64,000 nt of DNA from contig CALWKF010000005.1 in the NCBI GenBank assembly GCA_944381215.1, positions 1 to 64,000 on the forward strand. Direction: 5' to 3'. Position numbers and translations under genes: made by a program. Below the pieces are notes generated by a model. That model ran no database searches and was not told the DNA's origin. It saw only the letters and a program-made list of their open reading frames with translations. Of this stretch, positions 1 through 64,000 are shown piece after piece. Positions within the stretch are counted from its first letter, which is position 1. Every line of letters starts with the position of its first letter. This DNA comes from an uncultured Clostridia bacterium. GTDB taxonomy: Bacteria > Bacillota > Clostridia > Christensenellales > UBA1242.

Positions 1-1
1 C

Positions 2-1351
2 AACACAAACGACGAGCGCGAGCAGACTCTAAACCAGTTGCTTGTGCAAATGGACGGCTTTGAGTCGAGCGACGGCATCGTCGTAATCGCCGCAACAAAC
101 CGCCCCGACGTACTTGACCCAGCACTGCTCCGTGCAGGCAGGTTCGACAGACGCATCGTCGTAAACAAGCCCGACCTCGAGGGCAGGGTAAAGATTTTGA
201 GACTTTATGCTAAAAACAAGCCTTTTGCCGACGACATTGACTGGGAAGGTATCGCTCGTAGACTCCCTGGGGCAACTGGTGCTGACATCGAAAACATCTT
301 GAATGAAGCAGCAATTCTCGCCGCACGCGAGAGCCGTAATTTAATAACAGAGACCGACATTTTCGAGAGTACCTTGAAGGTCGAAATGGGCCCTTCGAAG
401 AAGAATCGCAAAATCGACGAAGAGGACCGCAAGACCACTGCGTACCACGAGGCTGGCCACGCAATTATCACGCGACTAAGTAAACACTACAAACTCGAAG
501 TGCAAGAGGTTACAATTATCCCTCGTGGCTTCTCGGGTGGACTGACTAGCCGTGTGCCCGAAAAAGAGTACACCCAGCACACCAAAGAGGAGATGTACGA
601 CTACATCATCGGCGCAATGGGTGGTCGCGCTGCCGAGATTATCAAGTTCGGCCACGTAGCAACTGGCGCGTCAAACGACATCCAAGTAGCTACCGATACC
701 GCTCGCGATATGGTAACCAAATACGGTATGAGCGAAGTGTTGGGTCCTGTGTGCTATGCGGAAGAGGGTGAGTTGTTCCTTGGTCGCGACTTCCAGCAAC
801 GCTCTAACATCTCCGACGCCACCGCGCGCATAATTGACGAGGAGATAAAGCGCATTATCGACGACTGTGAGAAGCAGGCTATCGAGATTTTGAAGGCAAA
901 CGCATCTATCCTCGACGAAATGGCGAAGGTGCTAATTGAGCGCGAAACCATTTACGCGGACGAGGTGGACGAGTTGCTCTCTGGTAAGACAGCTAGTGAG
1001 GTAATTGCCGCTATGGACGAGCGCGAGAAACAGCGCAAGCAAAAGGACAAAGAGGCACTCGAGCGTCGTGAGGCACAAAAACGCGCCGAAGAGGCTGAAA
1101 AGCAAAAGATGCGCGACAATCTTGAGGACACTTTGCTGTCCGCATACACTGGCGTGAATAAAAATTCGATGGCAAAGCAAACTAACACCGAGGTGAAAAT
1201 TCAGCGCACTTCTCAAACTAGCGAGACCGAGAAGAAGGAAAATACTGAGGGCGCTGAAAAAGAGACAACTAACAGGGAAAACGCAGATAAAAAAGAGGCT
1301 GTAAATTCCGAAAACAAAAAGAATGACACCGAGCCAAAAAAACCCGAGTAA
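2..1351 (+). CDS. ftsH: ATP-dependent zinc metalloprotease FtsH (5'-truncated by window edge)
   Basis: C-terminal part of the membrane-bound AAA+ protease that degrades unneeded membrane and regulatory proteins. The frame is open to the window edge; the first residues read [18 protein letters not shown], which precede the second region of homology. Visible are the arginine-finger segment ([21 protein letters not shown]), the AAA lid, and the zinc-protease motif HEAGH near 437-451, followed by the FtsH pattern with [13 protein letters not shown] and GGRAAE. The N-terminal membrane segments and Walker A motif lie outside the window. After the peptidase domain, roughly the last 120 residues are a highly charged, Lys/Glu-rich low-complexity tail, longer than in typical FtsH. 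Identification is secure; the function of the tail is unknown. Confidence 0.97.
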
Positions 1352-1357
1352 AATCGG

Positions 1358-1386
1358 TTGACCAAATAAACAAAATGTGATACTAT
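1358..1386 (+). promoter_or_regulatory. Sigma-A type promoter for the 1419 gene
   Basis: TTGACC (1358-1363) and TACTAT (1381-1386) with a 17-base spacer, just after the ftsH stop and about 30 bases before the ATG at 1419. Confidence 0.55.
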
Positions 1387-1418
1387 ATTGTTACTAAAAA
1401 CTTTTTACGAGGATTAAA

Positions 1419-2087
1419 ATGGATCAAACAACAAAGATTACTAACAAGGTTTTAAGAAAAAGGAAAAACAGCATGATAGCCACTATCGTGTCTTTGACCA
1501 TTGTGGGCTTGCTGATTTTGACTACAATTCTACTAGCAGTAATTCCTATCAACACAGGCGTTAGGTATGAAAGTTCTCCCGACAGCATTCACTTGCAACT
1601 CGGTAACGAACACTACTATCTCTTTAAGGACGACGAGGCGACTCGTGATGACTACAACAAGGTCTGGAATGCATACCTCTCTGCATGCAACCCGAGCGTT
1701 ATCTCGACCATTTTTGGTGGCTACGCTGGCAGAGGGATGACCGCTGAGCACTCAACCAAGACCACATCGTTTTCAATCCTTGAGAACGACGACACTGCTT
1801 TTGTAGTTATATTTTATTGGAGCGAAAGGCAAACCATGGTGAATGCAAATGGTTCTACATTTACCTACATGGCAGGTAACACCGAGGTTACAGCTCCTAC
1901 AACGTTCTTCGAGGCGCACTTTAACGTAACAAATCAAAATGCAGTGCAAGACTCGAGAGTGTTGCTGAGAACCACTGACGCCCAGTATAGTACGCAATTT
2001 TCGTACACTGGTGTCGCAAATTACTACGGGCTTTACAACATTTTGAATCAAATGGTAGAGGATGACAAGTTTGTGCCAGGCAGTTAA
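1419..2087 (+). CDS. Hypothetical single-pass membrane protein
   Basis: A 222-residue protein of unrecognised family. The N-terminal ~18 residues are basic, followed by one strong membrane segment at about residues 20-42. The remainder is predicted extracytoplasmic, rich in Thr, Tyr and aromatic residues, suggesting a beta-rich exposed domain. It has its own promoter and a ribosome site (ACGAGG) before ATG, and a strong terminator follows, so it is probably monocistronic. No catalytic motif is visible. Confidence 0.75.
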   Translation: MDQTTKITNKVLRKRKNSMIATIVSLTIVGLLILTTILLAVIPINTGVRYESSPDSIHLQLGNEHYYLFKDDEATRDDYNKVWNAYLSACNPSVISTIFGGYAGRGMTAEHSTKTTSFSILENDDTAFVVIFYWSERQTMVNANGSTFTYMAGNTEVTAPTTFFEAHFNVTNQNAVQDSRVLLRTTDAQYSTQFSYTGVANYYGLYNILNQMVEDDKFVPGS

Positions 2088-2093
2088 TAGTTG

Positions 2094-2119
2094 AAAGCAC
2101 TTTTTATAAGTGCTTTTTT
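2094..2119 (+). terminator. Rho-independent terminator
   Basis: Stem AAAGCAC (2094-2100) pairing with GTGCTTT (2110-2116), AT-rich loop, then a T run; 7 bases after the stop of the 1419 gene. Confidence 0.75.
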
Positions 2120-2131
2120 CTTGCCTAAATG

Positions 2132-2160
2132 TTGCAACTTTTCTATATATGTGATACAAT
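2132..2160 (+). promoter_or_regulatory. Sigma-A type promoter for the 2186 gene
   Basis: TTGCAA (2132-2137), 17-base spacer, TACAAT (2155-2160); ATG at 2186 is preceded by ATAGGAGTG. Confidence 0.55.
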
Positions 2161-2185
2161 AGTCTATATTATATAGGAGTGAAAT

Positions 2186-3337
2186 ATGTCTGAAAACCAA
2201 AATTCGCTGAGTAATTGGTACAAGGTTTTGCTAGGCCTCAGTATCGCTTTTGTGATACTGCTGATTTTCGGCATCTCGTGCACGGTCTCTGGTTACGTCT
2301 CAACTAGCGCAGGGTTTAGGAGTAGCGTGTTTGGTATGTGCGTTATGGAAGTGCGCGACGATTCGAGCGAGACCTATCCATTTGCCAGCAAAGTGCTCGT
2401 GCATAACACAACGATTGAGGATGTCGAGGTAGGGGATTTCGTGGTGTTTGGCTCGCTAAACTACTTTTTAAACAGCAACAACTTTGGCCAAGTTACCAGC
2501 ATTGACGGTAATGATGTAACCATTACCACCGAAAAGGACGGCAACACACAAATTATTAATGCTGATAGTATCGCGGGCATTTTGGGCACAACTAACCCAG
2601 CAGCCTGTGGTTTTGTCGAGTTTATTCTGTCTGGATGGACACTGTGGCTGTTCGTAATCATCCCGTGCGTCGCCTTAATTGCGATAATTCTCTTGTGGCT
2701 GTGGCATAAATTGAGCCTAAGCGAAGCGGGAAATCAAAAACTAGCCGATGCTGAACCCAAAAGTGATTCAAACGAGAAAATCGAGGACAATAGCATAGAC
2801 AACTCTGCACAAACAAGCGAAGCCCTCGACTCCGCTTCAAACGAGAAAATTGAGGCCGAAAAATCAACCGAAGAGGCTGAAGTATTAAGTGAAAATAAAA
2901 CCTCTTCGAAAAAGAAAAAGGCCAAAAATTTAGAGCAAACTGCTGAGAGTGCGCAGACCGAGGACAAAGTACAAATTGAGGAGAAAGCAGAGGCAGAGCC
3001 AACCTCTAAAAACGACGAGACAGAGCAGACCTCAAAGAATGACGAGGCTAGCGAGGTAGAGGGGCGGAAAGAAGAGAAGAAAAAATCAAAAAAGAGCATA
3101 AAGGCCGACGACAACTACTTACTCCTTGACGAGCCCAAGAAAGAGACTAAAATTCCTAGGCTCAAAAAGGTGCCAATAGCACCGCCAAAGGCCAAACGGC
3201 AGGGCGATGACTACGTGTTTAGAAAACAGCCCACCACCGACACAAACACCCCGATAAAAGAAATGCTCGAAAAAATCACGAACGATTCGGGGAACAAAGA
3301 TAAGCAGGACCTGCTTGACAAAATGAAAAAACAATAG
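2186..3337 (+). CDS. Signal peptidase I-like (S26 fold) membrane protein, probably inactive, with long charged tail
   Basis: 383 residues. The layout resembles SipW/archaeal-type signal peptidases: N-terminal membrane helix (about 14-36), a compact beta domain with the VEVGDFVVF segment that matches the family's GD-V-F strand, a second conserved strand ending GILGTTNPAACGFVEFI, then a C-terminal membrane helix (about 152-174). The family's catalytic Ser-Met-Glu-Pro box would fall at about 49-56, where the sequence reads FGMCVMEVRD, with no serine in the expected place. The last ~200 residues are a Glu/Lys/Ser-rich low-complexity tail, presumably cytoplasmic. Family assignment is from fold-level pattern only and is moderate; loss of activity is inferred. 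Confidence 0.5.
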   Translation: MSENQNSLSNWYKVLLGLSIAFVILLIFGISCTVSGYVSTSAGFRSSVFGMCVMEVRDDSSETYPFASKVLVHNTTIEDVEVGDFVVFGSLNYFLNSNNFGQVTSIDGNDVTITTEKDGNTQIINADSIAGILGTTNPAACGFVEFILSGWTLWLFVIIPCVALIAIILLWLWHKLSLSEAGNQKLADAEPKSDSNEKIEDNSIDNSAQTSEALDSASNEKIEAEKSTEEAEVLSENKTSSKKKKAKNLEQTAESAQTEDKVQIEEKAEAEPTSKNDETEQTSKNDEASEVEGRKEEKKKSKKSIKADDNYLLLDEPKKETKIPRLKKVPIAPPKAKRQGDDYVFRKQPTTDTNTPIKEMLEKITNDSGNKDKQDLLDKMKKQ

Positions 3338-3358
3338 CAATCTTGGAGTACTAAAATT

Positions 3359-5125
3359 ATGAAATTGACAATGTTTAGAGTGCAAAATTTCCGTTCTTTT
3401 ATCGACAGCGGTTGGATAAAATGCCAGGACGTAACCGCAATTGCAGGAACAAATGAGGCGGGTAAGAGTAACCTACTTAAAGCGTTATGGAAGTTAAAGC
3501 CCGCTTTTCGTGCGGACAACAAAATCGTGCGTGGCGACCTGCCTTTTGACAAATTCAATGCCATTATGGACAGCGAAAAAATGCCCGAATTTATCACAGC
3601 GCGCTTCAAACTGCGCCCGATTGATAAGGAGCAGATTTCGAAGAAATTTCCAAATCTTCCGCTATTTGATGCGGTCGAGGTAGGGAGGAGTTTAAGCGGA
3701 AACTACACCGTGCGTTTTCCAATCAAGGTGCCACCCGAAATTTCTGAAAAACTCGCCGACTTTATCGTAAAGATTATGCCAGGTTTTATCTATTACAGCA
3801 ACTACGGGAATCTAGACAGCAACATCTACCTCCCTCAAATGCTTGCGAAATTCAATAAATCGGGCGTAAACGCAATTAGTCGGTCGAAGCGCAGGACTAT
3901 TAAACTGCTATTAATGTACATAGGAATCACCCCCGAAATGCTGGTTTGCGATGCACCGCTATTAGAGGGCGCGTCAAAGAAGACCTTGAAACTTACCAAA
4001 GAGCAACTTGAGGAATTGGCCACCAAAAAGGAGCGGTATGCAAAGCTCTTCAAAGAGGCTGGCGAGCGACTGACTCGCGAGTTCAACCAGTGGTGGAGGC
4101 AAGGGAAGTACAAGTTCGAGTTCGCATTTGATGACGGAAATCTTACAATTTTCGTAACCGATAGCGATGGCGTGCGCGCGCCACTCGATGCCCGTAGTGT
4201 AGGTATTCAGTGGTTCTTGTCCTTTTTCCTAGTGTTCACGCTCGAGAGCCAACTTTTTTACACAAATACAATTATGCTACTTGACGAGAGCGGGGCGACG
4301 CTACACGGCCTTGCGCAACAGGACTTAGTACGTTTCTTTGACGAATTGTCGAAAACGAACCAAATCATTTACTCGACACACAGCAGTTACATGTTGCCAA
4401 CGGAGCAACTCAATCGCACCAAGATTGTTTACAAGGATTCAAAAGGCCACAGCGTCGTAACTAACGACCTAAATGCGAAGACTTCGGCCAGCAAGTCGGC
4501 GCTGATTCCAATAAATACGGCTGTTAGTATGCAGATTTCGGAGAGTGTCTTGGATGAGAGCACTCCCGTGATTGTTGCTACCGAAGCTGATAAACTTTAC
4601 CTCAACTTTATCAAGGCGTATCTTAATATGCAAGGGCTGATTGACCTAAAATATGTGTCGAATCCTTTAATATTTGTAAAGACTGGCCAAAATGGAATAG
4701 AAGGGACCGCGCAAGTGCTGTCTAAAAATGGTGAACTTCCCGCCGTTTTCTTAGAGGACAAGGGCGAAATGTCAATTCTTGCCGACAGCTTGAAGCACGG
4801 AATGTATGAAAAAGAGGCAAATAAGATTGTTACTCCTGCGCGTTTGGGACATTACAAGACTATCGAGGACCTCATTCCATACGAGATTTACGCACTGTCA
4901 TGCGGGGACTATCTAGTTGATATCTACGGCAGTGAGTTTGCAATTAAAACTTCGCTTCCATTTATCGAGCAGTTGGAGAATACAAAGCGCGTAAAGCCTC
5001 TGCCTAGCGATTACCGCGAGAAAATGGCGGAGTTAGCGACTAAATACATGGAAAAGAATATGAAGCAACGCAATCTCAAAAACGCGAGCAAACTTTGGGA
5101 AAAGCTTTTTGAGTGTTTTGAATAA
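3359..5125 (+). CDS. OLD-family AAA ATPase/TOPRIM endonuclease
   Basis: 588 residues. An N-terminal SMC/RecF-like ABC-type ATPase has Walker A GTNEAGKSN (about 29-38), Walker B IMLLDESGA (about 304-312) and an H-loop STHSS (about 339-343). The C-terminal TOPRIM-like domain has the acidic residue in VATEADKLYL (about 405-414) and the LEDKGE segment (about 465-470). This arrangement is that of OLD-family nucleases (overcoming lysogenisation defect), which include phage-defence proteins such as P2 Old and GajA. The start is 22 bases downstream of the previous stop, so the gene may be co-transcribed with the 2186 gene. No UvrD-like GajB helicase is adjacent, so this is a stand-alone class 1-like member. 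Biological role here is inferred, not shown. Confidence 0.85.
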   Translation: MKLTMFRVQNFRSFIDSGWIKCQDVTAIAGTNEAGKSNLLKALWKLKPAFRADNKIVRGDLPFDKFNAIMDSEKMPEFITARFKLRPIDKEQISKKFPNLPLFDAVEVGRSLSGNYTVRFPIKVPPEISEKLADFIVKIMPGFIYYSNYGNLDSNIYLPQMLAKFNKSGVNAISRSKRRTIKLLLMYIGITPEMLVCDAPLLEGASKKTLKLTKEQLEELATKKERYAKLFKEAGERLTREFNQWWRQGKYKFEFAFDDGNLTIFVTDSDGVRAPLDARSVGIQWFLSFFLVFTLESQLFYTNTIMLLDESGATLHGLAQQDLVRFFDELSKTNQIIYSTHSSYMLPTEQLNRTKIVYKDSKGHSVVTNDLNAKTSASKSALIPINTAVSMQISESVLDESTPVIVATEADKLYLNFIKAYLNMQGLIDLKYVSNPLIFVKTGQNGIEGTAQVLSKNGELPAVFLEDKGEMSILADSLKHGMYEKEANKIVTPARLGHYKTIEDLIPYEIYALSCGDYLVDIYGSEFAIKTSLPFIEQLENTKRVKPLPSDYREKMAELATKYMEKNMKQRNLKNASKLWEKLFECFE

Positions 5126-5148
5126 AGGCCTAAGGGCTTTTATTTTTT
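5125..5148 (+). terminator. Weak terminator-like hairpin after the OLD gene
   Basis: AAAGGCC-TAA-GGGCTTTT followed by a T-rich run; the stem holds one G-G mismatch, so this is a weak call. Confidence 0.35.
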
Positions 5149-5152
5149 TATA

Positions 5153-5181
5153 TTGACATATTTCTTAAACTTTGGTATAAT
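5153..5181 (+). promoter_or_regulatory. Consensus sigma-A promoter for the 5212 gene
   Basis: Perfect TTGACA (5153-5158), 17-base spacer, perfect TATAAT (5176-5181); ATG follows at 5212 after GAGAGGCGG. Confidence 0.8.
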
Positions 5182-5211
5182 TTATCTACAAAATGTACAA
5201 GAGAGGCGGTT

Positions 5212-6624
5212 ATGAAGGAACCTGTTGATTTGCGAAAAGAAATATTGAAATCAGAGGCCGAGTTTTACGAGAGTATCGATAAAATTAACAAAAAAAACGA
5301 GGTCGCCTTTGCAATACTAGACAGCCTCCAAAACGAAAACTACAACGGCGTGATTATAAACTCTGGGTATGACAAAGACGGCGTTTATTATATCGAACTC
5401 GCAAACGTCTTAAACCCCGCCGAGCAGTATAGATATAGATTAGGTAGGATAAAGCCCGCCCGTGCCGAACGCTTTAAGGCGGGGGCAATACTCAACATGC
5501 ACTGGGAAAAGGGCAGGGCAGACCCGATGCTAAATATTAGGTACAACAGTAAAAAGCCGTATACTAACCTCAAAATGCTAGGATACTTTGCCGACTGTTA
5601 CTACGATTTGTGTGACGTTTTTGACCCCGAAACTAGTAGCCAAGCCCTCTATAACGCCCTTGACGCAATCACAATGGCCCTCGATAATTACTACTATAAC
5701 CTCGAGTTTAACGACACCGACTACAATTCCGCCGTGTCAAACCAAATTGCCGAGCTCGTAAAGTTCCAAACCCTATCGGTGTACGGTGATTTAGATAAGT
5801 ATTACTCGATTACAAAAAACGCAATCAACACGATATCAAATGGCCTAAAATTAAAGTACATCGATGAGGTTTCTGTGTCGAAAATGAAGTACGAGCCTTC
5901 ACTTGGAATGCAGTATCACGACTTTAATCGCTCCATTGAGAAGCCCGATTTGTTCTACTTTGATAACCGAATTGTGCGCAGTTTGTCCGATTTACATAAA
6001 CTAAAACGCCTTGACACCCGCCTAAATAACCCCGAACTCTGCGCAAAGACAACTTTGCCCGAAATTTTGAAGCGCGACGGCAGTGTTTTAAGTTATCTAG
6101 TGATTGCAGATTGCTCCCAGGTAACACCACGCGGGGATAAAAGGCACTATTTACACCTACTTTGCCTCGATTCATTCTCGCGCGACTTCATGATTCCTGC
6201 TAGCAACATCGAGAACAGTGGTGGGCTTCATTCAGGCTCGCTCTTTAACGCGCGCATGGTGGTCGACAATCAAACGGGGGCAACCCGCTTTATTGATACC
6301 GAAATTTTGACTCAAAACAACGACCGCGATAGATTGAATAACATAATTAGGCTCAAAAACCTCGTGGACTTACAAAAAAAGTACACCGAAAACCCGACAA
6401 TTGAGGACATGGAGGACTTTAAAGAGGCCGATGACTATATTCTCTTTACCTTAAAACAGTATTGCTCCGAGATTGGCCTCGATGAGTCGAGCCGTAGGGA
6501 GCTCATGAAAATCGAGGGGAAGAAGGAGCACAATTCTGAGCAGGTTTACAATCGTATTTTAGGAATTGCCAAGAATGGTGTGGCGAATTTAAACCAACCA
6601 AATCTCACACAATCTCGAATTTAA
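5212..6624 (+). CDS. Hypothetical cytoplasmic protein, 470 aa
   Basis: No family recognised. There is no signal peptide or membrane segment. The N-terminus (about 1-35) is predicted helical; residues 40-110 look beta-rich, with a segment AGAILNMHWEKG reminiscent of small-barrel domains, though this is weak. The middle (120-220) is helical and tyrosine-rich, and the C-terminal half has a strand-rich stretch (about 295-380) before helices. It is driven by a perfect consensus promoter, so it is probably well expressed in growing cells, and it is separated from the OLD nuclease gene by that promoter. The following metG has its own ribosome site 60 bases downstream. Confidence 0.8.
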   Translation: MKEPVDLRKEILKSEAEFYESIDKINKKNEVAFAILDSLQNENYNGVIINSGYDKDGVYYIELANVLNPAEQYRYRLGRIKPARAERFKAGAILNMHWEKGRADPMLNIRYNSKKPYTNLKMLGYFADCYYDLCDVFDPETSSQALYNALDAITMALDNYYYNLEFNDTDYNSAVSNQIAELVKFQTLSVYGDLDKYYSITKNAINTISNGLKLKYIDEVSVSKMKYEPSLGMQYHDFNRSIEKPDLFYFDNRIVRSLSDLHKLKRLDTRLNNPELCAKTTLPEILKRDGSVLSYLVIADCSQVTPRGDKRHYLHLLCLDSFSRDFMIPASNIENSGGLHSGSLFNARMVVDNQTGATRFIDTEILTQNNDRDRLNNIIRLKNLVDLQKKYTENPTIEDMEDFKEADDYILFTLKQYCSEIGLDESSRRELMKIEGKKEHNSEQVYNRILGIAKNGVANLNQPNLTQSRI

Positions 6625-6687
6625 TCGCAATTTATTTTGCTAAATGCGCTTTTATTTGGTAAAATAATAAAAAAGGAAGGAAATTAT

Positions 6688-8301
6688 ATGCAGAAAAAAG
6701 TTTTAATAGGTATTGCATGGACTTATGCAAACAGCGATATTCACCTAGGCCACGTTTCGGCCTACATCCCAGGCGACGTGCTCGCTAGATACCATAGAGC
6801 TACGGGCGATGATGTCTTAATGGTGAGTGGTACGGACTGCCACGGCACACCCACGACAGAGCGCGCGATTAGGGAGGGCAAGACGCCCACTGAGATTGTC
6901 AACCACTACCACGAGCAGTATGTCGAGGTTTTCCGTAAACTCGGGATGAGTTATGATTACTACACTATGACCACGACCCCTTATCACGCGGAAAAAGTGC
7001 AACAAATGGTGCGCACCTTACATGAGCACGGCTACATTTATCCAAAAACCGAGCCCGCAAGTTTTTGCCCAAAATGTAATAAATTCGTTTACGACCGCGA
7101 AGTCGAGGTAGTCTGCCCAAAATGCGGAAGTGTAAGTAAAGGCGACCAGTGCGGAAACTGTGACTATGTCTTTCTTCCGCAAGATTTGTTAAAGGCCAAG
7201 TGCCGTATTTGTGGCAGTGAGACGGAAATTCGCGACAACACAAACCTATATTTTGCGCTCTCAAAGTTTGATAAACCACTTCGTGAGCACTTCAACAAAA
7301 GCAAGGGCTATTGGCGCAAAAATACCGTGAACGAAACTGAGAAATTTTTGGACGAGGGACTACAAGACCGTGCCGTTACCCGCGACTTAAATTGGGGCGT
7401 CAAGGTGCCTTTTGAAGGGTACGATGACAAACGCATTTACGTCTGGATTGAGGCCTTGTGGGGGTATGTGTCCGCTACGCAAGCGTACTGCGACGAGCAC
7501 GGGCTCGACTGGCGCGACTGGTGGTTTAAGTCTAGCGAGCACGAAAATCTCGTATATATGTGCCACGGGAAAGACAACATCGTCTTCCACACAATCATTT
7601 TCCCAGCACTCTTAATGGCAACTGATTCACGCTTTTTAATGCCCGAGCACTGCGTAAGTAGCGAATTTTTAAACATCGACGGCGAAAAAATTAGTAAAAG
7701 CAAGGGCAACGGCTGGCCGATGCTCGATATGCTCGCAAAATTTGATGCAGATAGTTTAAGGTACTTTTGTATCGCAAACGGCCCCGAAAAGCGCGACAGC
7801 AACTTCACTTTTGCCGATTATCACGCAGTCCACAACGGCGAAATTGTAAATAAATTCGGCAATTTCGTAAACCGTACACTAAAATTTAAAGGTTTAGAGG
7901 GGTACTTACCGAATGGTAAAATGGACGAGAGTATCCGCGCCGAGATTGAGCATACTTACAAGAGTGTAGGCGAGAGTATCGAGGGCGCAAACTTTAAGGA
8001 CGCCTTAAATAAAGTCATGGAGTTAGTCGACCTCGGCAACAAGTATTACGACACGCAGGAGCCGTGGAAGTTATTTAAAGAAGACGAGAAAAAATTCAAC
8101 GACGTGATGTATACGTGTGTACAAATTATCGCAAACCTTGGCAACTTAATGGACCCGTTTATGCCATTCTCTGCCAAGAAAATTCGCGACTTTTTGGGGC
8201 TTGATAAGGCAAAATGGGAGTACGTAAACGTAGATTGCGACCGCGATTTTGGGACAATCGAACCCCTGTTTACACGATTAACAGAAAAAGATGTAATGTA
8301 A
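6688..8301 (+). CDS. metG: Methionyl-tRNA synthetase
   Basis: 537 residues; attaches methionine to tRNA-Met. The ATG at 6688 is chosen because it follows GGAAGG and gives the family's usual N-terminus (KVLIGIAWTYANSDIHLGH). The class I HIGH motif appears as HLGH near residue 22, and KMSKS as KISKSKG near 330. Between them a double zinc-knuckle region carries four Cys-x2-Cys-type pairs (CPKC, CPKC, CGNC, CRIC, about 130-180), placing it with the E. coli/archaeal zinc-bearing type. The C-terminal anticodon-binding helical domain is present, but the extra EMAP/Trbp111 tRNA-binding domain found in many bacterial MetRS is absent. The next gene overlaps by one base. Confidence 0.97.
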   Translation: MQKKVLIGIAWTYANSDIHLGHVSAYIPGDVLARYHRATGDDVLMVSGTDCHGTPTTERAIREGKTPTEIVNHYHEQYVEVFRKLGMSYDYYTMTTTPYHAEKVQQMVRTLHEHGYIYPKTEPASFCPKCNKFVYDREVEVVCPKCGSVSKGDQCGNCDYVFLPQDLLKAKCRICGSETEIRDNTNLYFALSKFDKPLREHFNKSKGYWRKNTVNETEKFLDEGLQDRAVTRDLNWGVKVPFEGYDDKRIYVWIEALWGYVSATQAYCDEHGLDWRDWWFKSSEHENLVYMCHGKDNIVFHTIIFPALLMATDSRFLMPEHCVSSEFLNIDGEKISKSKGNGWPMLDMLAKFDADSLRYFCIANGPEKRDSNFTFADYHAVHNGEIVNKFGNFVNRTLKFKGLEGYLPNGKMDESIRAEIEHTYKSVGESIEGANFKDALNKVMELVDLGNKYYDTQEPWKLFKEDEKKFNDVMYTCVQIIANLGNLMDPFMPFSAKKIRDFLGLDKAKWEYVNVDCDRDFGTIEPLFTRLTEKDVM

Positions 8302-8900
8302 TGAAAAATATAATTTTTGATTTGGATGGCACTCTTGTAGATAGCAAAGAGTTGCAAATAAACATACTAAAACAGGTGTTTTCGCACTTTGGAACTATTC
8401 CAAATGTCGATTTTTTAACCCTTATCGGTCCGCCACTAATTGATACTTTTACTAGGTTCTTAGGCGAAAACTCTGCGCAAAACGCGTATGAATACTATAA
8501 TTCCATATTTAAAACCACTAAAATTGAGGGAATTAGTGTTTTCCCCGAAATTTTAGAGGCTCTTCCCAAATTAAGTAAAGAAAATCGGCTGTTTGTAGCG
8601 AGCCTGCAACTAAAAGATATCGTCGAGCGCGAACTCGAGGCTTTAAAAATTCGCGAGTACTTTTTCGCAATCGGTGGCGACAGCGTCTCATTACCCGCAA
8701 CTAGCAAGACAGAAATCATAGGTCGCATTATCGAAGAGTTTTCGCTAGATACACAAAACACTGTTATGGTAGGCGACACCGAGTTTGATAAGTCCTCTGC
8801 CGAAATTAATAAAATTCGCTTTATTCAAGTCGGTTGGGGGTACGGAGGCAAAAATAAAAACAGCATTGAATCTAGTGACTCACTAATCAATGCCATTTAG
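8301..8900 (+). CDS. HAD-superfamily hydrolase (phosphoglycolate phosphatase-like)
   Basis: 199 residues. Motif I is FDLDGTLVDS (about 5-14), the nucleophile/acid aspartate pair; motif II is the Ser/Thr in FVASLQ (about 95-100); a lysine near SKTEII (about 135) and motif III acidic residues in VMVGDTEFD (about 155-163) follow. The helical cap between motifs I and II is the type found in phosphoglycolate phosphatase/PpaX relatives. The start codon shares its A with the metG stop (TAATG), so translation is coupled to metG. The substrate cannot be told from sequence. Confidence 0.9.
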   Translation: MKNIIFDLDGTLVDSKELQINILKQVFSHFGTIPNVDFLTLIGPPLIDTFTRFLGENSAQNAYEYYNSIFKTTKIEGISVFPEILEALPKLSKENRLFVASLQLKDIVERELEALKIREYFFAIGGDSVSLPATSKTEIIGRIIEEFSLDTQNTVMVGDTEFDKSSAEINKIRFIQVGWGYGGKNKNSIESSDSLINAI

Positions 8901-8908
8901 TTATTCTT

Positions 8909-9346
8909 TTATCGATTCCACAGTTTCGTTTGAGGCTGTGGATTTTGTATTAAGACTTCTTTTTTCTTCACACGGAAAACCACAAATTTCTGGTACAAGA
9001 ACTCGGTTACAAAGTTGATTATCATTGTGCCACCGAGAACAATGTATTCATTCCAGCCGATTTCGGTTAGCGCATCGCCCCAAAGGGTGGACAGCGGAGT
9101 AAATACCGCGTAGTAGCACAGCACCAAAAACATTGCAAAGGGAATATTATTGTGTGATTTAAAGGTAAATTTGCGATTTAGCGTAAAGTTATACAAAATC
9201 GATAAAATTAGCGAAGTTAAGTATGCTGGCCAGTACGGGACTGTCATCAACTCGTTCATTAAAGTAAATGTCCCGATTTGTATGATGCCCGCCGTTACCG
9301 AGAATCCTAAAAACTTTAACCCCTGAAATACAACTTCTTTTTTCAT
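8909..9346 (-). CDS. GtrA-family membrane protein
   Basis: 145 residues when started at the ATG at 9346, preceded by GGAG with ideal spacing; an ATG 12 bases upstream has no clear ribosome site. Four membrane helices and the family signature around YNFTLNRKFTF (about 56-66) mark it as GtrA-like. Such proteins are thought to move undecaprenyl-linked sugars or act with glycosyltransferases in cell-envelope glycan modification. It is the last gene of a leftward four-gene run, 13 bases after the phosphodiesterase gene. The partner glycosyltransferase is not in the neighbourhood. Confidence 0.85.
   Translation of the reverse strand: MKKEVVFQGLKFLGFSVTAGIIQIGTFTLMNELMTVPYWPAYLTSLILSILYNFTLNRKFTFKSHNNIPFAMFLVLCYYAVFTPLSTLWGDALTEIGWNEYIVLGGTMIINFVTEFLYQKFVVFRVKKKEVLIQNPQPQTKLWNR
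8917..8946 (+). terminator. Terminator-like hairpin between convergent genes
   Basis: TCCACAG (8917-8923) pairs with CTGTGGA (8936-8942) and TTTT follows. It lies inside the 3' end of the leftward GtrA gene and would end the metG-HAD transcript. Confidence 0.45.
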
Positions 9347-9359
9347 TGTCTTCTCCATG

Positions 9360-10511
9360 TTAGTCTCTGTCGCCGTAAATTATGAGTGGCACGCGCATTT
9401 CATCGAGCGTCAACCCACCGTGTATGCCTAGTGGCTGAGTGGAAGGCTGTCCATATAGCGAGCCTGAAACCAGGTTACAGTCCCCAGTCGCACACAATAG
9501 GTAATCTCCCAAAGTGTTGTCAAGCTCGACATGTGGCTTGCCAACGCCAAGTAGCCCTTGCTCCAGCACTTCTTTTCGGCTAAACAATATAAATTTATCA
9601 CCAAAATACTTTTTTGTCAACTTTTCAAACTCACGTTCGCGTCCGCGCTTTACATATAAATTTGCACACCTCGTGCACCCATTTGGGAGCATGGTTAGGC
9701 AGTCAAACAGGTCGGGGTAGTCGAGTATGTCGCGCGATTCTCTTAATTCGGTCTGCCCGTGGTCAGCGGTGATAAAAAATAGAGTGTCAGGGCAAGATTT
9801 GCACAAGTTTTCGACTTGATAATTAAGGTCAATCAGCAGTTTGTCGGTTTCATCCGAGCGCACGCCCGCCTTGTGCATCTTCTCGTCAGGATAACTGTGG
9901 TATGCGTAAATTAGGCGACGACCACCTAAGGAGGTAAGGGTCGTAATGTACTCGCTCATCTCGTCAAAGGTGTTGTATGTTACCTGGAAAACGCCGAAAT
10001 CATCCCGAGCCTTAGCCTCGCAAAGAACGTACGCCTTGAAGTCCGCTCCGTTTCTTTCTGTCGCAAGGTCGAGAATGTTCGTGTACGGCATCACGCGGTT
10101 GGCCACATCAGGTAGTGGCACGCTTTTTCTGCTGTATGCATCGTTGTTGGTGTAGACATTTATCGTCTGCCCCAGCATCTTAAAGTACAAAAAGTGCGAC
10201 CACCAGCCGTGCTCGAGGGGAGTTAGCCCAGTTTTGAAACTAACAGTTGCGGGCACCGTGCTACTAGGGTAGACCGCACTCAACTCTTGTACAAAGTGCG
10301 TGCGTAAAAAGGAGTCGAAGGGGAGTCGCTCCATTAGCAAATTTTGCCCGAACCCATCGAGCAATAGCACAACTACATTTTTGTACCCCCGTTTTAGCTT
10401 CTCATCCGCAACGGGAAGGGTCGGGTGCGTAGGTTTTAGGCCGAAATGCCGTGAAATTGAATTCATAAGGTTTACACAGCAATTCGTGTAATCAGGTAAA
10501 ATATAACGCAT
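9360..10511 (-). CDS. Type I phosphodiesterase/nucleotide pyrophosphatase family protein
   Basis: 383 residues of the alkaline phosphatase superfamily. Metal-binding LLLDGFG (about 49-55), the nucleophile region STVPATVSF with the candidate threonine (about 83-91), the TADHGQ metal-binding site (about 248-253) and a final GIHGG histidine site (about 363-367) are all visible. No signal peptide is seen, so the enzyme is predicted cytoplasmic. Its start overlaps the stop of the upstream gene (TAATG), so the two are translationally coupled. Exact substrate (nucleotide sugar, phosphodiester or phosphonate) cannot be assigned. Confidence 0.9.
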   Translation of the reverse strand: MRYILPDYTNCCVNLMNSISRHFGLKPTHPTLPVADEKLKRGYKNVVVLLLDGFGQNLLMERLPFDSFLRTHFVQELSAVYPSSTVPATVSFKTGLTPLEHGWWSHFLYFKMLGQTINVYTNNDAYSRKSVPLPDVANRVMPYTNILDLATERNGADFKAYVLCEAKARDDFGVFQVTYNTFDEMSEYITTLTSLGGRRLIYAYHSYPDEKMHKAGVRSDETDKLLIDLNYQVENLCKSCPDTLFFITADHGQTELRESRDILDYPDLFDCLTMLPNGCTRCANLYVKRGREREFEKLTKKYFGDKFILFSRKEVLEQGLLGVGKPHVELDNTLGDYLLCATGDCNLVSGSLYGQPSTQPLGIHGGLTLDEMRVPLIIYGDRD

Positions 10512-10951
10512 TAGTCTGTCGGTTGCTCCTTTAATGCTTGGTCAATCAAATTTTCATCGAACCCAGCCTCGCGATAACCTGCGCGTAAGGTGTTTAGGTA
10601 CTCTTCGGAGGGCCTGCCGTGGCGCAGTTTTTGCTTTGTTACGTAAACCTCACCACGCATTTTTGTCTTACCGCCGACAATCGCGGTTACCTTAATGCGC
10701 TTATAGAGGTAGGGAAAGGGCTCGAAGTTTGCAATTGTAAACCTAAGTTCTGGCGGGAACTCCCAAATCGCAACAGGGGTCTTCGCTCCGCGCTTTTTTG
10801 CGAGCGTCGCAATGGCGTGCCCGTCGTAGCCCACAAATTCAAGGGCGTAGTTTTGAATGTACCCGTAACTTAAAATTTTAGCATCGGGGAATGCTTTGGT
10901 TAATTCATTGTAGTTGATATTAGTCCCATATGCAATGAAATACTTTTCCAT
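10511..10951 (-). CDS. Gamma-glutamylcyclotransferase-like (AIG2/GGCT fold) protein
   Basis: 146 residues. The N-terminal FIAYGTNINYNEL matches the substrate-binding YG(S/T)N loop of the GGCT/AIG2 fold, and a glutamate in NFEPFPYLYKR is placed like the family's catalytic Glu preceding the conserved Tyr. A short C-terminal helical extension follows. It sits 12 bases after the YhhN gene and overlaps the phosphodiesterase start, so it belongs to that operon. The family can act on gamma-glutamyl amines or peptides; the substrate is unknown. Confidence 0.8.
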   Translation of the reverse strand: MEKYFIAYGTNINYNELTKAFPDAKILSYGYIQNYALEFVGYDGHAIATLAKKRGAKTPVAIWEFPPELRFTIANFEPFPYLYKRIKVTAIVGGKTKMRGEVYVTKQKLRHGRPSEEYLNTLRAGYREAGFDENLIDQALKEQPTD

Positions 10952-10962
10952 ATACTATCTCC

Positions 10963-11643
10963 TTAAATGCCCACAAAACTCAGGGCGATTAACAGAATTG
11001 CCAGGTAGTAGAACACATAGTTGATTTTTTGTGTCATAGGACGCTGGTCGCCAGCAAAGTAAATTTGACTCAAAATCAAGTCGGACACGATGAACGAAAC
11101 AAAGCCGACTGCCAGCAGAATGTAGCACAAATTAAAGCTACCCACAATCATAAGAATTATCGAGCTTGCCACATTTGTGCCAAGTAGCCCAGCGTAAATT
11201 AGACTAGGAATGAGGTTTTTGCCAAACTCCAGCTTCATTGGCTTTTTGAGTAAAAAGATTGCGCCAGCCACTACGGCACCAGCGATTAGGCCGTAAAGGG
11301 TAACAACATCCATTAGTCCAAACATTACAATAAACACAATTTGTGCCATTGCAAACGAAATTATGCCGAAAGTGATAATGTCGGCTCTACGTCCTTGGTC
11401 ACATAATTCAGGTAGAGCGAGTACGAGGTCGCCAAGTAGACACAGTACCAGCCCCACGAGTAGCAGAATCGTAACAGTATTTAACGCGTACATCGACACC
11501 GTATAAATCGCAAGCGTTATAATCGAAATAGTCGCTAGCCCTTTAACAAAGAAGCTAATCAAGGGCCTTTCTCTCGACCAAACAACGATAAATGCAATAG
11601 ACAGCACGATCGCGAGGGCGAGTAAGATATAAAAAGTAACCAT
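10963..11643 (-). CDS. YhhN/TMEM86-family multi-pass membrane protein
   Basis: 226 residues with about seven to eight membrane helices. The conserved LLGDLVLALPE segment (about 85-95) corresponds to the family's Gly-Asp active-site stretch, and a second conserved Asp lies in FIVSDLIL (about 185). Mammalian TMEM86 members hydrolyse lysoplasmalogen; bacterial YhhN members are mostly uncharacterised. First gene of the leftward operon, with GGAG in front of its ATG. Confidence 0.8.
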   Translation of the reverse strand: MVTFYILLALAIVLSIAFIVVWSRERPLISFFVKGLATISIITLAIYTVSMYALNTVTILLLVGLVLCLLGDLVLALPELCDQGRRADIITFGIISFAMAQIVFIVMFGLMDVVTLYGLIAGAVVAGAIFLLKKPMKLEFGKNLIPSLIYAGLLGTNVASSIILMIVGSFNLCYILLAVGFVSFIVSDLILSQIYFAGDQRPMTQKINYVFYYLAILLIALSFVGI

Positions 11644-11729
11644 ATTTTAAACTCCTTTTTTTATTAAAGTATATACTTTTTGAGAAAAAATGTAAAACAA
11701 ATTTAAACTAACTCGCTAAATTTTCAATA

Positions 11730-11758
11730 TTGACCAAATTAAAAAAATGTGGTAAAAT
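11730..11758 (+). promoter_or_regulatory. Sigma-A type promoter for the 11776 gene
   Basis: TTGACC (11730-11735), 17-base spacer, TAAAAT (11753-11758), then TTAGGAG and ATG at 11776. Confidence 0.6.
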
Positions 11759-11775
11759 ATACTTAGGAGATAATT

Positions 11776-12702
11776 ATGAGAGTTAACAAGTATTATAACA
11801 CCGATATGTTGTTGCGCGTAATTTATAGGTTAAACGACCGCGCCAGCACTATGAATATACTCTACGACCAAGCGGACTTCGATAATGCCCTAGACAGTAA
11901 GGGGATACTAAACGGCGACTATGCCTTTTCGCCTATGTGCGAGGACGATGTTATCGATGCCGAAGGGCTTCGTGCGGTGAACGGCTCGCTCTTTATCGGG
12001 GGACTAGGGAGAGTGAAGCTACCAAAGCAGGTTATGTATGTGCGTGGCGGGTTAGTGCTGTTCGGCTATGGCGATGTTGAATTAAGTTTATACAAGGCCC
12101 CAGACTACCTATTAATCGCCGACCATGTAGGAAATGTTGATATAAATTGTGTTGAGGCGGGCGCGTGTTCTCAAATCAGCATAGGGTGGAGTATCGCTCG
12201 GTCAAAAATCAACATTTGTGGCATAGAAAGTACTAATTTATGCGAGATTCTATTTAACAAGGGCGATATTCGTATGCCAGACTTAATAAAAGTCCAAGAC
12301 ATCGTTATTACAGGCAACTGGACCCCGATAAATCTAGGCGTTCGCTCTGCCAAAAACGTGCAAATTGAATTAAACGAGTACGGTGTGTACCTCCGCAAAC
12401 TTGAGGAAATTGAAAATTCTCTCCGCATAAATAGGAATAGGCGCGCCGAAGTTATGCCCATGTATCCGCGTGGGGCATACGTGGACTTATCAAACTTGCA
12501 AAAATGCAAAAATATACAATGTATTAAGAACGATTACATAAATATTAGAAATCTAAAAGATTACGAAACGGAATTTTTATTGCAGAATCAGCACATATAT
12601 AGCGATATTTTAAAGGACAAATTCTGCGCAAAACCAACAAAACACGAAATTAAAGAGCGCGAAAACGCAATCAAGGACTATTTTGCAGAAATGCATAAAT
12701 AA
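11776..12702 (+). CDS. Hypothetical protein, possible beta-solenoid/LRR-like repeats
   Basis: 308 residues, no signal peptide and no membrane helix. From about residue 55 to 230 the sequence shows irregular short strands repeating every 20-25 residues (for example VNGSLFIGGLG, RGGLVLFGYGD, VQDIVITGNW), suggesting a solenoid-like fold related in style to the LRR proteins elsewhere in this window, but without a clean repeat consensus. The C-terminal ~80 residues are helical and charged. Single gene with its own promoter and a facing terminator. Function unknown. Confidence 0.75.
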   Translation: MRVNKYYNTDMLLRVIYRLNDRASTMNILYDQADFDNALDSKGILNGDYAFSPMCEDDVIDAEGLRAVNGSLFIGGLGRVKLPKQVMYVRGGLVLFGYGDVELSLYKAPDYLLIADHVGNVDINCVEAGACSQISIGWSIARSKINICGIESTNLCEILFNKGDIRMPDLIKVQDIVITGNWTPINLGVRSAKNVQIELNEYGVYLRKLEEIENSLRINRNRRAEVMPMYPRGAYVDLSNLQKCKNIQCIKNDYINIRNLKDYETEFLLQNQHIYSDILKDKFCAKPTKHEIKERENAIKDYFAEMHK

Positions 12703-12752
12703 TACTAAAATTAATATTTATGCAAACATAAAACGGTAAAGAAATTATAAAA

Positions 12753-12812
12753 AAGTGATGTATTAGCACCTAAAATCAAATTTATAGCGTACTCAATTAC
12801 ATCACTTATTTT
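12753..12812. terminator. Probable bidirectional terminator
   Basis: AAGTGATGTA (12753-12762) is the exact reverse complement of TACATCACTT (12799-12808), with A-rich and T-rich flanks. It lies between two convergent genes (stops at 12702 and 12855). The loop is long (36 bases), which lowers confidence. Confidence 0.5.
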
Positions 12813-12854
12813 TATTTAAAAAACTTTGTAGAAGTTGATTTAGTTCATTTATTT

Positions 12855-14030
12855 TTATAGGCACTGTTTGAGTATGTCTAATACATCAGCCTCAGTTACA
12901 TCCTTTCTATTTGCAATCACTGCGCCGTCGTTAAGTGCCTTTTTGGCAACATTTTGAAATTTGTCCTCGGTTACTCCATATTCGTGAAGGGTGAGAGCTA
13001 GTCCACTTAACTCGTGAATTTTTCTCTCAAAGTTTATCACAAATTCAATGCTTGCCTCAGCGCGCTTGTCTTTTGGCGTACTAGCAAACTTTTCCGCCCC
13101 CGCGAGATAGAGGAGCATCTCGCCATATTCCGTTCTGTTTGTGTCAAGATTAAATTTCATGCACTTAGGTAATAAAACCGCCATAGCATTCCCGTGAGGC
13201 ACTCCACATTCGCCACCAAGTGCGTGCCCAATCGCGTGCACGACCCCCACCATAGCATTGCTAAACGCAATTCCAGCAAGAGTTGATGCGAGGGCCAAGT
13301 TCTCGCGTGCCTCGGTCGTGGGATTTTCGAGAACAACAGGCAGGTTTGTGGTAATCAGCCTCATCGCAGTCGTGGCGTATGCGTCACTAATTGGGTTTTT
13401 CTGCTTGCTCGAAAATGCCTCAATCGAGTGCACCAAGGCATCCATCGCGCTACTTGCAATTAGTTTTTTCGGCAAGGTTTCGGTAAGGCGCACATCAATA
13501 ATAGCAGTGTCGGGGAGTAACTCGCTAGAAATATACTCCATTTTTATGCCAGTTTCGTGGTTTTTAATAACAGCAACCGCCGTGCATTCGCTACCAGTTC
13601 CGCAGGTGGTAGGGAGCACGATAAAGGGGATATGCGCGCCCTTTTTGATAATTTCGTTACCCATAAGGCCTAAAATGTCCTTGCCTTGTTGCGAAAGCAC
13701 GAGCCTTACGCCCTTTGCGGTGTCAATTACACTTCCACCACCACACGCGATTATGCCGTCGCACCCGCTTTGGCGAAAGGCCCCCGCAATCGAGTTTATG
13801 ACCGAAACGTCGGAGTCGGCGGGGATGTCGGTAAATATATTGTCAGTAGGTATTCCGTTTTTAGAAAGAATAGTGGTAACTTTATCTAAAACTCCCGCAT
13901 TTTTTACGCCGTTGTCGCTCAAAATCAAGGGCTTTTTAGAGCCTAAAAAGTCGAGCTCGTACACAATATTCTCGAGCGCGTGCGCCCCAGAACAAATTTT
14001 TACGGAATTGATAAATTCAAAATATGCCAT
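12855..14030 (-). CDS. Iron-containing alcohol dehydrogenase
   Basis: 391 residues, group III (Fe-ADH) family; NAD(P)-dependent alcohol/aldehyde interconversion. The nucleotide-binding GGGSVIDTAKG is at 97-107, the conserved PTTCGTGSE at 140-148, and the metal ligands fit D197, H201, H265 and H279 (the last two in HAIGHALGGECGVPHG). Start ATG is preceded by AGAGG. It appears monocistronic, converging on the 11776 gene. Members act on butanol, propanediol, ethanol and others; substrate cannot be told, though such enzymes typically serve fermentation. Confidence 0.93.
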   Translation of the reverse strand: MAYFEFINSVKICSGAHALENIVYELDFLGSKKPLILSDNGVKNAGVLDKVTTILSKNGIPTDNIFTDIPADSDVSVINSIAGAFRQSGCDGIIACGGGSVIDTAKGVRLVLSQQGKDILGLMGNEIIKKGAHIPFIVLPTTCGTGSECTAVAVIKNHETGIKMEYISSELLPDTAIIDVRLTETLPKKLIASSAMDALVHSIEAFSSKQKNPISDAYATTAMRLITTNLPVVLENPTTEARENLALASTLAGIAFSNAMVGVVHAIGHALGGECGVPHGNAMAVLLPKCMKFNLDTNRTEYGEMLLYLAGAEKFASTPKDKRAEASIEFVINFERKIHELSGLALTLHEYGVTEDKFQNVAKKALNDGAVIANRKDVTEADVLDILKQCL

Positions 14031-14086
14031 AATTTTATACCTCTTTTAGTTTTGTTTGATTTAAATTTTTTAATATTGCACCAGTG

Positions 14087-14563
14087 CTATTTTGTGAGTT
14101 TTGTAAAGAATATGCGTAAGTATAGGAGAAGTGGACAGTATTCCTTCTTAATTTTGGGTAAAAATCGCTTTGTCATAAAGTGAGGGAATAAGTACTTTTC
14201 AGCCCGATTTATAGCCCGCACTAGCCCCATTGCGACCGAAATGTCGCCAGCAACGATTAGGTCGTGCCTGCAATAACTTTCTGCAATACTGCTCCTCGCT
14301 AGCATTACGAGTTTCGCGGCGCGCGCGTTTTTAAAGCCAACGGTCAAAGTCGCCCCACTAGGCTTTTTCTCAACAAATAGTTCGCCCTTTTCTTTTTTCA
14401 GCACGACATAGTCGCCATAGGGGAGTACGCCCAAGCCTACCGAGTAACTCTCAGGGAGATTGTCAATTTCTGCTTTAATCATACTATCCTTTTTAGACAG
14501 CACCACGATGCCCCGAGCCAGCACCTTAAATATAACATTACACAAAAAATCTTTTTTTGCCAT
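14087..14563 (-). CDS. Small SCP2-like domain protein (tentative)
   Basis: 158 residues starting at the ATG at 14563, which has AGGTG at good spacing; a GTG 9 bases upstream overlaps that site. The alternating strand/helix pattern with VGLGVLPYGDYVVLKKEKGELFV, then VGFKNARAAKLVMLA and DLIVAGDIS..AMGLVRA, resembles the SCP2 sterol-carrier-like fold, which binds lipids. The C-terminal ~35 residues are basic and aromatic (KYLFPHF, KRFLPKIKK), possibly for membrane contact. Family call is by pattern only. Divergently transcribed from the 14761 gene. Confidence 0.6.
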   Translation of the reverse strand: MAKKDFLCNVIFKVLARGIVVLSKKDSMIKAEIDNLPESYSVGLGVLPYGDYVVLKKEKGELFVEKKPSGATLTVGFKNARAAKLVMLARSSIAESYCRHDLIVAGDISVAMGLVRAINRAEKYLFPHFMTKRFLPKIKKEYCPLLLYLRIFFTKLTK

Positions 14564-14594
14564 TTCTATCACCTGATAAATTAATGATAATAAA

Positions 14595-14701
14595 ATTATA
14601 CACCAAATTTGTGCTAAATAGCAATTAAATTAGCATAGTTTTATAATTGCGCCCCATTTTTACGAAGCGATATTGACTAAATGCTAATTTAGTGCTATAA
14701 T
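14595..14701. promoter_or_regulatory. Divergent promoter region with an inverted repeat
   Basis: On the plus strand TTGACT (14673-14678), 17 bases, TATAAT (14696-14701) faces the 14761 gene. On the minus strand TTGCTA, 18 bases, TATAAT (reading 14624 down to 14595) faces the SCP2-like gene. Between them TAAATTAGCAT (14627-14637) and its reverse complement ATGCTAATTTA (14681-14691) form a spaced inverted repeat; the second copy fills the +strand spacer, a suitable place for an operator. A further AATGCTAATTTA lies inside the downstream gene near 14829. Confidence 0.55.
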
Positions 14702-14760
14702 TTATTTATAAATAACATTGTGCAAAAACGAGTAAATTTTTATTTTAAAGGTGAGCAAAA

Positions 14761-15018
14761 ATGAAACAAATTGTAAAAGACAAAATTGAAGGCTACCTCG
14801 AGTACCGCAAGATACTAAAACACCTCGAAAATGCTAATTTACAGCCTGTTGCTACAGCATTACCCGAGGAAGTTGAGGAGCGTGTACGTAATTATTTAGA
14901 TACTGCGCCAACAGATACCTATGTTCAGCAACTGAGAAAGGGGCGCATTTTTAATGAGTATGTGGAGTATAAGTACCGTGATTGGTTGAAACAGTCTAAT
15001 AACGAGCGCGTAATGTAG
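14761..15018 (+). CDS. Hypothetical small protein, first of a two-gene unit
   Basis: 85 residues, highly charged and predicted all-helical (for example LEYRKILKHLENANL and PEEVEERVRNYLD). Preceded by AAAGGTGAGC and a good promoter. Ten bases separate it from the next gene, which has its own GGAG site, so the two are probably co-expressed. No family recognised. Confidence 0.7.
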   Translation: MKQIVKDKIEGYLEYRKILKHLENANLQPVATALPEEVEERVRNYLDTAPTDTYVQQLRKGRIFNEYVEYKYRDWLKQSNNERVM

Positions 15019-15028
15019 GAGAAATACT

Positions 15029-16027
15029 ATGGATTTAAAGAATAACAAAATTTTAATAAAATATATCTGTGGTTTGTTAGGGTCAAAAGAATTTATGCGC
15101 ATTGTCCATAGTAAAGGCGAGTTAGGTAACGACTTTATAGTCAGCATTTTAAACTACTCAATCGCCACTCGCGAAGTGCCCGACGAGGCCTTTTATAACG
15201 CAATCAAAGAGGCCAAGTCCAGTAAAGACTATATGGACACCACCGCGGAGTTGATTTTCAAAAAACTGGGCGAGAAGATTAAGGCAAACGGCTTTAACCC
15301 CAAACCCGTCAGCATTTACCGCGATTTTGCGAATAATTTTTACCGCAACGGCCTACTATTTAGCGCGAAGAAGGAAGTTGAGCACAAGGTGAACTTCCCG
15401 AAGGAATTTCTCGATTTAATCTACGAACAGCCGAATAACGCAATCGTCAAGGCTTACCGCTACTCAAAAAACACGGGCAGATTTACATATTTTGCGCCTT
15501 GTCCGCAAACAGCGATTGGTTTTGCTTCCGACTTGTCAGGCTTTTGGGGCGCAATGCTTAATTATAAAAAGGTAAATATAAAAAATATTAGAGATGTAAA
15601 GCAAGAACTTTACGACGAGGTCGCAGGCCTCGACCTTGACAACGGCAAAAAGTCTAAACTTTATCGCGAAATTGAGACTAGCCTCAATGATTACACTAGT
15701 GCCACAAATATTCGTCTATTAATTACCGACCGTAATAACGCATACTCGTGGCAGACGTGCAAAATGAATGGTGATGACTATAACCAAAACTATGGCGAAG
15801 TCGAGCCATACCTTGACTTTTATTCGGTCGTAAAGCGATACAAGGCGAGCGGACTTGATGAAAAAGACATAGTGCTTGCTGAAATAAAGCAATTATTTTA
15901 TCCTATGACTTTATACGCTCGCGAGACAACGCCTAGGGCCGAGCAGGTGTCCGAGGTCGTTACCTTTAACCCAACCAGCAAGACAAAAGAAGAAAACCTA
16001 AATAAAATTTACGGGATATTTATGTGA
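15029..16027 (+). CDS. Hypothetical protein, second of a two-gene unit
   Basis: 332 residues, soluble, mixed helix and strand. Features that can be seen are a cysteine/proline stretch FAPCPQTAIGFASDLSGFWG (about 150-170), an Asp/Asn-rich segment, and the aromatic ITDRNNAYSWQTCKMNGDDY stretch (about 232-252). No signal peptide, membrane helix or recognised domain. Context gives only its pairing with the small helical protein before it. Confidence 0.75.
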   Translation: MDLKNNKILIKYICGLLGSKEFMRIVHSKGELGNDFIVSILNYSIATREVPDEAFYNAIKEAKSSKDYMDTTAELIFKKLGEKIKANGFNPKPVSIYRDFANNFYRNGLLFSAKKEVEHKVNFPKEFLDLIYEQPNNAIVKAYRYSKNTGRFTYFAPCPQTAIGFASDLSGFWGAMLNYKKVNIKNIRDVKQELYDEVAGLDLDNGKKSKLYREIETSLNDYTSATNIRLLITDRNNAYSWQTCKMNGDDYNQNYGEVEPYLDFYSVVKRYKASGLDEKDIVLAEIKQLFYPMTLYARETTPRAEQVSEVVTFNPTSKTKEENLNKIYGIFM

Positions 16028-16372
16028 TATTTATTAATAGTTATTTTGTTTTGGTGGATTTGTATTTTTTTGATTTTTTTGGCACAAATTGTGCTTATAA
16101 TAGGAGGTAAAAAAAGGATATTGATGAATTTAGCCGATAATTTATTTATTTGTTAATAGAGCCTAATAAATTTTTATTATAACAAAAACAAAAAAGTAAA
16201 AATATTTTATAATAAACTTGAATTAATTATATTTAAAGTTCAAATTTTGTGAAATTTCATCAATTTGGTATACTTTTTTGGATTTTTCCCTTGACTACAT
16301 ACTTAAATTGTGTTATACTACTTTACACACTGCCGTAAAGTAGTGTAATTTTTTATTAAAGAGGTTACTAAA
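16028..16372. other. AT-rich gap before rpmG
   Basis: 345 bases without a gene. A 13-base palindrome GCACAAATTGTGC (16082-16094) abuts a TATAAT (16096-16101) and an AGGAGG (16103-16108) that leads only to a ten-codon frame ATG...TAA (about 16124-16156). The rest is AT-rich filler up to the rpmG promoter. I see no RNA gene. Confidence 0.5.
16291..16347 (+). promoter_or_regulatory. Promoter and leader hairpin of the rpmG-secE-nusG cluster
   Basis: TTGACT (16291-16296), 17 bases, TATACT (16314-16319). CTACTTTAC (16318-16326) pairs with GTAAAGTAG (16335-16343), and the pairing extends outwards over the -10 region, followed by a T run. It may serve as an upstream terminator or, if transcribed, a leader hairpin. 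Confidence 0.6.
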
Positions 16373-16522
16373 ATGCGCGTAAACATTAAGTTAGCATGCA
16401 CCGAATGCAAGCGTTACACACACACATCACAAAAGAACAAGAAAAATGACCCAGACCGTATGGAAATCAGTATGTATTGTCCATTCTGCAAGAAGCACAC
16501 AATTCACAAGGAAAGCAAGTAA
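16373..16522 (+). CDS. rpmG: 50S ribosomal protein L33
   Basis: 49 residues read directly from the sequence: it begins [15 protein letters not shown] and ends HTIHKESK. Two Cys-x2-Cys pairs (CTEC near 9-12 and CPFC near 36-39) form the zinc ribbon of the C+ form of L33. Ribosome site AGAGG precedes the ATG. Position directly before secE and nusG is the standard Gram-positive arrangement, which supports the call. Confidence 0.96.
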
Positions 16523-16550
16523 TTTTTAGTTTTGCGAATTAGGAGGCAAA

Positions 16551-17132
16551 ATGTCCAAATCTAAGTCAAAGTCAAAAAAGAGTGGTAACAATACATCTAA
16601 TGCCAAGAATATCAAGGCGCTAATTAATCAAAATAAAATGATTGAGGCGCAGAATGCCGAGGCTGAAAAGAGAAAGCAAGAGGAGGCCGAGGCACGCGAG
16701 CAAGCAAAGCGTGAAAAACTCGAGGCGGAAGAGGCGAAGGCAAAGGCGGTTACCGCTGACGAAATTATCGAGCCCGCTGATGACACCGCTAGCGTTAGCG
16801 AGAGCAAGAGCGAAAATGTAGACACTGCTGACTCTACTAAAAAAGATGCCGAGCCCGAAAAGGCTGACAAGAAAGACAAAGAAAAAGTAAAACAGCAGAA
16901 GAATGCTGATAAAAAGAAAGCCGAGAAAAAGGAAAAGCGCAAGCTTGGCAAGCGCATTAAGGAAACAGTTAGTGAGTTAAAGAAAATCACTTGGCCAAGT
17001 TTTAAGGATGTTGTCAAGAAAACGGGTGTCGTTTTGGCTGTCGTTATTTTCTTTGGTATCATATTGCTTATTTTCGATTACTTGTTGTCTTTGTTGCACG
17101 GATTATTTGTTGGTCCAACGCCAACAGAGTAA
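16551..17132 (+). CDS. secE: Preprotein translocase subunit SecE with long charged N-terminal extension
   Basis: 193 residues. The last ~60 hold the SecE domain: an amphipathic helix with ETVSELKKITWPSFKDV followed by one membrane helix (about 160-182), which clamps SecY in the protein-export channel. The first ~125 residues are a Lys/Glu/Ala-rich low-complexity extension, whereas typical single-pass bacterial SecE is about 60-70 residues. Ribosome site TTAGGAGG fits the ATG. Between rpmG and nusG, as usual. Confidence 0.95.
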   Translation: MSKSKSKSKKSGNNTSNAKNIKALINQNKMIEAQNAEAEKRKQEEAEAREQAKREKLEAEEAKAKAVTADEIIEPADDTASVSESKSENVDTADSTKKDAEPEKADKKDKEKVKQQKNADKKKAEKKEKRKLGKRIKETVSELKKITWPSFKDVVKKTGVVLAVVIFFGIILLIFDYLLSLLHGLFVGPTPTE

Positions 17133-17143
17133 GGGGGTAGAGT

Positions 17144-17674
17144 ATGTCTAATTTTATGAGTACTGAACCTAAATGGTACGTGTTGCACACTTTCTCTGGA
17201 TACGAGGCGGTTGCCAAGCAGAATCTCGAACAGGTCGTTGAAAATGGTAATTTGCACAATCGTATTTTTGATATCGTGATTCCTACCGAGGATGTAATCG
17301 AGGACAATGACGGCAAAAAGAAAATTGTTACTCGCAAATCAATGCCTTGCTACATTTTCATAAAGATGATTTATGGGGATGACATTTGGCACACCATTAC
17401 TCACACTCGCGGAATTACTGGTTTCGTTGGCCCCAAGGGTCGCCCGCTACCTCTTACTGACGAGGAAATTCGCAAAATGCACCTTGAAAAAGTAACTGTG
17501 GACTTCTCGTTAGAGGTAGGGGATGAGGTGCGTATTTTAAGCGGTGCTTTGGTAAACACTGTGTGCAAAGTTACAAAAGTCGACCCCGAGAATCAGCGTT
17601 GTAACGTAATTGTGAATATGTTTGGCCGCGAAACTCCGTTGGAGTTGTCCTATTCCCAAGTTGCCAAAGTTTAA
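17144..17674 (+). CDS. nusG: Transcription termination/antitermination protein NusG
   Basis: 176 residues. The NGN domain begins KWYVLHTFSGYEAVAKQNLE (about 6-25) and includes the GxxGFVG segment (GITGFVGPKGRPLPL, about 90-104). The C-terminal KOW domain begins LEVGDEVRILSGAL (about 125-138). NusG binds RNA polymerase and links it to Rho or the ribosome. The gene follows secE by 11 bases, with AAGGGGG before ATG. The KOW loop reads SGALVNT where most bacteria have GPF, a small departure. Confidence 0.97.
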   Translation: MSNFMSTEPKWYVLHTFSGYEAVAKQNLEQVVENGNLHNRIFDIVIPTEDVIEDNDGKKKIVTRKSMPCYIFIKMIYGDDIWHTITHTRGITGFVGPKGRPLPLTDEEIRKMHLEKVTVDFSLEVGDEVRILSGALVNTVCKVTKVDPENQRCNVIVNMFGRETPLELSYSQVAKV

Positions 17675-18030
17675 TAGATAGAATATAGAAACATATCTGC
17701 TTCGTCGATAGGTAGTAAATTGCTCGGTTACGTATTTCTATATACGCGCCCTCGCAATTTCTACCATACTCCTCGCATCTATATTCCTCTATTCTATCTA
17801 TCTCTTTCTTACGGCTTTCGCAATTTTTAACATGTTCCTTGTATCTACACTATTCTATATTATTTAATTTTGTCTGTTGTAGTGTGGTTAGTGTATTTGT
17901 GCAAGATATTTTTATTGGGTGTGCGCCTACGCACAGGTGCCCAACGCGCCCGCAAAATTTTGCGGTGGCAAAAAATTTATGCCGTACACTGAGGTGTACG
18001 CGCGTTAGGCACCCTCGAGATAATGTAAAT
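17672..18030. repeat. GC-rich structured element, copy 1 (between nusG and rplK)
   Basis: A non-coding block that closely parallels the one at 48036-48345. Hairpin A: GGTAG-T-AAATTGC (17711-17723) with GCAATTTCTACC (17754-17765), enclosing CGTAT/ATACG. It is followed by CATACTCCTCGCATCT (17765-17780). A second right-arm-like block (17810-17846) ends CATGTTCCTTGTATCT. Then TTTATTGGGTGTGCGCCTAC with a GTGCG/CGCAC hairpin, a perfect palindrome CCGCAAAATTTTGCGG (17950-17965), and a GTACAC/GTGTAC tetraloop hairpin (17984-17999). The outer TAGATAGAATA (17674-17684) is inverted as TATTCTATCTA (17790-17800). It replaces a plain terminator after nusG. Confidence 0.6.
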
Positions 18031-18179
18031 TACAATTATAGCAATTTTACGCTATAAAAAGTTTTTGCATTTTAACCTTAATTCGGTTTATGCGCATTAG
18101 CGATAAACATATTTCGTGGGAGAGTAAATTGAAATCTTTTAACTTTTTGCTCGCTACTACCACATTGGAGGGAAAACTT

Positions 18180-18644
18180 ATGGCAGAAAGAAAACCTGTC
18201 GCAGTTGTTAAGGCGCAGTTGCCCGCTGGAAAGGCGACCGCTGGTCAGCAACTGGGTGGTGCACTTGGTCCCCACGGTGTTAACATCGGTGCTTTTATAA
18301 AGCAGTTTAACGAGGCTACAGCCAACCAAGTAGGTATGATTATTCCTGTAATAATCAACATTTACACAGACCGCAGTTTTGACATTATTTACAAGACTCC
18401 GCCTGCAGCCGTTTTGATTAAAAAGGCAATCGGCATTGAAAAGGGTAGCGCAAAGACCCCTAAAGTCAGTGCTGGTCAAATCAAAAAGTCGCAAATTCGC
18501 GAGATTGCCAAGACAAAAATGCCAGACCTTAACGCAGTTACCGTTGAGGCAGCAATGTCGATGATCGCTGGTACTGCTCGTAGTATGGGCGTAACAGTTG
18601 TTGATGACGAGAACAAGGAGGTAGAGGGCAATGAAAGCAAGTAA
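18180..18644 (+). CDS. rplK: 50S ribosomal protein L11
   Basis: 154 residues from the ATG at 18180, which follows TTGGAGGG and gives the usual start ([18 protein letters not shown]). Signature segments are [19 protein letters not shown] in the N-terminal domain and the C-terminal rRNA-binding domain with [15 protein letters not shown] short acidic tail ([13 protein letters not shown]) makes it about 13 residues longer than typical. Overlaps rplA by 14 bases. Confidence 0.97.
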
Positions 18645-19311
18645 GAAGTATCAGGCAGCCGCTGCACTAGTTGACAGCGCAAAACTCTATTCTCCAAAGG
18701 ATGCACTCGACCTCGCAATCAAGACCGCAACCGCGAAGTTTGACGAGACTGTCGAGCTCCACGTAAAGCTTGGAGTAGATGGCACAAAGGCCGACCAGCA
18801 GGTTCGCGGAACAGTCGTTCTGCCCGCTGGTACTGGTAAAAAGGTTCGTATTCTAGTTATTGCAAAGGGTGACAAGGCTGACGAGGCTACCGCCGCTGGT
18901 GCTGACTATGTTGGTGCAGAGGAAATTGTAGCAAAGATTGCTGGGCAAAACTGGCTCGACTTTGATGTCTGCATTACAACCCCTGACATGTTCGGCGCAA
19001 TCGGTCGTATTGCTAGAATTTTGGGACCTAAGGGTTTGATGCCTAACGCAAAGAGCGGTACTGTAACTACCGACATTACAAAGGCCATTAACGATGTCCG
19101 CGCTGGTAAGGTTGAATACCGTCTTGACAAGGACAACATCGTTCACTGTCCAATTGGAAAGGTAAGTTTCGGTGCTGACAAACTTATGGAGAACTACCAG
19201 GCACTCATGGATGCAATCATCCGTGCAAAGCCCGCTGCAAGTAAGGGAACATATTTAAAGAGTGTTACAATCGCTAGCACAATGGGCCCTGGTATCAAGG
19301 TTCAGGCCTAA
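18631..19311 (+). CDS. rplA: 50S ribosomal protein L1
   Basis: 226 residues, normal length. Conserved [16 protein letters not shown] (about 130-145) and the C-terminal TMGPGIKV are present. L1 forms the mobile stalk at the ribosomal E site and, in many bacteria, represses its own operon. Its ribosome site AAGGAGG lies inside rplK. A strong terminator follows and rplJ-rplL, the usual next genes, are absent here. Confidence 0.97.
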
Positions 19312-19318
19312 TTAAATT

Positions 19319-19349
19319 AGATATTGCTAAAATGGCAATATCTTTTTTA
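19319..19349 (+). terminator. Rho-independent terminator of rplKA
   Basis: AGATATTGC and GCAATATCT form a 9-base-pair stem with a 7-base loop, then TTTTTT; 8 bases after the rplA stop. Confidence 0.9.
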
Positions 19350-19407
19350 TTATTTAAATTTAATTGTTACAAAATTATAAAAAGTGTATTATAAAATGCT
19401 AAAAACC

Positions 19408-19436
19408 TTGCCTAAAATAGTCTAATTTGCTAGAAT
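19408..19436 (+). promoter_or_regulatory. Sigma-A type promoter for the 19453 gene
   Basis: TTGCCT (19408-19413), 17 bases, TAGAAT (19431-19436), followed by TTAGGAGG and ATG at 19453. Confidence 0.5.
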
Positions 19437-19452
19437 TTGTTAGGAGGATGCT

Positions 19453-20631
19453 ATGAAAGTTACAAATTTACCGATTTTATGCCAAAACGCCGATTTTATT
19501 ATCTACGGTGAAAAAGAGGATAACTCAAAGATTGAAAAAATACTTGATGACCTGACTCGCGATAGAAAGTCTGTTGACAAAATTCTAAATCTGGGAGACA
19601 ATTACCAGCCCTTTAATCTCGTGTTGTTGGGGAAATATAAAAAAGAAGAGCCCGCCACATATTTTGCGGGGTGGAATACTGACAACTTCGAGGACAGCAG
19701 TTGGGTGCGTTGCTATGTAATTCAGTCTTATATTTATTGGCGTACGGGCTGGAAAAATAGGGACGAAGCCCCAAACTGGTGGACTTGTGAGGGAATAAAG
19801 TGGTATGTGTCAAACAAACTCTACGGTTTTTATAAATCATACGACTTGCTTCGCAATAACTATATCGTTAATATTATAAAGGAATCAAATGGCAAGCCCG
19901 ACGTCGTCGAGTACTTCAACAACCTGTTGATTGAAAAAGAGTACCGAAACTACGAAAAGCCAAAACTCGATTTCTTTATGGTAAAGTATTTGCACGAAAT
20001 CGAAAAATTGGACTTTGATACCATATTAAATACCGAATTTGACACCAAAGAAATAATTACAAAAATGTATCATTACTACAACGACTACTTCGAAATCTCA
20101 AAAATTCCGCAAAGTTTTGGCGAAATTAACACGCCGGAGCAACTACTAGACTATATAAATGTAAATTTTCGACTCGGGTATATGAAAAAATCGGGCGAAT
20201 GCACCCGCTCCTATGAGAGTATGCACACCCACTACCGTACCGCCACAATGGAGGAGATTGAGAAAAATAAAATTCTAAATTGTTGTGATACTAACAGATT
20301 TATAAAGCACTTTCTCGACGAGCACCAAATTGAAAATAAACAATTTTGCGTATACAAATTCAACACCGAGAAAAACGAGTGGATGTCCCACTTTTTCACA
20401 GCATTCAAGCGCGGAAATGCTTGGTACTCGTTCGAGGCAACCAACTTTTTAAACAACGGAATTGTAAAATACTTTAATTTAAATCAAATTGTCCAAATGC
20501 AGAAGGATATGTTCTGGGGGATGAACGAGCACGTAAAGTGCATAGATGTTTTGATTCCCGCAGGACTAAGTATGGGTGAGGTGCAAAATTTGGTCGAGGG
20601 AAAAGAAGAGTACAAAATGACAAAAAACTAA
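19453..20631 (+). CDS. Possible transglutaminase/papain-like fold protein
   Basis: 392 residues without signal peptide. The first ~200 residues are aromatic-rich with several Trp (for example SYIYWRTGWKNRDEAPNWW). In the last third a pattern like the transglutaminase-like core can be seen: Cys in ILNCCDTNRFIKHFLDEHQI (about 274-293), a His in EWMSHFFTAFKRG (about 311-323), then an acidic residue in WYSFEATNF (about 326-334, Glu where Asp is usual). This is pattern recognition only; the fold and any protease or cross-linking activity are unproven. Single gene between two terminators. Confidence 0.6.
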   Translation: MKVTNLPILCQNADFIIYGEKEDNSKIEKILDDLTRDRKSVDKILNLGDNYQPFNLVLLGKYKKEEPATYFAGWNTDNFEDSSWVRCYVIQSYIYWRTGWKNRDEAPNWWTCEGIKWYVSNKLYGFYKSYDLLRNNYIVNIIKESNGKPDVVEYFNNLLIEKEYRNYEKPKLDFFMVKYLHEIEKLDFDTILNTEFDTKEIITKMYHYYNDYFEISKIPQSFGEINTPEQLLDYINVNFRLGYMKKSGECTRSYESMHTHYRTATMEEIEKNKILNCCDTNRFIKHFLDEHQIENKQFCVYKFNTEKNEWMSHFFTAFKRGNAWYSFEATNFLNNGIVKYFNLNQIVQMQKDMFWGMNEHVKCIDVLIPAGLSMGEVQNLVEGKEEYKMTKN

Positions 20632-20694
20632 AATTGCCTTTACACAATTTTACAAAGTGTTTAATTTATTCTAAAAAATCAAATATTACACCTA

Positions 20695-20739
20695 TTAAAA
20701 CGTATAAAAATAACAAAATTTATATTTTATACGTTTTTT
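20695..20739 (+). terminator. Rho-independent terminator
   Basis: AAAACGTATAAAA (20697-20709) is exactly inverted as TTTTATACGTTTT (20725-20737), followed by more T; 65 bases after the stop at 20631. Confidence 0.65.
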
Positions 20740-20827
20740 GTTTGCTATTTTTTCTATTTTCGGTTAAAATATAATTAACCTGTTATTTAGGTTACAATAA
20801 AAACTTTTGAAAGGAGAAAAAAAGAAA

Positions 20828-21448
20828 ATGGAAAAAGCAAGTGTTTTTAAATCAGTTGCAGTTTCAGCATGCGCAGTTTTGCTTGTGATCGCTTGTGCTT
20901 TCGGTCTTGCCGCTTGTGGCGAAACTCCGCTTTACAAGGTAGACTTCAGTGGCACTGTTGGTGATCAATACAAACACCAAGTAGCAGCTTCCACATGGAG
21001 AGAGTCTGACGAGGAGGGCTTTGAAAAGGTTTACACCTTGACTGGTACTGTTGCATACAACCTTAAGGTTGCACAAGACTTAGGCTACCTTGACCAAGAT
21101 GGTAATGGTAGAAAGCATTTCGTTATTATTCACTTCTCATCTGAAGACCTTGCACGTGTTGCTTATAATGAGGCTGAAGGAACAGGTTTCTACGTAAAGA
21201 TTACTAACTTCTATGGCACAGACGATGAAACAGAAGTTGTAAAGCACACAAGCTTTGGTGCAATGGCAGATGCAGACGCTGACACCAGCCACGACTACTA
21301 CTTGTTCCAAGGTGTTGACGAGACCGTTCGTACTTTAACTCTCGAAATTAGCTTCGATGGTACCGAAGAGAACGCACGTCTTTACAAGTTTGTTATCGAC
21401 CCAGCAAACTACAAGCTTGAGTCAGCTCCAACTGACAGCGCAGAATAA
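20828..21448 (+). CDS. Putative secreted lipoprotein
   Basis: 206 residues from the ATG at 20828, which is preceded by AAAGGAG. A signal peptide (about 1-30) ends in the lipobox LAAC followed by GE, so Cys would be lipidated and the protein anchored on the outer face of the membrane. The mature part is acidic and beta-rich (Tyr/Asp/Thr). No family recognised. Single gene with a strong terminator. Confidence 0.85.
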   Translation: MEKASVFKSVAVSACAVLLVIACAFGLAACGETPLYKVDFSGTVGDQYKHQVAASTWRESDEEGFEKVYTLTGTVAYNLKVAQDLGYLDQDGNGRKHFVIIHFSSEDLARVAYNEAEGTGFYVKITNFYGTDDETEVVKHTSFGAMADADADTSHDYYLFQGVDETVRTLTLEISFDGTEENARLYKFVIDPANYKLESAPTDSAE

Positions 21449-21483
21449 TCTGCTAAATTGGCTTTTACATCTAATTAAACAAC

Positions 21484-21534
21484 AAAAAGTGGCATCTTTT
21501 AGCGTAGGGATATGCGAAAAGATGCCTTTTTTGT
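21484..21534 (+). terminator. Rho-independent terminator
   Basis: GGCATCTTTT (21491-21500) pairs with AAAAGATGCC (21517-21526), followed by TTTTTT; downstream of the lipoprotein gene. Confidence 0.85.
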
Positions 21535-21626
21535 TTTATTTTTGCGAACTTTCTAAAATTCAACCATTTAACTTTACTAAATAGCTCGTAAATGGTAAAA
21601 TAATAGAAAAATTTACGGAGGCGAAA

Positions 21627-22250
21627 TTGCCAAAAAATAACGAAAAAGAGTCGGCCGAGCAGATATTGAAAAATATCAAAGACCTCGAAAAGAGCACCCA
21701 GTACGAGAGGAGCGAGGTAGTTGCTACCCCAAAGGACTTACAAGAGGAGGCAGACAAAAAACATAATACTCAGCAAACTGCCAACACACTCCAACCGAGC
21801 CAAACTGCCGATGCACCTCAACCGAGTCAAAACGAGCGGGACAGCACACTTTTCATGCTAAATAATAATGCACCACAAAACACAATTCAAGCGAGTGACC
21901 GCGAAATCGAAAAATACTACCACGAGAATATTCAAAGTCGTAGTTACGGCACAATCGGTATAACGCTTGGAGTTGTTGCTGTGCTTTGCTCAATAGTGTT
22001 GATTATTGCGCTTGCCTCGGGTCTCGATTCCGCCACTACCAGCGGTTTCCTGCTGTGGACCTTTAACTTTATTTTGTTGCCAGTTGTGGGCATTGGTGGT
22101 AGTGTAATTTTTGCACTAATTTCGGCAATTTTAGGAATTGTCGCCATAACCAAGGCGCATAAACGCGTAATTTCGTGGGTCGCATTTGCCTTGGGTCTCA
22201 TAATTCTTGCATATGTGGTGATTATGGCAGGAATTTACCTGTTTACCTAA
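21627..22250 (+). CDS. Small membrane protein, DUF4190-like C-terminus
   Basis: 207 residues with a TTG start (21627) preceded by ACGGAGG. The first ~105 residues are polar, with two QPSQTA-type repeats (TLQPSQTA and APQPSQNE). The rest has three membrane helices with the Gly/Ala/Ile composition of DUF4190-type proteins (GIVAITKAHKRVISWVAFALG). Such proteins are common in Gram-positives, with unknown function. No clear neighbours in operon. Confidence 0.75.
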   Translation: MPKNNEKESAEQILKNIKDLEKSTQYERSEVVATPKDLQEEADKKHNTQQTANTLQPSQTADAPQPSQNERDSTLFMLNNNAPQNTIQASDREIEKYYHENIQSRSYGTIGITLGVVAVLCSIVLIIALASGLDSATTSGFLLWTFNFILLPVVGIGGSVIFALISAILGIVAITKAHKRVISWVAFALGLIILAYVVIMAGIYLFT

Positions 22251-22305
22251 ATTTGCGCACAGTTTTATCGCAGAAAACACATTAAACTTTAATTAAATTT
22301 ACTTG

Positions 22306-22630
22306 GTCATCCTGAGCCTCGACCCGCGTAAGCCCTTTGTAACTCAGCGTATAAGGAAAGCAACAATAGGAACACTTAGCATGACGCTGCCCGAAGGATC
22401 TATTCCGCTTATAAAATCACTAGGTCGCACGGTGCGAGGGTGCATACACGATAATTAAACAAACCGTACCCTCAAATAAAATTATAGGTCATCCTGAGCC
22501 TCGACCCGCATAGCATTTAGACGAAGGATCTATTCCTCTTAAAGCATTACCAAACAAACCGTAAAGATGTAGTAGAAAAAAGCGGAAGAGATTCTTCGTC
22601 TAAAGCTCTATAAGCAGGGCTCAGAATGAC
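22306..22630. repeat. MITE-like inverted repeats upstream of hpf
   Basis: GTCATCCTGAGCCTCGACCC begins a unit at 22306 (ending CGAAGGATCTATTCC at 22406) and again at 22488-22536. At 22584-22630 the same unit runs in reverse orientation (GGAAGAG...GGGCTCAGAATGAC). The second and third form imperfect ~48-base terminal inverted repeats around a ~47-base core. AAACAAACCGTA occurs twice (22457-22468, 22552-22563). The whole 500-base gap (22251-22749) has no gene. Confidence 0.7.
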
Positions 22631-22693
22631 TAATTATTATATAACAACGATAGCATTCGTTTATTTTGAATGGCGTAATTTATCGCAATTTAA

Positions 22694-22722
22694 TTGCCAA
22701 AACTACGCAAGTTTGATATAAT
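22694..22722 (+). promoter_or_regulatory. Sigma-A type promoter of hpf
   Basis: TTGCCA (22694-22699), 17 bases, TATAAT (22717-22722), located downstream of the inverted-repeat element; AAGGGGGTGA precedes the ATG. Confidence 0.6.
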
Positions 22723-22749
22723 ATAAATGTATTAAGGGGGTGACATATC

Positions 22750-23298
22750 ATGGAAGTACAAATTATGTCTAAAAACTACACAGTGAGCGAAAAACTCGCG
22801 AACATTATCAAGGAAAAGGTAAACCGACTCGAGCGTTATTTCCCCGAGACTGCGCAGGCAAAGGTCGTTTGCTCTCGTGCGAACAAGGACACTTTTAAAC
22901 TAGAACTTACGATTAAGGACAAAGGCTTGCTTTTCCGTAGTGAGGTAATGTCTGACAATATGTACCAGAACATCGACCTTGCTTTGCCAAAAGTAGAGCG
23001 TCAAATTAAAAAGTATTCTACCAAGCTTCAGGACAAGTTGCGCAAAAACGTTGATTTAAACGAGTTGATGTTCAACGATGACGACCTTGACTTTGAGATT
23101 AAACCCGATGAGAGTTTGGTCGACAAGGTAAAGAACTTCAACATCTACCCGCTGACAGTTGCCGAGGCAATTATGGAACTCGAAAACTCCGACCACGCCT
23201 TCTATGTTTATCTAAACAATGAAAATGGCAGGGTAAACATCATCTACAAGCGTCGCTACGGTGGTTATGGTATTATTGACCCAACTGTTGAGGAATAA
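22750..23298 (+). CDS. hpf: Long-form ribosome hibernation promoting factor
   Basis: 182 residues. The N-terminal domain (1-~100) is the YfiA/HPF fold that occupies the 30S decoding site. The C-terminal ~60 residues (LVDKVKNFNIYPLTVAEAIM through YKRRYGGYGIIDP) form the dimerisation domain of the long form, which joins two ribosomes into 100S particles in stationary phase. Typical length. Single gene with its own promoter and a strong terminator. Confidence 0.95.
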   Translation: MEVQIMSKNYTVSEKLANIIKEKVNRLERYFPETAQAKVVCSRANKDTFKLELTIKDKGLLFRSEVMSDNMYQNIDLALPKVERQIKKYSTKLQDKLRKNVDLNELMFNDDDLDFEIKPDESLVDKVKNFNIYPLTVAEAIMELENSDHAFYVYLNNENGRVNIIYKRRYGGYGIIDPTVEE

Positions 23299-23311
23299 AA
23301 TCTTTATAAAC

Positions 23312-23341
23312 AAAAAAGTCTCCTAATTTAGGAGACTTTTT
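23312..23341 (+). terminator. Rho-independent terminator of hpf
   Basis: AAAAAGTCTCCTAA inverted as TTAGGAGACTTTTT with a short loop; 14 bases after the stop. The stem is symmetrical and may also act leftwards. Confidence 0.92.
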
Positions 23342-23379
23342 GCTTTGTACTCTTTAATTTATAAATCTAACACTGAAAA

Positions 23380-23697
23380 TTATAATAAAGGTATGAATTG
23401 CATCTCGTTAAATACATAACTAAGGGTAGCGGTGTTGTCATCACTATTCACTTTTAACTCGATATTGCCAATAATCTTGTCGCTATCTTTTTCGATTACC
23501 GATATAGAACTGCCTGCATTTTCTTGGTATTTTGCTATTTTCTTTAATATCAGTGCATCGATTTTTTCTATACTGTCGATTTTATTTAGAAACTTGCCGA
23601 CATTGTCCGAGTTAAAAATTTCGAGCCAGTCGCGATTATCTTGTGGCTGTAAGTCCCTCAAGATTAATCTTTCAGTCACGATTTGGGTTTTTAGCAT
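23380..23697 (-). pseudogene. Truncated GNAT acetyltransferase (N-terminal half only)
   Basis: 105 residues. The start (TERLILRDLQPQDNRDWLEIFNS) is typical of RimJ/RimL-type GNAT N-acetyltransferases, and strands up to IGNIELKVNSDDNTATLSYVFNE follow. The frame then ends, so the acetyl-CoA-binding motif (Q/R-x2-G-x-G/A) and the C-terminal half are missing. No remainder of the gene is seen in the ~40 bases before the hpf terminator. Likely a remnant left by deletion. Confidence 0.7.
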
Positions 23698-23708
23698 ATT
23701 AAACCCCT

Positions 23709-24920
23709 TTACTTCTGCGTCATTTCTTCAAAATTAGGCATATTCGGCAAGTCGTGCTCAAAAACGTCTTGAATAATGTCGGCCGCTTCGTCCATAAGGA
23801 CTTCGGTATGGGTCGCCGTGTAACTTGTGCGAATCAACGCATCCCCAGCAGGGACTGCGGGACTAACGACAGGGTTTACATACACGCCTTTTTCAAACAA
23901 GACCTTGCACGCGTAGAAGGTGCGGAAATCATCATATGTATTTATAGGAATAATCGGCGCCACACTCTCGCGAATAGGGATGTTGCGCGATTTTAGCGCA
24001 GAACGCATATAGTCGGTAATGTGCATAAGGTGCTTCACGCGCTCGGGCTCGCGCTTCAAAATTTTCAAGGCCTGGTGCGCACAAGCAACATTTGCGGGCG
24101 TCATACTAGCCGAGAATATAAAGGGGCGGGAAGTGTGCTTTACATACTCCACAACTTCCTTTTTCGCTGCCATAAAGCCACCCAGGCTCGCTAGGCTCTT
24201 TGAGAAAGTACCCATAATAATGTCCACATCATCTTCAAGACCGAAGTGCTCCGCAGTACCTCTGCCGTGCTCGCCGAACACACCGAGTCCGTGCGCATCA
24301 TCAATCATCACGCGCGCACCGTATTTTTTCGCCAACGCCACAATTTCGGGCAACTTACATAAATCGCCACCCATAGAGAACACGCCGTCGGTTACAATCA
24401 AAATGCCCTTGTCACTAGGTATGGTTTTTAGTTTGTTCTCAAGGTCTTCCATATCGCTGTGCTCATAGCGTTTCAGCTCCGCGTAACTCAGCCGACAGCC
24501 GTCGTAAATGCTCGCGTGGTTTTCCTTGTCGCAAAGGATGACATCGTGGCGTCCAGCAATCGCGCTGATGATTCCTAGGTTGCTCTGGAAACCCGTTCCA
24601 AAGGTGATAACCTCATCCTTATGCAAAAACTCGGCAAGGTCGTGTTCAAATTCCAGGTGTAGGTCCAAGGTTCCGTTTAAAAAACGCGAGCCCGAGCACC
24701 CAGAACCGTACTTTTTGTAGGCATTAATGCCCGCCTCAATGACTTCGGGGTGGCTGGTAAGGCCCAGATAGTTGTTACTACCAATCATAATGACACGATG
24801 CCCTTCCATATTTACGACCACGTCTTGACCACTCTCGAGGTAGTGAAAATACGGGTAAATACCCAGTTCTTTTGCCTTGTCTGCCAGGCTAAACGCCTTG
24901 CACTTTTCAAATAAATCCAT
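23709..24920 (-). CDS. PLP-dependent alpha-oxoamine synthase (serine palmitoyltransferase/KBL-like)
   Basis: 403 residues. Fold type I aminotransferase of the family that condenses an amino acid with an acyl-CoA. Schiff-base lysine is K241 in GTFSKSLASLGG; D207 and H210 lie in the DDAHGLGV motif, and H135 stacks on PLP. The segments YPYFHYLES and GSGCSGSRFLNGTLDLH are closer to Bacteroides-type serine palmitoyltransferase and its relatives than to E. coli Kbl or BioF (from memory). It could start sphingolipid synthesis, or be glycine C-acetyltransferase. The truncated GNAT lies just downstream; no bio or threonine dehydrogenase genes are near. Confidence 0.88.
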   Translation of the reverse strand: MDLFEKCKAFSLADKAKELGIYPYFHYLESGQDVVVNMEGHRVIMIGSNNYLGLTSHPEVIEAGINAYKKYGSGCSGSRFLNGTLDLHLEFEHDLAEFLHKDEVITFGTGFQSNLGIISAIAGRHDVILCDKENHASIYDGCRLSYAELKRYEHSDMEDLENKLKTIPSDKGILIVTDGVFSMGGDLCKLPEIVALAKKYGARVMIDDAHGLGVFGEHGRGTAEHFGLEDDVDIIMGTFSKSLASLGGFMAAKKEVVEYVKHTSRPFIFSASMTPANVACAHQALKILKREPERVKHLMHITDYMRSALKSRNIPIRESVAPIIPINTYDDFRTFYACKVLFEKGVYVNPVVSPAVPAGDALIRTSYTATHTEVLMDEAADIIQDVFEHDLPNMPNFEEMTQK

Positions 24921-25072
24921 AATAATTCTCCGTTTTATAAAGTATAATTTTAGTATAACAAAAAATTTTACATTTGGCTAGCAATTTGAACAAAAAAAGA
25001 TTTTACATGAATTTATACATTTTGTTAAATCGCAAAAGTCCAAATTTTTACTAACTTTTATTCGAAAATTAG

Positions 25073-25101
25073 TTGAAAAGAATTAGCAAATTGTGTATAA
25101 T
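25073..25101 (+). promoter_or_regulatory. Sigma-A type promoter of the ABC/PucR pair
   Basis: TTGAAA (25073-25078), 17 bases, TATAAT (25096-25101), then AAGGAG and ATG at 25122. Confidence 0.6.
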
Positions 25102-25121
25102 AATCAAATAAGGAGAAGTTT

Positions 25122-25796
25122 ATGGCTGAATTTGTAATTGAATTAAAAGACATTAAACTGGCGTATAATAAAGATTATTGCGCGCTATTTGATATTAATT
25201 TAACGCTAAAAAAAGGCGACAGGCTGGCAATCATAGGCGAAACTGGTAGCGGAAAAACCGCACTGCTTAGACTCATCGCGGGCCTGGAAAAACAAAAGAG
25301 TGGCGAGTGCCTAATCGAAGGCGTGCCCGTTAGTAAAGTGAATTTTGCGAAGGACATCAGCCTTGGTTATTTGTCTACAAAGGCCGTGTTTTTTGAGCGT
25401 AAAAGTGTCTATAAAAATCTGCTTTGGGCGTTGAAAGTGCACAAGGTCGTCGCATCCGAGCGCGAGGAACGTATTAACACTATTTTAAAGGAATACGACA
25501 TCGAGTCGCTAGAAAAAGAGAAAATTAAAAATTTGTGTAGCAGTGATAGACGTCTTGTCCAAATTGCGCGCATGGCCCTTAGGCCTCTTGACATAATTTT
25601 GTGCGACGATGTGTTGAGTGAGTATGATAACGACACGGTCGCTCGTATAAAAAAGGCGTTAGGGCAGTTGTTTGACAGTGCGCCAAAAGATAAAGTTATC
25701 ATTATGGCGAGTCAAGAAAAGGAAACTTGCGCTGATTTTGTCAAGGAGTTTAAGTATTTAAAATCAGGAAGTTTTGTGGAGAAATTAGATGAATAG
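25122..25796 (+). CDS. Degenerate ABC-type ATPase
   Basis: 224 residues with the ABC nucleotide-binding fold. Walker A is intact (GETGSGKTALLR, about 38-49). Other catalytic sites have drifted: the LSGGQ signature reads LCSSDRR (about 143-149), Walker B ends LCDDVLS instead of DEP, and the H-loop reads MASQEKE without histidine. It may bind but hydrolyse nucleotide poorly, acting as a sensor rather than a pump. No permease gene is adjacent; the next gene, a PucR-type HTH protein, overlaps by 8 bases. Confidence 0.75.
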   Translation: MAEFVIELKDIKLAYNKDYCALFDINLTLKKGDRLAIIGETGSGKTALLRLIAGLEKQKSGECLIEGVPVSKVNFAKDISLGYLSTKAVFFERKSVYKNLLWALKVHKVVASEREERINTILKEYDIESLEKEKIKNLCSSDRRLVQIARMALRPLDIILCDDVLSEYDNDTVARIKKALGQLFDSAPKDKVIIMASQEKETCADFVKEFKYLKSGSFVEKLDE

Positions 25797-26175
25797 AGAT
25801 TATTCAAAAAAGATTGCTATTAACTCGTCTTTGCTTGGAAACCTGCTCGTAAATCTTGACGATGAAAGTCTCGGGAATGTTGAAAATATGCTCGAGGATG
25901 AAAATGTTCAAAAGTTTTTTAAGGATGAGGAACTAACAATTACCGCGGACCTTTTTTTCAAAAATAATTTGAATATCATAAAGACTGCGGAGGAGGCAAT
26001 CATTCATCGCAACACGCTTGTGTACAGGCTCGAAAAAATAAAAAAAATGCTAGGCCTAGATATCCGCAACTTTGAAGACGCAGTTACCCTACATGTGCTA
26101 CTTACCCTAAAACGATTGGAGCAAAAACGAAAAAGGCGCACAAACAAATTGTCGCGTCTGCAATCTTTAAACTAA
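25789..26175 (+). CDS. PucR/CdaR-type helix-turn-helix protein, short form
   Basis: 128 residues. The C-terminal ~70 residues match the HTH that closes PucR/CdaR regulators: LFFKNNLNIIKTAEEAIIHRNTLVYRLEKIKKMLG. The usual GGDEF-like or PucR sensory domain is missing; only ~45 residues precede the HTH. Together with the overlapping pseudo-ATPase gene it may form a two-protein regulator, with the ATPase as sensor (inference). The basic tail (KRLEQKRKRRTNK) would suit DNA contact. Confidence 0.8.
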   Translation: MNRDYSKKIAINSSLLGNLLVNLDDESLGNVENMLEDENVQKFFKDEELTITADLFFKNNLNIIKTAEEAIIHRNTLVYRLEKIKKMLGLDIRNFEDAVTLHVLLTLKRLEQKRKRRTNKLSRLQSLN

Positions 26176-26196
26176 GGGAGCCTCGGGCTCTTTTTT
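26176..26196 (+). terminator. Rho-independent terminator
   Basis: GAGCC-TCG-GGCTC followed by TTTTTT, directly after the stop of the PucR-type gene. Confidence 0.92.
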
Positions 26197-26434
26197 ATTT
26201 TTTAAATTAAAGTATACACAATACTATAAAAAATAAAAGTAATAATTATATAAATAAATTAAAGTATAAAGCATTAAATTAATAGTATAAATGATATTAT
26301 AAATTAAATTATAATAGTTAATTAAAAATTACATATAATAAATAAAAATATAAACTAAATCATATATTATTTATAATAAAATAAGTTATTTAGATTGATA
26401 AATATTATATAAAAAGAATGTTTAAAGTTTGAAA

Positions 26435-26929
26435 TTATTTAACTTTATTCAGTTTTAAAATCTCTGATTCTTGATTTTTGGCAACTTCAACTTGTGGGGG
26501 TGCTGGGGTTGATTTTTTAAATAATGGCAACAAAACCTTTAAAATCTCTAAAAAATTAGCATTTTTATTCAAATTTTGAGTACTATGCACATTATTTTCA
26601 TATTGCATAGTACTTTGCATAGTACCTGAATTTGCGAATAATTGGTTGTTGGTTTTCGGCTGATTGTTTGTAAAATTTTTTGATTGAGGAAAGGTGTTGT
26701 TTAAATTTTGGTGCTGAGAGTCATGGGTAGATTGTGTATTTTGAGTTTGTGGGAAATTATATGTAGGTAATGACCAGTATGGGTTTTGATAATCGGGTGC
26801 GGTTTGCGTGTCAAAATTTGAGGGCTTGGGTTTACTAAATGTATTAGAAATTAAATTTAATATGCCCTCGATATTTTCAATACCAATGTTGTTTAAAAGA
26901 TTTAAAATATAAACTTGTATATCAACACG
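26435..26929 (-). CDS. Open reading frame without a standard start codon (possible gene or remnant)
   Basis: Reading leftwards from 26929 the frame stays open for 165 codons to a stop at 26435. The first ATG is only at 26620. The N-terminal part reads IQVYILNLLNNIGIENIEGI and then NLISNTFSKPKP, an amphipathic helix pattern. It is followed by a Gln/Asn/Thr/Pro-rich low-complexity region, and the C-terminus has FLEILKVLLPLFKKSTPAPP. No in-frame GTG, TTG or ATG lies at the expected start and no ribosome site is obvious. It is divergent from the 26978 gene. It may use a rare start codon or be decayed. AT-rich DNA with no gene fills 26197-26434. Confidence 0.35.
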   Translation of the reverse strand, partial: RVDIQVYILNLLNNIGIENIEGILNLISNTFSKPKPSNFDTQTAPDYQNPYWSLPTYNFPQTQNTQSTHDSQHQNLNNTFPQSKNFTNNQPKTNNQLFANSGTMQSTMQYENNVHSTQNLNKNANFLEILKVLLPLFKKSTPAPPQVEVAKNQESEILKLNKVK

Positions 26930-26977
26930 TTAATATATGACTCATATACTGAATTAGTGAATAGCGAGGTGGTGAAT

Positions 26978-27382
26978 ATGAACTTAAAAGATTTTAGTAG
27001 TACACAAAAGATTGATTCAAATAAAAGTACCAAAGAAAAAGCGGGCGAGCAAAACTCCAAGAAAGACGCTGAACAAGAAAAAATTAAAAGCGCACAAGCA
27101 AACAGTTTTACTCAAAATGCCGATTTTGAAAAAATTTTGGAAAGTGATGAATTTAAAAAGGTTGAAAATGAGTACGGCGATATTATTCAAGATTTTGTAT
27201 CCAAATACGGCGAAATGGATGAGGCGGACATAATTTCGGAAATTTTGAGATTGATTGCCATAAAAAAGCAGGAGGGCACTTTTGACCCCACGCTTATACG
27301 AAATTTGGCCACGCAAATTGCACCAATGTTAAATGAAGAGCAACGCGCGAAAATGAATTATTTATTATCAATTTTGGATTAA
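26978..27382 (+). CDS. Hypothetical small helical protein, coupled to subtilase
   Basis: 134 residues from the ATG at 26978, preceded by GAGGTGGTGA. The first ~55 residues are Lys/Glu/Ser-rich and disordered-looking; the rest is helical (KKVENEYGDIIQDFVSKYG, then ADIISEILRLIAIKKQEG, LNEEQRAKMNYLLSIL). It ends 2 bases before the subtilase ATG, so the two are co-translated. No family recognised; by position it could be a chaperone, inhibitor or substrate of the protease (inference). Confidence 0.75.
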   Translation: MNLKDFSSTQKIDSNKSTKEKAGEQNSKKDAEQEKIKSAQANSFTQNADFEKILESDEFKKVENEYGDIIQDFVSKYGEMDEADIISEILRLIAIKKQEGTFDPTLIRNLATQIAPMLNEEQRAKMNYLLSILD

Positions 27383-27384
27383 GT

Positions 27385-28524
27385 ATGAACTTTTTTAAAA
27401 TAGACCCGCGATTGTTATGTGTGAGAGTGGCTAGCAATACTTCGACTGTGAAATACATATTATTTGTGCAAAATTACGAAAAAGCACGTGAAATTTTAGA
27501 AAATAACGCAAGTTTTACCATTTTAGGCGAATATCCTTTCATTCGCGCTTTTGCTGTTGAGAGCACAAACAGCGCAATATTTTCGCTTGCCTTGAATTCG
27601 TGGGTGGAGTACATCGCATCTGTTAACATTGCAAGCGCGCTAATGTTTGACGCACGTGAAAAAATTAATGTCAATAGTTTGCATCAGGCGGGGTATACAG
27701 GGAAAAATGTGCGTGTGGCGGTAATTGATACTGGGTGTTATCCGCATATCGACTTTTTGCTAGGCAGAAATCGAGTAATCGAGTTTGTGGATCTTATAAA
27801 TGACAAAAGCACTATGTATGATGACAATGGCCACGGCACTTTTGTAACTGGCGTGCTTGCTGGAAGTGGTGCATATAGCAAAGGGAAATTTCGCGGTGTC
27901 GCTCCTGGGTGCGACCTTATAATTCTCAAAGCCTTAAACAACGACGGGCAAACGCAAGCCTTTAAGGTGCTGGATGCAATGCAGTGGGTGTATGAAAATC
28001 GTAATAAATATAACATAAAAGTTGTGTGCATGAGTTTCGGTAGCACGCCACTTGCTCGAAATGATCCGCTTAGCCTTGGTGCCAGCAGTTTGTGGGATGC
28101 TGGTATAACGGTTGTGAGTGCAGTGGGTAACGATGGCCCAAAAGCCGAGACCGTTAAGTCCCCAGGCAGTTGTTCTAAAATTATCACGGTTGGCTGTGCT
28201 GATACGACTGGGGCCGATATCAAGGTCGCCGATTTTAGTTCCCGTGGGCCAATATTTGATATTATCAAGCCCGACTTAATCGCTCCAGGGGTGAATGTAA
28301 CTTCACTTGCAAACAATACCTCTTTTTTGACGCAAATGACAGGCACAAGCGTCAGCACGCCCTTCGTTGCAGGTGTTGCGACTTTACTATTAGAGCGGAA
28401 TCCATACCTTTTGCCTAATCAAATAAAGTCAATAATTATGTATAGTTGCACGCGTCTTAATTGCGATCCAAATGATTGTGGAATGGGTATGCTAAATGCA
28501 GAGTCTGCATTTTTATATCAATAA
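27385..28524 (+). CDS. Subtilisin-family (S8) serine protease, cytoplasmic type
   Basis: 379 residues. The catalytic triad is clear: Asp in VAVIDTGCYPH (about 114), His in DDNGHGTFVTG (about 151), Ser in MTGTSVSTPFVAG (about 321), with the oxyanion Asn in SAVGNDGP. There is no signal peptide, and the N-terminal ~85 residues look like an inhibitor-like propeptide region. It resembles intracellular AprX/ISP-like subtilases. The upstream small gene is coupled. It lies ~400 bases ahead of the spoIIA operon, so a sporulation role is possible but not shown. Confidence 0.92.
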   Translation: MNFFKIDPRLLCVRVASNTSTVKYILFVQNYEKAREILENNASFTILGEYPFIRAFAVESTNSAIFSLALNSWVEYIASVNIASALMFDAREKINVNSLHQAGYTGKNVRVAVIDTGCYPHIDFLLGRNRVIEFVDLINDKSTMYDDNGHGTFVTGVLAGSGAYSKGKFRGVAPGCDLIILKALNNDGQTQAFKVLDAMQWVYENRNKYNIKVVCMSFGSTPLARNDPLSLGASSLWDAGITVVSAVGNDGPKAETVKSPGSCSKIITVGCADTTGADIKVADFSSRGPIFDIIKPDLIAPGVNVTSLANNTSFLTQMTGTSVSTPFVAGVATLLLERNPYLLPNQIKSIIMYSCTRLNCDPNDCGMGMLNAESAFLYQ

Positions 28525-28918
28525 TTTTGCTTGTATTTTTCAAAAACGTGCAAAAAATTATCACTTTTACACATTTTTAACACCTTTCCATTTAATTTTG
28601 AAAAAAATTTTTCAGTTTTTAATGATTTTGTGAAATTCATAAAATATTTTCATAATGTTAATTTTAGTCGAGATTGGTGCTCGGCTTTTTTTATTTATTT
28701 TTGCATTAACTATGCTCTGTGGTCTTATACCCTTTGTATTATTAAAGTTATCCTTTTTATTTATATAAAATAGGTTGGTAGCCTTATGCAAAATATTTAA
28801 AATCCCGCATGGCTTAGATTTGATAATTTTTAACAAAATCAGTGTTGATTCTCTAAAATATAGCAATTTTTTTATTCAATTTTATTGTAGAATTAGATTG
28901 TCTAGGAGGAAAGTGCTT
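28525..28918. other. AT-rich gap before spoIIA
   Basis: About 390 bases with no convincing gene. An 80-codon frame at 28531-28773 has low-complexity Phe/Ile/Asn content and no ribosome site. GTAGAATTA (28887-28895) resembles a sigma-H -10 (RNNGAATWW), as expected ahead of spoIIAA, but I see no matching AGGA-type -35. Confidence 0.4.
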
Positions 28919-29227
28919 ATGCAAGTTAATGCAAAAGTTTATATGGACACTCTGTATTTATCTATCGCTGGCGAGTTGGATGAACATACCGCACACTATG
29001 CTCGAAGTGCTATGGACAATCAACTCGACTCAGCAGAATTCAAGCAAGTCATTATAGATTTATCAAAGCTTGATTTTATGGACAGCACGGGGATTGGAGT
29101 TTTGATTGGTAGGTATAAAAAACTCAAACAACGAAATACGCCTGTGTTCATCTCCAATCCAAGTGCGCAAGCAGATAAGATATTTAAAATGACTGCACTC
29201 TATGATGTGATGCCCAAAATTAATTAA
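28919..29227 (+). CDS. spoIIAA: Anti-sigma F factor antagonist SpoIIAA
   Basis: 102 residues from the ATG at 28919 after TAGGAGG. STAS-domain protein with the phosphorylated serine in DFMDSTGIGVLIGR (about 54-67). Unphosphorylated SpoIIAA frees sigma-F from SpoIIAB in the forespore. First gene of the spoIIA operon; length is normal. Confidence 0.95.
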   Translation: MQVNAKVYMDTLYLSIAGELDEHTAHYARSAMDNQLDSAEFKQVIIDLSKLDFMDSTGIGVLIGRYKKLKQRNTPVFISNPSAQADKIFKMTALYDVMPKIN

Positions 29228-29259
29228 AGGAGTTAACAAAATATTCAAAGGGAGTAATT

Positions 29260-29721
29260 ATGAATTATATTAATGAAATGACACTGCAATTCGATTCGCA
29301 CTCGATAAACGAAGGGTTTGCTCGTAGTGCGGTGGCGGCATTTTGCGTGCAACTTAACCCAACACTTGATGAAATTACCGACATAAAAACCGCTGTGAGC
29401 GAGGCTGTAACCAACTGTGTCGTCCACGCTTACCCAAAATCGAAGGGTAAAATTACTGTGTGGGTGGGCCTTAAAAAAACTCGCGAAATTGATATAAAAG
29501 TAATCGATAATGGAGTAGGAATTGCTGACTTACAGCGCGCACGCGAGCCCTTTTTTACGACGAAACCTGATGAAGAGCGTGCGGGTATGGGGTTTACCGT
29601 AATGGAAAGTTTTATGGACACGGTAAATCTCGAGCGTAACGAAAATGGCGGTATAGTGGTTGAGATGTCTAAATCATTAGGTCGGCGCAAGGCTATGGCC
29701 GTAGGTGGTGAAAATGATTGA
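29260..29721 (+). CDS. spoIIAB: Anti-sigma F factor/serine kinase SpoIIAB
   Basis: 153 residues. GHKL ATPase-kinase: N box in AVSEAVTNCVVHAYP (about 46-60), G1 box in VIDNGVGI (about 82-89), G2-type ERAGMGFTVM (about 108-117). It binds and holds sigma-F and phosphorylates SpoIIAA. Ribosome site AGGGAG; overlaps sigF by 8 bases. Confidence 0.95.
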   Translation: MNYINEMTLQFDSHSINEGFARSAVAAFCVQLNPTLDEITDIKTAVSEAVTNCVVHAYPKSKGKITVWVGLKKTREIDIKVIDNGVGIADLQRAREPFFTTKPDEERAGMGFTVMESFMDTVNLERNENGGIVVEMSKSLGRRKAMAVGGEND

Positions 29722-30436
29722 TTATGCGCAAACGCTTCGACTAATCAAGTTAGCGCAAGACGGCGACCAGGATGCCAAAGATATGTTAATAAATGAACAT
29801 TATCCGCTGGTCAAAAGTGTGATTCGCCGTTATCGAAACAAGGGCATTGATTACGATGACCTTTTTCAACTTGGTTGCGTCGGCTTTGTGAAAGCAATTA
29901 ATAATTTCGACACCTCATACAATGTCCGCTTTAGCACTTATGCCGTGCCTATGATTGCGGGTGAGGTAAAGCGTTTTTTGCGCGATGATGGTTACATCAA
30001 GGTCAGTCGCGCCATCAAGTCCCAGGCTATAGAAATTAATCGGTATTTAGACAGCCTTCCCGCCGATAGCCCCGCACCCAGTATTACGGACATCGCGGAA
30101 AAATTTAATTTGGAACCGCAAGAAGTCGTGTTTGCGATGGACAGTACTCGTTATCCAGTAAGTTTGTCGACCCCAGTTGATAGTAACGAAGAGGGAAGTG
30201 TAACCCTAGGTGAGCGTATAGCAACGCAGGAAGAGGAAGATTCAAAACTCGATCACTTCATACTAAAACAATTAATTGAATCACTATCTCCACGCGACAG
30301 AAAAATTATAATTATGCGTTATTATCGAGACAAAACACAGAGCGAAATCGCCAAAGAATTAGGTGTTAGTCAAGTCCAAGTATCCAGAATCGAAAATAAA
30401 GTTTTACAAAATATGCGCAAAAAGTTTGGAGAATAA
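29714..30436 (+). CDS. sigF: RNA polymerase sigma-F factor (early forespore)
   Basis: 240 residues from the ATG at 29714, which has GGTGGTG at good spacing within the end of spoIIAB. Region 2 contains YDDLFQLGCVGFVKAINNFD and FSTYAVPMIAGEVKRFLRDD; region 3 follows; region 4 has the HTH QSEIAKELGVSQVQVSRIE. Sigma-F versus the closely similar sigma-G is settled by the spoIIA operon context. An spoVA gene does not follow. Confidence 0.95.
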   Translation: MIDYAQTLRLIKLAQDGDQDAKDMLINEHYPLVKSVIRRYRNKGIDYDDLFQLGCVGFVKAINNFDTSYNVRFSTYAVPMIAGEVKRFLRDDGYIKVSRAIKSQAIEINRYLDSLPADSPAPSITDIAEKFNLEPQEVVFAMDSTRYPVSLSTPVDSNEEGSVTLGERIATQEEEDSKLDHFILKQLIESLSPRDRKIIIMRYYRDKTQSEIAKELGVSQVQVSRIENKVLQNMRKKFGE

Positions 30437-30438
30437 TC

Positions 30439-30466
30439 AAAAAATCACTGTTTTTAGTGGTTTTTT
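30439..30466 (+). terminator. Rho-independent terminator of the spoIIA operon
   Basis: AAATCACT pairs with AGTGGTTT (one G-U pair) around TTTTT loop bases, then a T run; directly after the sigF stop. Confidence 0.8.
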
Positions 30467-30741
30467 CTTTGTTTTTTTAGTGTTTTCAAAAAAATTTAAA
30501 TTTAATGTATAATTTAAAATACGCTTTAATTAATCATATTTTTTTACTTAAAATTATTTTATAATTATACAAATTTTGTATTAATATTAATTTAAAACAA
30601 GTATAAGAAGGCGCAAAATTTGTGTTTTAATTTATGGGTGATAAAGTTTATTTTTATTTTGTGCGTGGGCATTTATATTATATTTTCTATTGAAAAAATG
30701 TAGTAAATATGATATAATAATTATTATTAGGAGTTATACAA
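30467..30741. other. AT-rich gap between sigF and nth
   Basis: Very AT-rich, no gene seen. The only recognisable signal is the nth promoter: TTGAAA (30690-30695), 17 bases, TATAAT (30713-30718), and TTAGGAG before the nth start. Confidence 0.55.
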
Positions 30742-31395
30742 ATGATAGACAAGGTAATGAATTATTTAACCGAGATGTTTCCAAATCCCGATCCTGAACT
30801 AAATTTTGATACTGATTTTCAGTGCTTGGTGGCGGTAATTTTGAGTGCGCAATGTACGGACAAGCGCGTGAACGAAGTTACCAAGGTTTTGTTTCAAAAA
30901 TACCCTGATGTCGAGAGTATGGCAAAACTTACTCAACCCGAACTCGAGCAGATGATATACAGCACGGGTTTTTATCACAATAAGGCCAAAAATATTTTGG
31001 CATTGTCTCACACCTTAATTGAAAAATTTGGTGGAGTGGTACCGCATGACCCCGAAGTGTTAGAGACTTTGCCAGGGGTGGGGCGCAAAACAGCTAATGT
31101 AGTTTCGAGCGCGCGGTTTGGTGCGAACAGAATAGGGGTGGACACACATGTCTTTCGTGTAACAAACCGCATTGGTTTAGTCGATGCAAAGACTCCGCTG
31201 GAAGTCGAGAGGCAGTGGAACGAAAAATATCCACAGTATGTTGACCACGATGCGCATTTTAGACTGGTACTTTTTGGCAGATACTTTTGCAAGGCGCAGA
31301 ATCCTAGTTGTGCGGAATGCAAAATAAAAGATATTTGCAAATACTATAAAGAGCAAAAGCCACTGAAACGCGAAAAAATTAAACAAGGTGCATAG
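30742..31395 (+). CDS. nth: Endonuclease III
   Basis: 217 residues; a base-excision repair DNA glycosylase/AP lyase for oxidised pyrimidines. The helix-hairpin-helix LPGVGRKTANV (about 110-120) contains the catalytic lysine, the catalytic aspartate lies in VDTHVFR (about 133), and the C-terminal [4Fe-4S] cluster cysteines fit C-x6-C-x2-C-x5-C in FCKAQNPSCAECKIKDIC (about 182-200). Typical length. Single gene with its own promoter. Confidence 0.96.
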   Translation: MIDKVMNYLTEMFPNPDPELNFDTDFQCLVAVILSAQCTDKRVNEVTKVLFQKYPDVESMAKLTQPELEQMIYSTGFYHNKAKNILALSHTLIEKFGGVVPHDPEVLETLPGVGRKTANVVSSARFGANRIGVDTHVFRVTNRIGLVDAKTPLEVERQWNEKYPQYVDHDAHFRLVLFGRYFCKAQNPSCAECKIKDICKYYKEQKPLKREKIKQGA

Positions 31396-33005
<1,610 letters not shown>

Positions 33006-33007
33006 GT

Positions 33008-33541
33008 ATGGAAAATAGAACTTTTTTACCAAAATCACCTAAAAATATAGGTTATATCGTGTTTTTGGTGGTGATTTTGCTGGCTTTTATCGCGCTACTT
33101 GTTTATGGAATCGGCTGGGGCAGTTGGTTCGACATCGTGCTCGGCGCGTTGGGAATGTTGTTAGTGCCGTTTGAAATGTATGGAGTGCTAGCCTCTAAAA
33201 TTACTTTTACCGAAGATAAAATTGAATACACTTGCGGAACATTTAGCAGGTACGCACCAAATGCAAAATTGATTAGCGAAATTGAATACAAAAACATCGA
33301 AAACTACGACCACACCAACACAAAGAAGCAACTCGTTACCCTACATTTAAAGGATAATACAGTCGCCACACTGTGCCTAAAACAGTACACCGCCACCCAA
33401 ATAACTACTATTTTGGACTTGATAAATGAGCGCATAAGGGACGAAACGAGCCCTTCGCAAGAAGCTACCAAACAAGCGGAAAATCATCAAAAAGTGTCAA
33501 GAAACATTAAAAAAACGCAAAAAAATGCGAAAAAACGTTAA
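33008..33541 (+). CDS. Hypothetical membrane protein, PH-like domain possible
   Basis: 177 residues, starting 2 bases after the obg stop. Two membrane helices (about 14-34 and 40-60), then a beta-rich segment SKITFTEDKIEY...YKNIENYD...LVTLHLKDN that looks like a bacterial PH domain (inference), a helix, and a basic tail (KVSRNIKKTQKNAKKR). Sits between obg and yhbY, so likely co-transcribed. Function unknown. Confidence 0.75.
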   Translation: MENRTFLPKSPKNIGYIVFLVVILLAFIALLVYGIGWGSWFDIVLGALGMLLVPFEMYGVLASKITFTEDKIEYTCGTFSRYAPNAKLISEIEYKNIENYDHTNTKKQLVTLHLKDNTVATLCLKQYTATQITTILDLINERIRDETSPSQEATKQAENHQKVSRNIKKTQKNAKKR

Positions 33542-33565
33542 TTTTTATATAAAAAGGAGTAAATT

Positions 33566-33856
33566 ATGATTACACCAGTTAAACGTGCAGAGTTGCGAAA
33601 AATCGCTCAAAAATTAGAGCCCGTGATGCAGGTTGGAAAAGAAGGGTTAAGTATAAATGTTGTCAACACCGCGGACCAGGCCCTCTACGCGCGCGAACTT
33701 ATTAAGGTTACCGTGTTGGAGAGTTGCGAGAGTAGTACCCGCGAGGTCGCAAACGAACTTAGCAAGCGTTGTGGTGCCGATGTTGTGCAAGTGATTGGAC
33801 GCAAAATTGTCTTGTACAAGGAAAACCTCGACAAGAAAAACCGCCACAAAAAGTAA
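33566..33856 (+). CDS. yhbY: YhbY-family RNA-binding protein (CRM domain)
   Basis: 96 residues. It begins KRAELRKIAQKLEPVMQVGKEG, the classic CRS1-YhbY start, and has ARELIKVTVL and GADVVQVIGRKIVLYK with the GxxG-like loop region. Associates with pre-50S ribosomes. AAAAAGGAG precedes the ATG. Position after obg matches its usual ribosome-assembly context. Confidence 0.93.
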   Translation: MITPVKRAELRKIAQKLEPVMQVGKEGLSINVVNTADQALYARELIKVTVLESCESSTREVANELSKRCGADVVQVIGRKIVLYKENLDKKNRHKK

Positions 33857-33983
33857 AAATCATAAGTGCTTTTAAATTGAACTTATAGTAATGATTAAAT
33901 AACTAATTTAAATCAATTTGTTGAATTTAATAAAGCATGGTGATTAGTTTTTGAATTTGGTAGTGTAAAAAATAGGGGTAAAA

Positions 33984-35819
33984 ATGGATAAAAAACAAGA
34001 GAAACTTCGTAAAAAAGATGAAAAATATTTAAAAAAGTACGGAATTACATACAGCGAAGTTACACAAAATATCCCGAAGCCGAAAAAGGGCGAGGTCGGT
34101 TACATTCGCCGATTTTTAAAATACTACAAGCCATTTATTTGGCAGTTCGCGTTTATTATTATTGCAACTTTGGCTATCGTGGTAGGTAGTTATTTTACAG
34201 CATACTTTACACAATCAGTAACTGACTCGGTAATCGATTTAAATTGGGATAGCACTTTGACAAATATACTAATACTAACAGCTATTCTTGTAGGGACTTA
34301 TTTTGTCTCGTATTTGACTAGCATTTCGTGGTCCTTTATTAAAAGTAGGGCAACAGAAAAAATGCGTGTCGATATGTCTGGGCGTGTCGTAAATTTGACT
34401 AGTAGAGGTTATAAAGGCATATCGACGGGGAATGTTGTGTCGCGTATTACAAATGACCCTAATATATTGTCGCAGCAGTTGCAAAGTTTTTGGGACAGCC
34501 TCGACTACATAATGACAAATTGCGCTTTTATTGTATACTTCTTTTTGCTCCACTGGTCACTAGGTGTTTATATGATAGTGGTACTGATAGTAGATTTTAT
34601 ACTATTAAAACTTTTTTTAAGGCAAAACAAAATAAATTTGCGCCGTAATCGGTTGCTTTCGGACAAGCAGATAAGTTATGTTACTGAGTTTGTGCGCGGA
34701 AGCGATGATATTAAAGGCCTAAATCTAAAAGGCCCAATTTATAGCCAAAACAAGTTATACTCGGCCTTCCGCTATCGCAGTGCTATGAATTCGGGCTATG
34801 TGCGTATGAATTGGGGTGTTTGCCGAAGCGTGTTGCGTGAAATTTTGTTACTAGGTTACGCTATTTTGGGTGTATATTTGATTTTTAATGGAAACATAAC
34901 TATTGGTGCAATTTCAACTTTAATAATGTATCGAAATGCCCCGGCAAATCTAAGTGGCTCCATTACTGGATTGAGTATGAGTATCCAAGAAATAAAAATC
35001 TCGTGCGAGCGTATGAATGAGTTATATAGCGATTCAAAGTACCCTCAGGAGCATTTTGGGAAGAAAAAACTCTCAAACTACACAGGTTCTCTTACATTTG
35101 ATAACGTGTCCTTTAAGTACGAGGACGAAGTCGTGCTCGATCATGTGTCCTTCCATTTGGATGCTGGCAAAAGCCTCGGCATTGTCGGCAAATCTGGTGC
35201 GGGTAAAAGTACGATTTTGGGGCTCGTTAATCGCCTGATTGATTGCAATTCGGGCAAAATCTTACTCGACAATATCGACAACAAGACCTTAACAGAGGAC
35301 GCGCTTCGCAGTAATGTGAGTCTTGTCCCGCAAATGCCGTATATTTTCAACACGACCATTCGCGAAAACCTACTTTATGCCAAGGCCGACGCGACCGACA
35401 GCGAAATCGAAAGCGCGCTAAAAAAGGCCCAGTTTTACGACTTTGTAAACACCTTGCCTAAGGGACTCGAGACAATGGTGGGCGAGGGCGGAGTAACTTT
35501 GAGCGGTGGCCAAAGACAAAGGCTCGCCCTTGCGCGTGCGTTCCTAAAATCTAGCAAACTCATAATGCTCGATGAGGCAACCAGCGCGCTCGACAACAAG
35601 AACCAAGAGGGCGTAAAGCAAGTAATCAACTCGATGAAGCACGAATGCTCCTTCGTGGTTGTCGCGCATAGGCTGAGTACAATCGTCGACTGCGACGAAA
35701 TTATAGTGCTAGACAACCACCGCATCGTTGCCCAAGACACGCACAATCAACTGATGCGCACCTGTCCGCAGTACATCGAACTATATAAACTCGAAAAAGA
35801 GCAGAGCGAGAACAAATAA
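33984..35819 (+). CDS. ABC exporter, fused membrane and ATPase domains
   Basis: 611 residues, type IV ABC exporter half-transporter working as a dimer. After a basic ~45-residue N-terminus come six membrane helices (about 48-325). The ATPase domain has Walker A GKSGAGKST (about 406-414), the Q-loop VPQMPYIF, signature LSGGQRQRLALARA, Walker B LIMLDEATSALD and the H-loop VVAHRLST. Substrate (lipid, peptide or drug) cannot be told. Preceded by AGGGG; followed by a strong terminator. Confidence 0.93.
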   Translation: MDKKQEKLRKKDEKYLKKYGITYSEVTQNIPKPKKGEVGYIRRFLKYYKPFIWQFAFIIIATLAIVVGSYFTAYFTQSVTDSVIDLNWDSTLTNILILTAILVGTYFVSYLTSISWSFIKSRATEKMRVDMSGRVVNLTSRGYKGISTGNVVSRITNDPNILSQQLQSFWDSLDYIMTNCAFIVYFFLLHWSLGVYMIVVLIVDFILLKLFLRQNKINLRRNRLLSDKQISYVTEFVRGSDDIKGLNLKGPIYSQNKLYSAFRYRSAMNSGYVRMNWGVCRSVLREILLLGYAILGVYLIFNGNITIGAISTLIMYRNAPANLSGSITGLSMSIQEIKISCERMNELYSDSKYPQEHFGKKKLSNYTGSLTFDNVSFKYEDEVVLDHVSFHLDAGKSLGIVGKSGAGKSTILGLVNRLIDCNSGKILLDNIDNKTLTEDALRSNVSLVPQMPYIFNTTIRENLLYAKADATDSEIESALKKAQFYDFVNTLPKGLETMVGEGGVTLSGGQRQRLALARAFLKSSKLIMLDEATSALDNKNQEGVKQVINSMKHECSFVVVAHRLSTIVDCDEIIVLDNHRIVAQDTHNQLMRTCPQYIELYKLEKEQSENK

Positions 35820-35824
35820 AATAA

Positions 35825-35857
35825 AAGGACTTTACCATTTGATAAAGTCTTTTTTTG
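35825..35857 (+). terminator. Rho-independent terminator
   Basis: GACTTTA (35828-35834) pairs with TAAAGTC (35843-35849), then a run of seven T. Confidence 0.88.
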
Positions 35858-35988
35858 TTGATAAGCGGGTCAATAAAGTTTAGTATTATTTAATTTGATA
35901 AAATATTAATAATGTTTGTTTTTATTTATATAGTATAAGTTTGCGGTTTTTTGATTTCATCGCGATTTTTACATTGTTGGTATGCAGG

Positions 35989-36897
35989 TTAGTTTTGCTT
36001 TTTCAGTAAAGGAACAACTCGTACGATTAGGGCGACGATGCAAAGTATTGAGCCCGAAATAAGGTAGTAAATCTTGAAGGGCACCAAAAAACTCATGAGA
36101 ATTATTAGTAGACCAAAAAGCAGGTAGTGGCGCGCTCTGGCTGGACTAAACGCGTAGGACAGCAGTTCGCGGTATTTGAGTTTGGGGCGCGAGATGTCGA
36201 CAGCACAAGGCAGTGTAATCTCGGTGCCTGCTAGGTAGTCGTGGTAAAAATTCTCAATTGGCACGAGTTCGATTTTTATGTTGCGAATCTGCTTGCTAAA
36301 ACTTATCACTTCATCCTCAAACCCCAAGCCCAAAAGCGCGACGTGTCTAAGGCCAAGTTTATTTGCGCACTTAATTACATAGGCGAGGTATACGCTGTCT
36401 ATTTTTGGCTTCGTAAAATAGGGAGCCAGCAAAATTTCTTCATCGCTATCAAATAATTTTTTGGCTGATTGCTGTGTCGAGGTTTGCTCATGCGTAGGCG
36501 AGGAATTTGAGTTTTTTGAAGTGCTATGCAAGGTACTATGCGCTTGGTTTTGCGAAGAGTTTGGCTCGATTATCAGGAAATCTGCGCAATTTGATACCGA
36601 GTGCGAGTTCGTAAGCACTTTGGTTAGAAAGGCTAAAATATCATCATTTGAGGTAAAGCGAAGGTTCGTAGACAGGGCTGAAATTTGGCCCTGTTCTTGC
36701 TTGGTTAGACGGAGTTTATTTGCACGCTTTGACCCAAGAAATACGACTAAATAACACACTAGCCCCGCCAATGTAGCCCCCACAAGTGCGCTAATTAACA
36801 CCTCGCGGGTGTAGAAACGCACCCAGGAAAACACCAAAATCCCTACCACTAAAAACAATACGGCGGTGTCAATTGCTACACTTAATTTACTACGCAT
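35989..36897 (-). CDS. Hypothetical membrane protein with four helices
   Basis: 302 residues from the ATG at 36897, chosen because GGAGGG lies at good spacing; an ATG 30 bases upstream has no ribosome site. Two membrane helices near the N-terminus (about 8-27 and 33-53), a cytoplasmic middle with a Ser/Asn/Thr/Gln-rich linker (about 112-145) and an alpha/beta segment resembling a degenerate nuclease-like core (SVYLAYVIKCANKLGLRHVALLGLG; weak), then two helices at the C-terminus. The linker encodes the AHSTLHSTS stretch, from DNA related to the TACTATGCA motif. No family recognised. Confidence 0.7.
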   Translation of the reverse strand: MRSKLSVAIDTAVLFLVVGILVFSWVRFYTREVLISALVGATLAGLVCYLVVFLGSKRANKLRLTKQEQGQISALSTNLRFTSNDDILAFLTKVLTNSHSVSNCADFLIIEPNSSQNQAHSTLHSTSKNSNSSPTHEQTSTQQSAKKLFDSDEEILLAPYFTKPKIDSVYLAYVIKCANKLGLRHVALLGLGFEDEVISFSKQIRNIKIELVPIENFYHDYLAGTEITLPCAVDISRPKLKYRELLSYAFSPARARHYLLFGLLIILMSFLVPFKIYYLISGSILCIVALIVRVVPLLKKQN

Positions 36898-37061
36898 AAA
36901 GCCCTCCAATTTCCATTTCACGCTCATGTCTTTTTATACCAGCGTAAAATTTATTTTTAAATACGCTAAACACGGTCGTTTTAGACATGAGTAAAATCGA
37001 CAATAAGACAAATTTTATTCATATTAATTCTTGACAAAACGGCACAATTTATGCTTTATGA

Positions 37062-37090
37062 TTGACTAAAAAGCCAATATATTATATAAT
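37062..37090 (+). promoter_or_regulatory. Sigma-A type promoter of rsfS-tsaE-tsaB
   Basis: TTGACT (37062-37067), 17 bases, TATAAT (37085-37090). A second TTGACA at 37031 has only a poor -10. Confidence 0.65.
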
Positions 37091-37119
37091 AGTAGGAAAG
37101 TTTGAAAAGGGGAGTGACT

Positions 37120-37575
37120 ATGAAAAAACAATTTAGTAAAGATTATACTTTGGCAGTGAGCGCGTGCGAGGTTTTCGAGGAGAACAAGGCCGAGAATGTA
37201 ATGCTTATTGATGTGTCGTATTTGTCTAACATCGCCGACTATTTCGTGATTGCGACCGCTAACAGCACGACTCATGCAAAGGCGTTGTGCGGGAAGGTCG
37301 AGGATGCTATGGAGGCGCAAGGCCAAAAGGTTTATCGTCGCGACGGTTTAAACGACGGACGCTGGATGGTGCTCGATTTTGGCACGCTGATTGTGCACGT
37401 TTTCACCGCTGAAATTCGCGAGTTTTACCATTTGGAAAAACTTTGGAGCGACGGCAAGAACGCGCTAAACATGGTGGGTATTCGTAAAATGCTCGAGCAG
37501 GCAAAGGCGAACGAAATCAAGAAAATGTTAGGGAAAGATGGCCCCGAGAAAAAGACCGAGGTAAAGGAAGCATAG
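37120..37575 (+). CDS. rsfS: Ribosomal silencing factor RsfS
   Basis: 151 residues from the ATG at 37120 after AAGGGGAG; an upstream TTG in frame overlaps the ribosome site. Conserved features: NVMLIDVSYLSNIADYFVIATANSTTHAKAL and WMVLDFGTLIVHVFTAEIREFYHLEKLW. RsfS binds L14 on the 50S subunit and blocks subunit joining under starvation. A ~30-residue charged tail extends beyond the family's usual end. The next gene begins 2 bases after the stop. Confidence 0.95.
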   Translation: MKKQFSKDYTLAVSACEVFEENKAENVMLIDVSYLSNIADYFVIATANSTTHAKALCGKVEDAMEAQGQKVYRRDGLNDGRWMVLDFGTLIVHVFTAEIREFYHLEKLWSDGKNALNMVGIRKMLEQAKANEIKKMLGKDGPEKKTEVKEA

Positions 37576-37576
37576 T

Positions 37577-37996
37577 ATGGAATTTGTTGCTGAAAATTTA
37601 GAGGACACGCGCGCGTTTGCTGAAAAGTTTGCGAAAATGCTCCGCCCTGGGGATGTCGTGCTACTGACTGGCGACTTGGGCGCAGGGAAGACGACGTTTG
37701 TCAAGGCCGTGGCAAAAACACTCGGCTTTGACGGGCTGGTGACGAGCCCAACATTCACACTACTAAATGAGTATTCTGGGAGTATGCCAATTTATCACTT
37801 CGATATGTACAGGTTAAAGTCCACGAGCGAGGCGATTGAGAGTGGCTTGGATGAAATTTTGAGGCAAAGCGACGGCGTGTGCTTTGTCGAGTGGCCACAG
37901 AAGGTTGCGGGAATTTTGCCCGAGAAAAACATAATGCTGGATATCGCAATTCTTGGCGACAATAAACGCAAATTTAGGGTGGTGGACGGAAGATGA
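37577..37996 (+). CDS. tsaE: tRNA t6A synthesis ATPase TsaE
   Basis: 139 residues. Walker A GDLGAGKTTFVKA (about 33-45), then the conserved SPTFTLLNEY and HFDMYRL, with the FVEWPQK Trp/Glu motif. TsaE works with TsaB and TsaD to place threonylcarbamoyl on A37 of ANN-decoding tRNAs. Overlaps the next gene by 4 bases (ATGA). Confidence 0.95.
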   Translation: MEFVAENLEDTRAFAEKFAKMLRPGDVVLLTGDLGAGKTTFVKAVAKTLGFDGLVTSPTFTLLNEYSGSMPIYHFDMYRLKSTSEAIESGLDEILRQSDGVCFVEWPQKVAGILPEKNIMLDIAILGDNKRKFRVVDGR

Positions 37997-39090
37997 ATAT
38001 TTTATTGCTTAATACGGCGGGGCGCGAAACACACATTGGCGTTATCAAGGGCGAGGAGGAAATTCTGCGCGAGTCCGCCTTTTTTAAACATAGCGAGAAC
38101 CTTTTTCCAATGCTAGAGGAAGTGCTGAATCTGGCTGAGATTAAGGTCGATGACTTCGACGCCTTTGCAGTTGTAGTGGGACCTGGGTCTTTTACGGGAA
38201 TACGAATTGGAATTGCAGTCGCAAAGGGCTTCTCATACATTTTCAATAAGCCCGTGATTGAAATTAGCACGCTAGAACTGCTGGCTTTTACCAAATTTAT
38301 GCGCTCGAAAAAATCGCCTATTTGCGCGATAATCAACGCGGGGGCGGGGCTTGTGTATCACCAGATTTTTGAGTTTATAGAGGGTGATATAAAAAAAATA
38401 AACAAGCCCAAAGTCGATAAATTAGAGCACTTTTTAGGCTACATTCACGAAAATTACGAAGGCATTAATCTTGTTTACTTCGATAACTACGAGAAAAAGG
38501 GCTTGCCCCTAGACCTAGATAGCGAAGAGTACAGCATCGAGGCATTGGCGAAACTCACAAAGCAGAAGTTTATTAAGGGCGAATTTACAAACAGCAAAAA
38601 CGTCATGCCACTATACCTGCGTTCGAGCCAAGCGGAAGCAATGGTGAAAAATCTCGAGATTGTGGAGGCCACGCGCGAGGATATTCCCGACATCTTGGTA
38701 TTAGAGGCACAAAACGATGAGTGGGACCTAAACTGGAGCGAAATTGCGACACGCCAGAGCTTTGATAACCCAAACTTTCGGTGCTTTTTGGCTAAAAGTG
38801 GGGGCGAGGTTAAGGGTATGATGTCTATTATGATGCTACCCGATGAGGCGGAAATTCTGCGTGTAAATGTCTTGAATAGCGCAAGGCTAAACGGAGTGGC
38901 GACATCGCTTTTTGACTGGCTGAAACATCATCTGCGCGAGACTGGATGTAAGGCGATTTTTCTCGAAGTCAACAGCCAAAATTACCCCGCAATCAGCCTT
39001 TACAGAAAACAAGGCTTTACCGAAATCTCGCGCCGTGAGGACTACTATGCCGACCACCAAGATGCAATTATTATGCGCTGTGAGTTGTAA
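37993..39090 (+). CDS. tsaB: TsaB-RimI fusion: t6A synthesis protein with C-terminal GNAT acetyltransferase
   Basis: 365 residues. Residues 1-~215 are TsaB: ILLLNTAGRETHIGV, HSENLFPMLEEVL, and VVVGPGSFTGIRIGIAVAKG. Residues ~222-365 form a RimI-type GNAT domain: VEATREDIPDILVLEAQ, the acetyl-CoA loop in NSARLNGVATSLFDWLKHH, and FLEVNSQNYPAISLYRKQGF. In most bacteria tsaB and rimI are adjacent separate genes; here one continuous frame joins them. RimI acetylates the N-terminus of ribosomal protein S18. TsaD is not in the window. In the acetyl-CoA loop the usual R/Q-x-x-G-x-G/A reads ARLNGVA. Confidence 0.92.
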   Translation: MNILLLNTAGRETHIGVIKGEEEILRESAFFKHSENLFPMLEEVLNLAEIKVDDFDAFAVVVGPGSFTGIRIGIAVAKGFSYIFNKPVIEISTLELLAFTKFMRSKKSPICAIINAGAGLVYHQIFEFIEGDIKKINKPKVDKLEHFLGYIHENYEGINLVYFDNYEKKGLPLDLDSEEYSIEALAKLTKQKFIKGEFTNSKNVMPLYLRSSQAEAMVKNLEIVEATREDIPDILVLEAQNDEWDLNWSEIATRQSFDNPNFRCFLAKSGGEVKGMMSIMMLPDEAEILRVNVLNSARLNGVATSLFDWLKHHLRETGCKAIFLEVNSQNYPAISLYRKQGFTEISRREDYYADHQDAIIMRCEL

Positions 39091-39261
39091 AAGTAGAATT
39101 GTGCAATAAAAAATTTTCATAAAATTCAATCTACTAATGACGAGTACACTTGTAAATAATTTTATAGCAATTCTCTAAAATCACAAATAGTTTAATTTCA
39201 TTATTCATTATTTAGCAAAAATTTGACCGAAAACATAGACTACTCCTAAAAGGTGGTGGGT

Positions 39262-39996
39262 ATGCCAAGTTTTAGGGGGATGAACTACACGTGTTCAGGC
39301 TTTGGCAGGGCGATTTTGTTGCTCCACGGCTGGGGCGGAAGCATCGATAGTTTTGCTGGAATTGCTAGCAATTTTGAGAGCGAATTTTGCGTTTATAGGC
39401 TCGATTTTTGGGGCTTCGGCGCGAGCGAATTGCCATCAGCATCCGCCGATATTTATTCTTATACTGAGGCGGTGGAGGACTTTATTACTAAAATCATTGC
39501 AGAGCCTGTTATTTTAATTGGGCACAGTTTTGGGGGCAGGGTGGCAATAATCTTAGGCGCAAACTGTCCGCTCGTCGAAAAAATTATTTTAGTCGACAGC
39601 GCAGGGCTGAAACCTAGGCGGAGCCTAAAAAAGCGCGTGCAAATCGCTAGATATCATAGACTAAAACGCAAAGTGGAGCAGGGAAAGGCCGATAAAAGTA
39701 AGTTAGACGGGTTCGGCAGTCGCGACTATCTCGGACTTGTGCCCGTCATGAGGCAAGTGTTCGTGCGGGTGGTGAACGCAGATTTAAAAAGTATGGCCAG
39801 AAAAATCACCAAGCCCGTCTTGCTAATTTGGGGAAGGCACGACCGCGAAACGCCTTTGTATATGGCTAGAATTCTTCGCAAAATCATACCGCATAGTACT
39901 CTGCAAGTGCTAAACGGCGGGCACTTTGCCTACCTTGATTGCGAGCACGAGTTCTTGCGCCTGTGCTATGATTTTTGTGAAGTGAACTCGCACTAA
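39262..39996 (+). CDS. Alpha/beta hydrolase
   Basis: 244 residues from the ATG at 39262 (AAGGTGGTGG before it). Oxyanion region LLLHGWGGS (about 18-26), nucleophile elbow IGHSFGGRV (about 89-97), acid in LIWGRHDRETPL (about 192), and base in LNGGHFAYLD (about 220). No signal peptide. Upstream neighbours are the t6A genes and downstream is murF, but no shared operon is evident. Substrate unknown. Confidence 0.92.
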   Translation: MPSFRGMNYTCSGFGRAILLLHGWGGSIDSFAGIASNFESEFCVYRLDFWGFGASELPSASADIYSYTEAVEDFITKIIAEPVILIGHSFGGRVAIILGANCPLVEKIILVDSAGLKPRRSLKKRVQIARYHRLKRKVEQGKADKSKLDGFGSRDYLGLVPVMRQVFVRVVNADLKSMARKITKPVLLIWGRHDRETPLYMARILRKIIPHSTLQVLNGGHFAYLDCEHEFLRLCYDFCEVNSH

Positions 39997-40053
39997 AAAA
40001 GATCGTATTTGGTCAAGTTGCGCTGGCTAAAATATACTAAAAGTGCTATCCAT

Positions 40054-40215
40054 GCAATATTATTATCGGGTAAACAAAAAGGAAGTACAGCAGACGATTT
40101 AGCCACGCAATATTATTGACAGTTAAATTTAAAAAAGTACGACAGGCAATCTATCGACACAAGATTATTGGCAGATAAAAACAAAAGGTCAACTGGCAAG
40201 AAATTTATTATCACC
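40054..40215. repeat. Degenerate ~53-bp tandem repeat
   Basis: GCAATATTATT occurs at 40054 and 40107 and as a CAAGATTATT variant at 40160, a spacing of 53 bases. After each, blocks of the type (G/A)xxAGATAAAxACAAAAGGxxxxACxGGCA follow in diverged form. The 297-base gap (39997-40293) holds no gene. Confidence 0.35.
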
Positions 40216-40293
40216 TGATCGGCACAAATGGAAAAAGCAAGAACGCGAGCACGGGGCTAAAATATTTAAGGCATTTTGAGAATAGGAGGGGAA

Positions 40294-41925
40294 ATGAGCG
40301 AATTTTTCGATTTTTCAAACTGGCATTTTTACATAGCGATTATTTTGTCGGCCGTCAACGCACTGATTCTGTGCTTCGAAGGGTACAAATTTTTGCAGGT
40401 CATTCAACTTTCTGGCTATCACACTCGTGGCTACTTCGACTGGCTAAAAGGCTCGGGCGGTGCGTATGTAGGCAGGCTCGCGATTGTTGTCGTACTGTCG
40501 CTTGCGTGTATGCTGGTAACCAATGTAATTCTCGATAATTACAGCGATTACCTAGGCTATCTCGGGCTGATTTTTTACTGCCTATTTAGTTACATCTATA
40601 TAATAAATGTCCACCTAGCACCAAAGAAAACGCCTCTAAAACTTACGAATCGTATGAATAGGGCAAACATTTTGATGTACATTCTGTGCTTCATCTTTAC
40701 CTTCGGCTTGATAATTTTGTCGAGCTTGTACTTGCCCTTTTTGCGCTTTGGCATTATAGCAATCACGCCCTTGATTTTGCCAATACTCGTGCCCTTTGTC
40801 CACTGGATGCTAAAACCACTCGAGGCTGGAATCAACAAAGGCTACGTGCGTCGCGCCGAGAAAAAGTTGGCGCAGTTCCCCAATTTAATCAAAATCGGCA
40901 TAACAGGGAGCTTTGGAAAAACTAGCACGAAGAACTTTTTAGCGACTATTTTGTCCGAAAAATACAGCGTTTGCGCGACCCCGTTTAACTTCAACACCCC
41001 GACAGGAATCACCAAAACCGTGCTCCAAAATCTAACACTCGGGCACCAAGTTTTTATCGCCGAAATGGGCGCAAGGCAACAAGGCGACATTCAGGAACTT
41101 TGCGAGATTGTTGAGCCAAAATACGGAATTTTAACCTCGATTGGCGCGCAACATATCGCTACATTTAAGTCGCTGGAAAATGTAAAGCGCACCAAAATGG
41201 AGTTGCCAAAGTACCTAGGTACTGAGGGCTTCTGTGTGTTCAATATAGACAGCCCCGCGGTAGCCGAAATTTTACCGCAGAGCGATTGCCGAAAGTGCAC
41301 CGTGTCAATAAACGGGCCCGCGGACATTTTTGCAACAGACATAGTTACCTCGAGCGAGGGAACGCGATTCACTCTACATATGGATAAGAAAACGCTAGAG
41401 TGTAGCACGAAATTACTAGGGCTTCATAACATAGACAACCTGCTTCTTTGCGTAGCACTGGCCCGAGAGTTAGGACTTAGCGACCAGCAGATTTTGAGCG
41501 GAATTAGCAAGGTCGCGCCCGTTGAACACAGACTGCAACTAATCAATGCCGAGAACGGAGTAACGATTCTCGACGACACTTATAACGCAAGTATCGAGGG
41601 GAGCCAGCGCGCGCTCGAAGTTTTAGGAATGTTCGAGGGCAGACGCAAGATTGTCATCACACCTGGTCTTGTCGAGTTAGGCACAATGGAACGCCTCGAG
41701 AACTACAACTTCGGCAAACGTATCAGCAAAGTCGCCGATATCGTAATAATTGTAAATAAGAGCAACTACCTCTCCATTCGTCAAGGGCTCCTCGATAGCG
41801 GTTTTGATGAAACTAAAATCTACGAGGCCGAAAACCTCTTTGCGACCCAAGAAATAATGAAGCAAATCTTACTTTCAGGCGATGTCATCCTCTGGGAAAA
41901 CGACCTCCCAGACAACTACATCTAA
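40294..41925 (+). CDS. murF: MurF-type Mur ligase with N-terminal membrane domain
   Basis: 543 residues from the ATG at 40294 after ATAGGAGGGG. Residues 1-~175 hold about five membrane helices. The rest is a Mur ligase: P-loop GITGSFGKTSTKNF (about 202-215), TPFNFNTPTGIT, EMGARQQGDIQELC typical of MurF, the HRLQL linker and DDTYNAS. MurF adds D-Ala-D-Ala to UDP-MurNAc-tripeptide. Soluble MurF of most bacteria is about 450 residues; the membrane domain is an addition seen in some Clostridia. ddl, which makes its substrate, lies next. Confidence 0.88.
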   Translation: MSEFFDFSNWHFYIAIILSAVNALILCFEGYKFLQVIQLSGYHTRGYFDWLKGSGGAYVGRLAIVVVLSLACMLVTNVILDNYSDYLGYLGLIFYCLFSYIYIINVHLAPKKTPLKLTNRMNRANILMYILCFIFTFGLIILSSLYLPFLRFGIIAITPLILPILVPFVHWMLKPLEAGINKGYVRRAEKKLAQFPNLIKIGITGSFGKTSTKNFLATILSEKYSVCATPFNFNTPTGITKTVLQNLTLGHQVFIAEMGARQQGDIQELCEIVEPKYGILTSIGAQHIATFKSLENVKRTKMELPKYLGTEGFCVFNIDSPAVAEILPQSDCRKCTVSINGPADIFATDIVTSSEGTRFTLHMDKKTLECSTKLLGLHNIDNLLLCVALARELGLSDQQILSGISKVAPVEHRLQLINAENGVTILDDTYNASIEGSQRALEVLGMFEGRRKIVITPGLVELGTMERLENYNFGKRISKVADIVIIVNKSNYLSIRQGLLDSGFDETKIYEAENLFATQEIMKQILLSGDVILWENDLPDNYI

Positions 41926-42053
41926 CCATTCGCATCCAATTTTCTCCTATTTTGAGGACTAAAATAGGAGCAAAACAATAGTCGTAGGAGAAAAATCTAT
42001 TAGTTAACGCGCGTGAAATTAAAAAACACGATTGCAACTTAATAAAATTAATT

Positions 42054-42086
42054 AACACTGCAATTTTTTGTAGTGTTTTTATTTTT
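42054..42086 (+). terminator. Rho-independent terminator downstream of murF
   Basis: AACACTGCA pairs with TGTAGTGTT (one G-U), then TTTTATTTTT. It lies 130 bases after the murF stop. Confidence 0.7.
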
Positions 42087-42129
42087 AAAAAACTTTAAAT
42101 ATTTCATTTGTTTTACGAATTTTTATTAA

Positions 42130-42188
42130 AAAAACACTATTTTTACACAAATTTTGAGGTACTATGCATATGTATTATGCATTTTTAT
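42130..42188. repeat. Repeat copy A around TACTATGCATA
   Basis: Reads AAAACACTATTTTTACACAA then ATTTTGAGGTACTATGCATA then TGTATTATGCATTTTTAT. Nearly identical to 43874-43932, with about four differences in roughly 58 bases. Confidence 0.75.
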
Positions 42189-42391
42189 ATAAATTAATGT
42201 TGTAAAAAATCTTTATTTTATTAACTATAAATTAATTAGTATAAAAAATTTAACTATAAATTGGTGTTACTATAAAAAAGGGTAACCATAAATTTGTGTT
42301 AGCATAAAATCAAACTATAAAACGATGTTAGTAAAAAATTAAATTGCAAATTAGTGTTAGTATAAATATAAATTAGTATTGTTATAAAAAG
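42187..42391. repeat. Degenerate tandem repeat, about seven units
   Basis: Units resembling TATAAATTAGTGTTAGTATAAAA begin near 42188, 42225, 42254, 42287, 42316, 42345 and 42367, spaced 22-37 bases. Similarity between neighbours is clear but imperfect. Confidence 0.6.
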
Positions 42392-42456
42392 ACTTTGGAT
42401 TTTGCGAGCACGAAATTTTGAAGCGGGGCATATATATTTTTAATTAGGAGGTGCTT

Positions 42457-43671
42457 ATGCAAAATATTGCGGTAATTTTTGGAGGGCGCTCGGTCGAACA
42501 TGATATTTCGATTATTACAGGCCTTGGGATTATAAAAAATATTAGCGCGAAGTATAATGTCATCCCAATTTATATTACAAGGAATGGCGAGTGGTTGACT
42601 GGAGAAAATCTTACCAAAAAAGAAAGTTTTTTACCTACTATTTCAAAGCATGCTTTTTCTAGTGGTTGTAAAAAAGGCGAAGCAGGTGTAAATTGTTTAA
42701 ATAATTGCGGTGATTTCAAAAGTGAACAAAGTGGTAATTGTGTAAATGACGTGCGCGTGAAGGGGAAAGTGTGTTACATTGAAAATAACGAGCCATTTTT
42801 GGTGTATACTAAGGGGCTTGGTCGCTCACGCGAGCATATTGATTGCGCGGTACTCGCTTTGCATGGTGGTGAATATGAAGGGGGCGCAGTTCAAGGTCTG
42901 CTGACACTCGCGCGAATTCCTTTTACATCGGCTGGGTGCTTTGGGAGTAGCGCGTGCATGGATAAGGTCGCGACAAAACACCTGCTCTGCGGTTTAAAAA
43001 TCAACACCACCCGTTACATTTGGGGCGAAAGTGTTGAGGAGATGATGACTAAACTTAAAAAGGCGCACCTAAGTTATCCGCTGATTGTAAAGCCCGCTTG
43101 CTGTGGTAGTAGTATTGGTATTTCAAAAGTTGAGAATCGCGAAACCTTGGGGAAGGCTGTTGAGTACGCGCTAAAATTTGATACGAAGGTTTTGGTTGAA
43201 GAGTGTCTGGTAGATTTTCGTGAGTTGTCTGTGTCGGCTCTAAAAAGCGGGGATGAAATTAAATGTTCTAGCATCGAGGAGGTTCTATGTAACGGCGACG
43301 TGTTCGATTTTGCCGAAAAGTACTGCGACCAAAAAGTAAAGAGGCAGGTGCCAGCAGATATCGATAAAGAGTTAGCGGAACAGATTTTTGACACCACGCG
43401 CCTAGTTTATCGCGAATTGGGACTTAATGGTGTGGTGCGCGTTGATTATCTTTTTGCTAATTCCAAACTCTACCTAAACGAAATTAACACAATTCCAGGA
43501 AGTCTTGCCTTCTACCTATGGCGTGGCCAAGGCATTGGCTTTTCGAGATTGATTACACTAATGATAGAACAAACCATTCGCGACTTCAACGCAAAACAGA
43601 ATATTACCTACACCTATCCCTCCACCGCCTTAAACGCATTAGCCTCAGTCGACAAAATCATCTCAAAATAG
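42457..43671 (+). CDS. ddl: D-alanine--D-alanine ligase
   Basis: 404 residues from the ATG at 42457; a GTG six bases earlier is part of the ribosome site AGGAGGTG. ATP-grasp enzyme: it begins NIAVIFGGRSVEHDISIITG, with LALHGGEYEGGAVQGLL, the ATP-binding PLIVKPACCGSSIGISKV, and the metal-binding LNEINTIPGSL. It is about 40-50 residues longer than most Ddl because of a Cys/Asn/Lys-rich insertion at about 70-105 (SGCKKGEAGVNCLNNCGDF). Makes the dipeptide used by MurF. Stands alone between AT-rich gaps. Confidence 0.95.
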   Translation: MQNIAVIFGGRSVEHDISIITGLGIIKNISAKYNVIPIYITRNGEWLTGENLTKKESFLPTISKHAFSSGCKKGEAGVNCLNNCGDFKSEQSGNCVNDVRVKGKVCYIENNEPFLVYTKGLGRSREHIDCAVLALHGGEYEGGAVQGLLTLARIPFTSAGCFGSSACMDKVATKHLLCGLKINTTRYIWGESVEEMMTKLKKAHLSYPLIVKPACCGSSIGISKVENRETLGKAVEYALKFDTKVLVEECLVDFRELSVSALKSGDEIKCSSIEEVLCNGDVFDFAEKYCDQKVKRQVPADIDKELAEQIFDTTRLVYRELGLNGVVRVDYLFANSKLYLNEINTIPGSLAFYLWRGQGIGFSRLITLMIEQTIRDFNAKQNITYTYPSTALNALASVDKIISK

Positions 43672-43873
43672 TTGACTAAAATTAATAACTATATATTATA
43701 AATTTTTCGAACATTAATATATATAAAAATTTTTATTAATCCTAATCTGCTCTCAAAATCGAATAGTATTTACTTAAATTTTTAATATTAAATAGGCAAA
43801 ATTTGGGTAATAACTATTATTGAAAATTTTAATTTAATAATACGTTTTTGCGCAAAAACATCAAATTTTTAAT

Positions 43874-43932
43874 AAAAAACACGGTTTTTATGCAAATTTT
43901 GAGGTACTATGCATAGGTATTATGCATTTTTA
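43874..43932. repeat. Repeat copy B around TACTATGCATA
   Basis: AAAAAACACGGTTTTTATGC then AAATTTTGAGGTACTATGCA then TAGGTATTATGCATTTTTAT, matching copy A at 42130-42188. Confidence 0.75.
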
Positions 43933-43981
43933 TGTGTTACTATTTTAAATTTTTTAGCCATTATTATATAGTAAATTTAAA

Positions 43982-44009
43982 GACTATTCTAAAATGAATA
44001 GCCTTTTTT
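43982..44009 (+). terminator. Terminator-like hairpin
   Basis: GACTATTC pairs with GAATAGCC (one mismatch) around TAAAAT, then TTTTTT. It lies 310 bases after ddl, so which transcript it ends is unclear. Confidence 0.6.
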
Positions 44010-44098
44010 AAACTAAAAATTTTTAGAACATTTTTCGAACATATGTTTGACTTTTCCTTTTATTATCTATATAATATAGGAAAAAATAAGGAGGGAAT

Positions 44099-44446
44099 AT
44101 GGAACACTTTATTATGATGGGAATACTGCTTAAACTTATGCAAAATACCAAAATTACTGCCAAGCAACTTGCAGAAGAATTTGAAGTAAGTGAACGTTCG
44201 GTTTATCGCTACATCAGTAGTCTCAGCACTTGCGGAGTTCCAATTTACACTAAAACGGGGAGATATGGTGGCATCACGCTTGCCTCGCCAATTGAACTTA
44301 AAAAAGTGTATTTTACCAAAGAGGAACTCGAAGCACTCAAACGACTAATTGCGAGTAGTAGGGTAACGCCTCAAATTGTGGCACTGTCTAAAAAAATTGA
44401 ATATTTAATAAATTACCCCAGCACTCCCAGTATCAATGCTAATTAA
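44099..44446 (+). CDS. Small HTH regulator (HTH_11/WYL-type N-terminus only)
   Basis: 115 residues. The N-terminal winged helix has ITAKQLAEEFEVSERSVYRYISSLSTCGVPIYTKTGRYGG, the DeoR/HTH_11 pattern found at the start of WYL-domain regulators. It continues into YFTKEELEALKRLIASS, the usual linker to a WYL domain, but the protein ends without that domain. Own consensus promoter and AAGGAGGG site. Either a natural short form or a truncated WYL regulator; target unknown. Confidence 0.85.
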   Translation: MEHFIMMGILLKLMQNTKITAKQLAEEFEVSERSVYRYISSLSTCGVPIYTKTGRYGGITLASPIELKKVYFTKEELEALKRLIASSRVTPQIVALSKKIEYLINYPSTPSINAN

Positions 44447-44453
44447 GTTGAGG

Positions 44454-45554
44454 CTACTTACAAGCCCGCACAATTATATTCGCGAGCTTGGTTAAAGAGT
44501 TGCTGGGGATAGCGTTTTGCATGCTAGCCATAATTATAGGGGCTTTGCTTTTTAGAGCGCGGAAATTTTCAATTAAAGTGGTACTATTTAAGTCCTGGTC
44601 GTCGAGCACGAGCGCGTAACCCTTTTTGCTAAAGTATCTAGCGTTTTCGACTTGGTCGCCACGACTGCCTTTTTTCAGCGGAATGATTAGCATGGGAATT
44701 TGGTGAGCCAGGAGTTCGAAAAGCGAGTTACTGCCTCCGCGAGTGATTGCAAAATTCGCAAGCGAAAGAAGTTCGCTTAGGTCGTCCACAAACTCGACCT
44801 GAATATAATTTTTGTGGCGCAATGCATTACCTTTGCCTCGGCCTACGATGTGGACGATTTGGCAATTTTTTGTTAGCTCATCCACGGCACCAAATACCGC
44901 CTCGTTAATGCTCTTTGCGCCTTGGCTCCCGCCCATGATTACGCAAAGGGGTAAATTGTCGGGGTTAAACTTTTGCCGAAGCCTCTTTTTGTCCTGTTCG
45001 AGTGTGCTGGATGAGTTGTTAGGAGCAAGTGGTGGGCCGATGTAGATGCCGTGCTTTACCTTTTTGGCGGTGTCCTCAAAGGTCGTGGCCACAACATCAG
45101 CATACTTAACTGCAATCTTGTTTGCTAAACCTAAGGAGTAGTCGCTCTCGTGAATGACTAGCGGAATGTTTTTTGAGGCAAGGGCGACGGGCAGGGACAC
45201 ATAGCCACCCTTCGAGAAAATGACTTCGGGCTTGATTTTTTCGAGTAAGCCCTTCGTTTGCTTCACTGCTCTGTAAAGTTTTACGGGAATTAAAAGGTTA
45301 CTGAAGTCAAGACTTCGGCGGAGTTTTACGACGGGAATGGGGTAGAACTCAACGGTAGTGCCACCCTCGAGTACATCCTTTTTTACGCCCTTGTTTCTTT
45401 CTAAAAAACTAAGGAGCAATTTTTTCTCGGGGCCGTCAGCACTCCCAAGGTACACGATGCGCTCAAAATGCGGAGTGAGGAGTGGTATGAGATTTAAGTT
45501 TGTGGTAACATGCCCCGCGGTCCCACCACCAGTTAATACAATCGTTTTTGCCAT
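44454..45554 (-). CDS. murG: Undecaprenyl-PP-MurNAc-pentapeptide GlcNAc transferase MurG
   Basis: 366 residues from the ATG at 45554, with AGGGGG before it; an in-frame ATG 27 bases upstream lacks a ribosome site. GT28 glycosyltransferase: TGGGTAGHVTTNLNLIP near the N-terminus, SKGGYVSLPVALAS, VIMGGSQGAKSINEAV, and the C-terminal TRGGSNSLFELLAHQIPMLIIPL. Converts lipid I to lipid II. It faces the small HTH gene and is divergent from the topoisomerase B gene. Confidence 0.95.
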   Translation of the reverse strand: MAKTIVLTGGGTAGHVTTNLNLIPLLTPHFERIVYLGSADGPEKKLLLSFLERNKGVKKDVLEGGTTVEFYPIPVVKLRRSLDFSNLLIPVKLYRAVKQTKGLLEKIKPEVIFSKGGYVSLPVALASKNIPLVIHESDYSLGLANKIAVKYADVVATTFEDTAKKVKHGIYIGPPLAPNNSSSTLEQDKKRLRQKFNPDNLPLCVIMGGSQGAKSINEAVFGAVDELTKNCQIVHIVGRGKGNALRHKNYIQVEFVDDLSELLSLANFAITRGGSNSLFELLAHQIPMLIIPLKKGSRGDQVENARYFSKKGYALVLDDQDLNSTTLIENFRALKSKAPIIMASMQNAIPSNSLTKLANIIVRACK

Positions 45555-45635
45555 AATTTGCCCCCTAGTTAGACTTAACAATATTGTATGTTAATTCAAC
45601 AAAATTATGTACAATCTCGTAAATTAATCCTGCTA

Positions 45636-45664
45636 TTGACACCCGCGCCGTTTTATGTTATATA
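45636..45664 (+). promoter_or_regulatory. Possible promoter of a short transcript
   Basis: TTGACA (45636-45641), 17 bases, TATATA (45659-45664). The next signal downstream is the terminator at 45746, with no gene between them. Confidence 0.4.
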
Positions 45665-45670
45665 TTAAAT

Positions 45671-45781
45671 ATAATATAAGGATAATAGGTTACAATGGCA
45701 ATATAATCTAAAAGATAAGGTAAATATTAGGTAAGCCTTATTAGTAAACTTCGTGGATATAATATCTACGGAGTTTTTTAT
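45671..45781 (+). ncRNA. Candidate small RNA between murG and the topoisomerase B gene
   Basis: About 110 bases bounded by a promoter-like sequence and a strong terminator, with no credible frame. I do not recognise a known RNA family or riboswitch. It could be a leader of the topoisomerase gene ending in a regulated terminator. Confidence 0.3.
45746..45781 (+). terminator. Strong Rho-independent terminator
   Basis: AAACTTCGTGGAT pairs with ATCTACGGAGTTT over 13 positions (two G-U), 5-base loop, then TTTTT. Confidence 0.85.
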
Positions 45782-46071
45782 TAAGCGATAGAGTGCTTTT
45801 GTCGCACGGTCATGATTATTTTATTTAGGCTCGATAGCGTGTTAATTTGTGTCACGGGAAAGGGCATTCATATAAATAAGACCATAAAAATTCAACTTCT
45901 AATGGGCATTTTTTGTGCTAAATACAAGGCAATTTGTCGTAAAAATAAAGAAAAAAGCCAGGAAATGAATAAAAAAACAAAAAATTATGCGTAAAATAAT
46001 TTTCTAAATTTAAAATTTTGTGTTAAAATATTATATAACATTTTAGCAAGTGCTAATTAGAGGAGTGAAAA

Positions 46072-48030
46072 TTGTCTAAAACTTACGATTCAAAAGATAT
46101 TGTCGTACTAGAAGGGCTCGATGCTGTGCGTATGCGCCCAGGTATGTACATAGGCACCACGGGGCCAAAGGGCCTACACCATCTGCTGTGGGAGATTGTG
46201 GACAACTCGGTCGACGAGATTGCAAACGGCTACGGCGACACAATCAAAGTAACTCTTGAAGAGGACGGCAGTGCACAGGTCGAGGACAACGGCCGTGGTA
46301 TTCCCGTCGATATTCACCCGCAAATGAAAGTCAGCGGTGTTGAAGTCGTATTTACGCAGTTGCACGCGGGCGGAAAGTTTGGAAACGATAACTATTCCTT
46401 CTCGGGCGGACTGCACGGCGTCGGCGCATCTGTTGCAAACGCGCTCTCTCGGTGGCTCACTGTGTCCGTTTTCCGCGAAGGGTACGAGTATGAAATGCAG
46501 TTTGAGAGCAAGGGCAGTGGTAACAAAATCAAGAGCGGTGTCCCCGTAGCCCCTCTAAAAAAGGTGGGTAAAACCAATAGAACGGGTACCTTGGTCCGCT
46601 TTATGCCCGACGACCGCGTGTTTGAGGACATCACCTTTGACCTAGAAACCGTATCGAAGCGTCTCCGCGAAATCGCCTTTCTAAACCGCGGAATCAGGAT
46701 AATTTTGGTTGACGAGCGCAAACTCGAGAACGGCGAGCCCTTTACCCAAGAGTATCGCTACGAAGGGGGCCTTAGCGACTTCGTAAAATACCTAAATGAG
46801 AATAAGACCGTCGAGCACCCCGACCCAATTTACATCGAGGCAAAGAGCGACCTTGTGCACATGGCGTGCGCTATGCAGTACACAAATAGTTACACCGAAA
46901 ACACATTTAGTTATGTAAACAACATCCCCACGAGCGAGGGTGGTACCCACGAAGCAGGCCTCAAAAACGCAATTACTCGCGCCTTCAATGACTTGGGCAA
47001 GCGCGCGGGGCTTATTAAAGACAAGGACCCCGCACTCACTGGTGAAGATTACCGCGAGGGACTTACTATCGTGCTCGCAATAAAAATGCGCAACGTGCAG
47101 TTCGAGGGCCAGACCAAGACCAAGCTCGGCAACACTGAGATAAAGCCCGAAGTGGAAAACCTAGCGTACACGAAATTACTCGAGTACTTCGACCAAAACA
47201 ATCACAAAAAGGTGCTCGAGCTCGCAATCAACAAGGGTAAGGCTGCAGCAAAGGTTCGTGAGGCTGCCAGAAAGGCCAAGGAAATCACCCGCGCGAAAAA
47301 CAGCATAGAAAACAGCAACCTTGTCGGCAAACTCAGCAGTTGTACAGGCAAAAAGCCCGAGAACAACGAGCTCTTTATCGTAGAGGGTGATAGTGCGGGC
47401 GGTAGTGCGAAAATGGCGCGTGATCGGAGTTTTCAGGCGATTTTGCCACTTCGTGGAAAGCCATTAAATGCCGAGAAAAAGAGGTTACAGCAAGTGCTTG
47501 CGAACGAGGAAATCCGCACAATAATTAGTGCCCTAGGGACTGGTATCGGCGAGGACTTTAACCTGTCTAATCTCAAATACCACAAGGTAATCATCCTTAG
47601 CGATGCCGACCAAGACGGTGCGCACATCAGGGCAATTTTACTGACATTCTTTTTTAGGTATATGAAGGAACTCGTGCTAAATGGCCACGTCTACATCGGC
47701 TTGCCTCCTCTGTACAAGGTGCAGAAGCGCGACACGATCGAATATGTCTACTCGGATGCGGAGTTGCCAGAGGCGATTGAGCGAATAGGCAAGGGCTACA
47801 CGATTCAGCGTTACAAAGGTCTAGGTGAAATGAACCCCGAGCAACTTTGGGACACGACCATGAACCCCGCCACGCGCTCGCTAATGCGTGTAACTCTTGA
47901 GGATGTCGCCAATGCCGAACTCATGATTACTACTCTCATGGGCGACAATATTGAGGCCCGCAAGGCTTATATTAGTGAGCACGCGAACTTCAACAAGGTC
48001 GACAACTTCAAACCTACGAACAGCCAATAA
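46072..48030 (+). CDS. Type IIA DNA topoisomerase, subunit B (GyrB/ParE family)
   Basis: 652 residues with a TTG start after AGAGGAG. GHKL ATPase: LEGLDAVRMRPGMYIG, EIVDNSVDEIANG, VEDNGRGIPV, GGLHGVGASVANALS. The transducer has KTKLGNTEIKP. TOPRIM: EGDSAGGSAKMARDR (about 438-452), PLRGKPLNAEK, DADQDGAHIR (about 511-520). C-terminal QRYKGLGEMNPEQLWDTTM is present. Length and motifs fit both GyrB and ParE. The matching A subunit is nearby but separated by an LRR gene and seems to lack the gyrase-specific box, so a second, topo IV-like enzyme is as likely as gyrase. Confidence 0.93.
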   Translation: MSKTYDSKDIVVLEGLDAVRMRPGMYIGTTGPKGLHHLLWEIVDNSVDEIANGYGDTIKVTLEEDGSAQVEDNGRGIPVDIHPQMKVSGVEVVFTQLHAGGKFGNDNYSFSGGLHGVGASVANALSRWLTVSVFREGYEYEMQFESKGSGNKIKSGVPVAPLKKVGKTNRTGTLVRFMPDDRVFEDITFDLETVSKRLREIAFLNRGIRIILVDERKLENGEPFTQEYRYEGGLSDFVKYLNENKTVEHPDPIYIEAKSDLVHMACAMQYTNSYTENTFSYVNNIPTSEGGTHEAGLKNAITRAFNDLGKRAGLIKDKDPALTGEDYREGLTIVLAIKMRNVQFEGQTKTKLGNTEIKPEVENLAYTKLLEYFDQNNHKKVLELAINKGKAAAKVREAARKAKEITRAKNSIENSNLVGKLSSCTGKKPENNELFIVEGDSAGGSAKMARDRSFQAILPLRGKPLNAEKKRLQQVLANEEIRTIISALGTGIGEDFNLSNLKYHKVIILSDADQDGAHIRAILLTFFFRYMKELVLNGHVYIGLPPLYKVQKRDTIEYVYSDAELPEAIERIGKGYTIQRYKGLGEMNPEQLWDTTMNPATRSLMRVTLEDVANAELMITTLMGDNIEARKAYISEHANFNKVDNFKPTNSQ

Positions 48031-48035
48031 TTTAT

Positions 48036-48345
48036 AATACCTAATCTACTGCGTCGTATGTCAAAAATCGCTCAGTTATGTATGTCTTTATACATGCCTT
48101 CGTGATTTTTGGCATGCTCCTTGTATCTTAGGCATTCTAAATTATTGGGGAATGTACTCTGTTCGGGGTGGTAGTGTGTAGGAATATGTATGCAGTAAAT
48201 TTATTGGGAGTGCGCCCACGCACCCGCATTCTGCATTGTTCGTGCACCATACTCTGTTGGAGTGGGGGATGTGTAGGGTATTTTTTGAGGTAATCTACCG
48301 CGTGTGTGGCTACACACCGCCCACGCATGTTACTATTATGAGCAG
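48036..48345. repeat. GC-rich structured element, copy 2 (after topoisomerase B gene)
   Basis: Parallels the block after nusG. Hairpin A: ATGTC-AAAAATCGC (48058-48071) with GTGATTTTT-GGCAT (48102-48115), enclosing ATGTAT/ATACAT, then GCATGCTCCTTGTATCT. Next ATTCTAAATTATT, a GT-rich stretch, TTTATTGGGAGTGCGCCCAC with a GTGCG/CGCAC hairpin, and a GTGTGT/ACACAC tetraloop hairpin (48302-48317). Pairing is kept although the bases differ from copy 1. Fills the 340-base gap before the LRR gene. Confidence 0.6.
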
Positions 48346-48370
48346 GACTGCTCGCTAAAAGGTTTTTAAT

Positions 48371-50578
48371 ATGCAAGAATTTGAAAAATTTACAATTAGT
48401 GATGATGGGGTCTTGACTGTTAAGTCGGGAGTTACTTCGATATCTTCGAGTGATTTCGCCATTTATTTAGGGGCAATCAAGAAAGTTGTCTTGCCCGAGG
48501 GTATTAGGACTATCGGGCCAAATGCGTTTCGCGACTTTGTGTCAATGACTGAAATCAATCTACCTGACTCAATCGACCCAAAAGGCATAGGCGATGGTGC
48601 ATTTTACGGATGTACTTCGCTCGAAAAGATTAAACTCCCCAAAAACCTAGCCGAAGTACCGCAAAATATGTGCTTTGGCTGTGAAAGCCTAAACAGTGTC
48701 GAGATGGGCGATGAGGTCAAATATATTGGGCGCGTGGCGTTTGGAAAGTGTACACAACTCACGAGTTTTACTTGCCCCCGCGAATTGACGGTAATTAACG
48801 AAGGCGCGTTTGTAGACTGCGCGAATCTTGAATCAATTACGTTTAATGACAAGTTAAAAATTGTGTCATACGATGCGTTTTCGGACACCAAATTATCGAG
48901 GCTCGTGCTCCCCGATTCAGTCGAGGCGTTTTTTGCGGCGGTGAGCGGAAACGAGTTTGATTTCGTGTCGCTCCCATACAAGGCTGACTTCGACCGCGCC
49001 GACTCTTTTTTGGAGCTTGACGTTCGCTATAAAGATAAAATTGTACACGGCAATCGTGATGAAATGGGCTCCGTAATTACTGGCGACCCGAAATACGGCG
49101 CGATTTTGGTAGACTGTGAGACCTTGGGCGGAAACTCCTTAGTTTTCGAGGTTGTCCCTAAAAATAGCAAAATTTATTTTGGTGATAAAGAGGGGAAATT
49201 AGTTGTCATGCCCTTTGCCGATATTAGAGCAAAGGTTACCAGCAGAAACGAACTAGAGGCCTTGCGCACTAAACAATTTCCCAAGCTCCTCGACTTTTGG
49301 TTTGCGCTAAAAGACTCAAACAAAAATATGAATAAAACCCCGTTACCAAATATCGCAGTGGTTAAGGGAATGCCACGCGACGAAATACCACAGTTTTACC
49401 TAAATAACAATATGGAAAACTGGGTCGAAATTTCGAGAATTGCTAATTGCCAGACCGATGAGGGCAGGAGTTCGCTATTTGGACTTGCGCACGCACTCGG
49501 CGTATTTAGTAACAGCGGGGCAGAGTCGAAAGAGGCGACAAACTACATAAAAATGTACATTCTAGACAACTATTCCGAAGACCAAATTCACGAAATGTTC
49601 AACTTTAATGCCGAAGATACCCCCTATAACCCCGAGTTTGCCAAGTTTTTTATGCAGTACTTTAACAAAAACCCGCGATTTATGCAAATTCCCGATGAAA
49701 TAACGGACACGATTACCGATTATATGAACGCGGCGCACGATTCATTCAAGAAAGTGCTCGAGGCTTTTCCAAACAAACGCGTGGTCACGAGGCAAGATAA
49801 CGACCGCTTAACCCCCGAAATTGTGGGCAAATTTCTAAACACTACCTCGTATAAAAACGTCCCTAGCGACCTAATGCCACTTGCCAAAACGGTCTCCAAA
49901 TACGGTTACTCGCGTGAGGCGTTTGATAAACTGGCCTCGTGGTATCAAGAGGGCGTGGCAATTCCCGAAAATAGATTGCGACTATTTTGCGAACCCGACA
50001 CTGTTCTTAACACGGGCGAAGATAGAGTCGTAACCTACGAGCTTTTGGGCAAGAAAAACCCGCTATGTGCAGTGCTCGGGGACATTACAAATTGTTGTCA
50101 GCGCGTAAACAATGTCGGCGGAAATTGCGTAAAGTACGGAATGACCGAGCCAAATTCAGGTTTTGTGGTACTAAGATCAGGCAGTCAAATCATCGGGCAA
50201 GCGTGGGTGTGGTATGACGAAACTACGCACCAGTTAACGCTCGACAATATCGAGGTGCCTCGGGCTGTGCAGAACGTGATTCAAAAGGATAGCAACTACC
50301 AAACCGAAATCATTGACTGCCTAGATAGACTTGGTTCGGGCTTTGTCGCTGGAATGGAGAAACGAGGGTTAAAGGTTAGTAAAGTTACAATAGGAAAGGG
50401 TTATAATGATTTTAATAACATTCTCGAAAAACACTATAAAACGCTTGAGAGTGTTCAAACCTTGACTGAATATAATGGATATACCGATGCAGCGGGCGCG
50501 CAATTTTTGTTGACCACGCCCGAGCAAGAGCGAATAAAGAAAAATGCCATTTATAACATGATGGAGCAAACTAGGTAA
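48371..50578 (+). CDS. Leucine-rich repeat (BspA-like) protein with C-terminal 'DITNCC' domain, paralog 1
   Basis: 735 residues, no signal peptide or membrane helix, so probably cytoplasmic. Residues ~15-210 are BspA-type LRR_5 repeats (for example VVLPEGIRTIGPNAFRDFVS and MCFGCESLNSVEMGDEVKYI). Residues ~300-560 are a mostly helical region shared with the paralog (AHALGVFSNSGAESKEATNY; KMYILDNYSEDQ). The C-terminal ~150 begin LGDITNCCQRVNNVGGNC and include GFVVLRSGSQIIGQAWVWYD and LDNIEVP, which resemble GNAT-like strands (inference). Sits between the two topoisomerase subunit genes. Confidence 0.85.
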   Translation: MQEFEKFTISDDGVLTVKSGVTSISSSDFAIYLGAIKKVVLPEGIRTIGPNAFRDFVSMTEINLPDSIDPKGIGDGAFYGCTSLEKIKLPKNLAEVPQNMCFGCESLNSVEMGDEVKYIGRVAFGKCTQLTSFTCPRELTVINEGAFVDCANLESITFNDKLKIVSYDAFSDTKLSRLVLPDSVEAFFAAVSGNEFDFVSLPYKADFDRADSFLELDVRYKDKIVHGNRDEMGSVITGDPKYGAILVDCETLGGNSLVFEVVPKNSKIYFGDKEGKLVVMPFADIRAKVTSRNELEALRTKQFPKLLDFWFALKDSNKNMNKTPLPNIAVVKGMPRDEIPQFYLNNNMENWVEISRIANCQTDEGRSSLFGLAHALGVFSNSGAESKEATNYIKMYILDNYSEDQIHEMFNFNAEDTPYNPEFAKFFMQYFNKNPRFMQIPDEITDTITDYMNAAHDSFKKVLEAFPNKRVVTRQDNDRLTPEIVGKFLNTTSYKNVPSDLMPLAKTVSKYGYSREAFDKLASWYQEGVAIPENRLRLFCEPDTVLNTGEDRVVTYELLGKKNPLCAVLGDITNCCQRVNNVGGNCVKYGMTEPNSGFVVLRSGSQIIGQAWVWYDETTHQLTLDNIEVPRAVQNVIQKDSNYQTEIIDCLDRLGSGFVAGMEKRGLKVSKVTIGKGYNDFNNILEKHYKTLESVQTLTEYNGYTDAAGAQFLLTTPEQERIKKNAIYNMMEQTR

Positions 50579-50618
50579 CTCAACAATTAAATAATTAACA
50601 CTAAAAAAGGTTTTATTT

Positions 50619-53075
50619 ATGAAAAAAGAAAAAGATAACGAAGAAAAGAAATTAAGCACAGGTTCGATTGACCTTGCAACGTCTGGCGGAATTATCGAGT
50701 GCGGTATGGACGAAGTCTTGCACACAAGCATGATGCCATATAGTGAATTTGTCATTCTCGACCGCGCATTACCTCGCGTAGAAGACGGGTTAAAGCCTGT
50801 TCAACGCAGAATTTTGTACGCCATGATGGAGTTGGGACTCACTCCAGACAAGCCCTTTAAAAAGTCCGCGCGTATCGTCGGTGAATGCTTGGGTAAATAC
50901 CACCCGCACGGCGACACCTCGGTGTATGATGCCATGGTGCGTATGGCCCAGCCACATAACATGCGCGAGATTTTGGTCCAAGGCCACGGAAACTTTGGTA
51001 GTAACGACGGCGACTCTGCCGCTGCAATGCGTTATACGGAGGCACGGCTCGCTCCTCTAGCACTAGAACTGCTTCGCGACCTCGACAAAGATACCGTGAG
51101 GTGGAGCCTTAACTTCGACGACACCTTAAAGGAGCCCGACATGCTTCCAGGAAGATTTCCAAATCTCTTGGTAAATGGTGCCAGCGGTATCGCCGTAGGA
51201 CTCGCTACGAACATTCCTCCGCACAACCTCGCCGAAGTCATCGACGGGGTAGTTGCCTATATCGACAACCCAAAAATCACCTTAAAGCAGATGATGAAAT
51301 ACATTAAGGGCCCCGATTTCCCGACGGGCGCATTGATGACCACTGACGAGTTGGAAAAGGCATATAGTACAGGTAAGGGCAAAATCATGATGATTGCCAA
51401 GTACCACATCGAAGAGGGTAAGAACGACAAGAAAAACATCGTAATCACCGAACTTCCATATCAGGTAAACAAGGCAAAATTGCTTCAAACAATTGTGGAA
51501 CTCAGCGAGGAAAAAACGGGCGTACTCTCTGGCATTGCAGAGGTTAGGGACGAGTCCGACCGAAATGGTATGCGCGCAGTAATCTCAGTTAAAAAGGACG
51601 GAAATGTCCAGGCGATTATCGATAACTTGCTAAAAAGTACTGACTTAAAGTGCAGTTTTGCCATTAACATGGTGGCAATCGCAAACGGCAAGCCAAAGAC
51701 CCTAGGGTTACTTGAAATTATCAGTTATTATGTCGAGTACCAGCGCGAGATAATTTTACGTCGTAGCAAGTACGACCTCGAGGTTGCAAAGGAACGTAGC
51801 CACATTTTAGAGGGCTTACTCATTGCGATTAAGAACATCGACGAAGTCGTAAAAATAATTAAAAAGGCCGTATCGACTGCCGACGCGAAAATGAAATTAA
51901 AGGACCGCTTTGTGCTTTCCGAGAGACAGGCACAGGCGATTCTCGACATGCGCCTCGCTAGACTTACTCACCTCGAGGTAAACAAAATCACCGACGAGTT
52001 AAAGGAGTTAAAACTTTTAATCGATAAACTCACCGCGATTATAAAGAGCACCGCTTTGCAGTACCAGACCGTGAAAGAGGAAATCTTGGAGATAAAGAAG
52101 AAGTACAAGAACCCTCGCCGTACCCAGATTTTGGGCAAAGAGGAAAAGGTCGAGATTGAAACCGTGCAAGTCGACGTTGCTGTTCCCATGGTGTTAGGGC
52201 TGACTGCCGAAGGGTACTTGAAGGCCTTCGAGCAAAAGACGTACTCGGGCGCGCAAAAGGAGTTGAAGGACGGTGCGAGCCTCAGCCAAATTCACACGCA
52301 AATAATTCATGTCAAGTCGGACACCGACATTTTAGCGTTTACATCCCTTGGCTACTGCATCCGCTTTAATATGTCCGACCTCAAGCCGTGCAAGTATCGC
52401 GACAAGGGCACCAACCCGCGCGACATCTTTAACGAGTTCGCAATGGATGAGCGTATTGTAGCCCTTATCCCTGCCGAGTTTGAGGAAAACGACCCTAGGA
52501 ACCTACTCTTCTTTACGCGTCAAGGCATGGTCAAAAAGACCGCGTTTACCGAATACAACACAGTGAAGAGTTATATTCAGGCGGTAAAAATTAAAGAGGA
52601 CGACGTCGTTATCAATGTCGAATTCGATGTAGAGGGCCACGACATGATTTTTGCCACTGCTTATGGCCAAGTGCTGTTTGCGACAAAAGATGACGTGCCG
52701 ATTCAAGGCAGAGTCTCGGGCGGTGTCCGTGGTGTCAACTTCTATGAGGGCGACTACTGCGTGCTGGCAGGCCTTACCCCTGATGAAGGTGAAATGGTCG
52801 TAGTTACCGAAAATGCCGTCGCAAAGCGCGTAATTTTAGCGCAAATCGACAAACTGCCAAGATACCGCAAGGGTGTTAGATTAATTCTACTAAGTAAAGA
52901 GGACAAAATCACCTTTGCCACTTGCATCACAGACCCCGCTGACTTAGCACTTATTACCGACGAGGGCGTTGTCGCTAAAAACTCCGAAAAAATCGACATC
53001 ATCCCGCGCGAAAAGAAGGGGAATCCGTTGCCGAAAATAAAGAAGGTTACGACTGGCTATAAAATTAAAATATAA
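50619..53075 (+). CDS. Type IIA DNA topoisomerase, subunit A (GyrA/ParC family)
   Basis: 818 residues. The breakage-reunion domain has [48 protein letters not shown], and catalytic Tyr in [11 protein letters not shown] (about 139). The fluoroquinolone-site position equivalent to E. coli Ser83 is Thr (HGDTSVYD). A C-terminal beta-pinwheel is present with several blades ([42 protein letters not shown]). The QRRGGKG gyrase box expected in blade 1 reads [10 protein letters not shown] instead, so DNA wrapping may be lost. More likely a topo IV/GyrA-like second enzyme than canonical GyrA. Confidence 0.93.
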
Positions 53076-53115
53076 TTATTAAAGTATGCGTAAAGTTTCA
53101 AATTCAGGAGGCAAT

Positions 53116-55206
53116 ATGCCAAAAGTTCGAGTAAGTCCAGACGGGGTATTAGAGATTTCGCCCGAGATTAGTGAGATTAGCGCGCTAGACTTTGCGCCAA
53201 TTTCGACTGGCTCGGTAAAAAAAGTTGTAATACCCTTTAACATAAACAAAATCGACATTGGCGCGTTTTATAACTTTCAAAATCTCGAGGAGGTCTTTAT
53301 CTCGGACGGCGTGATTGAAATCGGGCAGGAGGCGTTTAAAAATTGCCCTAAATTAAAGTCCGTGCGCCTACCTGTAGGGCTTAAAAAGATTCCTGCCCAC
53401 TTGTTCGACGGCGACGTCTCCCTTGAAAAAGTTGATATGGGGCGCGGGGTAGAAAAGATTGATAGCTCCGCATTTAGTGGTTGCAAAAGTTTAAAGAGTT
53501 TTATTTGTCCCGAAGGGTTGCGCATTATAAAGGACAGAGCGTTTTATGAGTGCGAAAATCTAACAGAAATCAAACTTAATGATAAGTTGGAGCAGATTGA
53601 ATTTAGAGCGTTTTACGAAACCAATATAAAGGACCTCTCGTTTCCTGAAAGCCTCAAAAAAATCGATAACCAATCGCACAAATTTGATTCAATAACCTCA
53701 AATTATCTTACCGACATTTCGAACGCGGTGGCTCAAAATTATGTCATTCATTATAAGTCAGGTGATTTGGCCTTCAATGATGACGAATTTGCAGTCGTAA
53801 ATGGTGTCGATAACACGGGTGCTGTATGGATAGATAGGCAAAGAGGAGATTTAATTGTTGCCGATGCCGAGGGCGTAGTTAGAGTGATTGAGCGTGACCA
53901 AAGGCTGAGATTGGAGAACAAGTGGAATGAGCTTGATAGGCTCGAGATTGGCTATTTCCCGCTAATTCTCGATTGGTTAAAGTGCCGAAATATTCCACAT
54001 CGGTCTGTCGTTCAGGCAATTCCTCGAGCAGAAATTCCGTACTTTCACGCGAACAATAACCCTAAAAACTGGGCGGAAATCAGTCGCATCGCAAATATGA
54101 AAACTATGGAAGGTAAGCAGGACCTTGCAAACCTTGCCCACGCGCTAGGCGTGTTTAGTAAGGACGGCAAGCAAAGCAAGACCGCCACAGATTTTATTAA
54201 AATGTACATACTCGACAATTACAATGAGGAGCAGTTCCATGCAAAGTTTAGTGGGTTCGATAGTGTTGAAACCCCCTTTAACCCGGAGTTTGCTAAGTTT
54301 TTTATGGAGTATTTCCCGAAAAACCCCGACTTTATGACCGTCACCGACTTTGAGGGCGAGACCTTCGACTTGCTGAAAAACTGCTACAATAACTTCGCCA
54401 AAATCCAAGAACTTTATCCAAATAAAAAGGTAATCACTCGCCACGACAACGAGCGTTTGACCCCAGAAATGGTGGCAAATGCATTAAGAGAATATAAGTA
54501 CGATTCCGTGACTAATGAGACTGAATTTCTTGCTAATACTATAAGCAAATTCGGCTACTCACAGTCGGACTTTGATAAACTCAGCGACTGGTTTATGCAA
54601 GGCAAGGCGATTCGCCCTGAGGATATGGTGTTAAAGGTGCAGGGCGATGATGAGAATCAGCCTGTTACGTACGAACTTCTTGATAAATCAGACCCCTTGG
54701 GCGCAGTGCTAGGCGATATCACTAACTGTTGCCAAACCGTAAATAACACTGCCGAGTCTTGTGTAAGGTATGGGATGACCCAACCGAATTCGGGCTTTAT
54801 CGTGTTCAAACACGGTAGCGATATTTTAGGTCAGGCGTGGGTGTGGTACGACGAGAAAGCCAAGCAGGTTACACTCGACAACATCGAAGTGCCTAGAAAG
54901 GTTTTAGAAAAGATAAGCACAAACCCTAAAATTGAGCACGAAATTCTAGATTGCCTAGATAGACTTGGCTCGGGCTTTGACAAGGCCATGAATAAAAAAA
55001 ATCACACCCTCGACCGCGTAACAATAGGTAAGGGGTATAACGACTTTAATAAAATTCTAAGCTCTAAACTTTCGACCATCAAGCGACCCGTAAAACTTTC
55101 CAATTACCAAGGCTACACCGATGCCGAAGAGCAATACTTACTCGAAAATTTCAGTAATGAATTTACAAAAACTCCCAAGCAAAACGCCCCAGAACAAATT
55201 ATGTAA
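53116..55206 (+). CDS. Leucine-rich repeat (BspA-like) protein with C-terminal 'DITNCC' domain, paralog 2
   Basis: 696 residues from the ATG at 53116 after CAGGAGG; an ATG 30 bases upstream has no ribosome site. Same architecture as the 48371 protein: LRR_5 repeats (~20-190; for example VVIPFNINKIDIGAFYNFQN), shared helical middle (AHALGVFSKDGKQSKTATDF; KKVITRHDNERLTPEM) and C-terminal LGDITNCCQTVNNTAESC, GFIVFKHGSDILGQAWVWYD, LDCLDRLGSGF, VTIGKGYNDFN. Many blocks are identical between the paralogs. No signal peptide. It follows the topoisomerase A gene by 40 bases, so co-transcription is likely. Confidence 0.85.
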   Translation: MPKVRVSPDGVLEISPEISEISALDFAPISTGSVKKVVIPFNINKIDIGAFYNFQNLEEVFISDGVIEIGQEAFKNCPKLKSVRLPVGLKKIPAHLFDGDVSLEKVDMGRGVEKIDSSAFSGCKSLKSFICPEGLRIIKDRAFYECENLTEIKLNDKLEQIEFRAFYETNIKDLSFPESLKKIDNQSHKFDSITSNYLTDISNAVAQNYVIHYKSGDLAFNDDEFAVVNGVDNTGAVWIDRQRGDLIVADAEGVVRVIERDQRLRLENKWNELDRLEIGYFPLILDWLKCRNIPHRSVVQAIPRAEIPYFHANNNPKNWAEISRIANMKTMEGKQDLANLAHALGVFSKDGKQSKTATDFIKMYILDNYNEEQFHAKFSGFDSVETPFNPEFAKFFMEYFPKNPDFMTVTDFEGETFDLLKNCYNNFAKIQELYPNKKVITRHDNERLTPEMVANALREYKYDSVTNETEFLANTISKFGYSQSDFDKLSDWFMQGKAIRPEDMVLKVQGDDENQPVTYELLDKSDPLGAVLGDITNCCQTVNNTAESCVRYGMTQPNSGFIVFKHGSDILGQAWVWYDEKAKQVTLDNIEVPRKVLEKISTNPKIEHEILDCLDRLGSGFDKAMNKKNHTLDRVTIGKGYNDFNKILSSKLSTIKRPVKLSNYQGYTDAEEQYLLENFSNEFTKTPKQNAPEQIM

Positions 55207-55209
55207 AAG

Positions 55210-55237
55210 AAGCAGACTAATTTTAGTCCGCTTTTTT
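55210..55237 (+). terminator. Rho-independent terminator after LRR paralog 2
   Basis: AAGCAGACTAA pairs with TTAGTCCGCTT (one A-C mismatch), then TTTTTT; 4 bases after the stop. Confidence 0.88.
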
Positions 55238-55385
55238 GTACTAAATTAAAAATTTCGCGAATACAATTAATTAAGCAACTTTTTCGACAAGTATAAATCT
55301 ATTTCGTGAGTTTAGACGCATTTAAGTCAATTATCTCTTGGGGTAGAATCGCCGAAATTTGCTAAAATTATAGTGTGAGGAAATT

Positions 55386-56159
55386 ATGAAATTTCTTGTA
55401 TTGAAGAAGACAGTCGTTTTCGCAACTTTTGGCCTCATTGTGCTGTGCGCAGTCCTAGCAATGCCTCTTGGTGAAAATTCAATTTCAGCCGTGTTTTTCG
55501 GCGACAACCTGCGTAAAGTCCCAATATATAATGTAGATACCACGGAAAAGCAAGTTGCCATTAGTTTCGATGCTGCGTGGGGCGCAGACAAGACTGAGGG
55601 CATCATGGAAATTCTAAAAGAGTACGACGTCGGGGCTACATTCTTCCTAGTAGGCTTTTGGGCGGAAAAGTATCCCGACCTAGTTAAACAGATTCACGAA
55701 AACGGATACGAGATAGGTACTCACAGTAATACACACCCTGACCTTACAAAACTCAACCGCGACCAAATCGACCTAGAACTAAACAATTCGATTTCAGCAA
55801 TTAAAACCGCTTGCGCTGACGTCGACATAAAGCTATTCAGGGCTCCATACGGCGCATATAATAATACCGTCATCGACTCCGCCGAGAATTTAGGCCTCAA
55901 AACCATTCAGTGGGATGTGGACTCCCTCGACTGGAAAGGGCTTAGCGGTGCAGAAATAGCCACTAGGATAATGGACAGAGTAAAGCCAGGCTCGATTATA
56001 CTTTGCCACAACAATTCCGACCACATCCTAGATGCCTTACCAATTGTCTTAGACAGACTAAAAATGCAGGGATATGAAATAACTTGTATAGGAGATCTGG
56101 TTTACGGCGATAATTATACTATTGACAGGGCGGGTGTGCAACATCAAAATACTATATAA
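55386..56159 (+). CDS. pdaB: Polysaccharide deacetylase, PdaB-type sporulation protein
   Basis: 257 residues. N-terminal membrane anchor/signal (about 8-28), then the NodB-type deacetylase: AISFDAAWGADKT (about 58-70, the PdaB form of the Asp motif), GATFFLVGFWAEKYP, metal site HSNTHPDL (about 113-120), RAPYGAYN (about 151-158) and the histidine in ILCHNNSDH. PdaB is needed for spore stability in B. subtilis. TGAGG precedes the ATG. Fits the spoIIA operon in the same window. Confidence 0.9.
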   Translation: MKFLVLKKTVVFATFGLIVLCAVLAMPLGENSISAVFFGDNLRKVPIYNVDTTEKQVAISFDAAWGADKTEGIMEILKEYDVGATFFLVGFWAEKYPDLVKQIHENGYEIGTHSNTHPDLTKLNRDQIDLELNNSISAIKTACADVDIKLFRAPYGAYNNTVIDSAENLGLKTIQWDVDSLDWKGLSGAEIATRIMDRVKPGSIILCHNNSDHILDALPIVLDRLKMQGYEITCIGDLVYGDNYTIDRAGVQHQNTI

Positions 56160-56171
56160 TAGGAGGAAAGT

Positions 56172-56846
56172 ATGAGTTTCGAATTTAACAACAACCGCGT
56201 GTATCTAGTCGGCAAGGTGGTGAGCGAACCGCGTTTTAGCCACGAGGTATATGGGGAAGGGTTTTACGATGTATTCTTGGAGGTTGACAGATTGTCTGAG
56301 CAAAAGGACATTATCCCAATTACGATTTCGGAAAGGCTGTTTTCAGACAACACCTTTACAATAGGCTCGACCATTGCACTTAACGGGCAGTTCCGCAGTT
56401 ACAATAAATTTATCGACGGCAAGAGCAAACTAATGCTCACAGTCTTTGTCCGCGAACTCGTCGAACCAGACGGCGCACTCAATAGTAACGTAATCGAGTT
56501 AACAGGCTATATCTGTAAAGAACCAATCTATCGCACCACTCCCTTTAAGCGCGAGATTTGCGACTGCCTAATCGCCGTTAACCGCGCCTATAATAAATCG
56601 GACTACTTGCCTTGTATCGCGTGGGGGCGGAACGCAAGATTCGTTAGTGGTTTGAGTGTCGGCGATAAACTCTACCTAACTGGACGAATCCAAAGTCGTG
56701 AATACCAAAAGCGACTCGATGATGACTCGATTGTAACCCGCACCGCTTACGAGGTTTCCGTTTCCAAAGTGTCCGACCATGATAACATTGACTACATCCT
56801 AAAACCATTTGATAACACGCCGAACCTCGCCAAAGTATCTAATTAA
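56172..56846 (+). CDS. Single-stranded DNA-binding-like protein with two OB folds
   Basis: 224 residues. Two SSB-like OB repeats: residues ~5-100 (NRVYLVGKVVSEPRFSH...FYDVFLEVDRLS) and ~110-212 (NVIELTGYICKEPIYRTTP...CDCLIAVNRAYNKSDYLPCIAWG). The acidic SSB tail is missing. Tandem-OB proteins of this type occur in Clostridia; they are distinct from the replicative Ssb (about 150 residues, one OB). Starts 12 bases after pdaB with AGGAGG, so probably the same transcript. Confidence 0.85.
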   Translation: MSFEFNNNRVYLVGKVVSEPRFSHEVYGEGFYDVFLEVDRLSEQKDIIPITISERLFSDNTFTIGSTIALNGQFRSYNKFIDGKSKLMLTVFVRELVEPDGALNSNVIELTGYICKEPIYRTTPFKREICDCLIAVNRAYNKSDYLPCIAWGRNARFVSGLSVGDKLYLTGRIQSREYQKRLDDDSIVTRTAYEVSVSKVSDHDNIDYILKPFDNTPNLAKVSN

Positions 56847-56871
56847 CCCCCTTAGCCTCGGGGGCTTTTTT
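56847..56871 (+). terminator. Rho-independent terminator
   Basis: CCCCC and GGGGG around TTAGCCTC, with an alternative AGCC/GGCT stem, then TTTTTT. Confidence 0.85.
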
Positions 56872-57316
56872 ATTTATCAAAATTCGTAATTTTTACGATT
56901 TTTTATAAAAAAATTCACAATAACATCCATTTTTTTAATTAATTTTTGATACTTTTTAACTATATTTTAATTACTTTATAAAATAAATTCAAAATAAAAT
57001 TAACACAATCACCAATTAATAATGCTAGCATCCTCAAATATTAATAATTATACATAAAAAAATTGGTTTTTAATACAAGCTAATACAAGTAAAAGAAATT
57101 AAAAGTCTTAAAAAACACGATAAAAATTTAAAAAAACTTAAAAAAACGACAAATTTAGCAAAATTTTATAAAATTTACTAAAAAAATTGTCAATATAAAA
57201 GCGTAAAAAATTATGTTTTATTATTCATATTTTTTATAATTATGCGTAAAATAGCGCGTTTTTGGCGATTTTTTTGATAAAAAATAATAAAATATTGCAT
57301 ATTTTTTCTATAAATA
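56872..57316. other. Very AT-rich gap
   Basis: About 445 bases, almost only A and T with many A runs. I see no gene, RNA or clear repeat. Ends at the promoter of the third LRR gene. Confidence 0.5.
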
Positions 57317-57345
57317 TTGACTTTTTTTAGAAAATGAGGTATACT
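57317..57345 (+). promoter_or_regulatory. Sigma-A type promoter of the third LRR gene
   Basis: TTGACT (57317-57322), 17 bases, TATACT (57340-57345); GTAGGAG and ATG at 57379 follow. An in-frame ATG at 57334 lies inside this promoter and is rejected as start. Confidence 0.7.
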
Positions 57346-57378
57346 AAATTAATAAATAATAAAGTAGGAGATTGTATT

Positions 57379-59226
57379 ATGCCAGAAAATCAAAACACAG
57401 AAAACCGTAGACAGCGCGCGACCCGTAGGGCTGGAAATGCAATTAGAGGCGGTAGTCGTACTGTTGCGGATTTAGCGACTCTAGGTGGTCATGTTAGACG
57501 CTACAACATTGACAGAAACTTTGTCGAGTTTGACAAAATTCCCGATGCAAGGAAACGTTATGTAACCCGTATTATGATGAATGCGGACTTGCGTAGTATT
57601 GGGCCCGAGTTTGCTTCGGGTGCAAAGCACTTGCGCGAGGTGAGATTCACTCCCGATCCAGATAGAGATAGACTAAACCGCGATGACCCGATCGGCGAAA
57701 AGGAAGTTTCTCTAATTGCCGTCATTCCCACTAACGCTTTTAGTGGTTGTGATAACCTAAATGTAGTCGATTGGGAGGCCCTCGCAAACTTGGCTCGTAT
57801 CGAATCAGGCGCATTTTCAAACACCGCCATTCGTGAAGTAGCGGAACTGCCAAACCTTACCTACATTGGCGAGGGTGCGTTCAACGAGTGTTCAAAGCTC
57901 CGCCACGTGTACCTTTCTGACGACGTAAAGTACATTGGTGCAAACGCATTTGCGGGATGTACTAGACTTGTAAACAATGATAAGGCAATTTTCGGTGGTC
58001 GTGGTGTGTTCGAGTTGCCTAAAAACCTTGAGTACTTGGGCGAAGGTGCGTTCGCTGGTTGTAAACGCATTAAGAAAGTTAAATTTCCCGAATCAATTCG
58101 CGAGGTTTCGGGTAACCCATTTATCAACGATTCTTGCTACAAGGAAAATGGTAAATTAAAACTAACTGCTCGTTGGCGCAACTGGCGCACTCAAATCGAG
58201 ATTCCAGGCATTGAACGCCACCCAATTCGTGCTAAAGAGCTTCAAAAGATTGAGACCAACCTTGACGGCCTCCGTCACATTCAATTAAAAGACGAGCACT
58301 ATATCGAGACTGAACCTGGGAAGTTCACTCAGGTTACTACCGAAAACTATGAGAAATGGTTGGAGGCGCGCAATGAAGCATACCAGTCGTTCCAGGTTAC
58401 TCCCGAGGCATTCCGCGATTACTGTATGTCAACATGGGGCAAGGAAATCGACCTTGCGAACATCCCTCAGTGGAAATTGGATGCATGGCTGAATGGCGTC
58501 GCACTCGAGGATGAGATTAACATTACCTTCGGCGTCGGTGACAGCGTGTCTATTTCACCTAAAAAACTGAAAGACGCAATCATGGCAATGCAAAAGGCAA
58601 ATGCTGTGAAGGAAGATGTACCGAGAGAGCCTACAGAGGAAAGTAAAAAAGCATTCGAGTTAAGTAAGCAACAGTTAATTGATGAAAGCTTTTACAAAGA
58701 TTTGCCTCTTCCATTTATCTCTACTATGAAGCGTTTCTATAATATCGATATCGCAAACCAAGCAGAAGTTGATGCGTTTATCGCTTCAAACAAGGGTAAA
58801 GAATTGCTAGAGGGCTTTGTTAAACAGGAGGAGCAAGTAGCAGAGAACGAGGCTGAAGCTAAGACCTCCTCTGTTACTGTTGAGACACCTGAACAATTTG
58901 GAGAAAATGAAGTTATTATTCCAGCAGAAGTTATCACTCCAGTTGCTGATGAGGCAACTCAAGATGTGCCACGAATTCCTCCAGCATCTGAATTATATAA
59001 GTTTATTCTGGAAAACAACTTATCTCAAGAGTACTTACAGCAAAAGGCAAGAGAGGGTGTGGATGTTAATGATCTAAGTGATTTACAGGCTGCTGTGCAG
59101 GCTGATGTTGCTCGTGCCGATATGGAACAAAAGCAACAACAAGCGATTGTGCATGCTGGTGCTGATAGTGTAGCTGCGGCAAAGAGCGAAGAAGAGCAGG
59201 TACTTGAACAATCGGCTTCTAGGTAA
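57379..59226 (+). CDS. Leucine-rich repeat (BspA-like) protein with long helical C-terminus
   Basis: 615 residues from the ATG at 57379. The N-terminus is basic (about ten Arg in 40 residues); residues ~60-260 have LRR_5 repeats (IAVIPTNAFSGCDNLNVVDW, LTYIGEGAFNECSKLRHVYL, LEYLGEGAFAGCKRIKKVKF). Beyond ~280 the sequence is helical, then Glu/Gln/Ala-rich to the end. There is no signal peptide and no DITNCC domain. It shares only the repeat type with the two paralogs at 48371 and 53116. Role unknown. Confidence 0.85.
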   Translation: MPENQNTENRRQRATRRAGNAIRGGSRTVADLATLGGHVRRYNIDRNFVEFDKIPDARKRYVTRIMMNADLRSIGPEFASGAKHLREVRFTPDPDRDRLNRDDPIGEKEVSLIAVIPTNAFSGCDNLNVVDWEALANLARIESGAFSNTAIREVAELPNLTYIGEGAFNECSKLRHVYLSDDVKYIGANAFAGCTRLVNNDKAIFGGRGVFELPKNLEYLGEGAFAGCKRIKKVKFPESIREVSGNPFINDSCYKENGKLKLTARWRNWRTQIEIPGIERHPIRAKELQKIETNLDGLRHIQLKDEHYIETEPGKFTQVTTENYEKWLEARNEAYQSFQVTPEAFRDYCMSTWGKEIDLANIPQWKLDAWLNGVALEDEINITFGVGDSVSISPKKLKDAIMAMQKANAVKEDVPREPTEESKKAFELSKQQLIDESFYKDLPLPFISTMKRFYNIDIANQAEVDAFIASNKGKELLEGFVKQEEQVAENEAEAKTSSVTVETPEQFGENEVIIPAEVITPVADEATQDVPRIPPASELYKFILENNLSQEYLQQKAREGVDVNDLSDLQAAVQADVARADMEQKQQQAIVHAGADSVAAAKSEEEQVLEQSASR

Positions 59227-59235
59227 TATTTTAAA

Positions 59236-59281
59236 CAAAAAACATACCATTTTGATGCAATTCAAATGGTATGTTTTTTTA
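59236..59281. terminator. Strong, probably bidirectional terminator
   Basis: ACATACCATTT (59242-59252) is exactly inverted as AAATGGTATGT (59264-59274), with A and T runs on either side. It lies between convergent genes. Confidence 0.92.
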
Positions 59282-59305
59282 TTAAGTATTTAAAGTTTAA
59301 CAATA

Positions 59306-61021
59306 TTAATTGTCTATAGTTTTGTTTTCACGGTGCTTTTTGTTGTTGAAATGAATCACAATCGCGATAATTATTGCCAGCACAAGCGACAAACACATCA
59401 GCACAATTCCCACGATTTGCGTGGTAGTCAAGGTGCCGTCGTTTACAAAACTCTGCGAAACATAGCCACTCCGCGATTCGCCGTCGACTAAATACTCGAT
59501 TCTGCAAACCCCGTCATTTGTCTCTAATACCGTGATACTATATCCTTTTTCAAGAGTATCTTGTTCCTCGGTCAAGCCCTCATCCGCATACACAATTGTC
59601 TCCGCGCGAGTGCTTGCGTTGCTGACAATCTCGTTGTCAATCGCGGTGTCGTGCTCAACTCCCACAGCAGTACGGCTGTCAATGTAGTAAACATTGCCCT
59701 CAAATTCCACCGCATAGAACGCGGTGCCCGAGCAGTCCGTTGGTAGGGTGGGGGAAGCCATAACATCGAGCACAGTACCATAATCAACCCTAGTTCCAAA
59801 AGGTGCCGAGATATCATCTTCTCGCATTACACTAAACGGTAGGTTATACAGCTTTGTTTGTTTGACCACCACGCGCACTTGTTCACTTCCGGGCACGTTT
59901 TGGGCCAAAGCGCAATCACTTTTTAGAATATATCCTAGCGCAAAATTTCCATTTAAATTACTGTCCAACACATAGTAAAAGTAATTGCTAATATCTTCAA
60001 TTAGTATCACGCTTTTACTTTCAGTATATGCAATGGCTGGCGAATTTAAACTTTGAAATTCGTAGATTTTGGCCCCAGCAGTCACATTTAACACAGACAC
60101 GACTTCAGTACTCGGTGCATAATTATACAAATCAATTGGTGCTTCAATCTCACTAAATGTCGTTACAAAATTCCCGAGACTACTCGATATCATGACGCTT
60201 TCGACATTATTATCCGTAATGATGTAGCAAACTCCAGTGGTGTAGTCTAGGGTAAAGCGCGAGTAGTTTTCTCCTAGCGCGACCGCTTCAATCGTGTTGT
60301 TAATTTTGTAAATCGAATCGCCCGCAAAGACATAAATATTGCCTAGGCTATCAACCTCAATATCAGTTATATTTTCTGTAATTTCGGTTGAAATTTGCGA
60401 AATTTGATTATTTTGTAGGTTAATTTCATATAAATTATTTAAAATACTAAAATACCCAAAGGTTCCAAACTCGTTTACCGCAAAACTTCCATTTGCAAAT
60501 TCAAGCGGAGCCTCTTCAAATTCGAAATCGCAAATTTTGCTCAAAATCAGTCCGTCAGTCGTCTCATCAAAGGTTACTTTTGCTAGCACACTATCAGCCA
60601 GCATGTAAATCTCGCCCGTAGCACTGACCGCAATCGCGCGATTTTGAGTGGGGAAGGCCTCTACTACTTCGCCATTTTTATACACTGTAATCTCAGTTAC
60701 ATCATTCAAATTCTCAAGGTTTAAAATGTATAAATATAAATTTTCTTTTATAAATATTAATTTATTACCAGTTGCTTCAATTGCCGAAATAATACCAGTC
60801 GTGCTATTATAGATTGGCTTGTTCTGTTCATTATATATATTGGTGCCGTCAGTATAATATAGGTCGCCATTGTATTGGACCAAATCTCTTACATCCACAC
60901 CCAAATCAAGTGTGGTTTTTTCTATATTATACGAAGTTGCAAATATCGGGGGAATGATACAAGCTGCGGTAAGTAAAATAAACAATACCATAGCACCCAA
61001 AAAAACCTTTGTTTTTCTCAT
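59306..61021 (-). CDS. Membrane-anchored extracytoplasmic protein, beta-propeller-like with SH3-like regions
   Basis: 571 residues. Cleavable or anchoring N-terminal signal (about 5-29). Residues ~35-330 are repetitive four-strand-like blocks (for example LVQYNGDLYYTDGTNIYN and IEVDSLGNIYVFAGDSIYKIN), a beta-propeller pattern. Residues ~385-530 hold two SH3-like segments (KQTKLYNLPFSVM; EKGYSITVLETNDGVCRIEY). A C-terminal membrane helix (about 538-560) and a short basic tail follow. Exposed on the cell surface and anchored at both ends by prediction. No enzyme motif. Confidence 0.8.
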   Translation of the reverse strand: MRKTKVFLGAMVLFILLTAACIIPPIFATSYNIEKTTLDLGVDVRDLVQYNGDLYYTDGTNIYNEQNKPIYNSTTGIISAIEATGNKLIFIKENLYLYILNLENLNDVTEITVYKNGEVVEAFPTQNRAIAVSATGEIYMLADSVLAKVTFDETTDGLILSKICDFEFEEAPLEFANGSFAVNEFGTFGYFSILNNLYEINLQNNQISQISTEITENITDIEVDSLGNIYVFAGDSIYKINNTIEAVALGENYSRFTLDYTTGVCYIITDNNVESVMISSSLGNFVTTFSEIEAPIDLYNYAPSTEVVSVLNVTAGAKIYEFQSLNSPAIAYTESKSVILIEDISNYFYYVLDSNLNGNFALGYILKSDCALAQNVPGSEQVRVVVKQTKLYNLPFSVMREDDISAPFGTRVDYGTVLDVMASPTLPTDCSGTAFYAVEFEGNVYYIDSRTAVGVEHDTAIDNEIVSNASTRAETIVYADEGLTEEQDTLEKGYSITVLETNDGVCRIEYLVDGESRSGYVSQSFVNDGTLTTTQIVGIVLMCLSLVLAIIIAIVIHFNNKKHRENKTIDN

Positions 61022-61327
61022 ATACTTTATCCTTTTTTTATATTATATCACAAATTCCAAATTAAAAAAACAAAAATTATAAAAAAGTTTAACATTTTTG
61101 CAATTTTGTACGTTAGGTGTCAAGAATTAATAATTATAATTAGAACAAATGTTCGAAATATTAAAAATCACCCAATAATTTTGAAAAATATAAAAAATTT
61201 TCAAAAATTTAAAAAAGTGTGGCACAAGATATTGACAAATACCAATTTCATAGGTTATTATTAATGTCGGAAGCGCGCGATAGGTGATGACATTTGAATT
61301 TTTTTGATAAAAAAAGGAGAAAGTATA
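61022..61327. other. Divergent gap before the ArpU-like gene
   Basis: About 306 bases. Promoter TTGACA (61232-61237), 18 bases, TATTAT (61256-61261). AATGTC (61263-61268) is inverted as GACATT (61287-61292) around a GC-rich core GGAAGCGCGCGATAGG. Otherwise AT-rich with no gene. Confidence 0.5.
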
Positions 61328-61870
61328 ATGAAAAATTTTATTTGGGCAAAGACACTTTTAGAAACTTACAAATATCTAAGACGGGTGATTGGTAGCATCG
61401 ACCGTCTAGTTGTGAATAGTGGTGTGCATAGTTATTCTGTGCGCCAGTATGAGAGCACATTAGATAAAATGGAGGCGATCATCGACCTAATCCAACGCAA
61501 AAAACACCTACTCGCAATAAAATCCATGATTGAGGAGGGCGTGAAAAATCTAGACCCCGAGCAGTCTAAATTGTTAGTCCTTAGATACTTCGATGGAATT
61601 CCTTGCGGGGAGTTAGCCGAAGACCTAGAAATCCCCAGACGTACACTCCACCGAAAAATCAACGAGGCACTCCTAGACTTTATGGACAAGCTGTGGAGGC
61701 TGGGGTATAGTGTCAGTACGATTGAACATCTAGTTGAAGAAGAAAATTGGATACTAGGGGTTTATAATTCCTATGTCGCTAAATATCGAAATAGGGATAA
61801 AACTTTGGTTCCATTTTCATTGTCCAAAACTGGACGATTGGATAAAATTATAAATTCAATTTATTACTGA
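61328..61870 (+). CDS. ArpU/sigma-70 region 4-like phage regulator
   Basis: 180 residues from the ATG at 61328 after AAAAAGGAG. Helical N-terminus, then LDPEQSKLLVLRYFDGIPCGELAEDLEIPRRTLHRKINEALLDFMDKL (about 85-132), a sigma-region-4-like HTH of the kind found in ArpU/DUF1492 late regulators, which lie just before terminase genes in phages of Gram-positives. Its position before a terminase gene supports a prophage. The C-terminus contains a Tyr-rich segment of unknown role. Confidence 0.7.
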   Translation: MKNFIWAKTLLETYKYLRRVIGSIDRLVVNSGVHSYSVRQYESTLDKMEAIIDLIQRKKHLLAIKSMIEEGVKNLDPEQSKLLVLRYFDGIPCGELAEDLEIPRRTLHRKINEALLDFMDKLWRLGYSVSTIEHLVEEENWILGVYNSYVAKYRNRDKTLVPFSLSKTGRLDKIINSIYY

Positions 61871-61926
61871 TTAGTAAAAAATGTTTGCATAGTACTTAAA
61901 ATTTGATAAAAAAGTGCATTTTTCTG

Positions 61927-62742
61927 TTAAAAATCAAAATTTTTATCATCTTTACTCTCTGGAAGAGAAAGTTTGTTGAGGTTTGCAATCTGCCTGGTGG
62001 CGACTTTTTTGTGCTTGCGCTTGCTTGGCCTGAATACAAGAATTAGCAAAATTATTGCTGGTATTGTGAGCCCTAGTATCAACAGCCAGTTACTGCCACT
62101 CTGTAATTCGGGTGCGATAATCGTATCTCCATTCACCGCCTCGCTAGGCTCAGTTTCAACGACCTCAGTGTTTGGTAAAATCTCGGTTAGGTTAGTTGTA
62201 AGTGGTGCGTATACGTAGCCTGTCAGTATCCCTTGCTCGAAACTTTTATAGCGGCAATAATACCACTCATCACCAAGGTCAGCATTCACAAGTTCGCCTC
62301 TAACCGCACCGAAGTATTCGATATCAGTCGCGTTAAACGGAATTGTTCCAATGTACTCGCTCGACGTATTCGGCTCGCTACGCATGACGAGATTCGCCAC
62401 CCCCTGAACTCCAAACGTGATGTTATCTAGGTATGGTGTAGTCGGTACCGAATAAACACGTTCGACGTTATCTCGAAGTACATAACCCGAAAAATCTTTG
62501 TACATAACAAATAGAAATAACTCATCATATTCGCTAATTAGTTGTACAAAGTATGTGGCAGGTAATGTAAAGTAAACATTAGTCGCTTCGCTTGATTCAA
62601 CGGGCGTGTGAAATAGAATCGTATTCTCACTCATAACACGATAATAGGTTATTTCTTCGGCTTTTGTAACTGGCACATTACAAAAATCGGTCAAACAGAA
62701 AATGCATAAAAATGCAGTTAAAATGTATAAATATGCACGCAT
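61927..62742 (-). CDS. Membrane-anchored extracytoplasmic protein with SH3-like domains
   Basis: 271 residues. N-terminal signal (about 1-28), two SH3-like segments (about 30-100 and 108-190; the second has GVANLVMRSEPNTSSEYIGTIP and DEWYYCRYKS), then a linker, a membrane helix (about 223-243) and a basic cytoplasmic tail (RPSKRKHKK). Layout and orientation match the 59306 gene. SH3b domains usually bind cell-wall peptides. It lies between the phage-like regulator and the terminase on the opposite strand, so it may be a morphon or a host gene. Confidence 0.8.
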   Translation of the reverse strand: MRAYLYILTAFLCIFCLTDFCNVPVTKAEEITYYRVMSENTILFHTPVESSEATNVYFTLPATYFVQLISEYDELFLFVMYKDFSGYVLRDNVERVYSVPTTPYLDNITFGVQGVANLVMRSEPNTSSEYIGTIPFNATDIEYFGAVRGELVNADLGDEWYYCRYKSFEQGILTGYVYAPLTTNLTEILPNTEVVETEPSEAVNGDTIIAPELQSGSNWLLILGLTIPAIILLILVFRPSKRKHKKVATRQIANLNKLSLPESKDDKNFDF

Positions 62743-62865
62743 AATTCACTCCTACAATATTATAACAAACAATGATTGTATTTCTCTTTGCAATTATTGT
62801 TTTTTTTACAAATTTTAAACCTAATGTTGGCATTTTTTAGAAAATTTAGTTGATTTGGTGGTGAA

Positions 62866-64000
62866 ATGGATAATGAACTGTTAAGTAAGTTGTTAAGAAT
62901 TGATAAAGAGATTGAGAGAAGAAAAAGTAATAATAAGTTGGCTGAGTATAACAAGACAAAGGTACATAAGAAGCAAATGGCTTTTCATAAGTGTACAAAG
63001 CGAAATCGTTGGGTATTTGGTGGTAATAGAAGTGGGAAATCGCAGTGCGGAGCGGTTGAGGCGGTGTGGCTGGCTCGAGGAATTCACCCCTTTAGGCAGA
63101 ACAAAACTTGCGATGGGTGGGTGGTGAGTCTAAGTCAGCAAGTACAGCGTGATGTCGCGCAGAGCAAGATTTTATATTATCTTAATCCCGATTGGATAGT
63201 CGACATAATTATGCTGACGGGCCGTAAAGATTCCGCACAAAACGGGGTAATTGACTACATTTTGGTTAAAAACGTTTTTGGCGAGGTGAGTAAAATCGGC
63301 TTTAAGACCTGCGACCAAGGTCGCGAAAAGTTTCAGGGTACCAGCCTTGATTGGGTGTGGTTCGATGAGGAACCGCCCTTTGACATATATCTCGAATGTC
63401 GAATGCGTGTATTAGACCGTGAGGGCATAATTTTTGGAACAATGACCCCGCTAAAAGGGCTTACCTGGGTCTATGACAAGATTTTTTTAAATGAAAGTGC
63501 CGACCCTGACGTTTGGTACATCGAAATGGAGTGGGCGGACAACCCATATTTGTCGAAAGCAGAAATAGATGTCCTGTCTAAAACGTTGAGTAGTGAGGAG
63601 TTGGAAAGTCGCAGATACGGAAAGTTTATGGCGAAGGGTGGCCTAGTTTACAGCGAATTTGACCCAAATATCCACGTAATCGAGCCTTTTTCGGTGCCGA
63701 AGGAGTGGTTTGATAACATTAGCATAGACCCAGGACTCCATAATCCGCTCAGTGCGCACTGGTACGCTGTCGATTTTGACGGCAACATCTACGTGATTGC
63801 GGAGCACTACATGGCGGAAAAAACAATCGAGTTTCACGCGAACGCAATTATAGAAAAATGCCGTGCTCTCGGCTGGCCAACTGGCTTTGACGGGAGGTAC
63901 TGTGCTCTTATCGACTCCGCCGCAAATCAAAAGACCCTTTCTTCGCCCAAAAGCGTCAGCGAATTGTTCTACGATTACGGAATAAACGTCAACACGAATG
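62866..64000 (+). CDS. terL: Phage terminase large subunit (3'-truncated by window edge)
   Basis: At least 378 residues, open to the window end; start ATG at 62866 after GGTGGTG. A basic helical N-terminus leads to Walker A FGGNRSGKSQCG (about 52-63), Walker B VWFDEEPPF (about 165-173), and the coupling motif GTMTPLKGLTW. The RNase H-like nuclease domain starts with ISIDPGLHNPLS (about 286-297), giving its first acidic residue, and a second acidic site lies in ALIDSAANQ (about 347-355). Packages phage DNA into capsids; marks a prophage that continues to the right. Confidence 0.93.
   Translation, partial: MDNELLSKLLRIDKEIERRKSNNKLAEYNKTKVHKKQMAFHKCTKRNRWVFGGNRSGKSQCGAVEAVWLARGIHPFRQNKTCDGWVVSLSQQVQRDVAQSKILYYLNPDWIVDIIMLTGRKDSAQNGVIDYILVKNVFGEVSKIGFKTCDQGREKFQGTSLDWVWFDEEPPFDIYLECRMRVLDREGIIFGTMTPLKGLTWVYDKIFLNESADPDVWYIEMEWADNPYLSKAEIDVLSKTLSSEELESRRYGKFMAKGGLVYSEFDPNIHVIEPFSVPKEWFDNISIDPGLHNPLSAHWYAVDFDGNIYVIAEHYMAEKTIEFHANAIIEKCRALGWPTGFDGRYCALIDSAANQKTLSSPKSVSELFYDYGINVNTN

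Follow-up and report, generated by a model that had tools for sequence, protein, structure and literature searches.

The two structured blocks examined here each open with a copy of the same hairpin, hairpin A, of about 128 bases, which is apparently undescribed and is spread over many Clostridia-related bacteria, and whose pairing looks to be that of DNA and not of RNA on either strand. To us, a small DNA element of a mobile or recombination type seems likelier than an RNA. With some hesitation, we judge it probable that this element is palindromic and non-autonomous, belongs broadly to the REP/MITE kind, has a core of about 112 bp and outer arms of 5-9 bp, and acts in its folded form. The window, the whole stretch of DNA analysed, comprises 64,000 nucleotides of a 1.22-Mb genome in 22 contigs (labelled G000); the closest records to its NusG are metagenome-assembled genomes of uncultured Clostridia and Christensenella from gut and rumen. 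The names nusG, parE, gyrB, FtsQ-like and recR are those that we presume from the translations and from known protein families.

A preliminary description had placed two structured, GC-rich blocks with one shared order of parts directly after nusG and the topoisomerase B subunit gene (parE-like), and this is where they lie in the sequence (Table 1). Both are structured, as their folding beats that of shuffles (z -7.3 and -4.0), and their likeness goes beyond chance, more copies being present in the same genome and in relatives. Compensating changes within hairpin A were also confirmed, namely CGTAT/ATACG versus TGTAT/ATACA and GGTAG/CTACC versus ATGTC/GGCAT, the latter with one G.T. The idea of a single shared element holds for hairpin A, which is homologous between the blocks; the rest of each is a composite, in which hairpin A is followed by other elements, a GTGCG-N4-CGCAC repeat among them, and in block 1 additionally by a branched structure. 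The GTGCG repeat hairpin, which had been counted as a shared part, is a separate repeat found mostly without hairpin A. A third pair said to covary, GTACAC/GTGTAC versus GTGTGT/ACACAC, brings together unrelated hairpins without homology: the former (about 17984-17999) lies within the branched structure, which by inspection is shared by relatives that lack hairpin A in the nusG-rplK gap, and the latter (about 48300-48318) is a different hairpin of the GTGCG-repeat type. Hairpin A itself has a GC fraction of only 0.35-0.38, and it is the stretch after 17920 that is GC-rich. The final 7 bases of the parE-like gene form part of the arm of hairpin A copy 2.

Table 1. Features of the two blocks, in window coordinates
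Feature	Position	Strand	Remarks
nusG	17144..17674	+	Directly 5' of hairpin A copy 1; ORF and translation
Hairpin A copy 1	17674..17801	+	Model 17682-17793 with perfect 8-bp outer arms 17674-17681 / 17794-17801
Core of partial second 3' half of hairpin A, CATGTTCCTTGTATCT	17831..17846	+	Pattern match, 0 mismatches
GTGCG repeat hairpin, TTTATTGGG-GTGCGCC-ACGCAC, separate repeat family	17911..17934	+	TTTATTGGG-GTGCGCC type: 20 matches in own genome, 0 in reversed control
Topoisomerase B subunit gene (parE-like)	46072..48030	+	Directly 5' of hairpin A copy 2; ORF and translation
Hairpin A copy 2	48024..48148	+	Model 48031-48141 with perfect 7-bp outer arms 48024-48030 / 48142-48148
GTGCG repeat hairpin 3' of hairpin A copy 2	48200..48223	+	Pattern match

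Covariance-model searches for further copies in this genome and its relatives were positive. A model built from five copies of G000 (R1; after nusG, parE, gyrB, the FtsQ-like gene and recR) detected the hairpin in 13 of 59 relatives (E <= 0.01; E-values here and below are rough). A model of 40 sequences (R2) gave matches in 46 of the 391 genomes sampled from the class (E <= 1e-4) and, for the phylum, in 28 of 398 (E <= 1e-5), G000 being included in both counts; G000 itself carries eight. We consider the matches credible because of their outer-arm pairing and their position at stop codons, neither of which was built into the model. The preliminary description could not assign the blocks to a named family; Rfam gave no match to hairpin A at gathering or relaxed thresholds, and we found no published description in the openly accessible literature. 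Four exact patterns gave one match in viral contigs, an isolated hairpin resembling the inner module (L369). A structured repeat that occurs in roughly 7-12% of sampled genomes and is apparently unnamed would be a substantial addition to the small repeats of bacteria.

The hairpin A model has 112 positions, with 38 pairs in six helices. In the 40-sequence alignment, 79% of cells are paired and the covariation score is 0.526; shuffles give 0.173 (sd 0.010), and sliding the structure gives no more than 0.18. Covariation, proposed from two copies, is thus borne out in the family. Most of the conserved positions are unpaired, and they make up two nested modules that resemble each other, the outer with CT[GT]CGT[CT] on its 5' side and [TG]CCTTG on its 3' side, the inner with CTC[AG]GT[CT]ACGTA and TACGC[TG]CC[CT]T. 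We propose that these modules are protein recognition sites and that hairpin A works at the level of DNA, either as a cruciform or as a folded single strand, with stems that would be free to vary provided that pairing stays. The covariation had been taken to argue for selection on the structure of an RNA or a folded DNA mobile element. As an argument for selection this is too strong, since template switching in replication can yield the same double changes and perfect stems (PMC8794818); as for the two kinds of molecule, folded DNA is supported and RNA disfavoured by the makeup of the pairs. Across the well-paired columns of 87 non-redundant copies, we counted 1668 Watson-Crick, 35 G.T and 46 A.C cells, whereas SRP RNA hairpins from 30 relatives, used as a control, have 723 Watson-Crick, 153 G.U and 5 A.C, with G.U at 17.5% of pairs and 31:1 over A.C. 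A second set, comprising 31 copies and drawn from three closed genomes that belong to a single family of another class, gave 706, 12 and 20, respectively. Between orthologous copies in G000 and G004, 44 double changes keep the pair, with 5 changes to G.T and 9 to A.C. As a G.U on one strand is an A.C on the other, the near parity of G.T and A.C argues against an RNA on either strand. One caveat is that steady template switching would likewise clear G.U intermediates; yet this is not so in SRP RNA. The result is a caution for RNA discovery, in that strong covariation, usually taken as proof of an RNA, here behaves as DNA pairing, and the ratio of G.U to A.C against an SRP control offers a simple, reusable test.

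Hairpin A often directly follows a stop codon, in one orientation. Using mechanically called ORFs, we found 50 copies out of 117 with a same-strand stop codon ending between -15 and +10 relative to the model start, compared with 7 for the opposite strand; the distribution peaks at -8/-7, so that the outer arm abuts the stop codon. The second set agrees (13 of 31 versus 0 of 31 on the opposite strand), and in some of its copies the stop is supplied by the element's own TTATAA or CTAA. The sense orientation may arise partly from the co-orientation of genes and replication. Copies elsewhere include those of G420 and, by the same flank, of G193 and G257, which lie antisense to the rRNA in the 23S-5S spacer. 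The spacer copies, at eight loci, are near-identical and low-scoring, and a location behind the 5S rRNA was ruled out by the Rfam coordinates of one of these loci (L146).

Where hairpin A follows nusG and parE, a terminator would be expected, as had been remarked. Ten stop-adjacent copies sit only 11-51 nt upstream of a same-strand ORF; therefore, termination is unlikely as a general role. An intrinsic terminator was also rejected on its T tract, at least five T within the 8 nt after the right arm occurring in 16% of copies and in 10% of controls, a slight enrichment. Intrinsic-terminator-like sites precede copies 18 times on the sense side and 12 times on the other, a weak contrast, and are plainly visible before copies in G039 and G048. 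More broadly, hairpin A might be a 3'-UTR RNA hairpin that acts after transcription of the upstream gene, as a terminator, an mRNA stabiliser or a protein-binding site. The sense orientation directly behind stop codons, the strong predicted folds and the retention of orthologous copies with their structure all fit such a role, but we think it unlikely, given that G.T is no commoner than A.C, that some copies lie within tight gene pairs, that there is no Rfam family and that T tracts are so little enriched.

Beyond the model, the outer arms are often perfect for 5-9 bp and their sequence is specific to the copy. A pairing score of 5 or more is reached by 55% of copies, compared with 2.5% in shuffled pairings, and in G048 similar copies at different sites have distinct complementary ends (CTCTG/CAGAG, CTCCG/CGGAG, CCCGA/TCGGG). 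Behind gyrB, we take the left arm to be native coding sequence because congeners without the element share the GyrB ending, a similar L..LDI. The right arm is the reverse complement of the left in both G000 and G004 despite differing codons (GACTTGGA/TCCAAGTC versus TGACCTCGA/TCGAGGTCA). The FtsQ-like and parE copies likewise overlap coding ends. Insertion into a pre-existing host palindrome was considered and rejected, as by eye none lies behind gyrB or parE in element-free congeners. Complementarity of the arms would be maintained in the DNA itself, the simplest means being template switching between the arms, which may also lengthen the palindrome by a few bases into host sequence. Some arm mismatches are conserved among copies, which would not be expected if template switching left the arms perfect every time. 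As the arms track synonymous changes in coding sequence, the choice between template switching and selection is directly testable here.

If template switching keeps the arms complementary, hairpin A could be mainly a neutral palindrome, in which chance or inherited inverted repeats persist with no protein or function. Such switching is known to make double changes and perfect stems of this kind (PMC8794818), and the gyrB right arms do follow codon changes. We nonetheless hold this to be improbable: the two unpaired modules are conserved across families, and arm copying alone would erase them, and the sense position at stop codons is recurrent.

Matching sites differ in whether they hold the element. 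A search of 80 nusG loci with R2 found the hairpin after nusG in only two (L213 and L214); six congeners lack it behind parE and four behind gyrB, G006 having, by eye, a separate family hairpin at gyrB. One G004 copy is missing at the counterpart site in G000. G039 has seven dispersed similar copies and G048 ten, a shared core at different sites, as in MITEs; compared by eye, their flanks gave neither a consistent target-site duplication nor a clean empty site. In six congeners a parC-like gene comes straight after parE; in this place G000 has hairpin A and then a leucine-rich-repeat-like gene (window region 48030-50578), and G001 has half a hairpin. The parE operon looks split at the hairpin.

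As a folded-DNA element, hairpin A would have spread within some genomes, mostly in the sense orientation and often flush behind a stop codon, with its modules read by a recognising protein. Low copy numbers, the absence of a linked transposase or recombinase and the lack of an established target-site duplication speak against this, and the copies shared by G000 and G004 look stable, which a host function would explain equally well. A narrower version is doubtful: hairpin A would represent a class of folded-DNA elements that inserts at gene ends and finishes by inverted fold-back copying of the left host flank, thereby giving each copy its own terminal arms, with a putative single-strand DNA enzyme reading the two nested modules.

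Y1 transposases and HUH-like motifs provided no transposase or recombinase link to hairpin A, and a simple regular expression found no HUH-type motif in ORFs around the copies. Weak-scoring RAYT-like Y1 genes are present in 22 of 46 positive and 84 of 345 negative genomes (p = 0.0013, kinship ignored), as might be expected if these copies were REP elements mobilised by RAYT-like Y1 transposases. This is very improbable, and largely refuted by the absence of hairpin A from all 30 Y1 loci of positive genomes. Moreover, copies are numerous in G048 and G267, neither of which gave a Y1 match, the sole Y1 gene found in G000 is a broken IS200-type gene with stop codons (G000:C8:29007-29338), and intact RAYT-like genes adjoin other short repeats. 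These intact genes, of 220-320 aa, occur in several Clostridia, and some are adjoined by short GGGACGGTTC...GTCC-type repeats.

Similar to RAYT-associated REPs and REPINs, which are palindromic extragenic DNA acting as a folded single strand (PMC2817692), hairpin A would work folded; unlike them, it lies away from RAYT genes and is absent near RAYT-like ones, and, of 117 copies, 16 have GTAG, the end tag of these REPs, in their outer parts. CGTC-tagged REPs are short palindromic extragenic repeats, mostly 3' of genes, with an unpaired tag and no known transposase; they have been reported from five phyla, mostly alpha-Proteobacteria, as fixed families with stems of 8-9 bp and the tag at one end (PMC3733652). 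Hairpin A is likewise a palindromic extragenic repeat. CGT[CT] occurs in its outer bubble in 77 of 117 copies, but there the motif lies inside a two-sided bubble; hairpin A differs further in that its stems vary freely and that it spans 112-128 bp instead of a single 8-9 bp stem with a 4-5 nt loop. It may be likened by kind to bcr1 and other structured intergenic repeats of the Gram-positive Bacillus and Clostridium (PMC2267715; Clop-1, Clot-1).

We can all but dismiss an integron attC-type recombination site. An attC site is an imperfect hairpin, recognised as a folded strand, with variable stems and conserved unpaired positions, behind stop codons and in one orientation; hairpin A shares the stems, unpaired positions, stop-codon position and orientation, but the R''/R' box pair RYYYAAC...GTTRRRY is found in only 2 of 117 copies (0.45 expected by shuffling) and, with no cassette arrays seen, copies are single and behind chromosomal housekeeping genes.

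Several other repeats and structures lie near hairpin A. Besides the two in Table 1, GTGCG-N4-CGCAC repeats occur at 48290-48320 and in 18 further places in G000, with TTAT[CT]GGG or GCGGTAA next to the hairpin, tandem copies on contigs C4 and C10 and one of the form GTGTG/CACAC. In G004, a GTGCG repeat lies within the hairpin A that follows the FtsQ-like gene (G004:C38:3803-3940), and at the nusG locus (L213, 2542-2971) hairpin A is mixed with GTGCG repeats. The nusG-rplK order is also present in relatives. In this gap of the window, 17935-18015 forms a GC-rich branched structure, GGTGCC...GGCACC, and inspection revealed similar structures at six loci of otherwise differing congeners. Just 5' of rplK (18116-18163) lies a motif, GTGGGAGA...TCG...ACCAC, with a variable inner stem; it occurs in 63 of the 81 nusG-rplK sequences examined, has no Rfam match and is, we presume, possibly a ribosomal-protein (L1/L11) autoregulatory leader. 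Another repeat frequent in G000, GGTCATCCTGAG...GACGAAGGATCTCATTCC, was seen at eight loci.

Follow-up and report, generated by a model that had tools for sequence, protein, structure and literature searches.

A degenerate ABC ATPase, likely derived from UgpC, and a sensor-less HTH_30 protein encoded together in genome-reduced Clostridia: probably a small gene switch

What does an ABC ATPase do once it has lost the residues that serve hydrolysis, while its gene overlaps that of a small DNA-binding protein? This question is raised by two genes in the window, i.e., the whole 64,000-nucleotide stretch of DNA analyzed here (contig CALWKF010000005.1, positions 1 to 64,000, assembly GCA_944381215.1), which comes from an uncultured Clostridia bacterium (Christensenellales; UBA1242). 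An earlier note, made from the letters alone, had described an overlapping pair at 25122-26175 composed of an ABC-type ATPase devoid of several catalytic motifs and an HTH protein devoid of its sensory domain, and had proposed that the two proteins work together, with nucleotide binding as the input signal. Both reading frames were recovered as described, on the same strand and sharing 8 bp (25789-25796); the coordinates of all features are collected in Table 1. By eye, a Shine-Dalgarno-like run precedes both the ABC and the HTH starts. The promoter-like hexamers of the window reappear upstream of the ABC gene in other members of the genus; no common inverted repeat that could serve as an operator for the HTH protein was recognized upstream of the ABC genes. 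Past the terminator-like stem, the window is strongly A+T-rich (26200-26800), and in many loci of the family the ABC and HTH genes are followed by a gene of ~100-190 aa on the opposite strand. Further downstream (28775-30436), the window contains genes that read by eye as SpoIIAA, SpoIIAB and SigF, a locus for a sporulation sigma factor; the source genome is reduced, at 1.22 Mb.

Table 1. Coordinates of the features of the ABC-HTH locus in the window
Feature	Position	Strand	Description
Promoter-like site TTGAAA-17-TATAAT	25073..25101	+	11/12 consensus matches; consensus match only, not proof
ABC gene	25122..25796	+	224 aa; degenerate MalK/UgpC-type ABC NBD
Walker A GETGSGKT	25236..25259	+	Residues 39-46; intact, direct reading
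Signature region LCSSD instead of LSGGQ	25533..25547	+	Residues 138-142; lost
Walker B IILCDD	25593..25610	+	Residues 158-163; Asp kept, catalytic Glu replaced by Asp
HTH gene	25789..26175	+	128 aa; sensor-less HTH_30 (PucR/CdaR-type) DNA-binding protein
Terminator-like stem, then T run	26174..26194	+	3' of the HTH gene; candidate only

The window ABC matches the Pfam family ABC_tran with 82 bits (cut-off 25), and its AF2 model has a complete NBD fold, with a mean pLDDT of 93.3. A fold search returned NBDs of the PDB at Z about 25; it was discarded as a test of origin, because MalK, GlcV, FtsE, LolD and others tie at this value. The motifs were compared with a reference set of 7 UgpC and 4 FtsE proteins, in which each scored position is canonical in 11/11 sequences. 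This comparison bore out the reading that Walker A is intact, whereas the signature, the Walker B Glu and the H-loop are lost: the window ABC has CDD where the reference Walker B reads DEP, and Ser instead of His in the H-loop. It also carries a further loss that the earlier note did not mention, namely Thr instead of Gln in the Q-loop. We then counted the same positions in 85 distinct ABC orthologues of the window's family, setting gapped positions aside. The Walker A Lys is present in 70/84 orthologues (lost in 14/84), the adjoining Ser/Thr in 81/84 and the Walker B Asp in 81/85; the catalytic Glu is found in 9/85, the Q-loop Gln in 3/85, the signature Gly-Gly in 0/85 and the H-loop His in 1/83. 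It should be noted that one protein (L067, whose upstream gene reads by eye as an asparaginase) was excluded from these motif counts and from the UgpC/FtsE score counts given below, and was present in the first ABC alignment and HMM, and that a heavily eroded protein of 178 aa (L092) was retained in the ABC counts. In genera g7, g12 and others, the P-loop itself has eroded away. In ABC proteins, the residues retained here bind nucleotide and Mg, and those that are gone serve hydrolysis and coupling. The motif pattern supports a window ABC that is catalytically dead with its P-loop retained; such a fold may still bind ATP and would be unable to drive transport.

The window ABC also appears short. 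Pfam detects the NBD alone, with no C-terminal OB_MalK/TOBE domain, and this domain was likewise not detected in 10 longer ABC orthologues. The C-terminal regulatory domain of MsmX begins at residue 236 (PMC7658222), and the window ABC ends at residue 224, about where the C-terminal domain of MsmX/MalK would start. A candidate remnant of the MalK C-terminus in long orthologues (307-387 aa) was rejected: the end-of-profile match scored 16.6, a value equalled by 1/50 column shuffles.

The HTH protein contains PF13556 (HTH_30) at residues 52-106, with 62 bits (cut-off 27), and no other Pfam family above cut-off; its AF2 model has a mean pLDDT of 87.2. It is the sole HTH_30 match in the source genome, and its profile matches the C-terminus of CdaR-like regulators of ~360 aa (E 2.7e-36). 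The N-terminal sensory part, i.e., GGDEF_2 or diacid recognition, is absent, in agreement with the earlier reading of the sequence.

The ABC is present in 9/9 genomes of the window's genus. Using a cut-off of at least 131 bits, which is our own choice (large multi-domain ABC proteins score at most 122), we found ABC orthologues in 100 of 147 genomes and 29 of 42 genera of the family, with 47/147 genomes below this score. The HTH, with the window protein as a query, was found in 80/147 genomes and 25/42 genera. When the two lists were crossed, 57 family genomes had both, 43 had the ABC with no HTH match, and 23 had the HTH with no ABC above 131 bits; in many of these 23 genomes, longer and more eroded ABCs adjoin the HTH. 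Between genomes G000 and G008, dN is 0.045 for the ABC and 0.112 for the HTH, with dS near or beyond saturation. Since dN is far below a nearly saturated dS, both genes are under purifying selection.

Conservation of the pair across genomes, which the earlier note had proposed as a check, was observed in many genera, yet is incomplete: the HTH gene follows the ABC gene in 60/85 distinct orthologues and is missing beside the other 25/85. Among the 25 lone ABCs, two (L177 and L216) are truncated at the end of their contigs, and two of the 60 pairs (L050 and L076) still stand on the lone side in the pair/lone split of the motif counts. In 58 measured pairs, for which the longest-frame starts were used, 30 overlap, 15 are separated by 0-25 nt and 13 are further apart; thus, 45/58 are overlapping or spaced by no more than 25 nt. 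A six-frame search found no HTH within 1.5 kb of the lone ABCs, and a whole-genome profile search found no HTH match in four lone-ABC genera (g12, g14, g20 and g35). Lone HTHs are also found. For example, one locus (L072) has an HTH with no adjoining ABC gene, and in genus g56 of family f15, short HTH_30 proteins (113-138 aa) with no ABC upstream are encoded in 6/6 loci. These sensor-less genes (L250-L255) are followed by a gene of 428-454 aa, whose product in L125 resembles an S41 peptidase on reading. No ABC-HTH fusion was seen among the loci read. A mirror-tree comparison of the ABC and the HTH at 19 loci, in which the S8 protease gene served as a control, yielded a partial r of 0.055, which was reached by 598/2000 permutations. 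The existence of lone ABCs and lone HTHs, the sensor loss in f15 and the null mirror-tree result speak against an obligate two-part machine. The proposal that the two proteins work together is partly supported, by the operon-like layout and the tight spacing; the 25/85 unpaired orthologues, the lack of correlated evolution and the cases in which the P-loop Lys is lost do not fit a fixed pair. Nucleotide binding may plausibly be the input signal of the pair.

In genomes outside the family, this HTH forms the C-terminal end of a longer regulator (~310-380 aa, in most cases close to 360 aa); GGDEF_2 was found in 2/3 such regulators scanned, and one also had a diacid-recognition match below its cut-off. 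A UgpC/MsmX-type ATPase is encoded upstream of this regulator, in the same orientation and no more than two genes away, in 18/49 distinct genomes outside the family, a ratio that is not a frequency, because the loci were picked by score; in one further case (L119/L227), UgpC is divergent to the regulator. The regulator-linked UgpCs measure 371-417 aa in the cases where the gene was retrieved in full, and the two that were scanned contain OB_MalK and TOBE_2. FtsE is encoded directly downstream of the regulator in 17/48 distinct genomes. All these synteny counts are lower bounds, because our simple gene caller overlooked some genes, among them the UgpC of G165. In other Clostridia (L132-L157 and L231-L234), ftsE and an ftsX-like gene often come directly after the CdaR-like regulator, which yields the order ugpC-regulator-ftsE-ftsX; a literature search found no paper on PucR with FtsEX in Clostridia.

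The window ABC occupies the UgpC position relative to the regulator. Its profile has a modest preference for UgpC (254.9, E 1.5e-37) versus FtsE (230.1, E 1.6e-35), and UgpC scores above FtsE in 58/85 orthologues. Among the 28 best matches of the ABC profile listed outside the family, 20 lie in frames of 355-453 aa, the length of MalK, and these include the regulator-linked UgpCs of G165 and G266. Degenerate MalKs that kept the P-loop and lost the signature, Q and H residues are represented by the best outside match, which lies in family f25, and two relatives; the UgpC model gives them 80-161 bits versus 56-64 for the FtsE model, and they look like intermediates. At their loci (L271, L273 and L274), these MalK-like ATPases of 304-354 aa are encoded upstream of an importer-type operon. 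In L271 (2648-6391), the MalK-like gene is followed by genes that read as a TM1266-like regulator, an NMT1-like SBP, a permease and a canonical ATPase; the gene lengths in L273 and L274 are similar. The earlier note had named an ATPase found beside a permease in related genomes as a finding that would refute its model; this arrangement was encountered only for these distant degenerate MalKs, whose genes precede an NMT1-type importer equipped with an ATPase of its own. In family f9, another degenerate ABC of 224 aa (L272:5219-5893) comes right after a cytidylate-kinase-like gene; the stretch that was retrieved contains no HTH gene. In a phylogenetic tree, 22/22 sampled pseudo-ABCs form one clade (SH-aLRT 99), which is not placed beside UgpC; branches are long, and the nearest kin is not resolved in this tree. 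FtsE was considered as a source of the ABC and rejected, because it lies downstream of the regulator but the window ABC lies upstream, and because UgpC is the better match in the majority of orthologues. The synteny, the bridging f25 sequences and the profile scores favor descent of the window ABC from UgpC, which is likely, although not proven.

The family has few of the importers that an ATPase of this type would serve. SBP_bac_1, the customary sugar-binding protein, was found in 14/147 family genomes versus 103/115 genomes of the order outside the family (103/121 less six family members with no match), and no SBP_bac_1 match was found in the source genome, which is 94% complete. The single BPD_transp_1 permease of the source genome belongs to an NMT1-like operon that also encodes a canonical ATPase. 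Within the family, a permease of this type, the one that was sought, is present in 118/147 genomes, and 21 of the 29 genomes with none keep the ABC orthologue (a count obtained by crossing two genome lists, with nine of the 29 genomes identified by elimination). Because of these 21 genomes, a role of the ABC in type I import is unlikely.

We tentatively favor, at somewhat less than an even chance, a scenario in which, by analogy with MalK and MalT, a former transport ATPase became the partner of a transcription factor, probably one that binds nucleotide without hydrolysing it. In E. coli, MalK drives transport and, when idle, also binds and restrains the activator MalT (PMC10427625); MsmX-type ATPases are common to several sugar importers (PMC7658222). 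The starting point would have been a Clostridia module, with a gene for a multitask ATPase of the UgpC/MsmX (MalK) type upstream of a CdaR/PucR-like regulator. As CUT1-type sugar importers were largely lost in this genome-reduced family, the ATPase would have shed its C-terminal regulatory domain and all hydrolysis and coupling elements, retaining the fold, the P-loop and the Walker B Asp, and the regulator would have shed its N-terminal sensing part, leaving a bare DNA-binding protein. The present ATPase would bind nucleotide without turnover and act by binding, i.e., it might hold, stabilize or release the neighboring HTH protein, much in the way that MalK of E. coli retains MalT when it is idle; in lineages with no HTH gene, the ABC would need another target. 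Since the nucleotide site is selectively retained in an operon with the HTH gene while the importers are gone, a nucleotide-binding controller of the HTH protein would be the simplest function. We observed the two genes, their motif losses, the synteny, the loss of sugar SBPs and the selection on both genes, and we infer that the ABC descends from UgpC, binds nucleotide, contacts the HTH protein and has a regulatory output; the pair is probably a small gene switch now, not a pump.

Several alternatives have to be weighed against this gene-switch scenario. The ABC could have a separate job in the cell, e.g., as a scaffold or as a regulator of another protein, with the two genes together only through their ancestral neighborhood. 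This would explain the 25 orthologues with no HTH beside them, the four genera with no HTH match anywhere in the genome, the degenerate ABC/MalK proteins of f9 and f25 that have no nearby HTH gene, and the absence of a mirror-tree signal; on the other hand, the overlapping or tight arrangement of 45/58 pairs and the promoter- and terminator-like signals that flank the window pair favor joint synthesis. We regard a separate job as doubtful, albeit a serious contender. A different alternative goes further than our scenario, of which it is a special case, and represents the strong form of the model in the earlier note: the ABC replaces the sensory domain of the regulator in trans, and ATP/ADP is the signal. 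The loss of the sensor and the presence of a P-loop protein within one operon, along with the retention of nucleotide-binding residues alone, are in line with such a replacement. However, f15 g56 lost the sensor with no ABC upstream, there is no sign of ABC-HTH co-evolution, and the P-loop Lys is lost even in 5/57 paired orthologues; in lineages whose P-loop is gone, the signal is unlikely to be nucleotide. This special case is thus unlikely, and the corresponding general claim, that throughout the lineage a non-hydrolysing ABC took over in trans the sensing of a sensor-less CdaR-type regulator, so that the ATP/ADP state or another P-loop ligand would set expression, seems rather unlikely as well.

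Both proteins could also be remnants that no longer have a function and are in the process of being lost, as suggested by the heavy erosion in some genera (with the P-loop lost in g7, g12 and others), by independent losses, and by the 47/147 genomes below the orthologue score. Decay of this kind is hard to reconcile with a dN of 0.045 at near-saturated dS, with orthologues in 29/42 genera, with the selective retention of Walker A and B, and with the confident and complete fold predicted by AF2, and we consider it improbable. Least credible to us is that the ABC is still a transport subunit, for example, the degenerate half of a heterodimeric NBD pair whose permease is encoded elsewhere. The source genome does retain one NMT1/Ssu-type importer, and the degenerate MalK of f25 is upstream of an NMT1-type layout in 3/3 loci. 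Nevertheless, that importer of the source genome has its own canonical ATPase, the ABC persists in most family genomes with no BPD_transp_1 match (21/29), and the Q-loop Gln is retained in only 3/85 orthologues, which makes a transport subunit highly improbable.

The gene-switch scenario can be placed among known systems. With UgpC/MsmX/MalK, the CUT1 multitask ATPases, the window ABC shares the NBD fold, the sequence and, as seen for UgpC in other Clostridia, the location upstream of a CdaR-like regulator; it differs in the absence of the C-terminal OB/TOBE part, the signature, the Q-loop Gln, the catalytic Glu and the H-loop His, and in a source genome that has no SBP_bac_1 protein. The window HTH shares the C-terminal HTH_30 and the same conserved core with the CdaR/PucR-family regulators (PF13556 with PF17853), but has 128 aa versus about 360 and lacks the GGDEF_2 or diacid-recognition part. 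In the MalK-MalT system of E. coli (PMC10427625), an importer ATPase controls a transcription factor by binding, which is proposed for the window pair by analogy; there, MalK serves as a working subunit of the pump and MalT is a large STAND protein, whereas the window has a dead ATPase, a bare HTH and a genome in which no sugar importer was found. The degenerate MalK/ABC proteins of f25 and f9 share the loss of catalytic motifs and the kept P-loop with the window ABC, but no HTH gene adjoins them, and those of f25 are longer (304-354 aa) and located beside an NMT1-type importer layout. Our searches of the open-licence literature turned up no publication that describes a degenerate, orphan MalK together with an HTH of the PucR/CdaR type. 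The parts are known, their combination is new in that literature, and its history can be traced.

If this scenario is true, the family would show, in a natural example that can be traced, how a transport ATPase of the ABC type left transport while its nucleotide site was kept; intact ancestors, intermediate forms and subsequent losses are all there to compare. A path by which MalK-type regulation gave rise to a regulator that stands alone could then be tested, and the pair may represent a regulator of gut Clostridia with very reduced genomes.
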